From: Cytophagales bacterium
GTDB lineage: Bacteria > Bacteroidota > Bacteroidia > Cytophagales > Cyclobacteriaceae
Reading direction: 5' to 3'
Length of the DNA stretch: 35,520 nucleotides
Assembly (NCBI GenBank): GCA_013298505.1
Contig: JAAFHY010000028.1
Coordinates: forward strand, 1 to 35,520
Positions within the stretch are counted from its first letter, which is position 1. Each line of letters begins with the position of its first letter. The notes under the pieces were generated by a model. That model was not told where the DNA came from. It worked only from the letters and a program-made list of their open reading frames with translations, and did not search any database. This document shows positions 1 to 35,520 of the stretch, piece by piece. Made by a program: the position numbers and the translations under genes.

Positions 1-1
1 T

Positions 2-901
2 GCGTTAGATTTGATTCAGCGCGTAACAACCAACGATGCCAGTAAATTGATTGACGGACAAGCGCAGTATTCTTGCTTTCCAAATAGCACAGGCGGCATT
101 GTAGATGATTTAATCGTTTACAAAATAAAAGACAACGACTACCTGTTGGTTGTCAACGCATCGAACATCGAAAAAGATTGGAATTGGATTTCGCAATTCA
201 ATGATAAAGGTGCTGAAATGAAAAACATTTCTGACAATGTGTGTCTGTTTGCTGTGCAAGGCCCGAAGGCTGTTGGTGTACTCCAACAATTAACAGATGT
301 AAATTTAGCATCCATTAAATACTATCATTTCGCGATAAGCGAATTTGCAGGAATTAGCAATGTAGTAATTAGCAACACGGGCTACACTGGTGCTGGTGGC
401 TTCGAAATCTATGTAGACAAAGCAAATGCAGAAAAAGCATGGAATGCCATTTTTGAAGCTGGTAAGAATGAGGGCATTAAACCAATTGGTTTAGGAGCGC
501 GCGATACACTTCGTTTAGAAATGGGTTTTTGCCTTTACGGTAATGATATTGACGATACCACATCGCCTATTGAAGGTGGCCTCGGGTGGATTACTAAATT
601 CACGAAAGAGTTTACTAACTCGGCAGCTATCAAAAAACAAAAAGAAGTTGGTGTATCAAAAAAATTAGTTGGCTTTAAAATGATCGACAAAGGTATTCCC
701 CGCCACGACTACCAAATAAAAGATCAAACTGGAAACTTACTTGGAAAAGTTACTTCAGGAACGCAATCGCCTATGCTCGGGATTGGCATAGGACTAGGGT
801 ATGTAGCTACTAGCTCAGCAACAGTAGGAACAGAAATTTTTATTGACGTACGCGGTAAGTTGTTGAAAGCGGTAGTGAGTAAACTTCCTCTAATTAACTG
901 A
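2..901 (+). CDS. gcvT: Aminomethyltransferase, glycine cleavage T protein (5' partial)
   Basis: T protein of the glycine cleavage system. It takes the aminomethyl group from lipoylated H protein, releasing ammonia and passing the one-carbon unit to tetrahydrofolate. The reading frame is open to the window edge; 299 residues are visible, against about 360-370 for the family, so roughly the first 65-70 are missing. Family landmarks in order are [13 protein letters not shown] at the visible N-terminus, [46 protein letters not shown] (the most conserved block) and the C-terminal barrel block [18 protein letters not shown]. The stop codon TGA is built into a 13-bp inverted repeat, and comB starts 39 bp later on the same strand, so the two could be co-transcribed. 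Identification is firm; the true start lies outside the window. Confidence 0.95.
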
Positions 902-936
902 TTCGGTGATTCGATAATTGCCAAATCACCGAATCA
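899..936 (+). terminator. Perfect 13-bp hairpin overlapping the gcvT stop codon
   Basis: Bases 899-911 and 924-936 are exact reverse complements (TGATTCGGTGATT and AATCACCGAATCA) around a 12-base loop. The left arm begins with the TGA stop codon of gcvT and the right arm ends 4 bases before the comB ATG at 941. No T-run follows, so it is not a classical intrinsic terminator. It could attenuate or process the gcvT-comB transcript, or cover the comB start. The structure is directly visible; its role is inferred. Confidence 0.5.
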
Positions 937-940
937 AACT

Positions 941-1642
941 ATGAAAACAATAGACGTTTGTTTGAGCCCTGAATTAATGCACCTGTACCCAGTGCATGAT
1001 AAAACGGTTGTAGTGGTTGATGTTTTACGAGCCACATCGTGTATGGTAACGGCTTTCGCCCATGGCGCAGAAAGCATTACTCCATTTGCAAACTTAGATG
1101 CGTGCAGAGAAATGAAATTGAAAGGCTACATTACTTCTGGCGAACGCGATGGCAAAAAAGTAGAAGGCTTTGACAAAGGCAACTCGCCATTTGAATACAT
1201 GAGCGATGACATTCAAGGATTAAAAATTGCCTTCACCACCACCAACGGAACAATGGCCATCGAAAAATCGAAAGGTGCAAAAGAAGTAATTATCGGCTCG
1301 TTTTTAAACTTAAATGCTGTAGCTAAATATTTATTGTTTAATGAGAATAATGTGTTGGTAGTTTGCGCTGGGTGGAAAGGCCGGGTGAATTTAGAAGACA
1401 CTCTTTTTGCTGGCGCACTGGTAGAAAAGTTAAAAGATTATTTAGGACCCGATTGCGATGCTCCGTTAGCAGCTCGCCATCTTTATAACATTGCCAAAAG
1501 TGACATGTCTAAATTCCTCAGCGAATCTTCACACGTGAAGCGACTGAACAAACTTAACATACACGAGGATTTTGAATTTTGTCTATCCATCGATAAGTAC
1601 AATAAATTACCTCGCTTGAAAAACGGAGTGTTGGTTTCGTAA
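941..1642 (+). CDS. comB: 2-phosphosulfolactate phosphatase family protein (ComB-like)
   Basis: Member of the ComB family, whose characterised archaeal member dephosphorylates 2-phosphosulfolactate to sulfolactate in coenzyme M biosynthesis. The 233-residue length fits the family. Visible signatures are VVVVDVLRATSCMVTAFAHG near residues 25-44 (acidic metal-binding segment), SGERDGKKVEGFDKGNSP near residues 66-83, and FTTTNGTMAI near residues 104-113. Bacteroidota are not known to make coenzyme M, so the physiological substrate here is open; sulfonate metabolism or an unrelated phosphoester are both possible. It sits 39 bp after gcvT, with a hairpin between them. No Shine-Dalgarno sequence is visible. 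Family assignment is good; exact substrate is uncertain. Confidence 0.85.
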   Translation: MKTIDVCLSPELMHLYPVHDKTVVVVDVLRATSCMVTAFAHGAESITPFANLDACREMKLKGYITSGERDGKKVEGFDKGNSPFEYMSDDIQGLKIAFTTTNGTMAIEKSKGAKEVIIGSFLNLNAVAKYLLFNENNVLVVCAGWKGRVNLEDTLFAGALVEKLKDYLGPDCDAPLAARHLYNIAKSDMSKFLSESSHVKRLNKLNIHEDFEFCLSIDKYNKLPRLKNGVLVS

Positions 1643-1662
1643 AAGCCACCTAGTTTCCTTTC

Positions 1663-1766
1663 CCCTCACCCATTCAAACTCTCCTATTCTTGATAACTTG
1701 TATGTCCCTCTCCCACGGGAGAGGGATGAGGCATTGTGTGAACTCAACAATTTAATAGGGTGAGGG
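1663..1766. repeat. Dispersed GGAGAGGG hairpin element, copy A
   Basis: A nested palindrome fills most of the gap between convergent comB and the mazG-like gene. The inner hairpin is TCCCTCTCCC (1705-1714) with GGGAGAGGGA (1717-1726), a 10-bp stem around two bases. Outer arms CCCTCACCC (1663-1671) and GGGTGAGGG (1758-1766) are also exact complements. Two further copies of the CCTCTCC/GGAGAGG core with a neighbouring CCTCACC/GGTGAGG block occur at 8423-8456 and 28553-28637. The stem could end transcription from both sides, but the shared sequence suggests a dispersed repeat family rather than independent terminators. Confidence 0.65.
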
Positions 1767-1823
1767 TAGAAAAAAAGTCAATTTAAAATCAACCTTGCCA
1801 GCAACTTAAATATAAATAATGAG

Positions 1824-2150
1824 CTACTTCAATTTCAGATTCTGATGATGGCGGTTGCTATCTCTGCTGGTTTTCTTATCTAAATTTTTTTTGAAAGCCT
1901 CTGTTAAGTTTACTCCTGTTTGGTTAGCCAAACAAATCAACACCCAAAGTACATCGGCCATTTCATCGCCTAAGTCTTTATCCTTGTCCGAATCCTTCTC
2001 AGATTGATCTCCATAGCGCCTTGCCATAATTCGCGCCACCTCTCCTACTTCTTCCGTAAGCACAGCCATATTGGTAAGTTCGCTAAAATAACGAACACCG
2101 TACTGTTTTATCCATTGGTCTACTTGTAATTGAGCTTCTTCGATTGTCAT
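1824..2150 (-). CDS. MazG-like nucleotide pyrophosphohydrolase
   Basis: Small all-alpha NTP pyrophosphohydrolase of the MazG-like superfamily, expected to hydrolyse (d)NTPs to monophosphate and pyrophosphate and so clean the nucleotide pool. The 108 residues contain the two metal-binding motifs typical of the fold: EEVGEVAR at residues 33-40 and, after a charged linker rich in D, K and S, LGDEMADVLWVL around residues 61-72. It is a single-domain form, unlike the double-domain E. coli MazG. It lies 31 bp downstream of the S1/P1 nuclease gene on the same strand, so the two are probably co-transcribed. The highly charged insertion DQSEKDSDKDKD between the motifs is the most variable part. Substrate specificity cannot be read from the sequence. 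Confidence 0.85.
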   Translation of the reverse strand: MTIEEAQLQVDQWIKQYGVRYFSELTNMAVLTEEVGEVARIMARRYGDQSEKDSDKDKDLGDEMADVLWVLICLANQTGVNLTEAFKKNLDKKTSRDSNRHHQNLKLK

Positions 2151-2181
2151 GGTAATGGCTAGGTGAATTTTTAAAAATGCC

Positions 2182-2946
2182 CTATTTATAAATCTGGTTA
2201 AATACTCCCGCCAAGCGTATGCCTGCTTGCAACAATCGTTGCTTTACCAAATCCATATTTTTATACGAATACTTAAAACTAAGATTGCCATCGCCTATTG
2301 CATACACTTGCTTGCGGTACAACATCGACTCACTCGCCCACTCACGCACGGTGGCTCGCTGCCATTTTTTCAATTCATCTTTTGAAGGCTCGCCCAATGC
2401 CAAACCTACTTCGGTGTAGCTAAGTTTTGTGTCGTCTATCAAGCCGCTGTCCCACACACTATGTAAATTCGTATCGTTTCTAAACCACTTTACTTTCACG
2501 TTGTTGCCACCACGATCATCACAACAACCAACATGCAGCGGCTGATGAATATCGCCCACTAAGTGGACAATCATCTTTACATATTCGATCTGATCCTTAC
2601 GACTAACCTTTCCTGTTTTCAACGATGCGATTAAACGTTCTAGTGTCATGATCACATCTCCGTTTGGATTTTTAGGGGACTCTTCATACGTCTTCCCTGT
2701 TTCAATCGTTACCCAATGCCAATCTGCTGTATGGTTGTACGTAGAGTCTGATCGGATCTCGTCCATCCAAGTGCCTACAATGGCGAGTGACTGTTGACCC
2801 AGTAGCTCTTTTAATTTCTTTTTTGCTTTTGGCGTTAAGTGCTGCTCTGCCACCCAACCAATGGCGCGATGACCCGTTACACCCCAACCAAACGAAGTGA
2901 GCGTGATTGAAAATAAGAGAACAGAAAGAATAATTTTATTTTTCAT
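2182..2946 (-). CDS. Secreted S1/P1-family nuclease
   Basis: Zinc-dependent single-strand nuclease/3'-nucleotidase of the S1/P1 family. The ATG at 2946 is preferred over an in-frame upstream ATG at 2988, because it places a classical signal peptide (MKNKIILSVLLFSITLTSFG) directly at the N-terminus, giving 254 residues. Cleavage after FG would leave tryptophan as the first mature residue. That fits the family, in which the mature N-terminal Trp coordinates zinc. Other zinc-binding blocks visible are GHRAIGWVAE, HTADWHWV, HLVGDIHQPLHVG and HSVWDSGLI. The protein is presumably periplasmic or exported and scavenges nucleic acids. It lies upstream of the mazG-like gene on the same strand and is divergent from the DUF155 gene. 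Confidence 0.92.
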   Translation of the reverse strand: MKNKIILSVLLFSITLTSFGWGVTGHRAIGWVAEQHLTPKAKKKLKELLGQQSLAIVGTWMDEIRSDSTYNHTADWHWVTIETGKTYEESPKNPNGDVIMTLERLIASLKTGKVSRKDQIEYVKMIVHLVGDIHQPLHVGCCDDRGGNNVKVKWFRNDTNLHSVWDSGLIDDTKLSYTEVGLALGEPSKDELKKWQRATVREWASESMLYRKQVYAIGDGNLSFKYSYKNMDLVKQRLLQAGIRLAGVFNQIYK

Positions 2947-2985
2947 AATTGATGGATAGTTCGGTTTAGTTTTTTCACTGTGGCA

Positions 2986-2993
2986 CAAAGTTA
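2986..2993 (-). promoter_or_regulatory. Candidate -7 promoter box of the S1/P1 nuclease gene
   Basis: On the minus strand this reads TAACTTTG, an exact match to the Bacteroidota -7 consensus TAnnTTTG, 40 bases before the chosen ATG at 2946. I see no clear TTG -33 element at 17-20 bases further upstream, so confidence is moderate. The position supports the shorter start, because the alternative ATG at 2988 would overlap the box. Confidence 0.4.
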
Positions 2994-3099
2994 ATCTTTC
3001 GATAAACTAATTGGGGTTAAGAAATCATAATCATTTTGACCTTAAATAGCTGGTTTAATTACTCGCTTGAATTTAAGCCAATTCATAGTATCTTGAGGT

Positions 3100-3885
3100 A
3101 TGGAAAAGACAATAAAGCTATCTGCTTTACTAGTAGCCAATCAGTTGGATATCAAGGGGATCAAAAGTTTTCTCGAAGTAAAGACTGCGTCCGAATCATC
3201 TACCGAGTTGATGTATAGTTTTGGAAAAGACCGGTATCAATACTATTTCAATTATGGCGTAATTGTTTTTGCGGGGCACTCAGAAGAAGAAATCAAAATC
3301 GCTGTAAAAGCCATATCGGCTTACCTAAAAGATCCGAACAATAATTGGTTACGAGACGATCATGAAATCAGTATACAAGATGGTGAAATGGAATTTGATT
3401 TTGATCAATTGATTGTCGATCGGCTAGATGATAAAGTCGTTCGCATCACCATGTTCAACTTGGCGCAATCTGTGGCATTGGATTATTACCACAACGTGAC
3501 TGAAAATTTACTTACAGAAATAAAAGGATTCGCACGGCATTTAGAGAAAACGGGAAAGCTTAGCATCAATCGCAAGGAAATGATCAAGTTTATTGGAAAG
3601 GCATTGACCACCCAAAACGATATTGCCGATAACATTTATATTTTTGATGCACCTGAGCAAGTATGGGACGATGAGTACTTAGATAAACTCCATAAAGGAT
3701 TAATGAAGCATTTCGATTTGCGTGTGCGCTTTAGCGAAATCGAATATACACTTCGCATTATTGAAGATAACCTTAGCATTTTCAGAGAAATTTCGCATCA
3801 GCGCGAAAGCAGCATTTTAGAATGGATCATTATCATTTTGATCTTAGTAGAAGTTTTCGACCTGCTCATTTCTAAAATTCTTTAG
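3100..3885 (+). CDS. DUF155 / RMD1-YagE family protein with C-terminal membrane anchor
   Basis: Recognised as the RMD1/DUF155 family (yeast Rmd1, Rmd8 and Mrx10 are members), which has no established bacterial function. The 261 residues show the family features: FGKDRYQYYFNYGVIVFAGH near residues 41-60, the central block FNLAQSVALDYYHNVTENLL near residues 124-143, and a helical, charged C-terminal half ending in one hydrophobic segment (ILEWIIIILILVEVFDLLI) that should anchor the protein in the inner membrane with its bulk in the cytoplasm. It ends 2 bp before the C39-like peptidase gene, so it probably leads the four-gene run that continues with two amide-bond ligases. Whether it works with those enzymes or only shares their transcript is unknown. 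Confidence 0.8.
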   Translation: MEKTIKLSALLVANQLDIKGIKSFLEVKTASESSTELMYSFGKDRYQYYFNYGVIVFAGHSEEEIKIAVKAISAYLKDPNNNWLRDDHEISIQDGEMEFDFDQLIVDRLDDKVVRITMFNLAQSVALDYYHNVTENLLTEIKGFARHLEKTGKLSINRKEMIKFIGKALTTQNDIADNIYIFDAPEQVWDDEYLDKLHKGLMKHFDLRVRFSEIEYTLRIIEDNLSIFREISHQRESSILEWIIIILILVEVFDLLISKIL

Positions 3886-3887
3886 CA

Positions 3888-4604
3888 ATGCCCAATCGCC
3901 AAGCGCTATTTTTAAATTTCGATATAGAGGCACAGCCCGATGATGTAACCTGTGGCCCCACTTGCTTACATTCCATTTATCAATATTATCAAGATGAAAT
4001 ATCGCTGCGGCAAGTGGTAAGTGAAGTAAAAAGTTTGAAGACTGGCGGCACCTTGGCTGTTATGTTGGGCAATCACGCACTTAAACGAGGTTACAAAGCG
4101 AGCATCTACACGTATAACTTAAATGTATTCGACCCTACTTGGTTTTCACTTTCGCAAGCAAAGATGATTAGTAACTTGAAAAAGCAAATGCGCTACAAAT
4201 TCAGAAGCAAAAAACTTCAAGTAGCATCAAAAGCATATATCAAGTTTGTTGAGGCAGGCGGCATTGTGCAACAAAAAGAATTAGATGAACACTTGATCAA
4301 AGATTACCTGAAAAAAGATATTCCAATTTTGACTGGGTTAAGTGCCACCTATCTTTACGGAACACAGCGAGAAATATCTGCCACCAATAAATTTGACAGC
4401 ATCAAAGGCGAACCCGTAGGGCATTTTGTTATCATCAACGGGTATGATGAACCTACCAACAAAGTTTATCTGGCCGACCCCATGAACCCCAATCCGTTGA
4501 AGAGCCAGTATTATAATGTAACCTTTGATCGCCTCATCAACAGCATTATGTTGGGCATTGTAACATACGATGCCAACTTGTTAATTATAGAACCGAAAAA
4601 GTAA
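3888..4604 (+). CDS. C39-like papain-fold cysteine peptidase
   Basis: Papain-fold peptidase or amidase resembling the C39 bacteriocin-processing family, 238 residues, with no signal peptide and no transporter fused to it. The putative catalytic set is complete: oxyanion Gln16 and Cys22 (AQPDDVTCGPTC), His179 (VGHFVIINGYD) and Asp197 (VYLADPM). C39 domains normally remove leader peptides at double-glycine sites, but stand-alone members also act in isopeptide or transamidation chemistry. It begins 2 bp after DUF155 and lies 109 bp before an ATP-grasp ligase, which is followed by a GCS2 ligase. A peptidase beside two amide-forming enzymes suggests it trims, transfers or recycles the peptide-like product; that is inference. 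Confidence 0.8.
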   Translation: MPNRQALFLNFDIEAQPDDVTCGPTCLHSIYQYYQDEISLRQVVSEVKSLKTGGTLAVMLGNHALKRGYKASIYTYNLNVFDPTWFSLSQAKMISNLKKQMRYKFRSKKLQVASKAYIKFVEAGGIVQQKELDEHLIKDYLKKDIPILTGLSATYLYGTQREISATNKFDSIKGEPVGHFVIINGYDEPTNKVYLADPMNPNPLKSQYYNVTFDRLINSIMLGIVTYDANLLIIEPKK

Positions 4605-4664
4605 TTTGAAAATTATTCAATTTGAATACCATCTATAAATAAACAATACAAATCATAGCTTACT

Positions 4665-4709
4665 TCATTTTCAAATTTGCTCATTTTCAAATTGTGTAAT
4701 TTTCAATTG
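4665..4709. repeat. Three imperfect 16-bp direct repeats
   Basis: TCATTTTCAAATT occurs at 4665-4677 and again at 4681-4693, with a degenerate third unit TAATTTTCAATTG at 4697-4709. The phase is constant at 16 bp and the tract ends 4 bases before the ATP-grasp start codon. The complementary string AATTTGAAAATT lies at 4603-4614, just after the peptidase stop, so the two ends of this 109-bp gap can pair. It may be a regulator site or a leader structure controlling the second half of the cassette. Confidence 0.5.
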
Positions 4710-4713
4710 AGTT

Positions 4714-6162
4714 ATGCCCAAACTAATTGTAGTTGAAAAGCCCGAAGCGTGGAAGTTTAACTTGGAGGACGTAGAATTAATCACGCCCGAAATGTATATT
4801 TCAATGGAGGCTTATCAGTCATTCAAAAATTTAAAAGTCATTAATCTTTGCAAATCGTATCAATACCAAAGCGAAGGTTACTATGTATCGTTACTGGCCG
4901 AGGCACGCAGCCACAAAGTATTGCCGGGTGTTTCTACCATTCAAGATTTGCGTTTTCCATCGATACTGAGAGACGATTCGCTGGATTTTGACGAACTCAT
5001 ACAAAGCACTTTTAAAAACGAACCGTACGATCGCATCGAGTTTAATATTTACTTTGGGAATACGCTTTCTGAAAACCTAAACAAACTTGGCCTTCAATTA
5101 TTTCAGTTGGTACAAGCCCCTTCTATCCGAGCCTCGTTTTCAAAAAAGCACAAATGGGTTTTGCACAGCATAAAGCCATTAAGTATAAACGAAGTTCCAG
5201 AATCTGACAAACCCGTGCTGATAAACGCACTTGAAAAATACCTGCATCGGAAACGCGACTACAAGCCCGATCGAAAAAAATACGACTTAGCCATTTTAGT
5301 AAATCCAGACGATGCCAACCCACCATCGGATGACAAAGCACTTAAGCGTTTTTACAAAGCGGCTTTAGAAGCAGGCTTTAATACTGAGTTTATAACCAAA
5401 AATGATTTTGATCAACTCATTCAATACGATGCACTGTTTATTCGCGAAACAACCAACGTAAATCACCATACATTTCGCTTTGCAAAAAAGGCTGCTTCGC
5501 TTGGTTTGGTGGTCATCGATGATCCGCAGTCAATTTTAAAATGCACAAATAAAGTTTACTTACATGAGCTACTGAGCGCCAATAAAATTCTTACACCAAA
5601 ATCGTTTGTTGTCTCCGAAGATAATTGCGAGCACCTTTCAGACAAAATAGCTTTTCCGTTCATACTAAAACAACCCGATGGGGCTTTTTCAAAAGGCGTT
5701 TTTAAAATAGAATCCATCGAACAATTTAAACAAGTGCGTGAAAGTATGTTCGAAAAATCTGACTTACTGATAGCACAAGAATTTTTACCTACACCGTTCG
5801 ACTGGCGTGTAGGTATTATTGATGGCCAAGTTTTGTTTGTGTGCAAGTACTTTATGGCCAGCAAGCATTGGCAAATCATTAACTGGAACGCTCAAAAAGA
5901 AACAACCCGTGATGGTGATGTGGCTTGCATCGCCATCGACCAGGCTCCATCGGGCTTATTAAAAACAGCGCTAAAAGCAACCTCCCTTATCGGAAAAGGC
6001 CTTTATGGTGTGGATATGAAAGAGGTGAACGAAAAATTCTATGTGATCGAAATCAACGACAATCCGAACATTGACTCAGGAATTGAAGACAAAATCCTTA
6101 AAGACAAATTGTACGATACGATAATGGAAGTATTTTTAAACAAAATAAAATCCGAAAAATGA
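4714..6162 (+). CDS. RimK-type ATP-grasp ligase with N-terminal RLAN-like domain
   Basis: ATP-dependent carboxylate-amine ligase, 482 residues. Residues 1-170 form a separate alpha/beta domain that resembles the RLAN domain (RimK-like ATP-grasp N-terminal) described in predicted peptide-ligase clusters. Residues 190-480 are the ATP-grasp domain: pre-ATP-grasp strand KKYDLAILVNPDD; ATP-binding Lys319 in FPFILKQPDGAFSKGVF; Glu356 in AQEFL; DWRVGIIDG at 363-371; and the magnesium site EINDNPNID with Glu446 and Asn448. RimK-fold enzymes activate a carboxylate as acyl phosphate and couple it to an amine, making peptide or gamma-glutamyl-like bonds. The next gene overlaps its end by 4 bases (6159-6162), so the two ligases are translationally coupled. 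Substrates cannot be inferred. Confidence 0.85.
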   Translation: MPKLIVVEKPEAWKFNLEDVELITPEMYISMEAYQSFKNLKVINLCKSYQYQSEGYYVSLLAEARSHKVLPGVSTIQDLRFPSILRDDSLDFDELIQSTFKNEPYDRIEFNIYFGNTLSENLNKLGLQLFQLVQAPSIRASFSKKHKWVLHSIKPLSINEVPESDKPVLINALEKYLHRKRDYKPDRKKYDLAILVNPDDANPPSDDKALKRFYKAALEAGFNTEFITKNDFDQLIQYDALFIRETTNVNHHTFRFAKKAASLGLVVIDDPQSILKCTNKVYLHELLSANKILTPKSFVVSEDNCEHLSDKIAFPFILKQPDGAFSKGVFKIESIEQFKQVRESMFEKSDLLIAQEFLPTPFDWRVGIIDGQVLFVCKYFMASKHWQIINWNAQKETTRDGDVACIAIDQAPSGLLKTALKATSLIGKGLYGVDMKEVNEKFYVIEINDNPNIDSGIEDKILKDKLYDTIMEVFLNKIKSEK

Positions 6163-7397
6163 ATCAACCCTCGCGCATTCACTTGTTTCAGGCATACGGC
6201 ATTGAGTTAGAATACATGCTCGTAGATAAAGAAACTTTAACGGTAAAACCCATTGTAGATGAAGTGCTCAAGCACGAACTTGGTATTTACGGAAGCGATT
6301 TTGAAAACGGAATCGTAACCTGGTCGAATGAATTGGTGCTGCACGTAATTGAATTAAAGTCTACCAAGCCAGAATCAAATTTTAATGCACTCGAAAATGG
6401 TTTTGCCGATGACATCCGAAGAATAAACGGCATTCTTGAAAAATGGAACGCCATGTTGCTGCCCACCGCAGCACATCCTTTTATAGATCCGCTCACCGAA
6501 ACAAAACTTTGGCCACACGATAGCAACGAAGTATACAATCTGTACGATTCAATTTTTAATACCAAAGGCCATGGATGGTCTAACTTACAAAGCACACACT
6601 TAAATCTTCCATTTTACGATGATGAAGAATTTGCCAAACTCCACGCAGCCGTGCGTTTACTGTTGCCAATTATACCAGCTTTGTGCGCCAGCTCGCCAAT
6701 CTTAGATGGTAAACTAACAGGCACCCTTGATACACGCATCGATTTTTACAAAACTAATCAAGCAAAAATTCCTTCCATTACCGGAAAAGTAATTCCCGAA
6801 GCAATTTTTTCAAAAAGAAACTATCTCAATGCCATCTACGAAAAAATAAAATCGGATGTAGCTCCGTATGACAAAGAAAATATATTGAACCCGATATGGG
6901 TTAACTCGCGTGGCGCCATCCCACGGTTCGATAGGGGCTCTATTGAAATTAGGATCATGGACATTCAAGAATGCCCTTCGGCAGATATGGCCATCATTAC
7001 TTTGGTGATTGAAACCTTAAAGGCATTAGTAAACGAAAGACTCATCAACTTAGAGGCGCAAATGAAATTTAAAACCGAAGGCCTCGTTCAGATTTTTGAC
7101 AAGACCAGTAAATTTGGCCAACAAGCCACCATCGATCATTGGGAATATGTGCAGGCGTTTGGGCATAATTCAAATTGCACCGCAGGCGAACTTTGGAAAC
7201 TATTGATTGAAAAATTATCGGTTGGAAATAGTGCGTTAGAAAAATGGAAACCTGAACTCAATATTATTCTTACCGAAGGCACGTTATCAAACAGAATCAT
7301 TAAATCGCTCAATGGTGATACCTCTGCCGAGGCAATCAAAAAAGTATATAAGCAACTGGGCGGTTGCTTGGCACAGAATAAAATGTTTGTGCCGTAA
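6159..7397 (+). CDS. GCS2-family carboxylate-amine ligase (glutamate-cysteine ligase-like)
   Basis: Glutamine-synthetase-fold ligase of the GCS2 group, 412 residues, related to glutamate-cysteine ligase and YbdK. The metal-binding signature GIELEY (Glu16, Glu18) opens the domain, followed by NELVLHVIELKSTKP, STHLNLPF, SSPILDGKLTGTLDTR, and the C-terminal substrate block NSRGAIPRFDRGSIEIRIMD. These enzymes join the gamma- or alpha-carboxylate of an amino acid to an amine using ATP. No glutathione synthetase gene is adjacent; the partner ligase is the RLAN/ATP-grasp protein immediately upstream with a 4-base overlap. That makes a two-step conjugate with at least two amide bonds a reasonable prediction. 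Classical glutathione synthesis is possible but not specifically supported. Confidence 0.85.
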   Translation: MNQPSRIHLFQAYGIELEYMLVDKETLTVKPIVDEVLKHELGIYGSDFENGIVTWSNELVLHVIELKSTKPESNFNALENGFADDIRRINGILEKWNAMLLPTAAHPFIDPLTETKLWPHDSNEVYNLYDSIFNTKGHGWSNLQSTHLNLPFYDDEEFAKLHAAVRLLLPIIPALCASSPILDGKLTGTLDTRIDFYKTNQAKIPSITGKVIPEAIFSKRNYLNAIYEKIKSDVAPYDKENILNPIWVNSRGAIPRFDRGSIEIRIMDIQECPSADMAIITLVIETLKALVNERLINLEAQMKFKTEGLVQIFDKTSKFGQQATIDHWEYVQAFGHNSNCTAGELWKLLIEKLSVGNSALEKWKPELNIILTEGTLSNRIIKSLNGDTSAEAIKKVYKQLGGCLAQNKMFVP

Positions 7398-7427
7398 GTC
7401 AGGTCACTTTTATTTTTTTCAATTCCA

Positions 7428-7451
7428 TGGCCTGTGTCCTCACAGGCTATT
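7428..7451. terminator. Hairpin between convergent genes
   Basis: GCCTGTG (7431-7437) and CACAGGC (7442-7448) form a stem closed by a 4-base loop TCCT and extendable by three further pairs on the outside, one of them G-T. It sits 30 bases after the ligase stop and about 55 bases from the stop of the convergent PorP/SprF-like gene. No strong T-run follows on the plus strand. A bidirectional terminator is the likely role. Confidence 0.5.
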
Positions 7452-7505
7452 ATCATTTCGTTTCGGTGTGTGTGACACGAACCGAGGGTTTGGATGAGAG
7501 ACAAA

Positions 7506-8402
7506 TCAAAACGTTTTCACCCCTTGATCGTGGTAGGTGAACACGCCCATGGAAATGCCCAGCATGATTTCGTGGCTCACAAAATTTAAACTCGAAGCAG
7601 GGCTGCCGGGCAATTCGAACACGTAACCCAGCTTGAATTTCTTTACGCTTGCTTGCATCAACAGCCCATAGGTTTTGAAGTTGCGCGTGAAAATACCGGC
7701 CGAGTAATGTTCCCTAAAGGTGAAGGTCGCATTCACGTCTGCCGAAATGGGTGCACCTGCCGAACCGCGCAACAGCAGCGAGGGTTTGAACCGTACCGTC
7801 TCTGAAAGGAACCAAACATACGAGCCGAACAAATAGTAATGCTGCTTGTACAATTCGATCGATTGCCCTCCTTGGCTCACCGATGTGGGGATGAGCCGCG
7901 GCACCGAAAGGCCAACCATGTAGCGGTCGCTCTTCAACAACGCGCCCGTGCCCACATTGAATTTTGTTTCTGTGAGCGAATTGAATGATGGGTCGCCTGG
8001 GTCCCTGATCGTGAGCAACGATGCATCGTTGGAGTAGCGGAAAAACCCCGCTTGCAGCCCCAACGACAGCACGGCATCTTTCAAGTTTATTTTGTAGGCG
8101 TAGGCCGCGCTCACCTCAGTGTTCTTGGTGTCGCCAAGTTTGTCTTGGTTCACGTTCAGCCCGATGCCCAGTTTATTGTTGCGTGCCGAAATGTGGCTTG
8201 AGAAATTAAATGTGGAAGGGTTCGCCTCCAGCCCCGCCCACTGCGTGCGGTATTGGATAGACGCGTTGAACATTTTGTTGCTTCCCGCATAGGCCGGGTT
8301 GATGAGCAACGGGTTGTTCATGTACTGCGCATAGATGGGGTCTTGCTGGGCGGTTGCGGCAAGCGGAGCTGCTAATGCGAGAAGGAGTAGTAGATATTTC
8401 AT
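7506..8402 (-). CDS. PorP/SprF family type IX secretion outer-membrane protein
   Basis: Outer-membrane beta-barrel of the PorP/SprF family, 298 residues with signal peptide (MKYLLLLLALAAPLAATAQ). The diagnostic N-terminal block QDPIYAQYMNNPLLINPAYA directly follows the cleavage site, then alternating amphipathic strands and an aromatic C-terminus. Flavobacterium SprF, encoded just downstream of sprB, is needed to deliver SprB to the surface. Here too the gene lies 73 bp downstream of a giant secreted protein with the matching C-terminal domain type. The probable job is therefore export or surface attachment of that partner. The gene is clearly richer in G and C than the regions on either side (hand count 38 of 60 at 7741-7800), a property shared only with the 3' end of the upstream gene. 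Confidence 0.9.
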   Translation of the reverse strand: MKYLLLLLALAAPLAATAQQDPIYAQYMNNPLLINPAYAGSNKMFNASIQYRTQWAGLEANPSTFNFSSHISARNNKLGIGLNVNQDKLGDTKNTEVSAAYAYKINLKDAVLSLGLQAGFFRYSNDASLLTIRDPGDPSFNSLTETKFNVGTGALLKSDRYMVGLSVPRLIPTSVSQGGQSIELYKQHYYLFGSYVWFLSETVRFKPSLLLRGSAGAPISADVNATFTFREHYSAGIFTRNFKTYGLLMQASVKKFKLGYVFELPGSPASSLNFVSHEIMLGISMGVFTYHDQGVKTF

Positions 8403-8422
8403 AAGTTTTAAATTTTGGCCGA

Positions 8423-8456
8423 CCTCACCCCTATCCCCTCTCCACAGGAGAGGGGA
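8423..8456 (-). repeat. Dispersed GGAGAGGGG hairpin element, copy B
   Basis: TCCCCTCTCC (8434-8443) and GGAGAGGGGA (8447-8456) form a perfect 10-bp stem around ACA, with CCTCACCCCTA immediately beside it at 8423-8433. It occupies the 73-bp gap between two minus-strand genes. The same core and the same CCTCACC neighbour occur in copies A and C. On the minus strand it may reduce read-through from the giant gene into the PorP/SprF-like gene. Confidence 0.65.
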
Positions 8457-8475
8457 AGAGCTTGCGGCATTTTTT

Positions 8476-11400
8476 TTATTTTCTCAATGCGATAAACCCT
8501 GTTTTCTCCGATCCGCCATTGGCAAATTTGATTTTGTAATAATATGTGCCAGGAGGTAGCGCATCGCCACTGTTGTCCAATCCACGGAACACGCGGTTTG
8601 TGTTGTCGTAATTCTCTACCTCAAACACCACATCACCCCAGCGGTTGAAGATCATTACTTTATTGTTTTTTGTTTCGGGCAGTATGTCGATGTATTGGAT
8701 TTGGAAGGTTGGGTTCTTGTTGTCGCCATTGGGCGAGATGGCATTGTACACGGTAATGTTGCCTCCCAATTCGATGGCAACGGTTTGGGTTGTGCAGAGC
8801 GAGGTGAGGTCGCAAACCGAAAGGTTGATCACATCGGTGCCCGTAAAAGGGAAGCCCGCATAGTTGATCGAGAGCACCATGCCGCTGAGCGAGAAGGGCG
8901 CACCGCTGCTGATGCTGATTACTTGTAGCGTGCTTTCATCCAAATCGTTTTCAGGGTCGGAGATGAGCGGGCGCAGGTCGATCTTCACTTCGCCTTCGAT
9001 GAAGGCCGTAGCCGTGGTGCTGGCAACCGCTGGCGCGGTACAATTTTTTACCGAGGCGTTGGCATTCGCCTTGCTACTTTCGCACGTGCCATCGAAAATG
9101 GAGGCCTGGAAAGTTTTGTTCGAGGTGAGATTGGTAACTAATAGCTGGCTGTTCACTTGCCCGATAATGACGTTCGCCCCATCGTACCATCGGTAATTTC
9201 CATTCGTAGTACCTGAAGCACTGAGCGTGATGTTGCTGCCCGCGCACACGGCAGCAGCGGGGCTAACGGTGGGCGTTGGGGGCAATGGCAGCATGGTCGC
9301 GACCACTTCGGTGCGCGTACTCTCGCAAGTGCCGTTGTTGATGGCCGCCCAAAACGAAGTGGTGGTTGTGAGCGCGGGTGTAGGTATGTATATATCATTT
9401 GTTTGACCCGCAATGGCCGTTCCGCCAGTCGAAGTGGTGTACCAGCGATATTGCCCGTTAGCTCCTCCGCTTGCGGCAATGGAAATATCTGTTCCGCTGC
9501 AACCGCTGTTATTGATTGGAGTTGGTGGGTTTGGTAAAGGATTGACGGTAAGCGTTACCGCATTTGAAAAAATATCTGATGCCAAATCGCCTGATACTTT
9601 GCATCGGTAGTCTGCGGCTCCAAAATTTCCGGTTGTATTTACTGTAAGTGTAGGGGAAGTTGCTCCTGAGATACCGCCTCCGTCAGTAACGTCTGCATAC
9701 CCAACACCGTTAATGGCTACCACATCCATTTGGATAAACTGCCCATCAAATGCAGAAGGTGCTGGCGATATCCCAGGAATGATGATGGGATTGCCAAACT
9801 GATCTTTGTTTTTGAGAATTGCGTTTTCGATTGTAAAGGCTCTTAGCTCAACATTAGCTCCAGACTTAATACTGATCGTTTGCTGGTAGTCCATCGCAAT
9901 ACAGTATAAGTTCTCAACGCCTGCATTTAGATAATAGATTCCTGGAGGATCTGAGATTCGAAGTTCATAAATATTGTATGCAGTAGATGTAGGTGTTCCG
10001 TTCGCATTCCAAAAACCTGTTGTTGTACCGCCTAAATAGGTTTTTGTTTCTACCACACCCCGAAAGCGCATTGCTACGGAATATGTTGTACCGGAAACTC
10101 CACCCATAACCGCTATAACGGGCGCGGGATCAATAGCTGTGGCGGATATACCATCTGGTAAATCAGCTATTGATGGAATATTCCATCTTAAGCCACTAAG
10201 CGAGGCAGCCTCGGAACTTATTTTTTGCCATTGATAGGCAAGGTTGGTAGTACCCGATGATGCAAGAGTGAATGAAGCGGTCGCACCATCACACACTGCT
10301 GTAGAAATTGGTTGGGGAGATATAGTGATTGTTACAGGTGCTGGAACCGTAAAATTACTTGCACTCGTTACCGTATTGCAGCCAATTGACACCTCAATTG
10401 GCCCCGTTGTGGCGCCAACAGGAACAGTAACGGTTAGTGTGGTAGCCGTTGATGCTGTAATGATTGCAGGGATACCATTAATCTTGACAGCGTTGATGAA
10501 TGGTGTGTTGAAGTTTATTCCTGTTATTGTTACCGAACTCCCGATAGGGCCAGAAAGCGGTGCAAAGGAAGCAATGGTCGGTGGATTTATAAGGCCGACA
10601 AGATTCTGATAGATGGAAAGAGACCCACCGACAAAATTACCAACTACTATTTCAGGTCTGCCGTCTCCGTCAATATCTCCGGCTGTAATGCCTGCTGGAT
10701 TTGCACCTGTTGGTATGTTAATGCCAGCTGCAAATGAAGCAGAGGTGATTGACCCTACTGCCGAAGTGTTCTTAAATAAAGTGAACGCATCGCTACCGGA
10801 ATTTGTAACAGCAAGATCTAACTTCCCGTCCCCATCAAAATCTGCTAAGCCAAAGTGATTCGGTGTTGAACCCACCGCAAAATCAACTTTAGGTGAAAAG
10901 GATGATGAATTGATTGTACCTCCGGAAACATTTTGAAGGATCGAGATCGTACTAAACGCAAAATTATTAGAAGCTAGTATGTCTAGTTTGCTGTCTCCAT
11001 CCACGTCTGCCAATGCTAGCCCATAGGGTGAACTACTTGTTGGAAAATCTACCTTGGCTGCAAATGAACTTGAATTTATAACACCTAAGGAAGTAGTATT
11101 TTGAAATACGGAAACGGAATTACTTATATTATTTAAAGCAATGATATCTGGCTTGCTATCACCGTTAACATCACCAATCGCCACGTCATAAGGTTCTGTG
11201 CCAGTTGAAAAATTGACGGGTGCTGCAAACGTTGAGGTCGAGAAACTACCTGACGAACTTGTGTTTTTGTAAACCGAAACAGAATTGCTGAATCGGTTTG
11301 AAACGATAATTTCCGGTTTACCATCACCATCAAAATCTGCAATTGCTGTCTTCCAAGGGTCAAGCCCAGTAGCAAAATCTACTTTATTGTCAAATGAGAG

Positions 11401-13524
11401 ACTACCTGATGTACTGGTATTTCGATACACTGAAATTGCAGCACTTTGAGCATTCGCTACTACTAAGTCAAGCTTACCATCGCCATCAATGTCTCCCGCT
11501 GTTGCGCTCCATGGCTGGTCTAGGGTTGCTAAGTTGATAGGTGTTGAAAGAGAGCTAGAGTTGAGAACTCCACTGGTGCTTACGTTTCTGTAGATTGAAA
11601 GTAGGTTACTGCCACGGTTTGTGATTGCAATATCCCCTTTACCATCTCCATCAAAATCATTGATGGCAATACCCAGAGGATTAAAATCTGTTGCAATATC
11701 TACTTTGGGTGCAAAACTGCATGCATCTATCAAGCCTCCACCCGAGAATATTGGCAGAAATTGCTTGGATGAATAAGCAATTAGCCCCACCACCTGAACA
11801 GTAATAGGTTGATACGTTGCTCCAGTTGGAACAGTAACGGTAAGTTGCGTTGCTGTGGCAACGGTAACAGTAGCGCGGGTTGCCCCGAAGTAGACAATAT
11901 TGTTAGCCGGTGTGGTACTGAAGTTTGTGCCGGTAATGGTTACTGTAGTGCCTGTAGGGCCAGAGGTAGGGGTAAAGGAGGTGATGGTGGGTACTGAAAA
12001 AATAGGGTTATTTCTTAAAATCGATAAGCTATTCTCGTCACGATTAGCCACTACTAACTCTGCCTTGCCATCGCCATCCATATCACCAATGGAAACGGAA
12101 CGTGGATATAAACCCGAGGGAAAATCTACTTTGACGGCATAGCTAATAGCACCAACTGCTATACTGGTGTTTCTCAAAACGGATACCGTGTTGCTATTTT
12201 GATTAGCAACCGCTAAGTCTGGTTTGCCATCGCCATCCAAATCACTTATGGAAACGGCCCTCGGGATTGAACCTGAGGAAAAATCTATTTTGGCATCAAA
12301 ACCAATATTACCAGCACCTGTACTTGTGTTCCTGAGAATAGACACCGTGCTACTAAATCTATTAGCCACCGCCAGATCTGCCTTGCCATCGCTATCCAGA
12401 TCTCCTGTAGAAATGGAAGTAGGGGCTGAACCTGTGGGAAAGTCTATCTTAATATCAAATCCAATATTGCTGGGTCCTGTACTTATATTCCTAAAAATGG
12501 ATACTGTGTTGCTAATTTCGTTCGCCACTGCTAAATCAGCTTTACCATCTCCATCCAAGTCACCAATTGAAGCAGAACGTGGGCTTGTACCAGTCGAAAA
12601 GTCATCTTTCGTGGCGTAGCTAATCACTCCAATTCCTGTGCTCTTATTTCTGAAAATAGATAGAGTGCTATTAGAATAATTCGTCACCGCCAAGTCAGCT
12701 CTGCCATCTCCATCCAGATCTCCTATAGAAATAGAGATTGGCTGCGTTCCTGTCGTAAAATCTATTTTACTGGCATAACTAATAGAACCCACACCTGTAC
12801 TGGTATTCATAAAAATGGATATCGTATTGCTGGTATAATTTGTTACAGCCAAGTCATTCTTGCCATCTCCATCCAAATCACCTATGGCAACGGAAGTTGG
12901 TTCAGAGTCAGTAGTAAAATCTACTTTGGCAGCATAACTAATAAAACTTGGCCCTGTGCTAGTATTTCGGAAAACTGATATTGTGTTGCTGCTACTATTC
13001 GTCACCACCAAGTCAGCCTTACCATCGCTATCCAAATCGCCAATAGAAACGGAGTATGGGCTTGACCCCGTGGCGAAGTCTGTCTTAGGGTTAAAATCAC
13101 TTGGTGTAATGCTTCCCTTATTGGGTGAAAATGCAGGGATAAAGTTGGTGGTTGAGAATGCTTGTAAACCTGATGAGATATTGAGAACCGTAATGGATGC
13201 ATACTTAGCACCCGTTGGCACAGTCACAGTAAGCTGCGTTGCCGTAGCTGCTGTTACTGTTGCGCGCGTTGCTCCAAAATAAACAACGTTGTTAGGGGCT
13301 GTGGTGTTGAAATTTGTTCCGGTAATCGTAACCGTTGTGCCAACAAAGCCGATGACAGGTGTAAAAGCTGTAATTGTTGGAGATTGCCCAAATACATTGT
13401 GTAAAAGTAAGCTGCACAACAGCACAATGCACACAAATACCCTGCGTGAATGCTTACTGCTCCTGGGTTTGGATTGATTGCTAACTTGATTTCTCATTTT
13501 ACTCTTTATCAATTTTAGATTCAT
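8476..13524 (-). CDS. Giant secreted IPT/FG-GAP/Ig-like protein with gliding-motility-type C-terminal domain
   Basis: 1682 residues, secreted across the outer membrane by T9SS. A long basic leader and hydrophobic segment end near residue 47 (LLLHNVFGQ); ATG at 13497 is an alternative start. Order: IPT/TIG 47-133; seven FG-GAP/VCBS repeats 143-507; IPT 510-595; seven FG-GAP repeats 601-978; IPT 980-1066; an Ig-like domain begun at 1068-1101 and finished at 1273-1327 with a foreign insert between; two Ig-like repeats 1328-1493; a cadherin-like segment 1495-1588; and the gliding-motility-associated sorting domain 1590-1682 (VYNAISPNGDNKN, VMIFNRWGDVVFE, LPPGTYYYKIKF). FG-GAP repeats carry DLDGDGKAD-like calcium loops. 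It probably acts as a surface adhesin or shell protein, with the PorP/SprF-like protein encoded next as its export partner. Confidence 0.88.
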   Translation of the reverse strand: MNLKLIKSKMRNQVSNQSKPRSSKHSRRVFVCIVLLCSLLLHNVFGQSPTITAFTPVIGFVGTTVTITGTNFNTTAPNNVVYFGATRATVTAATATQLTVTVPTGAKYASITVLNISSGLQAFSTTNFIPAFSPNKGSITPSDFNPKTDFATGSSPYSVSIGDLDSDGKADLVVTNSSSNTISVFRNTSTGPSFISYAAKVDFTTDSEPTSVAIGDLDGDGKNDLAVTNYTSNTISIFMNTSTGVGSISYASKIDFTTGTQPISISIGDLDGDGRADLAVTNYSNSTLSIFRNKSTGIGVISYATKDDFSTGTSPRSASIGDLDGDGKADLAVANEISNTVSIFRNISTGPSNIGFDIKIDFPTGSAPTSISTGDLDSDGKADLAVANRFSSTVSILRNTSTGAGNIGFDAKIDFSSGSIPRAVSISDLDGDGKPDLAVANQNSNTVSVLRNTSIAVGAISYAVKVDFPSGLYPRSVSIGDMDGDGKAELVVANRDENSLSILRNNPIFSVPTITSFTPTSGPTGTTVTITGTNFSTTPANNIVYFGATRATVTVATATQLTVTVPTGATYQPITVQVVGLIAYSSKQFLPIFSGGGLIDACSFAPKVDIATDFNPLGIAINDFDGDGKGDIAITNRGSNLLSIYRNVSTSGVLNSSSLSTPINLATLDQPWSATAGDIDGDGKLDLVVANAQSAAISVYRNTSTSGSLSFDNKVDFATGLDPWKTAIADFDGDGKPEIIVSNRFSNSVSVYKNTSSSGSFSTSTFAAPVNFSTGTEPYDVAIGDVNGDSKPDIIALNNISNSVSVFQNTTSLGVINSSSFAAKVDFPTSSSPYGLALADVDGDSKLDILASNNFAFSTISILQNVSGGTINSSSFSPKVDFAVGSTPNHFGLADFDGDGKLDLAVTNSGSDAFTLFKNTSAVGSITSASFAAGINIPTGANPAGITAGDIDGDGRPEIVVGNFVGGSLSIYQNLVGLINPPTIASFAPLSGPIGSSVTITGINFNTPFINAVKINGIPAIITASTATTLTVTVPVGATTGPIEVSIGCNTVTSASNFTVPAPVTITISPQPISTAVCDGATASFTLASSGTTNLAYQWQKISSEAASLSGLRWNIPSIADLPDGISATAIDPAPVIAVMGGVSGTTYSVAMRFRGVVETKTYLGGTTTGFWNANGTPTSTAYNIYELRISDPPGIYYLNAGVENLYCIAMDYQQTISIKSGANVELRAFTIENAILKNKDQFGNPIIIPGISPAPSAFDGQFIQMDVVAINGVGYADVTDGGGISGATSPTLTVNTTGNFGAADYRCKVSGDLASDIFSNAVTLTVNPLPNPPTPINNSGCSGTDISIAASGGANGQYRWYTTSTGGTAIAGQTNDIYIPTPALTTTTSFWAAINNGTCESTRTEVVATMLPLPPTPTVSPAAAVCAGSNITLSASGTTNGNYRWYDGANVIIGQVNSQLLVTNLTSNKTFQASIFDGTCESSKANANASVKNCTAPAVASTTATAFIEGEVKIDLRPLISDPENDLDESTLQVISISSGAPFSLSGMVLSINYAGFPFTGTDVINLSVCDLTSLCTTQTVAIELGGNITVYNAISPNGDNKNPTFQIQYIDILPETKNNKVMIFNRWGDVVFEVENYDNTNRVFRGLDNSGDALPPGTYYYKIKFANGGSEKTGFIALRK
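10591..11724 (-). repeat. Second tract of seven FG-GAP repeats in the giant secreted gene
   Basis: Residues 601-978 contain seven units of about 50-57 residues, each with a core of the type DFDGDGKLDLAVTN followed by S-V-Y-x-N-T-S. The unit linkers (for example GSINSSSF-like strings) differ from those in the first tract. Several loops have degenerate calcium ligands, such as DVNGDSKPD and DVDGDSKLD. Confidence 0.8.
12004..13098 (-). repeat. First tract of seven FG-GAP repeats in the giant secreted gene
   Basis: Residues 143-507 contain seven units of about 53 residues (about 159 bp). Each reads approximately ISYAxKxDFxTGxxPxSxSIGDLDGDGKADLAVxN, then xSNTxSIFRNTSTG. The units are more alike than those of the second tract, which points to recent expansion or ongoing homogenisation. 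Confidence 0.85.
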
Positions 13525-13735
13525 AATTAAGGATTAGAATAATTGGTAAAGTTTTTTTCAATAAGCCATTTTCTACCCTGCATATTCATTAATCAAATCT
13601 GAGGTATCCCACGAGGATTATCATGCGCAAAACGTAGGACAAGGCACCTTTGAAGCTTCCCACTTTCGTACTACCTATTTTCTGAGTTTCTGTGCTTACT
13701 ATTACGGTAAATGTTTTATATTGAGTAACCTCTTT

Positions 13736-16723
13736 ATGCGCGTAGTTATTTTGTTTTTCTGCACTGTTAGCTCCCTGGCCACTGCACAGGATTTTTCGCA
13801 CTTACATTATAACATAGAAAACGGACTCGCAGATAACCGGGTACTCAGCATTACGCAAGACAGCCGAGGCTTTATGTGGTTTGGTTTGGGAGATGGACTA
13901 AGTCGTTTTGACGGCAGCGTCTTTAAAAATTATTTTAATATTGGCGATTCATCAACCCTTCCATTGCATTGGATTGATCATTTGGTTGAAACAAAGCCTG
14001 GTTATCTCGTACTGATTACAGCCGGATGTAAACTTGTAATTCTGAATACGTATACCGGGCAGTTTTACAGGCCCTCTGATTTTATTAATCGCCCCGTTTG
14101 TGGAGTAAATAGGATTTCACCATCTCGGTACCTATTAAGCTCAGAGGATACTTGCTTTGTAGCCGATGGGGACATGAAGTTGGTAGATGCTGTTATTCCG
14201 GATTTACAAAACAAAAGCGGTCTGATAATAGGGCAATCGCTAACTGATAGTAGTTGCCTGCTCAGCTTGCAGAACGATCCAACTGAATATTATTTATATC
14301 GATATGACGTAAAAAAATTAAGTAAGCTTGATCTTGGTTTAACACCGAGCGATGCAAATGTGTTACGGTTTAATTTTTATGACTCCATCAATCAATGGCT
14401 ATACTTCACCAACTTTTTTAGCGGAGTTTATCGATATTCGTTGGATGGGAAACAATTAAAGCATTGGCCAATGCGTAACTATGACTTTTGCAATTTTTTT
14501 AATGATAGCACACTGTTTATCGGAAGGCTTGATGCAGGAGCTATCTTATTGAATTTAAAGAATGATTATAAAATTCGTTTAAACGTCAATAATAAAATTG
14601 CCTATGATGCCCATACCCTGTTCAAGGATATAGAAGGCAATTTCTGGATAGGAACAGATATAGGAGTTACCCGGCTTAAAGTGAATCAACAGCTTGTTAA
14701 AAGTTGGGAGAAGTTTGAGCCGCAGCCAAGCGCTGGTAATTATCCTATTCGCATTCTTCGGGGCAAAGACCAGCGCATGTACCTTGCGTTCTACGCACTA
14801 CCCTCGTTGTATCAACTAGATTCAAAAAATGACGAATGGAAACTATTTTCAAAGAATTTAATTACCGGACCGTGGTGCGTTAACCCGGTGGGCGATGACA
14901 TCATTTTCACAGGCGGGCAAACCGCAAAGTTTACAACATTCAGTCCGCTCACAGGTAAATTTCAGCATTCAACAGATTTTTTAAAACGTTATTTTCCAAA
15001 CTCCGATGTTCTTATTCTCGCTTTTCAGCATAGTAATGGAGATCGGTGGTACAGCGCAAACAAAGGTGGTGGATTTGTGCGGGTAGCTGCAACTGACGGG
15101 GCGATTCATCACTACACAAAAAATGGAGCACGAGGGCATTTTTCCTGGAGTTATTATTCTACTTATGCAGAAGACGATTCGGGAGATTTATGGTTTGGTG
15201 TAAATAAAACAGGTTCGTTGTTACACTGGGATTATCAAACAGATAGGTTTTCGGAAGTCTGGCTCGATACAATCCCAGGCATGAAAGGCAGGATATATGA
15301 TGTGATCAACGAAGTGATCCACGATAAGCAGAACAATCTCTGGATTGCATTTGACGGTGGAGGCATTGTTCGCTATGATCATGCTCGTCAACGCCTAACC
15401 CGCTATACCGATGAGGATGGACTTCCTTCCCGCTTTGTAAGCTCGATGATTTTTGATGGCAAAGGAAGACTATGGCTTACAACGTACACAAAAGGTATAA
15501 GCTGTTTGCTGGTGGATGAGAATAGAATCCGAGCATTCACAAAAGAGGACGGCTTGAAGGAAAATGAGTTTCCGGAACGTTGTATTTATTATGATAGTAT
15601 TGAAAACAAAGTGTGGATAGGGGGCGCATCATCCGTTATGAGGTTTGATCCTGACTCGTTGCTGGCACAGGATAAGAAAGTTATCACGGTTTATCTTGAT
15701 GAGATTTATATCAACGGAAAGCAATACCCGCATAATCCCGTGGAAAAACTTGACTTACCGTATGAAAAAAATAATATACAGTTATATTTTTCCGCCATTA
15801 ATATGGATCGTAAGTCTATTCACCTTGCCTACAAGCTTGAAGGTTATGATACAGCGTGGACGAACAGCTTGTCAGGTACGGTTGCCGCGTATGCTAACCT
15901 GCCACCGGGCGACTATGCTTTTGCCATTAAGGCCAGCTATAAGGGAGACAGCAGGCAGGCTTATTTTTCAAAACCTTTTACATTTAACATCGATACGCCA
16001 TGGTTTCAAACGGTATGGTTTCAAATCATCGTTATTGTTACTTTTATTTTAGCAGTAATTTTATCAGTTCGAGAGTATTATTCTAGGAAAGCTGAAAAAC
16101 AAAAACTCATACTTGAAAATAAGCAAGCCGTAGAAAAAGAACGCACCCGAATTGCCACCGATATGCATGACGACTTTGGTGCAGGACTGAGCCGCATTAA
16201 GTTCATTAGCGAGAAGATTAAGCTGAAATCAAAGAAAGAATCTTCACTTAGTCATGACTTGACCAAAATTTCTGATTACAGCGATGAGATGGCAGAAAAG
16301 ATGAATGAAATTGTTTGGGCTTTGAACGAACGATATGACTCGCTTGAGGATCTTGTAAGTTTCAGCCGAGCTTATGCAGCCGATTACCTACAGCACCATC
16401 CTATCAAACTGAATTTCACATCAAATATTAATACAAACCAATTGGTAAAAGGAGAGGTGAGACGCAACGTTTACCTGGTTATAAAAGAGTCACTTCATAA
16501 TATTGTGAAACATGCCGGGGCTACTCAAATTGAAATTAACTTTCAGATTACAAATCGATTAAAAGTAACGATCCGTGATAATGGTAAGGGTTTTAGTACC
16601 AATCATATCAGACCCTTTGCCAATGGAATTAGTAATATGATAAAGAGGATAGAGGATATAGGCGGTAAATTCGAATTATTCAGCGAGCAAGGCACCACCA
16701 TCATCCTTGTGGTTGATATCTAA
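13736..16723 (+). CDS. Periplasmic-propeller sensor histidine kinase (Reg_prop, Y_Y_Y, HisKA_3)
   Basis: Two-component sensor of 995 residues. The ATG at 13736 is preferred to a TTG at 13721 because it starts a clean signal peptide (MRVVILFFCTVSSLATAQ). The periplasmic part is a beta-propeller with at least five Reg_prop motifs (SRGFMWFGLGDGLSRFDG, EGNFWIGTDIGVTRL, SGDLWFGVNKTG, QNNLWIAFDGGGIVRY, KGRLWLTTYTKGISC). A Y_Y_Y domain follows near residues 675-750, then one membrane helix (FQIIVIVTFILAVIL). The cytoplasmic kinase has a HisKA_3 phosphoacceptor His811 in ATDMHDDFGAGLSRIKF, then ATPase blocks ESLHNIVKHA, DNGKGF and GTTIIL. Unlike the common hybrid form in Bacteroidota, no receiver or AraC domain is fused; the regulator is the separate next gene. 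The ligand is unknown. Confidence 0.9.
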   Translation: MRVVILFFCTVSSLATAQDFSHLHYNIENGLADNRVLSITQDSRGFMWFGLGDGLSRFDGSVFKNYFNIGDSSTLPLHWIDHLVETKPGYLVLITAGCKLVILNTYTGQFYRPSDFINRPVCGVNRISPSRYLLSSEDTCFVADGDMKLVDAVIPDLQNKSGLIIGQSLTDSSCLLSLQNDPTEYYLYRYDVKKLSKLDLGLTPSDANVLRFNFYDSINQWLYFTNFFSGVYRYSLDGKQLKHWPMRNYDFCNFFNDSTLFIGRLDAGAILLNLKNDYKIRLNVNNKIAYDAHTLFKDIEGNFWIGTDIGVTRLKVNQQLVKSWEKFEPQPSAGNYPIRILRGKDQRMYLAFYALPSLYQLDSKNDEWKLFSKNLITGPWCVNPVGDDIIFTGGQTAKFTTFSPLTGKFQHSTDFLKRYFPNSDVLILAFQHSNGDRWYSANKGGGFVRVAATDGAIHHYTKNGARGHFSWSYYSTYAEDDSGDLWFGVNKTGSLLHWDYQTDRFSEVWLDTIPGMKGRIYDVINEVIHDKQNNLWIAFDGGGIVRYDHARQRLTRYTDEDGLPSRFVSSMIFDGKGRLWLTTYTKGISCLLVDENRIRAFTKEDGLKENEFPERCIYYDSIENKVWIGGASSVMRFDPDSLLAQDKKVITVYLDEIYINGKQYPHNPVEKLDLPYEKNNIQLYFSAINMDRKSIHLAYKLEGYDTAWTNSLSGTVAAYANLPPGDYAFAIKASYKGDSRQAYFSKPFTFNIDTPWFQTVWFQIIVIVTFILAVILSVREYYSRKAEKQKLILENKQAVEKERTRIATDMHDDFGAGLSRIKFISEKIKLKSKKESSLSHDLTKISDYSDEMAEKMNEIVWALNERYDSLEDLVSFSRAYAADYLQHHPIKLNFTSNINTNQLVKGEVRRNVYLVIKESLHNIVKHAGATQIEINFQITNRLKVTIRDNGKGFSTNHIRPFANGISNMIKRIEDIGGKFELFSEQGTTIILVVDI

Positions 16724-16745
16724 CGTAAAGCACTTAAGTGAAACG

Positions 16746-17381
16746 ATGAAAAGGATAAAGATTGCAATTGTAGAAGATCTCGAAGAAGTGAGCGAAGGGC
16801 TTGCTGAATTTATTCATCTGGACAAGGAATTACTACTTATGGCATCATATCGGACAGCCGAGGCAGCGACACTTGAAATACCCCTATTAAAACCAGACAT
16901 AGCCATTATGGATATAAACCTGCCGGGTATGAGTGGTATTGATTGTATCAGGCAAGTAAAGAAAACTAGTCCCTCTGTTCAGTTCATGATGTTTACGGTG
17001 TATGAAAACAATGAGCAGGTTTTTGAGGCCTTGAAGGCAGGTGCCAGTGGGTATCTTTTGAAAAAGACCCCACCCTCTGAGATAACTTCTGCCATTAAGG
17101 AATTGTATAATGGCGGATCCCCGATGAGCTCCACAATAGCCCGAAAACTCGTTACACTTTTTCAGTATGAGCATCAGCAGCATAATAAGGAAATTGCCTT
17201 GCTAACTCCGCGTGAGAAAGAGGTTCTTGAGCAATTAGCCAAAGGGATGCTTTATAAAGAAATTGGTGATTTATTGGGTATTAGTTTCAATACGGTTCGC
17301 CAGCACATTGCAAGCATTTATCAAAAGTTACACGTACAAAACAGAACAGAGGCGATTAACAAGGCATATAGATCCATTTGA
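16746..17381 (+). CDS. NarL/FixJ-family response regulator
   Basis: DNA-binding response regulator of 211 residues, partner of the sensor kinase that ends 22 bp upstream. The ATG at 16746 gives the standard receiver start MKRIKIAIVEDLEE; an upstream TTG at 16707 would overlap the kinase gene and adds unrelated residues. The receiver has acidic Glu10/Asp11, phosphoacceptor Asp56 (DIAIMDINLPGMSG), the Thr in FMMFTVYEN, and Lys in SGYLLKKTPP. After a linker, the LuxR-type helix-turn-helix covers LTPREKEVLEQLAKGMLYKE through NTVRQHIASIYQKLHVQNRT. Targets cannot be read from the sequence; the convergent dicarboxylate-type transporter and the divergent giant secreted gene are the nearest candidates. 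Confidence 0.92.
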   Translation: MKRIKIAIVEDLEEVSEGLAEFIHLDKELLLMASYRTAEAATLEIPLLKPDIAIMDINLPGMSGIDCIRQVKKTSPSVQFMMFTVYENNEQVFEALKAGASGYLLKKTPPSEITSAIKELYNGGSPMSSTIARKLVTLFQYEHQQHNKEIALLTPREKEVLEQLAKGMLYKEIGDLLGISFNTVRQHIASIYQKLHVQNRTEAINKAYRSI

Positions 17382-17432
17382 TAAAAAAAGAAGATAGTGG
17401 AGATACATAATTATTTTAATTTTTCCAAAACC

Positions 17433-18893
17433 TTACCCATACACCCACCTCATCAACGTAACCGAAGCCAGATAAATAAGAGTGATAGAAATGATGTTGA
17501 GCCAAATGCCGGCTTTCATCATGTGCTTCACTTTCATGTGGCCGCTGCTAAACACAATGGCGTTGGGCGGTGTCGCCACGGGGAACATAAAAGCCATACT
17601 TGCGCCTAGCGTTACTGGCATAGCAAGCAAGATCGGGTTAGCACCCAGGTTGGTGGCAATTCCAAACACGACAGGAATAAATATCTGAACCAATGCTACA
17701 TTGCTCATCAGCTCGGTAATAAAAACAGAAGCTGTAATCAATCCGAAAATGAGAAATTGGGTAGAAGTGCTATGCTCAGCAATTTTAGCACCCACTGCTT
17801 GTATGATTCCTGCATTTGACAATCCTTGTGCCAAGCACAAACCTCCACCAAATAAAAATAAAATCCCCCACGCAAGCTTTTCCGTATCGCTCCAATGCAA
17901 CACAAATTGCATCGTTTTCCAATCTACCGGCACAACAAACATCAGCAAGCCACCTGTCATGGCCACATTGGTATCGTTGAGCATGTCTCTGCCCAGCATT
18001 AAGTTTATCGGTTGCTGAAAAATCCACGACAAACAAGTAAGCACGAAAATGGTCATCACAAACTTTTCTTCTCTTCTTAATTTTCCTAACTCAGTGAGTT
18101 TTCTTTTGATCAGATCATCTGAACCTTGTATTTGCGTAATCCCATTTATGAATAATACTTTGGTAATAATTACATAGGTTGCTATCAATAACAAAACCAT
18201 CAGTGGAAAGCCAATCAACATCCACTTTCCAAAATCTAATTTCTGATGGTAGAATTGATCTAGCAATCCTGCAAAGACTACATTCGGTGGAGTGCCGATG
18301 ATGGTGGCAATGCCGCCAATACTCGATGCGTAACCCACCGTTAATAATAGGCCTATGGCAAAATTTCTTTCTCCTTTCGGTAAGGCTTCATTGGCTTGCT
18401 GTGGATTGCTTTTCAATAAATTGATTACAGACAAAGCAATTGGCAACATCATCATAGCCGTTGCAGTATTGCTGATCCACATACTGATAAAAGCAGATGC
18501 CAACATAAAACCTAAAATGATTCCGTTACCAGATGTGCCTGTGATCTTTACCAAGTTTAACGCAATGCGTTCGTGTAGTCGGTGTTTTTCTAAAGCAAGT
18601 GCGATTAAAAACCCGCCCATGAATAAAAAAACAATCGGGTTTGCATAAGGGGCAGCCGCTTCGCTCATTTTCATCACTCCCATAAAAGGAAAAAGCACAA
18701 GCGGCAAAAAGGCCGTGATCGAAATAGGCACTGCCTCGGTTATCCACCAAACAATAATCCAAGCGGCCAACGCCAATACTTTATTTGCATTGGGCGAGAT
18801 AAACTCTGGGCTGATCGTAAACAGCAGGATAAAAAAAAGAGAAGGCCCTAAAAGGAAACCAATTTTTTTAGAGGACGAAATAGTTGTTTGCAT
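17433..18893 (-). CDS. DASS (SLC13) family anion:sodium symporter
   Basis: Inner-membrane transporter of the divalent anion:Na+ symporter family, 486 residues with about eleven to twelve hydrophobic segments. It carries the two paired substrate/sodium motifs of the family: SMWISNTATAMMMLPIALSV near residue 134 (SNT motif) and TELMSNVALVQIFIPVVFG in the second half, plus PVATPPNAIVFSSGH near the C-terminus. Related hallmarks include the early WWITEAVPISITAFLP and IGGIATIIGTPPN. DASS members carry dicarboxylates, citrate, sulfate or taurine; the residues seen do not decide which. It faces the NarL-type regulator tail to tail with 51 bp between, and has a terminator just upstream belonging to the RRM gene, so it probably has its own promoter in that 65-bp gap. 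Confidence 0.9.
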   Translation of the reverse strand: MQTTISSSKKIGFLLGPSLFFILLFTISPEFISPNANKVLALAAWIIVWWITEAVPISITAFLPLVLFPFMGVMKMSEAAAPYANPIVFLFMGGFLIALALEKHRLHERIALNLVKITGTSGNGIILGFMLASAFISMWISNTATAMMMLPIALSVINLLKSNPQQANEALPKGERNFAIGLLLTVGYASSIGGIATIIGTPPNVVFAGLLDQFYHQKLDFGKWMLIGFPLMVLLLIATYVIITKVLFINGITQIQGSDDLIKRKLTELGKLRREEKFVMTIFVLTCLSWIFQQPINLMLGRDMLNDTNVAMTGGLLMFVVPVDWKTMQFVLHWSDTEKLAWGILFLFGGGLCLAQGLSNAGIIQAVGAKIAEHSTSTQFLIFGLITASVFITELMSNVALVQIFIPVVFGIATNLGANPILLAMPVTLGASMAFMFPVATPPNAIVFSSGHMKVKHMMKAGIWLNIISITLIYLASVTLMRWVYG

Positions 18894-18900
18894 TTTATGG

Positions 18901-18935
18901 ATTAATAAAAGAGCGGAGGTGATGCCTCCGCTCTT
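18901..18935 (-). terminator. Intrinsic terminator of the RRM-protein gene
   Basis: AAGAGCGGAGG (18909-18919) and CCTCCGCTCTT (18925-18935) pair perfectly over 11 bp with a 5-base loop. Read on the minus strand the stem is followed by TTTATTAAT, giving a typical rho-independent terminator. It lies 24 bases beyond the RRM stop and just before the DASS start. Confidence 0.75.
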
Positions 18936-18958
18936 GTGTTTTGTAAGTCCTTACTACA

Positions 18959-19225
18959 TTAAACCGATCCCGTATCACCAGCAGGTTTAGGGTTGGCAAT
19001 CTTTACGACAATCGTTCTTCCATCTAATTCTGTTTCGTTGAGGGCAGCAATGGCCTTGTTTCCATCTTCCTCGCTGGGCATCTCTACAAATCCAAAACCC
19101 TTCGATCGACCCGTATCTCGATCTTTAACGATTTTAGCAGAGGTAACCTCACCAAATTTCGCGAAAGCAGCTTCTAAGTCTTCGCGCCTGGTCTTAAAAT
19201 TTAATCGGGCAACAAAAATGTTCAT
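18959..19225 (-). CDS. RRM-type RNA-binding protein
   Basis: Single RNA recognition motif protein of 88 residues, of the small bacterial glycine-poor RRM type. RNP2 is IFVARL at residues 3-8 and RNP1 is KGFGFVEM at about residues 42-49, with the usual helix between (REDLEAAFAKFGEV). The C-terminus is a short NPKPAGDTGSV tail instead of a long Gly-rich tail. Bacterial proteins of this kind bind single-stranded RNA and are often induced by cold or stress. The gene is monocistronic: it has its own terminator, and its 5' side is a 288-bp gap containing an imperfect 10-bp hairpin that could lie in its leader. Confidence 0.92.
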   Translation of the reverse strand: MNIFVARLNFKTRREDLEAAFAKFGEVTSAKIVKDRDTGRSKGFGFVEMPSEEDGNKAIAALNETELDGRTIVVKIANPKPAGDTGSV

Positions 19226-19513
19226 AGTACTTTAGCAATTGTGTTGATAGTTTAGTTTGTTGGCAGTCTGGAATCCCAAACTGCCTCTACAAAATAGGAA
19301 ATTATTAGGAACAAATTCAAGGGCTTAAAGCGCATTTTAAAATTGACTAAATTCTCTCTACCCAAGGGACAAGTAGTAACTGCACTAACAGATGACTTTT
19401 GAGGGGTGACGGGAAGTGGAATGAGTCCCACAAAAACTGTCGTGCATCTGGATGTTTAAAACGGAATTAATGAAATACGAGAAAGTTGCCCTTTATATGG
19501 GGCATAACGTTAG
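19226..19513. other. 288-bp gap between the RRM gene and recN, with a leader hairpin
   Basis: No credible gene is seen on either strand. GGCAGTCTGG (19262-19271) and CCAAACTGCC (19276-19285) pair with one mismatch around a 4-base loop. On the minus strand this lies about 37 bases upstream of the RRM start, so it may be a 5' untranslated-region structure. The remainder, from about 19290 to 19513, lacks clear repeats. A short TGCCC/GGGCA hairpin near 19490-19505 may end recN transcription. I see no good TAnnTTTG box here. Confidence 0.4.
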
Positions 19514-21166
19514 CTAAGTACTCATCAACTCGCGGGCATTTTCTAACGCTAATGCAGATGGATTTGCACCGCCTATCATTTTGGCAATTTCTTCTATCCG
19601 CTCGTCCAAAGAAAGTTGCTTGATCGAACTTATCGTTTTTGAAGAACGATCGTCTTTAAAAACAAAATAGTGCGCTTCACCCTTTGCCGCAATTTGTGGT
19701 AAGTGGCTAATGGCGATAAGTTGATGACGCTTGGCCATCTCTTTCATCCTATTACCTAACTGAATGGCAATTTCACCTGAAATGCCACTATCAATCTCAT
19801 CCAAAATTAAAGTTGGTAAAGAAGTCTTTTCGGCCATCACATATTTTATACTAAACATCAAGCGCGAAAATTCGCCACCTGAAGCAACTTGCGCAAGCGG
19901 CCTTGGCTCTACGCCTTTGTTGGCACTAAACAAAATATCTATAGAGTCTGCACCCGATACAGACGGTGTTAGCGACTGATGCTCTATTTTTAAACTTGCG
20001 TTAGGTATACCTAGCTGAACCAGCAACTCAGTGATCTGCTTACACAATGGCACAAAAATCTTTTGCCGTGATTTACTTAATTCTAGAGCTTTAGCTTTTA
20101 ATTCAGCGGCAGCCGTATCGTATGTTGCTTTTGCTGCGCGAAGAGCCTCGTCTAAATTATTCGTTTTATTAAATTTTTGCTGAAGGGATTCCTGCAAAGC
20201 AAGTAACTGATTCAATTCTTTTACCCGATGCTTTTGCATCAATTGGTAGATAACACTTAGTCTTTCTTTTGTTTCTTCAGTGCGGACTGGATCAAATTCT
20301 ATATTCGATTCTTCGCGTTCAGCCTCATTGGCTATGTCGTCTAATTCAATTCGTACGCTCTCAATGCGCTCAAATAATTTTTGATAGTCAGGCGAATAGT
20401 CGGCAATATTGCTTAGCTGATTACGTACGGATGCCAGCACTGAGCTAACTGCCACCTCAGATTGACTTAGTTGACTTACCACCGAAAGAAGTTGTGTTTT
20501 GATTTCTTCTGCATGTTCCATTACCTTCAACTCCGATTCTAAACGTTCTTGCTCTCCTTCTACCAACCGGGCTTTAACCAATTCATCCAATTGAAATTTT
20601 ACGTAATCGGCTTCTTGCTTCAACTCACTCGCTTCTTGAGTTAGTTTATCGTATTCGTTCTTTGCGTTTGAAAATGCTTTCCAACAAACATCATACGCAT
20701 CACGGATTTTATGATTTACAGCAAATGAATCGATCAGCTCGAGCTGAAATAAATTATTTCCAAGTTCAAGTGTTTCGTGCTGAGAGTGAACGTCCATCAG
20801 GCGATTACCAATCTTACGCATTACTTCCAGCGTCACGGGCGTATCATTAATAAATGCTCTGCTCTTGCCTCCGGGGTTAATCTCCCTCCGAATAACAGTT
20901 TTATCTAAATAGTCGAGGTCGTTGCTATCGAATAACGATTTCAAGCGATAGGCCGAGATATCAAACAATCCTTCTACTACACACTTTTCGTTTTCGTCCC
21001 ATAGCACTTTTGCATCGGCTCTATTTCCTATCAATAGCCCAACGGCACCCAGCATGATCGACTTGCCTGCGCCTGTTTCTCCAGTAATTACATTCAACTT
21101 AGCAGATGGTTTAATCTCTAGCTGGCGGATCAGCGCGTAATTTTTTATGGTGAGTTGAAGTAGCAT
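19514..21166 (-). CDS. recN: DNA repair ATPase RecN
   Basis: SMC-like ATPase of double-strand-break repair, 550 residues, the usual length for RecN. The start at 21166 is chosen because MLLQLTIKNYALIRQLEI is the family N-terminus; the reading frame continues open to 21322 but that extension is hydrophobic, unrelated, and overlaps porD. Walker A is GETGAGKS at residues 33-40. A long coiled-coil region occupies roughly residues 150-390, and the C-terminal head has the signature VASGGEFSRLMFSIKYVMAE and Walker B TLILDEIDSGISGEIA, then HLPQIAAKGEAHYFVFKD. It is the last gene of the minus-strand cluster from bamD. A TATTTTTG box at 21178-21185 could supply a separate promoter. Confidence 0.95.
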   Translation of the reverse strand: MLLQLTIKNYALIRQLEIKPSAKLNVITGETGAGKSIMLGAVGLLIGNRADAKVLWDENEKCVVEGLFDISAYRLKSLFDSNDLDYLDKTVIRREINPGGKSRAFINDTPVTLEVMRKIGNRLMDVHSQHETLELGNNLFQLELIDSFAVNHKIRDAYDVCWKAFSNAKNEYDKLTQEASELKQEADYVKFQLDELVKARLVEGEQERLESELKVMEHAEEIKTQLLSVVSQLSQSEVAVSSVLASVRNQLSNIADYSPDYQKLFERIESVRIELDDIANEAEREESNIEFDPVRTEETKERLSVIYQLMQKHRVKELNQLLALQESLQQKFNKTNNLDEALRAAKATYDTAAAELKAKALELSKSRQKIFVPLCKQITELLVQLGIPNASLKIEHQSLTPSVSGADSIDILFSANKGVEPRPLAQVASGGEFSRLMFSIKYVMAEKTSLPTLILDEIDSGISGEIAIQLGNRMKEMAKRHQLIAISHLPQIAAKGEAHYFVFKDDRSSKTISSIKQLSLDERIEEIAKMIGGANPSALALENARELMST

Positions 21167-21177
21167 ACGAGTGAGGA

Positions 21178-21185
21178 CAAAAATA
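21178..21185 (-). promoter_or_regulatory. Candidate -7 box upstream of recN
   Basis: Minus strand TATTTTTG matches TAnnTTTG and ends 11 bases before the recN ATG, so the transcript would be nearly leaderless. No TTG -33 element is present at the expected distance. An independent recN promoter would make sense for a repair gene at the end of a housekeeping operon, but this is weak evidence. Confidence 0.3.
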
Positions 21186-21260
21186 CTAAGGAGGCAGGTA
21201 AAAACCTTATTTGAAAAACAAGGAAATAGGATTAGCCAATAAGGAGAATTGGTAATACTA

Positions 21261-22199
21261 TTACCTAGAAATAATCTCTTGATAAATATCCCTCTTGGGG
21301 TCGATTGCGGATAGGATGTCAAAAGCTTCGCGCTTTACATTCAAACTGCCATCCTTAAATAGTTTTGTGAGCTCGGTAGACTTCGTATCGAAAAAAGAAA
21401 TCAGTAAAATGGAATTGGGATATATCACCCAAACTTTTTTCATGTTCTTTAATACCTCCAATATTTTCTCGCGACTTTGATCGGGGGTTTTATCAAACGA
21501 ATCTAACGCCAACCGATGATAGGTGTAAGTATTTTTTCGTAGATCAACCATCTGTGGATTGTTCATATTCTCTACCAGCGAATACCTACTGCGCGTACTC
21601 CCCAGCGGATTCCATCCAGGTTTATTTGAAGCTTGTGCGTTGGTTGCAACGATTAGTGCCTTTTGAACAAATTGATTGCCCCCCAAATCAGAGAACGAAT
21701 CGTAATCCATTGCCAAAATGGTGTATGCATAAAAAGCCAAGATCGAAGTAAGGTTATTGATATACGTGTTATCGTTGTATTCCATAGGTTGAGATTCTAA
21801 GTATTCAAATTCCCAATCGCGATCAGCAAAATTCAACAACACTGTTTCATAATTAGAATTATACACAGGGCGAGCTACTGTAATTTGGGCATTGGCACTA
21901 AACACACCGATGGATGGCATTTTGGTGATATTCAAAAAAATGGCGCACGTAATTCGTTCGTGACTTTTATACGAGTCGTTAGTCCACTTGCGCGTGTTTA
22001 AAAAAAGTGCAATAGCCCGTTCCATGTCTTTAAACACGCTACGATCGGAAGTTTGTATTTGATCTGCGTTAATGGAGACCTTACAATTTAATTCTTGCGA
22101 AAGAGCAAAAGAGGATAGCAACGTGCAAAGCAATGTTAGCGAAACGGCATTTCGCGAAGTCTTCTTTAAACCCGTAAAACTGATTTTGCAATTATCCAT
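21261..22199 (-). CDS. porD: DUF4835 / PorD family type IX secretion protein
   Basis: DUF4835 family protein of 312 residues, related to PorD of Porphyromonas gingivalis, which is required for type IX secretion. A long basic N-terminal region is followed by a hydrophobic segment and cleavage site (LLCTLLSSFALSQELNC), so the protein is exported. Family-like blocks include ELNCKVSINADQIQTSD, YNSNYETVLLNFADRDWEFE, LTSILAFYAYTILAMDYDSF and PGWNPLGSTRSRYSLVEN. It sits 5 bp downstream of coaBC and 94 bp before recN in the housekeeping cluster, an arrangement I recall as common in Bacteroidota. This ties a secretion factor to bamD, the outer-membrane assembly gene at the head of the cluster. The biochemical role is not established. 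Confidence 0.85.
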   Translation of the reverse strand: MDNCKISFTGLKKTSRNAVSLTLLCTLLSSFALSQELNCKVSINADQIQTSDRSVFKDMERAIALFLNTRKWTNDSYKSHERITCAIFLNITKMPSIGVFSANAQITVARPVYNSNYETVLLNFADRDWEFEYLESQPMEYNDNTYINNLTSILAFYAYTILAMDYDSFSDLGGNQFVQKALIVATNAQASNKPGWNPLGSTRSRYSLVENMNNPQMVDLRKNTYTYHRLALDSFDKTPDQSREKILEVLKNMKKVWVIYPNSILLISFFDTKSTELTKLFKDGSLNVKREAFDILSAIDPKRDIYQEIISR

Positions 22200-22204
22200 T
22201 TCTA

Positions 22205-23404
22205 TCAGTTGATCGACTCAATGATTGCCGTAACAATATCCTTCGCAACTTCCTGCTTAGGCTTTAAGCTGAATTCTTTTTCTTGGCCCGCTTTGTTAAT
22301 GATCGAAATCTTATTTGTGTCGTGGCCAAAACCTGCGCCTTTATCGTTTAAAGAGTTAAGAACAATCAAGTCAAAATTTTTGGCGGCAATTTTCTTTAAC
22401 GCGTTTGCTTTTTCATTTTCAGTTTCTAGTGCGAACCCAACCATAAACTGATTCGCTTTTTTTCGTTTGCCTAGTTCGGCAGCGATGTCGTGGGTTTTTG
22501 TTAATTCGATGGTAAGGGCATCGGTTGTCTTCTTAATTTTTTGTTCTGCCTTTTGCAACGGGCGATAGTCTGCCACCGCGGCAGCTAAAACTGCAATATC
22601 GGTTGTGTCAAACTTTTCTAAGCAAGCGGTATACATTTCTTGAGCAGACGTAACACGCGTTACCTTTACCTGAGCCGACTGAGGAGCCAAGTGCGTAGGC
22701 CCTACGATCAGTTCTACTTCTGCACCTTGTTCGATCAATTGTTCGGCAATCGCGAAACCCATTTTTCCACTTGAGTTGTTGCCTATAAAACGAACGGGAT
22801 CGAGTGCTTCGTGTGTTGGGCCAGCTGTAACTAATACTCGCTTGCCCGCTAATTTTTTAGAATCTGAGAAAAAGTTCGTTAAGTAGTTAAGAATCTCTTC
22901 TGGCTCGGCCATTCGGCCATCGCCTATCAAGCCGCTGGCAAGTTCGCCATAGCCTGCCTTTAATTGTATGTTACCAAAACTTTCGAGTAGGCGAATGTTA
23001 GCTTTTGTGGTTGGATGTGCCAGCATATCCAAATCCATAGCAGGCGCAAAAAAAACAGGGCACCGTGCTGAAAGGTAAACTGCCACCAATAAGTTATCGG
23101 AAATTCCGTGCGCCATCTTTCCTATTGTAGTGGCACTGGCGGGTGCCACTACCAATGCATCGGCCCACAGGCCAAGGTCGACATGGTTATTCCAAAGACC
23201 CTGATCTCCATTTGTAAACTCTGAAAGTACAGGGTTCTTTGAAAGCGTAGAAAGTGTTAATGGAGTGATGAAATCCTTTGCTGAAGAAGTCATTACTACT
23301 TTTACTTCTGCTCCTGCTTTTACTAACAGGCGAACGATCAGAGCGGATTTGTAGGCGGCTATGCTTCCGCTTACACCCAAAACGATCTTCTTGCCCGACA
23401 GCAT
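22205..23404 (-). CDS. coaBC: Bifunctional phosphopantothenoylcysteine decarboxylase / phosphopantothenate-cysteine ligase
   Basis: Makes 4'-phosphopantetheine precursors for coenzyme A: CoaB joins cysteine to 4'-phosphopantothenate and CoaC decarboxylates the product. The 399 residues hold both domains. The flavin-binding CoaC half contains GVSGSIAAYKSALIVRLL, the catalytic His of NHVDLGLWADALVVAPASA, GISDNLL, and the APAMDLDM loop (family consensus PAMNxxM, here Asp in place of Asn). The CoaB half contains VTAGPTHEALDPVRFIGNNS followed directly by SGKMG, the KIKK motif, and ELTKTHDI. It begins 7 bp after rpoZ and ends 5 bp before porD, so it is clearly in an operon. Confidence 0.96.
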   Translation of the reverse strand: MLSGKKIVLGVSGSIAAYKSALIVRLLVKAGAEVKVVMTSSAKDFITPLTLSTLSKNPVLSEFTNGDQGLWNNHVDLGLWADALVVAPASATTIGKMAHGISDNLLVAVYLSARCPVFFAPAMDLDMLAHPTTKANIRLLESFGNIQLKAGYGELASGLIGDGRMAEPEEILNYLTNFFSDSKKLAGKRVLVTAGPTHEALDPVRFIGNNSSGKMGFAIAEQLIEQGAEVELIVGPTHLAPQSAQVKVTRVTSAQEMYTACLEKFDTTDIAVLAAAVADYRPLQKAEQKIKKTTDALTIELTKTHDIAAELGKRKKANQFMVGFALETENEKANALKKIAAKNFDLIVLNSLNDKGAGFGHDTNKISIINKAGQEKEFSLKPKQEVAKDIVTAIIESIN

Positions 23405-23411
23405 AAATTAG

Positions 23412-23738
23412 TTACTCAGGCTTCGCTACTTCAGTACCTGCCTCGCGCATACGAAACCTAAGCTTGCCTTCTAAAAATTCTTCAGTTGCAGACGTAGTTG
23501 ATTTCGGCATGCGCTCATAGAATTTTGAAATCTCAATTTGCTCGCGGTTTTCAAATACTTCTTCTAGGTTATCAACCGTGGTAGCGAAATCGGCCAGCTT
23601 GTTGTTCAATTCCTCTTTCAGGTTAACCGATATTTGACGGGCACGCTTAGATATAATCACAACAGACTCGTATAAGTTGCCTGTTGGAGAATATATCTTA
23701 TCTACATCGCGTGTTACAATTGAAGGTTGAGTTGCCAT
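23412..23738 (-). CDS. rpoZ: RNA polymerase omega subunit (Bacteroidota Rpb6-like)
   Basis: Omega subunit, which helps assemble RNA polymerase by chaperoning beta-prime. The 108 residues match the Bacteroidota form; the conserved core SPTGNLYESVVIISKRARQI at residues 17-36 is the omega/Rpb6 signature, followed by a helical region and a charged C-terminal tail with FYERMPKSTTSATEEFLEGK, a family-specific block. It starts 5 bp after bamD and ends 7 bp before coaBC. E. coli-type omega is shorter and would not show this tail, which supports the Bacteroidota origin of the window. Confidence 0.92.
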   Translation of the reverse strand: MATQPSIVTRDVDKIYSPTGNLYESVVIISKRARQISVNLKEELNNKLADFATTVDNLEEVFENREQIEISKFYERMPKSTTSATEEFLEGKLRFRMREAGTEVAKPE

Positions 23739-23743
23739 TTTAT

Positions 23744-24589
23744 TTAGGATTTTTTAGTTTTTAATTTATTTAATTGATCTAAGCTGCCAGTGTAATATCG
23801 CTGCGCATCTTTTAAGTACGAACTATTGGGGTAATTGTCAGCCAATTCTTTATAATACTCGACCGTGGCCGTATAACGTTCAAGTTGTTTTGAGCTGATA
23901 CTCACCTCTGCTAATTTGTACTGTGCTTGAATCTTTAAGTAAGTCAGCTCTTCTAAGTATTGCGAATCGGGGAAACTTTTTCTGAAATTCTCGAACGAAA
24001 CAACGGCAGCTTGGTAATACTTTAACTTCAAATATTGCTTAGCTCCCTCAAAGCCCTTTTTCTCTAATTTCTTTTGAGCGGCCGCAATTACCTCATTCGC
24101 CCGATCGGCAAACTTACTTTCTGGAAATTGATTGACATACGTTTGCATGGCGTTCATCGCCTCGATACTACTTTTTTGATCGAGGTTTTCGGCTGGAGAG
24201 GCAACATAGAGAGAATAGGCATACATAAAATATGCTTCCTCGGCCAGTTGGCTTCTTCCGTAATTCTCAAAAAACGTTTTGAATTGATTCGATGCCAATA
24301 AATACGTTTTTTCGTAATACTGGCAGTAAGCTAAATAAAATTCCACCTTCTCTCCTTCTGGCAACCCGCGCACAATGGGCAAAATCTGCTCGAACAATAT
24401 AGCAGTCCGGTAGTAATCTTTCTTGGCATAGTAAGCCAGCCCACCTTGGTATTTCAGTTTCCAATCATCACTCTTCTCAAGCCTTCTAAAACGGCTGCAC
24501 GATGTACCCAAAATGACAAAGGCAAGCAACAGCAACGCTGAAGGAAGGGTAACTTTAAATGATAGAGTGCTTAATTTCTTTAAAATCAC
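23744..24589 (-). CDS. bamD: Outer-membrane assembly lipoprotein BamD
   Basis: TPR lipoprotein of the BAM complex, needed to fold beta-barrel proteins into the outer membrane. It has 281 residues. Signal peptide with lipobox LGTSC puts the lipidated Cys at residue 31. About five TPR-like hairpins follow: DDWKLKYQGGLAYYAKKDYY, EFYLAYCQYYEKTYLLASNQ, a block ending MQTYVNQFPESKFADRANEV, YQAAVVSFENFRKSFPDSQY, and YYKELADNYPNSSYLKDAQ. It is the first gene of the cluster bamD-rpoZ-coaBC-porD-recN and has the best promoter in the window 24 bases upstream. The barrel clients in this organism would include the PorP/SprF-like protein encoded at 7506. Confidence 0.93.
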   Translation of the reverse strand: MILKKLSTLSFKVTLPSALLLLAFVILGTSCSRFRRLEKSDDWKLKYQGGLAYYAKKDYYRTAILFEQILPIVRGLPEGEKVEFYLAYCQYYEKTYLLASNQFKTFFENYGRSQLAEEAYFMYAYSLYVASPAENLDQKSSIEAMNAMQTYVNQFPESKFADRANEVIAAAQKKLEKKGFEGAKQYLKLKYYQAAVVSFENFRKSFPDSQYLEELTYLKIQAQYKLAEVSISSKQLERYTATVEYYKELADNYPNSSYLKDAQRYYTGSLDQLNKLKTKKS

Positions 24590-24612
24590 GGTTTACCGAT
24601 AAAAATAGCCTG

Positions 24613-24642
24613 CAAATATAAGATACCTACTGAAATTTTCAA
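24613..24642 (-). promoter_or_regulatory. Bacteroidota-type promoter of the bamD operon
   Basis: On the minus strand, TTG (24642-24640) is followed after exactly 19 bases by TATATTTG (24620-24613), matching the Bacteroidota housekeeping consensus TTG-N17-20-TAnnTTTG. The -7 box ends 23 bases before the bamD ATG. It is the only site in the window where both elements match with correct spacing in an intergenic region. Confidence 0.65.
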
Positions 24643-24689
24643 TTTCAATTTGGCTCGAACAATAGATGAATGGAAACGCTAAAAAGTGC

Positions 24690-24824
24690 TAGAAGCCATC
24701 TCAAAAATTATAAAGTGCCGTCTTTGCGAGGGAGGGACGACCGAAGCAATCCCATTTTGGCTTCAAAAAAAGGAGATTGTTTTACTTCGTTCGCAAAGAC
24801 GCAGTCTTTTTGAAATGGCTTCTA
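24690..24824. repeat. 135-bp palindromic (REP/MITE-like) element
   Basis: The outer arms 24690-24707 and 24807-24824 pair over 18 positions with one mismatch (left arm TAGAAGCCATCTCAAAAA). Inner arms GTCTTTGCGA (24720-24729) and TCGCAAAGAC (24791-24800) are exact complements, and CGAAGCAATC on the left can pair with GATTG...CTTCG on the right with a bulge. The whole therefore folds as one long interrupted hairpin. The core resembles widespread TTGCGAGGxxCGACGAAGCAATC repeats of bacterial intergenic regions. It abuts the TAG stop of the minus-strand T9SS cargo gene and contains no ORF for a transposase. Confidence 0.7.
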
Positions 24825-24825
24825 A

Positions 24826-25530
24826 CTATTTTCTAACAATCAGCTTTCGGGTAAGAATACCGTTATTATCAAGATACAGCGTATAAAAATAAACCCCAGC
24901 CACAAGACCCTCCGCCTCTACCCTTACGCGGGTTTCTGAGGGATTGAGTTCGTAATCGCCCATGTTTTTTCCTAGTACATTGTGAATGGAGATTTTAGCT
25001 TTCACCGATTCTGTGTGCAAGCGGTAATCAATAAAGGCATGATCTTGCGCAGGGTTTGGGTAAATATCTTGCATCGTAATCTCCCTTGATTGAAAAACAT
25101 ACGATTTAGTATGTCTTTCTTCTACCACTACCTGTACGCTCTTTTCTTGTATTGCATGTAAACTACCCTTGGGGAAATACTCGAATTTGAAGGCGGCTTG
25201 CGTATTCTGAATTCCACTCTCGATGGTATAGTAAAGATCGTAGAGCGTTTCGCCTGGCTCTATTCGTTTAGAAAACTCTTCAATGGCTCCGTCTAAGCAT
25301 TTGCTACCCAAACAGAAATATCCCTTTTGGGTATCGCCTAGCTCGCCCTTCACTTTTTTAACCACATAGAACTGCGCCTTATCAGAATGGTTCTTGATTC
25401 GGATGGGGATACGTAAGACTTGATTGAAGGAAGTTTGGTAGTGATCGTGGCCATCGGCTACCTCTTGCTGAGAAAGCACAAACTTGCTCGATAGAAAGAA
25501 GAAACCAAGCAAAAGCAACTGTTTCATCAT
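24826..25530 (-). CDS. Secreted protein with T9SS type A sorting domain
   Basis: Exported protein of 234 residues: signal peptide (MMKQLLLLGFFFLSSKFVLSQ, with Met2 as an alternative start), a middle region of about 120 residues with a predicted beta-rich fold that I do not recognise, and a C-terminal type A sorting domain of about 75 residues. The latter begins with the typical DIYPNPAQDHAFIDYRL and ends AGVYFYTLYLDNNGILTRKLIVRK-like, matching the rule GVYxxxL...KxxxxK. T9SS would remove the tail and often link the product to an outer-membrane anionic glycolipid. The two cysteines in the middle (YFCLGSKCLDGA) may form a disulfide. It follows the OstA-like gene on the same strand after 92 bp. 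The function of the mature part is unknown. Confidence 0.85.
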   Translation of the reverse strand: MMKQLLLLGFFFLSSKFVLSQQEVADGHDHYQTSFNQVLRIPIRIKNHSDKAQFYVVKKVKGELGDTQKGYFCLGSKCLDGAIEEFSKRIEPGETLYDLYYTIESGIQNTQAAFKFEYFPKGSLHAIQEKSVQVVVEERHTKSYVFQSREITMQDIYPNPAQDHAFIDYRLHTESVKAKISIHNVLGKNMGDYELNPSETRVRVEAEGLVAGVYFYTLYLDNNGILTRKLIVRK

Positions 25531-25622
25531 TACAACAAGTTTGAATGTGAAAGTACTAAAAAAAGCAATGTCTTTGCTGATAGTTAGAAAAAACTTTTGC
25601 GACTGTGCAATTTACCGCCAAC

Positions 25623-27200
25623 TCAAAGCGTTTTAGTAGATTTCTTTCTAGTCACCTCTGCTTTTTGTGGTCTTTCTTTTCTGCGCCAAGCAAACCCTTT
25701 TAACATCCGGTATTCTTTCTTTAGCTCGTGGATGGGTATCAGCTGCGCATCTGGCTTTACGTAGAAACTAACGTTATTAACCCGGCCCTTCACAAAGTTG
25801 ATGCGCATATTGCTGCAAATCATTTTGTTCATCCCCATTGTAATCATCAACTTAAGGTGCAGGCTGTCGTTTTTAATCAAATCTTTTTCTTCCAATGCAT
25901 AGTACAGGCTCTCTCCGTTGCCTTGCACAATCACGTGGCTGATATTCTTATTGTCCATGTAAGCCGTCATTTTGCGCCCTTTTATCTGATTAAAATTTCT
26001 CATCGAATCTTGCGAAACCACAAATGAATTGGCGATCATGTATATCCTATTCACCTTTTTATCTTTCAACAAAACACGTATCGAGTCGGCTGTCATCTGA
26101 TTATCTTCCGACCACAAAATGGGATCTTTGAAAAAGTACAACATCGAGTCGGCAGCAACGTAGGTGAGCGAATCGGCTGAGCCTTGCATATTGTTCTTAA
26201 ACAACTTTACGTGGTTGTAGGCCAACAATCGTTTTTTCTTTGCGTCTACATGCTCAATCGAAACGAGTGTATCGGCAGAAACGAAAAGCGTATCTCCGTC
26301 ATCATCTACTTTGGCTAAGTAAGCGTTGCCATATACTTTCGATAAGCCATTCGCACGATCGTAAAAACCATCATCTCCATAAATGGTCATTTTCTCAGTT
26401 TTAGATGTCATGGCAACATGCCCTTTTGATTTATAAAATTTCTTTACATCGTCTAAGAAGTTCTGATCGCCTTTCATTCGGTAACTCGGTGTTTCAAAAT
26501 CGCCACTCTGCAGCACCGAAAGTTTCTGTATAGTATTGTACGTGCCGCTTTTGTAAAGTGCCGTCTTGCCGTCTTTGCCCGTTACCAAGGTGGTATCTCT
26601 AAAATAGATAACCCTCGTTTTGCTATTGTATTGAAGCGTATCGGCCTTCAGAGTATAATCTACATTATCACCAACAACTTCAGTTTTAAAAGAAGCCACG
26701 TTTACCGGAATGTCGTAATACCCTTTTTTGCTCACCAATGTATTAGTGGTATCAACCAGCTTGCCTCCGTTAAAGTAGCGTGCTTCGTTCTTGATCCGAT
26801 CGTAATCGAGGAAGTCGGTATATAGTTTTGCAAGCCCGAGTTTTACAAACACTACTTTTTTGCGAAGCTTAGCAATTTTTGTGTTGCCATCGTAAAGTAG
26901 CCCCGAGGCAGTAATATCTACCGAATCGCCCTCGGTGATATGCACGCGGCCGTAAGCTTCTAGTTGATTTTTCGCCCTAAAGAAGTAAGCCGAGTCGCAA
27001 TAAATGGTGGTAGTATTTTGTTCAAAAACCACATTGCCTATCAGCCTATCGTAGCGTTCGCCTGCACGCGTGCCACCATACCCATTATCTGCTTTTTTTA
27101 ATACAATTCGCTTTTGAGCAACGCCTATCGATGCGATCCCTAAAAAGAGAACAAAAAAGAAAATCAATTTTGAAGCAAAGTAATTCCTCCGTTCAGTCAT
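25623..27200 (-). CDS. OstA-like protein (LptA/LptD periplasmic domain family)
   Basis: Exported protein of 525 residues with signal peptide MTERRNYFASKLIFFFVLFL... ending SIGVAQ. The OstA-like N-terminal region spans roughly residues 30-190 (GGTRAGERYDRLIGNVVF, YCDSAYFFRAKNQLEAYGRV, GDSVDITASGLLYDGNTKIA), and the same beta-jellyroll pattern recurs: YCDSAYFF, LQYNSKTRVIYF, YGDDGFYDRANGLSKVYGN, SLTYVAADSMLYFF. Such beta-jellyroll bridges carry lipopolysaccharide or other lipids across the periplasm in Lpt systems. The C-terminus is strongly basic (WRRKERPQKAEVTRKKSTKTL). It is divergent from tilS with only about 18 bp between starts. Function in LPS transport is inferred from the fold family. 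Confidence 0.8.
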   Translation of the reverse strand: MTERRNYFASKLIFFFVLFLGIASIGVAQKRIVLKKADNGYGGTRAGERYDRLIGNVVFEQNTTTIYCDSAYFFRAKNQLEAYGRVHITEGDSVDITASGLLYDGNTKIAKLRKKVVFVKLGLAKLYTDFLDYDRIKNEARYFNGGKLVDTTNTLVSKKGYYDIPVNVASFKTEVVGDNVDYTLKADTLQYNSKTRVIYFRDTTLVTGKDGKTALYKSGTYNTIQKLSVLQSGDFETPSYRMKGDQNFLDDVKKFYKSKGHVAMTSKTEKMTIYGDDGFYDRANGLSKVYGNAYLAKVDDDGDTLFVSADTLVSIEHVDAKKKRLLAYNHVKLFKNNMQGSADSLTYVAADSMLYFFKDPILWSEDNQMTADSIRVLLKDKKVNRIYMIANSFVVSQDSMRNFNQIKGRKMTAYMDNKNISHVIVQGNGESLYYALEEKDLIKNDSLHLKLMITMGMNKMICSNMRINFVKGRVNNVSFYVKPDAQLIPIHELKKEYRMLKGFAWRRKERPQKAEVTRKKSTKTL

Positions 27201-27207
27201 CTCCGTT

Positions 27208-27215
27208 TACATTTG
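27208..27215 (+). promoter_or_regulatory. Possible -7 box at the tilS start
   Basis: TACATTTG matches TAnnTTTG and overlaps the TTG codon at 27213. If it is real, transcription would begin near the GTG at 27219, giving a leaderless mRNA, or translation would start further downstream. No TTG -33 element is found at the right distance. Confidence 0.25.
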
Positions 27216-27218
27216 TAC

Positions 27219-28544
27219 GTGCTTCAATCGTTTCAACACCATAGTAAGTCATTGTGCAAAACTACCGATAAAATTCTTTTGGCCGTAAGTGGCGGGATGG
27301 ATTCGATGGTGATGCTCCACTTGTTTCGCGAAGCAGGGTTTTCGATTGCCGTTGCGCACTGTAATTTTCAGCTTCGCGGAAATGAATCTGACGAAGACGA
27401 GAATTTCGTAGCAGCAAAATGCAAAAAGTGGTCTATCCCATTCCATAGCATCCGGTTCGATACCAACAATTATGCCACCCAACACAGGCTATCCATTCAA
27501 ATGGCAGCACGCGAACTTAGGTACGATTGGTTTAATGCGTTGATAAAACAGCATAGCTTAGATTGGATCGCTACCGCACATCATCTTACCGACTCTGTAG
27601 AAACAGTACTATTGAATCTTACAAAAGGAACAAGCTTAGATGGCTTGCTCGGCATTGCCAAAAAAAATGGCCGGGTCATTCGCCCTCTATTATTTGCCAC
27701 ACAAAGCGAACTACAAAGCTATGCCGCGACAGTTGGTATTGCTTGGCGCGAAGACGAAAGCAACCAAACAGACGACTACCAACGAAACTTCATTCGGCAC
27801 AGAGTCACTCCTACCCTAAAAGAAATCAATCCCGCTCTGACGGAAACAACCGAAAAGACCATTGAAAAATTGACTGGCAGCGCTCATATTGTCGCCCATA
27901 CTATTGCCAATTGGAAAAAGTTATTTTGCACACTAGATGGTGGAAAAATATTGCTAGCCAAAACAGGGTTCGATCACTCGTTGGGTTTGTTGTACAACAC
28001 CGCGTTGTTGTGGGAAGTAGTAAAAGAATTTGGCTTTCACTTCGATCAATGCAAGAGTATTGTTGTTGCGATAAATGGGCAACCGGGTAAATTGTTTTTC
28101 TCAACTGGCCATCAATTAGTAATTGATAGGAAACACTTGATTGTATCGAAAAAAAAATCAGATTTAGAGGATGTAGTGATTGAGATTGACCAAACCGAGG
28201 CAACGATGGGCAATAATATCCTTAGCCTTGCTTCATCTGCTCATTTTGTTCAATTCGATCAAAGCCCACGCATCGCATTGCTAGACAAAGACCTTCTTAA
28301 ATTTCCACTTACGTGGAGGAGATGGAAAGCAGGAGATTCATTTTTCCCGTTGGGTATGACGAACCGCAAAAAAGTAAGCGATTTTTTGATTGACCAGAAA
28401 GTGAGCATGGCCGACAAAAATTCGGTAACCGTTTTAGAATCGGCTGGTGAAATAGTGTGGGTAGCTGCGCACCGAATCGACAACCGCTACAAAGTGACCG
28501 AGCAAACTAAATCCATACTTATCGTAGAAATTGGTGGTGAATGA
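27219..28544 (+). CDS. tilS: tRNA(Ile)-lysidine synthetase
   Basis: Adds lysine to C34 of the CAU-anticodon isoleucine tRNA using ATP, changing its codon from AUG to AUA. The PP-loop is LLAVSGGMDSMVMLHLF near residues 22-38; other blocks are AHCNFQLRGNESDEDENFV, ATAHHLTDSVETVLLNL, RPLLFATQSELQSYA and DESNQTDDYQRNFIRHRVTP. The C-terminal domain WRRWKAGDSFFPLGM...KKVSDFLID closes the 441-residue protein. There is no in-frame ATG upstream of the PP-loop, so the start must be GTG (27219, chosen because it aligns best with the family), TTG (27213) or a later TTG at 27252. The gene is divergent from the OstA-like gene with almost no intergenic space. Confidence 0.93.
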   Translation: MLQSFQHHSKSLCKTTDKILLAVSGGMDSMVMLHLFREAGFSIAVAHCNFQLRGNESDEDENFVAAKCKKWSIPFHSIRFDTNNYATQHRLSIQMAARELRYDWFNALIKQHSLDWIATAHHLTDSVETVLLNLTKGTSLDGLLGIAKKNGRVIRPLLFATQSELQSYAATVGIAWREDESNQTDDYQRNFIRHRVTPTLKEINPALTETTEKTIEKLTGSAHIVAHTIANWKKLFCTLDGGKILLAKTGFDHSLGLLYNTALLWEVVKEFGFHFDQCKSIVVAINGQPGKLFFSTGHQLVIDRKHLIVSKKKSDLEDVVIEIDQTEATMGNNILSLASSAHFVQFDQSPRIALLDKDLLKFPLTWRRWKAGDSFFPLGMTNRKKVSDFLIDQKVSMADKNSVTVLESAGEIVWVAAHRIDNRYKVTEQTKSILIVEIGGE

Positions 28545-28552
28545 AGATTCAA

Positions 28553-28637
28553 TGTCGTTTCCTTAAGCTCCACCAAGATCCTCTCCTTTGGAGAGGAATC
28601 AGGTGAGGTTATCAAAAAAGGACTTAAGGAAACGACA
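28553..28637. repeat. Dispersed GGAGAGG hairpin element, copy C, inside a larger palindrome
   Basis: The inner hairpin is TCCTCTCC (28579-28586) with GGAGAGGA (28590-28597) around TTT, followed by AGGTGAGG as in the other copies. It is enclosed by a second perfect 15-bp inverted repeat: 28553-28567 (TGTCGTTTCCTTAAG) with 28623-28637. The element lies between the tilS stop and the mdh promoter region and may end tilS transcription. Confidence 0.65.
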
Positions 28638-28692
28638 ATGAATGACGATCTGTAATTTTTGCAAATCCTTTTCTTTTTGAACGTTCGATTGA

Positions 28693-28700
28693 TAACTTCG
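28693..28700 (+). promoter_or_regulatory. Possible -7 box of mdh
   Basis: TAACTTCG differs from TAnnTTTG by one base and lies 36 bases before the mdh ATG. A TTG occurs 13 bases upstream, which is closer than the usual 17-20, so the match is weak. Confidence 0.3.
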
Positions 28701-28735
28701 CGACCTGATTTTAAACGCATTAAATACCCCATAAT

Positions 28736-29668
28736 ATGAAGATTACCGTAGTAGGAGCCGGAAATGTAGGCGCGACTTGTGCCGATGTGTTGGCATACAA
28801 AGAAATTGCCAACGAAATTGTGCTAGTCGACATTCGCGAAGGCTTTGCCGAAGGAAAAGCATTGGATATTTGGCAGAAAGCCCCTATCGATTTATACGAT
28901 AGCCGCACCATCGGCTCTACCAACGACTACACTAAAACCGCAGGTTCAGAGGTAGTAGTCATTACTTCGGGACTTCCGCGCAAGCCCGGCATGACGCGCG
29001 ATGACTTGATCGGGACCAACGCAGGCATTGTAAAATCGGTGACGGAAAATGTGGTGAAGCACTCACCCAATGCCATTATTATAGTGGTTTCAAATCCACT
29101 AGATGTAATGACGTACCAAGCGCATATTACTTCCAAACTACCTCGCACCCGCGTGATGGGCATGGCAGGGATTTTGGACACGGCACGTTACAGAGCATTT
29201 TTGGCCGAAGCATTGAATGTATCTCCGAAAGACATCCAAGCAATGTTGTTAGGCGGCCATGGCGATACCATGGTGCCGCTGCCTCGTTACACAACCGTAG
29301 GCGGTATTCCTGTAACCGAATTGATTGCGAAAGATAAATTGAACGCCATTATCGAGCGCACCAAAGTGGGCGGTGGAGAGCTAGTAAAACTCATGGGTAC
29401 TTCTGCTTGGTATGCGCCCGGTTCGGCCGCTGCACAAATGGTAGAGGCAATTGTAAAAGACCAACGAAGGGTATTGCCCGTATGTATGCAATTGGATGGC
29501 GAATACGGAATCAAGAATTGCTATTTGGGCGTGCCCGTTATCTTAGGAAAGAACGGTATTGAAAAAGTAATTGAGTTGGACTTGAACAGCGAAGAAAAAG
29601 CATTGCTGGAAACCAGTCGCCAACACGTACAAGAAGTGATGGAGGTATTGGAGAAGTTGGGGAAGTAG
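28736..29668 (+). CDS. mdh: Malate dehydrogenase (LDH-like type)
   Basis: NAD-dependent malate dehydrogenase of the tricarboxylic acid cycle, interconverting malate and oxaloacetate. The 310 residues show the Rossmann glycine motif GAGNVGATCADVLA at residues 7-20, adenine-ribose Asp at the end of strand two (EIVLVDIREG), and the active-site loop TSGLPRKPGMTRDDLI. The substrate-binding arginines in this loop fit malate rather than lactate. VSNPLDVMTYQA, the catalytic-His block LLGGHGDTMVPLPRYTTVGG and GAAAQMVEAIVKD-like helix complete it. An intrinsic terminator follows its stop directly, so it appears to be monocistronic. Confidence 0.96.
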   Translation: MKITVVGAGNVGATCADVLAYKEIANEIVLVDIREGFAEGKALDIWQKAPIDLYDSRTIGSTNDYTKTAGSEVVVITSGLPRKPGMTRDDLIGTNAGIVKSVTENVVKHSPNAIIIVVSNPLDVMTYQAHITSKLPRTRVMGMAGILDTARYRAFLAEALNVSPKDIQAMLLGGHGDTMVPLPRYTTVGGIPVTELIAKDKLNAIIERTKVGGGELVKLMGTSAWYAPGSAAAQMVEAIVKDQRRVLPVCMQLDGEYGIKNCYLGVPVILGKNGIEKVIELDLNSEEKALLETSRQHVQEVMEVLEKLGK

Positions 29669-29691
29669 GCGTTCTCTAGTTAATTGATCAA

Positions 29692-29733
29692 GAAGGCACA
29701 AAGACACTTAGTTTTTGTGCCTTCGTCTTTTTT
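29692..29733 (+). terminator. Intrinsic terminator of mdh
   Basis: GAAGGCACAAA (29692-29702) pairs exactly with TTTGTGCCTTC (29714-29724), an 11-bp stem around an 11-base loop, and is followed by GTC and six T residues (29728-29733). This is a textbook rho-independent terminator starting 24 bases after the mdh stop. Confidence 0.8.
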
Positions 29734-29801
29734 ATCAATAAAATATCGTAGGCAAGAAGAACTAATGAGGAGCAATCTACATCTCAAAAGAAAAAATCAA
29801 G

Positions 29802-30794
29802 ATGCTTAAAGTAGCGATAGCTCTACTCGTCACCATTCAACTTGGGTATTCTCAAATCACGCTTAACGGAAAAGTTGTCAATCAAACCGATAAAAAACCA
29901 ATTGCATATACCAACATCGGAATTGTAAACACTGGTATCGGCACTATTTCCAATGAAGATGGTTCGTTTGCACTGCAAGTGCCCAATCTCAACTTAAAAG
30001 ATACGCTGCATTTTTCTGGAATTGGGTTTAATAAAAAAAGTATTCCGGTTCAATCTTTTCTCACAAAAGATGTAATCATTTATTTGAAGGAACAAGTAAT
30101 TCAATTAAAAGAAGTCACCATCACATCAAAAAAGGAAAAGAATAAAACGTTTGAATTGGGGAATAAAAAGTCGAGAGGGGGAACTCTTGAAACCGATACG
30201 ATTTATGCCGGTTCGGCAACGGCTCTATTGATTGAAAATAAAAGTCCTGTTCAAAAAGGACTTTCATTTCCTGTTTATCTACAAAGTGCCAGCATTCGGA
30301 TTTTCAGAAACAACTTACCATCCTTCAAAATGCGTGTTCGCCTCTATTCAGTCGATAGCACCACACAATCGCCTGGCGAAGACCTTCTTAGCAAAAGTGT
30401 AGTGATTGAATCTAATATGCGAAATGGTTGGTTGACTTTTGACCTCTCTGAATTCCAGTATTTAATCAACAAACCTTTCTTTATTGCCTTTGAGAGAATT
30501 CTTACAAAAACCGATAGGGATCAGATTGCAAAAGGCTATCAAGATTTTATTAAAAAGCACCCCAAAAGGTTACACATTGACACGGTAATGTTTGAAGGTA
30601 AAAAGCAAGTACGCCAGCGACTTGGATATAGCGGCATTGACTTACCTGGAACATTTATCGGAATAGCAACGAGCGAATCAGCCAGAAAATTACATAGTTG
30701 CTTCGTTAGAAAGACAAGTTTTGATAAGTGGGAAAAAGTACGAGGAATTTTAGCCGCTACGGTAATGGTGAGTAATCAATCTCCAGAAAAGTAA
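29802..30794 (+). CDS. Secreted protein with N-terminal carboxypeptidase-regulatory-like domain
   Basis: Exported protein of 330 residues. After signal peptide MLKVAIALLVTIQLGYSQ comes a carboxypeptidase-regulatory-like beta-sandwich at residues 19-105 (LNGKVVNQTDKKPIAYTNIG, GTISNEDGSFALQVP, LHFSGIGFNKKSIPV). Such domains lead many Bacteroidota TonB-dependent transporters, but here no plug or barrel follows. The remaining 220 residues (ETDTIYAGSATALLIENKSP, SFPVYLQSASIRIFRN, MRVRLYSVDSTTQSPGEDLL, GWLTFDLSEFQYLINKPFF) form another beta-rich region typical of Bacteroidota proteins of unknown function with this lead domain. No T9SS tail is seen, so it may stay in the periplasm. It is convergent with the methyltransferase gene, with 10 bp between stops. 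Confidence 0.75.
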   Translation: MLKVAIALLVTIQLGYSQITLNGKVVNQTDKKPIAYTNIGIVNTGIGTISNEDGSFALQVPNLNLKDTLHFSGIGFNKKSIPVQSFLTKDVIIYLKEQVIQLKEVTITSKKEKNKTFELGNKKSRGGTLETDTIYAGSATALLIENKSPVQKGLSFPVYLQSASIRIFRNNLPSFKMRVRLYSVDSTTQSPGEDLLSKSVVIESNMRNGWLTFDLSEFQYLINKPFFIAFERILTKTDRDQIAKGYQDFIKKHPKRLHIDTVMFEGKKQVRQRLGYSGIDLPGTFIGIATSESARKLHSCFVRKTSFDKWEKVRGILAATVMVSNQSPEK

Positions 30795-30804
30795 AAACCA
30801 GGTA

Positions 30805-31578
30805 CTACTTCGTCTTTCTGCCTACATACAATACTTCCTTGCGCTCAATTCCAAAATAAGTTGCATTCTCTTCGGTGAAGTCTAAAGCAAATAAATTTGA
30901 ATCTGATTGAAGACCTGACGATGCAATCCGCTTTGAATAATCTTTTCCAAACATTCTCACATGATCATCTTGGCCAAAAATCTTTTCGCGCTCACGCGGA
31001 TCGGTGATGGAATTATCCTCGAAGGTTACATCTGGCACGGGCGCAAAGAAAGGCACTTGTAAAATCGCCCAGCCATTCGGTTTGAGTACACGCTTAATTT
31101 CACTCATGGCTTTGATGTCGTCCTGCACGTGTTCGAGCACGTGATTGCACAGCACTACATCAAAATGATTTTCTCCGAAAGGAATTTGATGGATGTCCAT
31201 TTTAACTTTGGCCAACGGAGATTCGATGTCGGCTGTGATATAGCCCTCGCCATGTTGCGCTTCAAAAGGTTTCATAAAACAATGTTCGGGCGCAATGTGA
31301 AGCACGCTAAGTTTTGCAGAAAAGAAATTGGTCTTCTCTTTCAGGTATAGCCATATCAATCGGTGTCGCTCTAGGCTAAGGCAACTGGGGCAAAGCGCAT
31401 TGGGGCGTGGGTTGATTCTGCCATACGGCAAAAATTGTCGGTAGTGATTGGTGCAGATCGGGCACTCTACTTTGTTGCCTCTGTAAAAAATACCTAATGC
31501 CTTTAGGCCTACGCCACTAAAAAGTTGCAGGTATTTGCGTGGCACAAATCGGATAAGCAGAGAAATTAATTTTTTCAT
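30805..31578 (-). CDS. Class I SAM-dependent methyltransferase with N-terminal zinc finger
   Basis: S-adenosylmethionine-dependent methyltransferase of 257 residues. Residues 1-33 are a basic, hydrophobic leader; next comes a probable zinc ribbon with CPIC (residues 39-42) and CPSC (about 63-66) spaced 20 apart. The Methyltransf_11-type domain follows: LSVLHIAPEHCFMKPF (motif I is degenerate, with no GxGxG), DIESPLAKVKMDIHQIPFGE, FDVVLCNHVLEHVQDD and EIKRVLKPNGWAILQVP. Enzymes with this layout are found near surface-glycan genes, which suggests sugar or lipid substrates. It lies 31 bp after bioA on the same strand, but a TAnnTTTG box within that gap suggests its own promoter. I do not think it is BioC. 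Confidence 0.75.
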   Translation of the reverse strand: MKKLISLLIRFVPRKYLQLFSGVGLKALGIFYRGNKVECPICTNHYRQFLPYGRINPRPNALCPSCLSLERHRLIWLYLKEKTNFFSAKLSVLHIAPEHCFMKPFEAQHGEGYITADIESPLAKVKMDIHQIPFGENHFDVVLCNHVLEHVQDDIKAMSEIKRVLKPNGWAILQVPFFAPVPDVTFEDNSITDPREREKIFGQDDHVRMFGKDYSKRIASSGLQSDSNLFALDFTEENATYFGIERKEVLYVGRKTK

Positions 31579-31583
31579 TGGCG

Positions 31584-31591
31584 CAAAGATA
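31584..31591 (-). promoter_or_regulatory. Candidate -7 box of the methyltransferase gene
   Basis: Minus strand TATCTTTG is an exact TAnnTTTG match, ending 5 bases before the ATG at 31578. The mRNA would be leaderless or nearly so. No TTG -33 element is present at 17-20 bases, where the sequence is already bioA 3' end. It would separate this gene from the biotin operon. Confidence 0.4.
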
Positions 31592-31609
31592 CACTCTTGT
31601 TTTTGTCTG

Positions 31610-32893
31610 CTAGCGAAATTTGAGTGTAGCTAAAAAATCTTCTATAACCACATACACGGCTTCTAATTCTTGCTGCGTTATGCAGTAAGGTGGCATGATG
31701 TACACCACGTTTCCAAGCGGCCGCAACAAAACACCTTTTGAAATAAAATAGGTATACATTTCTTTGCTGATCGAGTTAAAGTAAGAAGTGTCTTCTTGTG
31801 TATCAATATCGAAAGCAAGCACCGTGCCTTGCTGACGGATATTTTTCACCGATTTATGGTTTCTGATTCGCAGAGCAAACGTTGCGTGCGATGCCGCTAT
31901 CAATTGAATTTGATGTTGGCAATTGTCTTTAATCAATAAATCTAAACTTGCATTTGCTGCTGCGCATGCCAACGGATTTGCCGTATACGAATGTCCATGA
32001 AAAAAGGCTTTTTGTTTTTCGTCTGAATAAAAAGCCTGAAAAATAGTTTCTGTACAAACTGTAACCCCCAACGGCATAAAGCCGCCTGTAATTCCCTTCG
32101 ACAAGCAAATGATATCGGGTTTTTCTTCTAAGTAGTCAATCGCGAAAATCTTTCCCGTTCTGCCAAACCCAGTCATTACCTCATCGGCAATACAGAGTAT
32201 GCTATTTTCTTTTGCTACCGCAATCAGCTTATTCAAATGAGCTGGCTTGTACATCAACATTCCGGCCGCGCCTTGAATCAATGGCTCGAAAATAAAAGCA
32301 GCTACGTTTTGCTCTTTGCCCACATCTCTTAGTTGGGCTACCACTTGATCTAAGTTCTCATCCGTTGGCAGGGGGATGTGAACGACCTCAAATAAATGTT
32401 TTTGGAAAGGTTTGTTAAAAGTGCTTTTGCCGCTCACGCTCATCGCACCAAACGTATCGCCATGGTAAGCGTTTTCAAACGCGATAAGGATGGTTTTTTC
32501 TGTTACGCCTTGATTGTACCAATATTGCAAGGCCATCTTTACGGCTACCTCTACGCAAGTAGAACCATTATCCGAAAAAAATACTTTAGAGAATGGACTG
32601 CCCAATAAGTTAACGAGCCGCTCAGCTAGGTTAATAGCAGGCGAGTGCGTAAACCCTGCAAATATTACCTGCTCTAGCTTCGTAGCCTGCTCGGCTATTG
32701 CCGATGCGATGTAAGCGTTGGCATGACCGTGGATATTTACCCACCAAGATGAGATTGCATCGATATACGACTTTCCATCACTGCCGAAGAGCATTGCACC
32801 CCTGCCACTTTCTATATGAATGGGCGCATCCGCCACTTTCATTTGGGTAAATGGATGCCAGATAAATTTTTTGTCGCGGTCGAATAAATTCAT
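31610..32893 (-). CDS. bioA: Adenosylmethionine-8-amino-7-oxononanoate aminotransferase
   Basis: PLP enzyme that makes 7,8-diaminopelargonate from 8-amino-7-oxononanoate, using S-adenosylmethionine as amino donor (third of the four late biotin steps). It has 427 residues. Features: IWHPFTQMKVADAPI at the N-terminus, SSWWVNIHGHANAYI at about residues 48-62 (Trp pair of BioA), PLP-phosphate loop DNGSTCVEVAVKMAL, DEVMTGFGRTGKIFA (Asp that binds the pyridine nitrogen), and the Schiff-base Lys in ICLSKGITGGFMPLGVTV. HGHSYTANPLACAAANASL completes the family set. It starts 2 bp after bioD, so the genes are transcriptionally coupled. It is the last biotin gene of the run. Confidence 0.96.
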   Translation of the reverse strand: MNLFDRDKKFIWHPFTQMKVADAPIHIESGRGAMLFGSDGKSYIDAISSWWVNIHGHANAYIASAIAEQATKLEQVIFAGFTHSPAINLAERLVNLLGSPFSKVFFSDNGSTCVEVAVKMALQYWYNQGVTEKTILIAFENAYHGDTFGAMSVSGKSTFNKPFQKHLFEVVHIPLPTDENLDQVVAQLRDVGKEQNVAAFIFEPLIQGAAGMLMYKPAHLNKLIAVAKENSILCIADEVMTGFGRTGKIFAIDYLEEKPDIICLSKGITGGFMPLGVTVCTETIFQAFYSDEKQKAFFHGHSYTANPLACAAANASLDLLIKDNCQHQIQLIAASHATFALRIRNHKSVKNIRQQGTVLAFDIDTQEDTSYFNSISKEMYTYFISKGVLLRPLGNVVYIMPPYCITQQELEAVYVVIEDFLATLKFR

Positions 32894-32895
32894 TT

Positions 32896-33507
32896 TTAAA
32901 AATTTATCGTAATGGTTTTGGCGAAATCGGTGATCGCATTTTTATCCAATGACTTAAAGGCTGGAATTGAAAACAACAACGGCAGATTCGTGTGTTCCAG
33001 AATAAAGTTTTCGCTTGCTTCATTCTTTTCTCCATTAAACACAATACCTACTATTTGTGCGTTAATGCTTTTCAAGGCTAAGCAACTCATCAGCGTGTGG
33101 TTGATGCTTCCTAAATAATTATTTGAAACCAACACTACAGGCAAGCCGAGCTGTTGAATCAAATCTAGGTTAAGGAAATTTTTGGCCAACGGACTCATAA
33201 TACCACCCGCTGTTTCAACCACAATATTTTTAGTAAGCGATGGAAGTACGATTCGTTCTCTCTTTATTTCTAAGCCTTCTACTTGTGCCGCATAATGCGG
33301 AGAGGCTGCTACTTTTAGTTTATATATTTCTGGATGCACAAAGCAATTCTTATTAGCCACGTGCCGTTGCACAAACAAACTGTCGGTGTTTTCTAAATCG
33401 CCCGCCTGTACTGGTTTTAGGTAATCGTAGCCAGTGGCCTCGCAAATAATAGCCGAGCAAACTGTTTTGCCAATACCCGTATGAATGCCCGCAACTACTA
33501 CGCTCAT
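32896..33507 (-). CDS. bioD: Dethiobiotin synthetase
   Basis: Closes the ureido ring: 7,8-diaminopelargonate plus CO2 plus ATP gives dethiobiotin. The 203 residues are a little short for the family (about 215-230). The P-loop is GIHTGIGKTVCSA at residues 7-19, with His in place of the more common Asp in GTDTGVGKT. Other blocks are YLKPVQAGDLENTDS (substrate Lys), VASPHYAAQVEG, VVETAGGIMSPL (Glu-Thr-Ala-Gly-Gly) and VLVSNNYLGSINHTLMS, in which Asn-Tyr-Leu-Gly-Ser binds nucleotide. Its start overlaps the bioF stop region by 4 bases (33504-33507). Confidence 0.94.
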   Translation of the reverse strand: MSVVVAGIHTGIGKTVCSAIICEATGYDYLKPVQAGDLENTDSLFVQRHVANKNCFVHPEIYKLKVAASPHYAAQVEGLEIKRERIVLPSLTKNIVVETAGGIMSPLAKNFLNLDLIQQLGLPVVLVSNNYLGSINHTLMSCLALKSINAQIVGIVFNGEKNEASENFILEHTNLPLLFSIPAFKSLDKNAITDFAKTITINF

Positions 33508-34619
33508 TTCAGAAAAATTTTAATCTGGCTCATCAATTCATCAATTTCTTGTTTCGAGTTAAACTCGTGTAAGCAAATCCGCAAGCGCTCTTTGCCCACA
33601 GGCACCGTTGGTGAAAGTATGGCTCTGATAAAAAAACCATTTGTATTTAAGTGTTGCGCCATTGCTTTTGCTTTCAAATTATCGCCAATCACAACACCTT
33701 GAATGGGCGAATCGCTTTTTAAAAATTCAATTGCACTAAGGCTGCGCGCTTGATTTTTAAAGTATGTAATCAGTTCAAATAATTTTCCGCGACTTGCAGT
33801 TGGCAACAAATCGTACGCAAGTTTTATTTGCTCATACATTGGTGGTGGCATGGCGGTAGAATAAATAAACGACCGCGCCTTGTTAATCAAAAATTTACGC
33901 ATGCTAGCGTTTCCCGCAACAGCGGCTCCGTGTAATCCCGCTGCCTTGCCAAACGTATAAATGCAAGCCAGCACTTCATCTTGAAGATTATATTTACAAA
34001 CCAACCCATCGCCCTTATCGCCAAACACGCCAAGAGCATGTGCTTCGTCTACAATCAGTAAAGCATTATACTTTTTGCACAGCGATGAGATGGCAACGAG
34101 TGGGGCTTCGTCTCCATCCATCGAATAAATAGATTCTATGGAAACAAACTTAGTACCGACTGCTTCATTTAATTTCAGTTCTAAATCTTGCAGGTTATTG
34201 TGTTTGAATTTTACACGATGTGCATGGCTTAAGCGCATCCCGTCTATGGTGCTGGCATGGATGTACTCGTCTGAAATGAACGTATCGCCCCGCGAGGCAA
34301 TGCACGAAAACAAACCCACGTTGGCGGCATAGCCCGAGTTGAAAATCAGTGCGGCTTCATAGCCATGAAAAGCAGCCACTTTTTGCTCTGCTTCTTCTGC
34401 TTCTTTACAATTACCCGAAATGGAGCGAGAGCCTGTTGCCCCATGCCTCAACTCTTTTTCAATAACAGTTAAACTTGCTGATCTAGAAAATCCGAGGTAG
34501 TCGTTTGAACTGAAATCTATTAAGCTATCGGGCAGAACTAAACTACGTAACAATCCATTCGCCTCCAACTCATCTAATTCATGTTGGAGGTGAAGATTAA
34601 AATCTTGAAGGGCATCCAT
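33504..34619 (-). CDS. bioF: 8-amino-7-oxononanoate synthase
   Basis: PLP-dependent condensing enzyme joining pimeloyl-thioester with alanine to give 8-amino-7-oxononanoate. The 371 residues are slightly short of the usual 380-390. Blocks: LIDFSSNDYLGFSRS at about residues 53-67; GSRSISGN (substrate loop); AALIFNSGYAANVGLFSC; LLIVDEAHALGVFG (PLP Asp and His); and the Schiff-base Lys in YTFGKAAGLHGAAVAG. The tail SPTVPVGKERLRICLHEFN is family-typical. bioB ends 4 bp upstream, and bioD overlaps its 3' end by 4 bases. Confidence 0.95.
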   Translation of the reverse strand: MDALQDFNLHLQHELDELEANGLLRSLVLPDSLIDFSSNDYLGFSRSASLTVIEKELRHGATGSRSISGNCKEAEEAEQKVAAFHGYEAALIFNSGYAANVGLFSCIASRGDTFISDEYIHASTIDGMRLSHAHRVKFKHNNLQDLELKLNEAVGTKFVSIESIYSMDGDEAPLVAISSLCKKYNALLIVDEAHALGVFGDKGDGLVCKYNLQDEVLACIYTFGKAAGLHGAAVAGNASMRKFLINKARSFIYSTAMPPPMYEQIKLAYDLLPTASRGKLFELITYFKNQARSLSAIEFLKSDSPIQGVVIGDNLKAKAMAQHLNTNGFFIRAILSPTVPVGKERLRICLHEFNSKQEIDELMSQIKIFLK

Positions 34620-34623
34620 TCGA

Positions 34624-35520
34624 CTAATGAACGGGTTCTTTTTCTTCTACATTTTTAAACGCTTTGCGTGGAGTAAGACCTAGCATAGCAAACATCTGCA
34701 TGTCAGTATCAAAATCTGGATTGGGCGTGGTCAATAATTTTTCGCCAGCAAAAATAGAATTGGCACCGGCCATAAAGCACAATGCTTGTTCGGCCATGCT
34801 CATTTCATTTCTTCCTGCTGACAATCTGACCACACTAGATGGCATTAGTATACGAGCGGTGGCTATCATCCGAAGCATTTCATCGATTCCTACCCGTTGG
34901 TTATCCTGCAACGGTGTTCCCTTAACAGGCACCAACGCGTTGATAGGCACCGAGTCGGGGTGTACCTCCATGGTACTTAATGTATGCAGCATTTTTATGC
35001 GGTCTTCGTTGGTTTCGCCTAAGCCAACAATGCCACCACAGCATACGCTCAATTTTGCTTTGCGCACGTTGTTGAGTGTGTTGATGCGATCTTCAAAAGT
35101 ACGAGTGGTAATGATGCTCTGGTAATTATCTTCAGAAGTATCGATATTGTGATTGTAGGCAAAACATCCGGCTTGCTTCAAGCGTTCGGCTTGTTCGTAG
35201 GTCAGCATCCCAAGGGTACAACAAACTTCCAATCCCATTTCGTTTACTTCCGAAACCATTTCAAGCACCCGATCGAAATCTTTGTTGTCTCTCACTTCGC
35301 GCCAAGCGGCTCCCATGCACAATCGCGAGGCTCCGTTTGCTTTTGCCACCGAAGCACGGTCTTTCACCTTCTGCAAACTCATCAACGGCTCTACTTCTAT
35401 ATCGGTATGATAACGAGCCGCCTGCGGGCAATACGAGCAATCTTCTTTGCACCCACCTGTTTTTATTGAAATCAAACTGCTGATCTGTACTTCGGAATAC
35501 GATTTGTTCTCGCGGTGAAC
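34624..35520 (-). CDS. bioB: Biotin synthase (5' partial)
   Basis: Radical-SAM enzyme that inserts sulfur into dethiobiotin to form biotin. The frame is open to the window edge, with 298 residues visible and roughly 30 N-terminal residues missing. The TTG at 35475 is internal: upstream codons encode [20 protein letters not shown], which matches the family. The radical-SAM 4Fe-4S motif is CKEDCSYC. Auxiliary 2Fe-2S cluster ligands are expected among the later cysteines ([23 protein letters not shown]) and Arg in [20 protein letters not shown], followed by [18 protein letters not shown]. It begins the run bioB-bioF-bioD-bioA. The promoter and the start codon are beyond the window. Confidence 0.96.

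Follow-up and report, generated by a model that had tools for sequence, protein, structure and literature searches.

The closest described relatives of this locus are the RLAN/RimK-type amidoligase systems (ATP-grasp/GNAT/papain) that Iyer, Abhiman, Burroughs and Aravind reportedly predicted in 2009. These are said to fuse RLAN to a RimK-like ATP-grasp domain and to have genes for a papain-like peptidase and for GCS2 nearby. We know of no substrate or product for any member of the cassette. The ATP-grasp fold is also found in small-molecule ligases, and the Pfam entry for RLAN reportedly places it in a ribosomal-gene neighbourhood. In excerpts of one article (PMC5264221), RMND1, a mitochondrial DUF155 protein, is reported to reside in the inner mitochondrial membrane and to serve as an anchor or stabiliser of the mitochondrial ribosome.

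As shown in Table 1, the window (the whole stretch of 35,520 nucleotides that was analysed) encoded the RLAN-RimK-like ATP-grasp fusion, an adjacent GCS2 ligase and an adjacent papain-like peptidase, as well as a DUF155 protein. An earlier note on this DNA had put the genes forward as a candidate for an undescribed system, but the core of the cassette was probably already predicted in the ATP-grasp/GNAT/papain amidoligase work of 2009. The additions made here are the conserved unit C39-like peptidase–RLAN/ATP-grasp–GCS2–FGase, in which FGase is a divergent N-formylglutamate-amidohydrolase-like protein (a fifth family, often last in the operon), and the DUF155 link. No account of the cassette, or of a product for its carriers, was found in the open-licence literature, which covered few subscription papers.

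Table 1. Features of the cassette region in the window.
Feature	Position	Strand	Evidence
DUF155 (RMND1/Sif2-Sif3/Mrx10 family) protein, 261 aa	3100..3885	+	ORF + Pfam
DUF155 C-terminal hydrophobic segment LEWIIIILILVEVFDLLISKIL, presumed single membrane anchor	3817..3882	+	read from translation
C39-like (papain-fold) cysteine peptidase, 238 aa	3888..4604	+	ORF + Pfam
AT-rich gap, 109 bp, without open frame	4605..4713	+	stops in all six frames
RLAN/ATP-grasp ligase, whole gene, 482 aa	4714..6162	+	ORF + Pfam
RLAN (RimK-like ATP-grasp N-terminal) domain within the 482-aa ligase	4792..5223	+	PF14401
ATP-grasp half of the 482-aa ligase	5272..6162	+	
GCS2-type carboxylate-amine ligase, divergent, 412 aa	6159..7397	+	PF04107
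Possible intrinsic terminator 3' of GCS2, 10-pair stem	7427..7450	+	pattern scan only

The ORF calls agreed with the four plus-strand genes described before: the first two lie 2 bp apart, the second and third are separated by 109 bp, and the last two overlap by 4 bases. The family names given to them were confirmed, all scoring above the Pfam cut-offs. The first protein matched DUF155 (PF02582) with 109.5 bits (cut-off 27) over residues 48-213 and belongs to the DUF155/RMD1 family. The second matched Peptidase_C39_2 and Peptidase_C39 with 50.5 and 33.3 bits (cut-offs 24 and 22), respectively. The ligase matched RLAN with 143.9 bits (cut-off 25) over residues 27-170 and RimK (PF08443) with 44.0 bits (cut-off 21), and the last protein matched GCS2 with 81.4 bits (cut-off 21). 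Residues Q16, C22, H179 and D197 of the C39 protein were invariant among 16 cassette homologues; from what is known of papain and C39 enzymes, we take C22, H179 and D197 to be catalytic and Q16 to be the oxyanion residue. Also invariant were G55-A62, A64 and R65 of the RLAN domain across 16 sequences, the G14-x-E16-x-E18 motif and further His, Arg and Glu columns of GCS2 in 16 homologues, and E241, W242, I244, L247, I248 and E251 in the C-terminal hydrophobic segment of DUF155 in 16 rows (15 distinct).

The gap between the C39 and RLAN genes, measured by the first start codon in 11 close relatives, was 2-39 bp in seven and 155 bp in two, and the genes overlapped by 23-47 bp in the remaining two. 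A search of the 109-bp gap and the flanks by six-frame stops and small-ORF clustering found no RiPP precursor. The pattern scan gave eight terminator-like sites in the region compared with 4.8 expected by shuffling. Matches to sigma-70 promoters were not in excess (17 vs 14.3 +/- 4.3 in shuffles), and Bacteroidota promoters are said to differ from the sigma-70 type. No structured RNA was above the threshold in the window.

A draw of 395 genomes from the phylum contained 44 RLAN-bearing genomes, and the operon C39-like peptidase–RLAN/ATP-grasp–GCS2–FGase recurred in 30 of these, giving 30 short-RLAN loci with the window included. Every one of the 30 had GCS2 directly behind the RLAN ligase, C39 was upstream in 27, and FGase was downstream in 20; the window had none, and FGase seems to have been lost from its genus. 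Because GCS2 came next after RLAN in 30/30 loci and the RLAN-GCS2 spacing had a median of -4 bases over 126 loci, this gene order is not due to chance. The earlier suggestion that two amide-forming ligase families and a peptidase belong together stands. Recurrence of all four families across Bacteroidota had been named as the check, which held for C39, RLAN and GCS2 but not for DUF155, adjoining the cassette in just 4/30 phylum loci. Thus, the four genes are not the conserved unit, which more often includes FGase. With moderate confidence, we read the window as carrying a lineage-specific variant of an amidoligase cassette that is widespread.

A wider set comprised 151 loci, 42 of which came out of the 395-genome draw. 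GCS2 was present in 126/151 and a GNAT-fused ligase in none of those 126, while all 15 loci with GNAT-fused ligases were without GCS2; within this sample the two were mutually exclusive. The GNAT in L081 and L083 was detected by Pfam and missed by the in-house profile, and L247 and L248, with no GNAT in Pfam, were counted as neither type. The GNAT family was absent by Pfam from all four window proteins, so its cassette belongs to neither the GNAT-peptidase (DUF3335) nor the GNAT-RLAN subtype. The alternation of GCS2 and GNAT is a testable rule for the role of the second enzyme. C39 was not seen in 11 and FGase in 41 of the 126 GCS2 cassettes, some of these gaps being contig ends, as in L112. 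In three loci C39 and RLAN occurred without GCS2; the set is therefore not obligatory. At least 593 stretches matched the ligase patterns in a one-genome-per-species collection, in which one locus may match twice. The named loci were the best 80 of these 593, ranked by likeness to the window's ligase, and are therefore tilted to the GCS2 type; the record titles of these best 80 included Bacteroidetes, Planctomycetes, Spirochaetes, Fibrobacter, Desulfobulbaceae, Omnitrophota and others. Chryseolinea serpens and a Pontibacter species are among the cultured carriers. Two named loci had genomes that also stood in the phylum draw (L139 = L048 and L153 = L053), and L085 (G370), a broken match below the cut-off with five in-frame stops, was left outside the counts.

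Three other clusters matched DUF155 in how often they recurred around the cassette: an S1/P1 nuclease family (14 loci, each from a close relative of the window), a histidine-kinase cluster (14 loci, at scattered positions on both strands) and MacB-like proteins (11 places in 6 loci). These were judged to be local synteny or common families and not partners.

The reading we lean towards is a predicted amidoligase pathway in which two ligases build and two hydrolases trim, with the acceptor encoded elsewhere and DUF155 as a lineage-specific membrane accessory. We infer the direction of the reactions, the acceptor, the division of labour and the recruitment to the membrane as follows. The RLAN/ATP-grasp ligase would convert a carboxylate to an acyl-phosphate and then couple it with an amino acid or amine. 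As with its nearest structural relatives ArgX, LysX and RimK, this carboxylate would probably be the terminus of an acceptor protein or peptide. GCS2 would form a second amide bond, probably gamma-glutamyl-like, taking the position held by the fused GNAT acyltransferase in a different subtype of RLAN. The groups attached by the ligases may be trimmed or taken off again by the C39-like cysteine peptidase and, in loci that have it, by the FGase-like amidohydrolase. Since no substrate gene was found in the operon, we assume that a housekeeping protein or a common metabolite serves as the acceptor. DUF155 would be an accessory with a C-terminal anchor, and it may recruit the enzymes, or else their acceptor, to the membrane; its membrane insertion is predicted from sequence, and tethering is plausible because there is one C-terminal hydrophobic segment.

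There is, however, close to an even chance that DUF155 is a neighbour by accident, kept by synteny and unrelated to the enzymes. The cassette-linked DUF155 genes belonged to one Cytophagales lineage, and among the best 80 of 593 DUF155 was near the cassette in 10 loci, directly in eight and with one intervening gene in two. It was located elsewhere in 14 of the 18 DUF155-bearing phylum genomes, its co-occurrence with RLAN in the phylum was weak (5/18 vs 39/377, P 0.04 ignoring kinship), and no common neighbourhood was seen for 13 other Bacteroidota DUF155 genes. In the relatives L098-L100 the cassette occupied this same location but DUF155 was missing. On the other hand, DUF155 was 2 bp from C39 or overlapped it in six of eight close relatives. 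Furthermore, in another taxonomic order, genes of a second anchor-type family with a DUF155-like C-terminal end, possibly kin to DUF155, sat next to the cassette in 12 of the order's 30 RLAN genomes, with two orientations in two separate clades; the DUF155 link may for this reason be real. This family, labelled PF27233, matched DUF155 in hhalign over the last 81-84 columns with E values of 2.3e-9 and 5.8e-10. Without the hydrophobic end, E values were 0.011 and 0.0046 in the same register, with a probability of only 4-8%, while three unrelated alignments gave 0.24-0.43. Global alignment without this end found nothing, and there was no DUF155 match in Pfam.

Another possibility, which we consider less likely, is a small-molecule pathway on the model of glutathione and phytochelatin synthesis, in which GCS2 would couple free amino acids into a gamma-glutamyl dipeptide, a third residue would be attached by the ATP-grasp enzyme and the papain-fold enzyme would act as a transpeptidase. 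The enzyme classes are the same as in glutathione synthesis, the G-x-E-x-E motif is kept in GCS2 and no protein acceptor gene was found at the operon. However, GCS2 was far under the cut-offs of glutamate-cysteine ligases (42.5 vs 249 bits for TIGR02048 and 45.3 vs 371 bits for NF010039), and the Pfam matches of the C39 protein did not include the phytochelatin synthase family. By sequence, the ligase half reached up to 41 bits against RimK/LysX-type chains and 20 bits against glutathione synthetase. Its C-terminal half was nearest to ArgX, LysX and RimK in the predicted model, a comparison in which D-Ala ligases tied with the lowest RimK-type rows, glutathione synthetase was compatible too, at least one row in five covered only residues 187-482, and residues 1-186 were modelled solely within the whole protein. 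The GCS2 profile had no confident match among solved structures (best E 0.054). The glutathione pathway itself was rejected from family scores and genomic context: no glutathione synthetase was beside the cassette, the genome's sole GSH-S_ATP match (72 bits) was on another contig (C7), and the window GCS2 shared 23% identity with the genome's second GCS2. These results support the earlier note in setting the locus apart from glutathione synthesis.

A bolder proposal, which we regard as a long shot, is that DUF155-type anchored proteins are membrane platforms at which the ligases would mark a translation or ribosomal component in a RimK-like manner, with the peptidase and FGase erasing the mark. 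If true, the mitochondrial ribosome anchor RMND1 would derive from, or be a cousin of, the docking component of a bacterial machine that modifies ribosomes. As for ribosomal genes near RLAN, no ribosomal protein was found among the representative neighbours scanned, namely eight recurrent or flanking genes (MacB/FtsX, DnaJ, ECF sigma, MFS, Pmp3, HHH, histidine kinase and PorP) and seven more. Most improbable is RiPP/graspetide maturation, in which the ATP-grasp enzyme would cross-link a precursor and the C39 peptidase cut off its leader: although the C39 peptidase together with its ABC transporter tops a table of graspetide ATP-grasp-associated families in a survey seen in excerpt (PMC8939145), the same survey describes C39 peptidases as not typically encoded at graspetide loci, its main text does not name RLAN or GCS2, the C39 protein had no transporter domain (Pfam), and small ORFs (25-95 aa, ATG/GTG/TTG starts only) within 700 bp of the 126 cassettes formed no cluster in more than four loci, those clusters looking lineage-bound.

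The predicted amidoligase pathway was compared with known systems. In contrast to the systems reportedly predicted in 2009, the window peptidase has no GNAT domain, DUF155 lies in front and FGase, frequent in other loci, is absent. The RLAN/ATP-grasp core is shared with the GNAT-RLAN-ATP-grasp fusions and the GNAT-DUF3335 peptidases, but the fusions have GNAT where the window type has GCS2, never both in 151 loci. Unlike ArgX, LysX and RimK, the window ligase carries an additional RLAN domain, scores below the cut-off of the RimK alpha-L-glutamate ligase family (TIGR00768, 78 vs 143.4 bits), and has no conserved small carrier gene at window-type cassettes. The second ligase belongs to the same GCS2 family as the YbdK/GCS2 carboxylate-amine ligases but was far under the cut-offs of all seven listed NCBIfam ligase models. 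As the earlier note had it, DUF155 is without a described bacterial function in the titles and abstract openings of the literature on DUF155 and bacteria. The window protein has the DUF155 domain in common with mitochondrial RMND1, while it is bacterial and lies beside ligases. RMND1 is a gene for mitochondrial disease in humans, and the DUF155 link is a genomic lead on possible partners of its bacterial relative.

ORF reading reproduced exactly the positions, strand and spacing of the four genes in the earlier note, and Pfam upheld its family assignments: DUF155, C39-type peptidase, RLAN with RimK-type ATP-grasp, and GCS2. Within a 3.96 Mb draft genome the window corresponds to contig C128, and the loci closest to it, among the top-ranking 80 of 593 named stretches, came from Cytophagales-type MAGs and Chryseolinea. 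Downstream of the cassette, the Pfam scan identified a PorP/SprF gene on the opposite strand, with a terminator-like stem in between. The upstream nuclease gene (see table) was retained next to the cassette in 14 close relatives, also without DUF155 (loci L098-L100). In the 1682-aa protein, FG-GAP-like and IPT-like repeated stretches and a C-terminus resembling type IX secretion cargo were seen by eye.

Coordinates of features near the cassette and elsewhere
Feature	Location	Position	Context	Basis
S1/P1 nuclease gene	window	2182-2988	divergent from DUF155, upstream of cassette	Pfam scan
1682-aa protein	window	8476-13524	adjoins PorP/SprF gene	
Gene row with second GCS2 (374 aa)	L087 (G000:C79, window's genome)	6832-11191	same-strand genes	
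Sigma-factor-like gene	L111	7636-8202	opposite strand, between DUF155 and C39	translation
Sigma-factor-like gene	L109	7652-8224	opposite strand, between DUF155 and C39	translation

RLAN was present in 44 of the 395 Bacteroidota genomes (43 above the cut-off), and the surroundings were examined in all 44. A short RLAN-ATP-grasp protein was encoded in 30, GCS2 being the next gene in every case. Recurrence of the four genes as a set held for C39-RLAN-GCS2, with a C39-like gene preceding the ligase in 27 of these 30 loci (none found in genomes G226, G198 and G355). It did not hold for DUF155, which lay beside the cassette in 4/30 (the window, one same-genus and two same-family genomes); instead, a divergent FGase (N-formylglutamate-amidohydrolase-like) gene followed GCS2 in 20/30, with PF05013 scores of 62.6 to 85.5 bits in the three tested. 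The other genomes carried RLAN with an N-terminal GNAT fusion and no GCS2 (12/44), a split RLAN plus GNAT-DUF3335 peptidase (G155), or a broken RLAN match (G370). The window's genome and G146 lacked the cassette-type FGase; their sole matches, at 233 and 216 bits, respectively, were far stronger and located elsewhere, and both types were present in G049 and G186. The window's genus therefore seems to have lost this tail gene, while possessing a head gene, DUF155, that is rare in the phylum.

The wider sample of 151 loci, the window left out, comprised 42 phylum loci already examined, the best 80 of the 593 named stretches, and 29 loci from the order of genome G395, reached via one of those 80. 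GCS2 was found in 126/151 loci, accompanied by C39 in 115, FGase in 85, and DUF155 or a DUF155-like anchor gene within 2.5 kb in 25. Two pairs came from the same genome; counted by distinct ligase proteins, the numbers were 149 loci, 124 GCS2, 113 C39, 83 FGase and 25 anchor genes. Gaps of at most 20 bp, including overlaps and taking the first start codon as gene start, separated C39-RLAN in 98/115, RLAN-GCS2 in 112/126 and GCS2-FGase in 82/85 loci. Further gene clusters near the cassette recurred within single lineages or at scattered positions.

GNAT-fused RLAN occurred in 15/151 loci (13 by profile, L081 and L083 by Pfam), never with GCS2 (0/15; P 1.8e-14, kinship ignored). Acyl-phosphates are the intermediates through which ATP-grasp and GCS2 enzymes form amides, and an amine can be acylated by GCS2 with ATP and a free acid or by GNAT with acyl-CoA. 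Their mutual exclusion alongside the same kind of RLAN ligase points to GCS2 and GNAT serving one and the same step, in which an amine would be capped or extended before or after the ATP-grasp step. Ten loci had neither GCS2 nor the fusion, with a GNAT gene close by in two (L084 and L157). In L157, a separate GNAT-like gene precedes RLAN and a PLP-dependent Orn/Arg/DAP-type decarboxylase follows it, possibly hinting at an amine substrate. Three others, the planctomycete-labelled L118, L149 and L165, retained C39 and RLAN, the smallest cassette form seen; no GCS2 was found there, tblastn included, and no FGase nearby. C39 and FGase belong to hydrolase families. Because no precursor gene was found within reach of the cassettes, trimming or recycling is a likelier role for them than leader removal, and their patchy presence means that both are dispensable for some products.

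DUF155 was present in 18 phylum genomes and lay at the cassette in 4/18. Of the remaining 14 loci, L185 stops at its contig's edge and yielded no ORF. No neighbourhood was common to the 13 others (L086 and 12 newly fetched loci), except for one gene common to one genus; a family of ~930 aa lay near DUF155 in two of the 13, at differing positions. One clade (support 98/91) united the cassette-linked DUF155 proteins with Reichenbachiella and with a Marinoscillum copy not linked to the cassette. In G320 (L074), a sigma-70 region 2 protein adjoins the cassette.

In the order of G395, a PF27233-labelled family with a hydrophobic C-terminal end similar to that of DUF155 adjoined the cassette in 12/30 RLAN genomes. 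It occurred anywhere in the genome in 20/30 RLAN genomes versus 15/91 others (P 5.6e-7); one of those 15 is marginal, and its omission lowers P to 2.7e-7 (kinship ignored in both). Of the 12 genes at the cassette, five were same-strand and seven divergent; the two arrangements occupied separate regions of the RLAN tree, with loci without the gene interspersed among the divergent ones. The family's final 80 residues are similar to the C-terminal end of DUF155; after removal of the hydrophobic end, the match kept its register at weak values (probability 4-8%, E 0.0046 to 0.011, against E 0.24-0.43 for unrelated controls), and global comparison found no match. By sequence, the C-terminal part of the family is likely akin to that of DUF155. 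Taken together, these observations slightly favour a functional link between DUF155 and the cassette.

In the row containing the genome's second GCS2, a class-I glutamine amidotransferase domain and two proteins lacking Pfam matches are also encoded; the row is possibly another amide-ligase cluster.

As predicted from its genes, the window cassette is a widely distributed two-ligase amidoligase cassette. This kind of system had probably been predicted earlier; the present work adds the conserved unit, with FGase in and DUF155 out for most, and a putative DUF155-type membrane partner.
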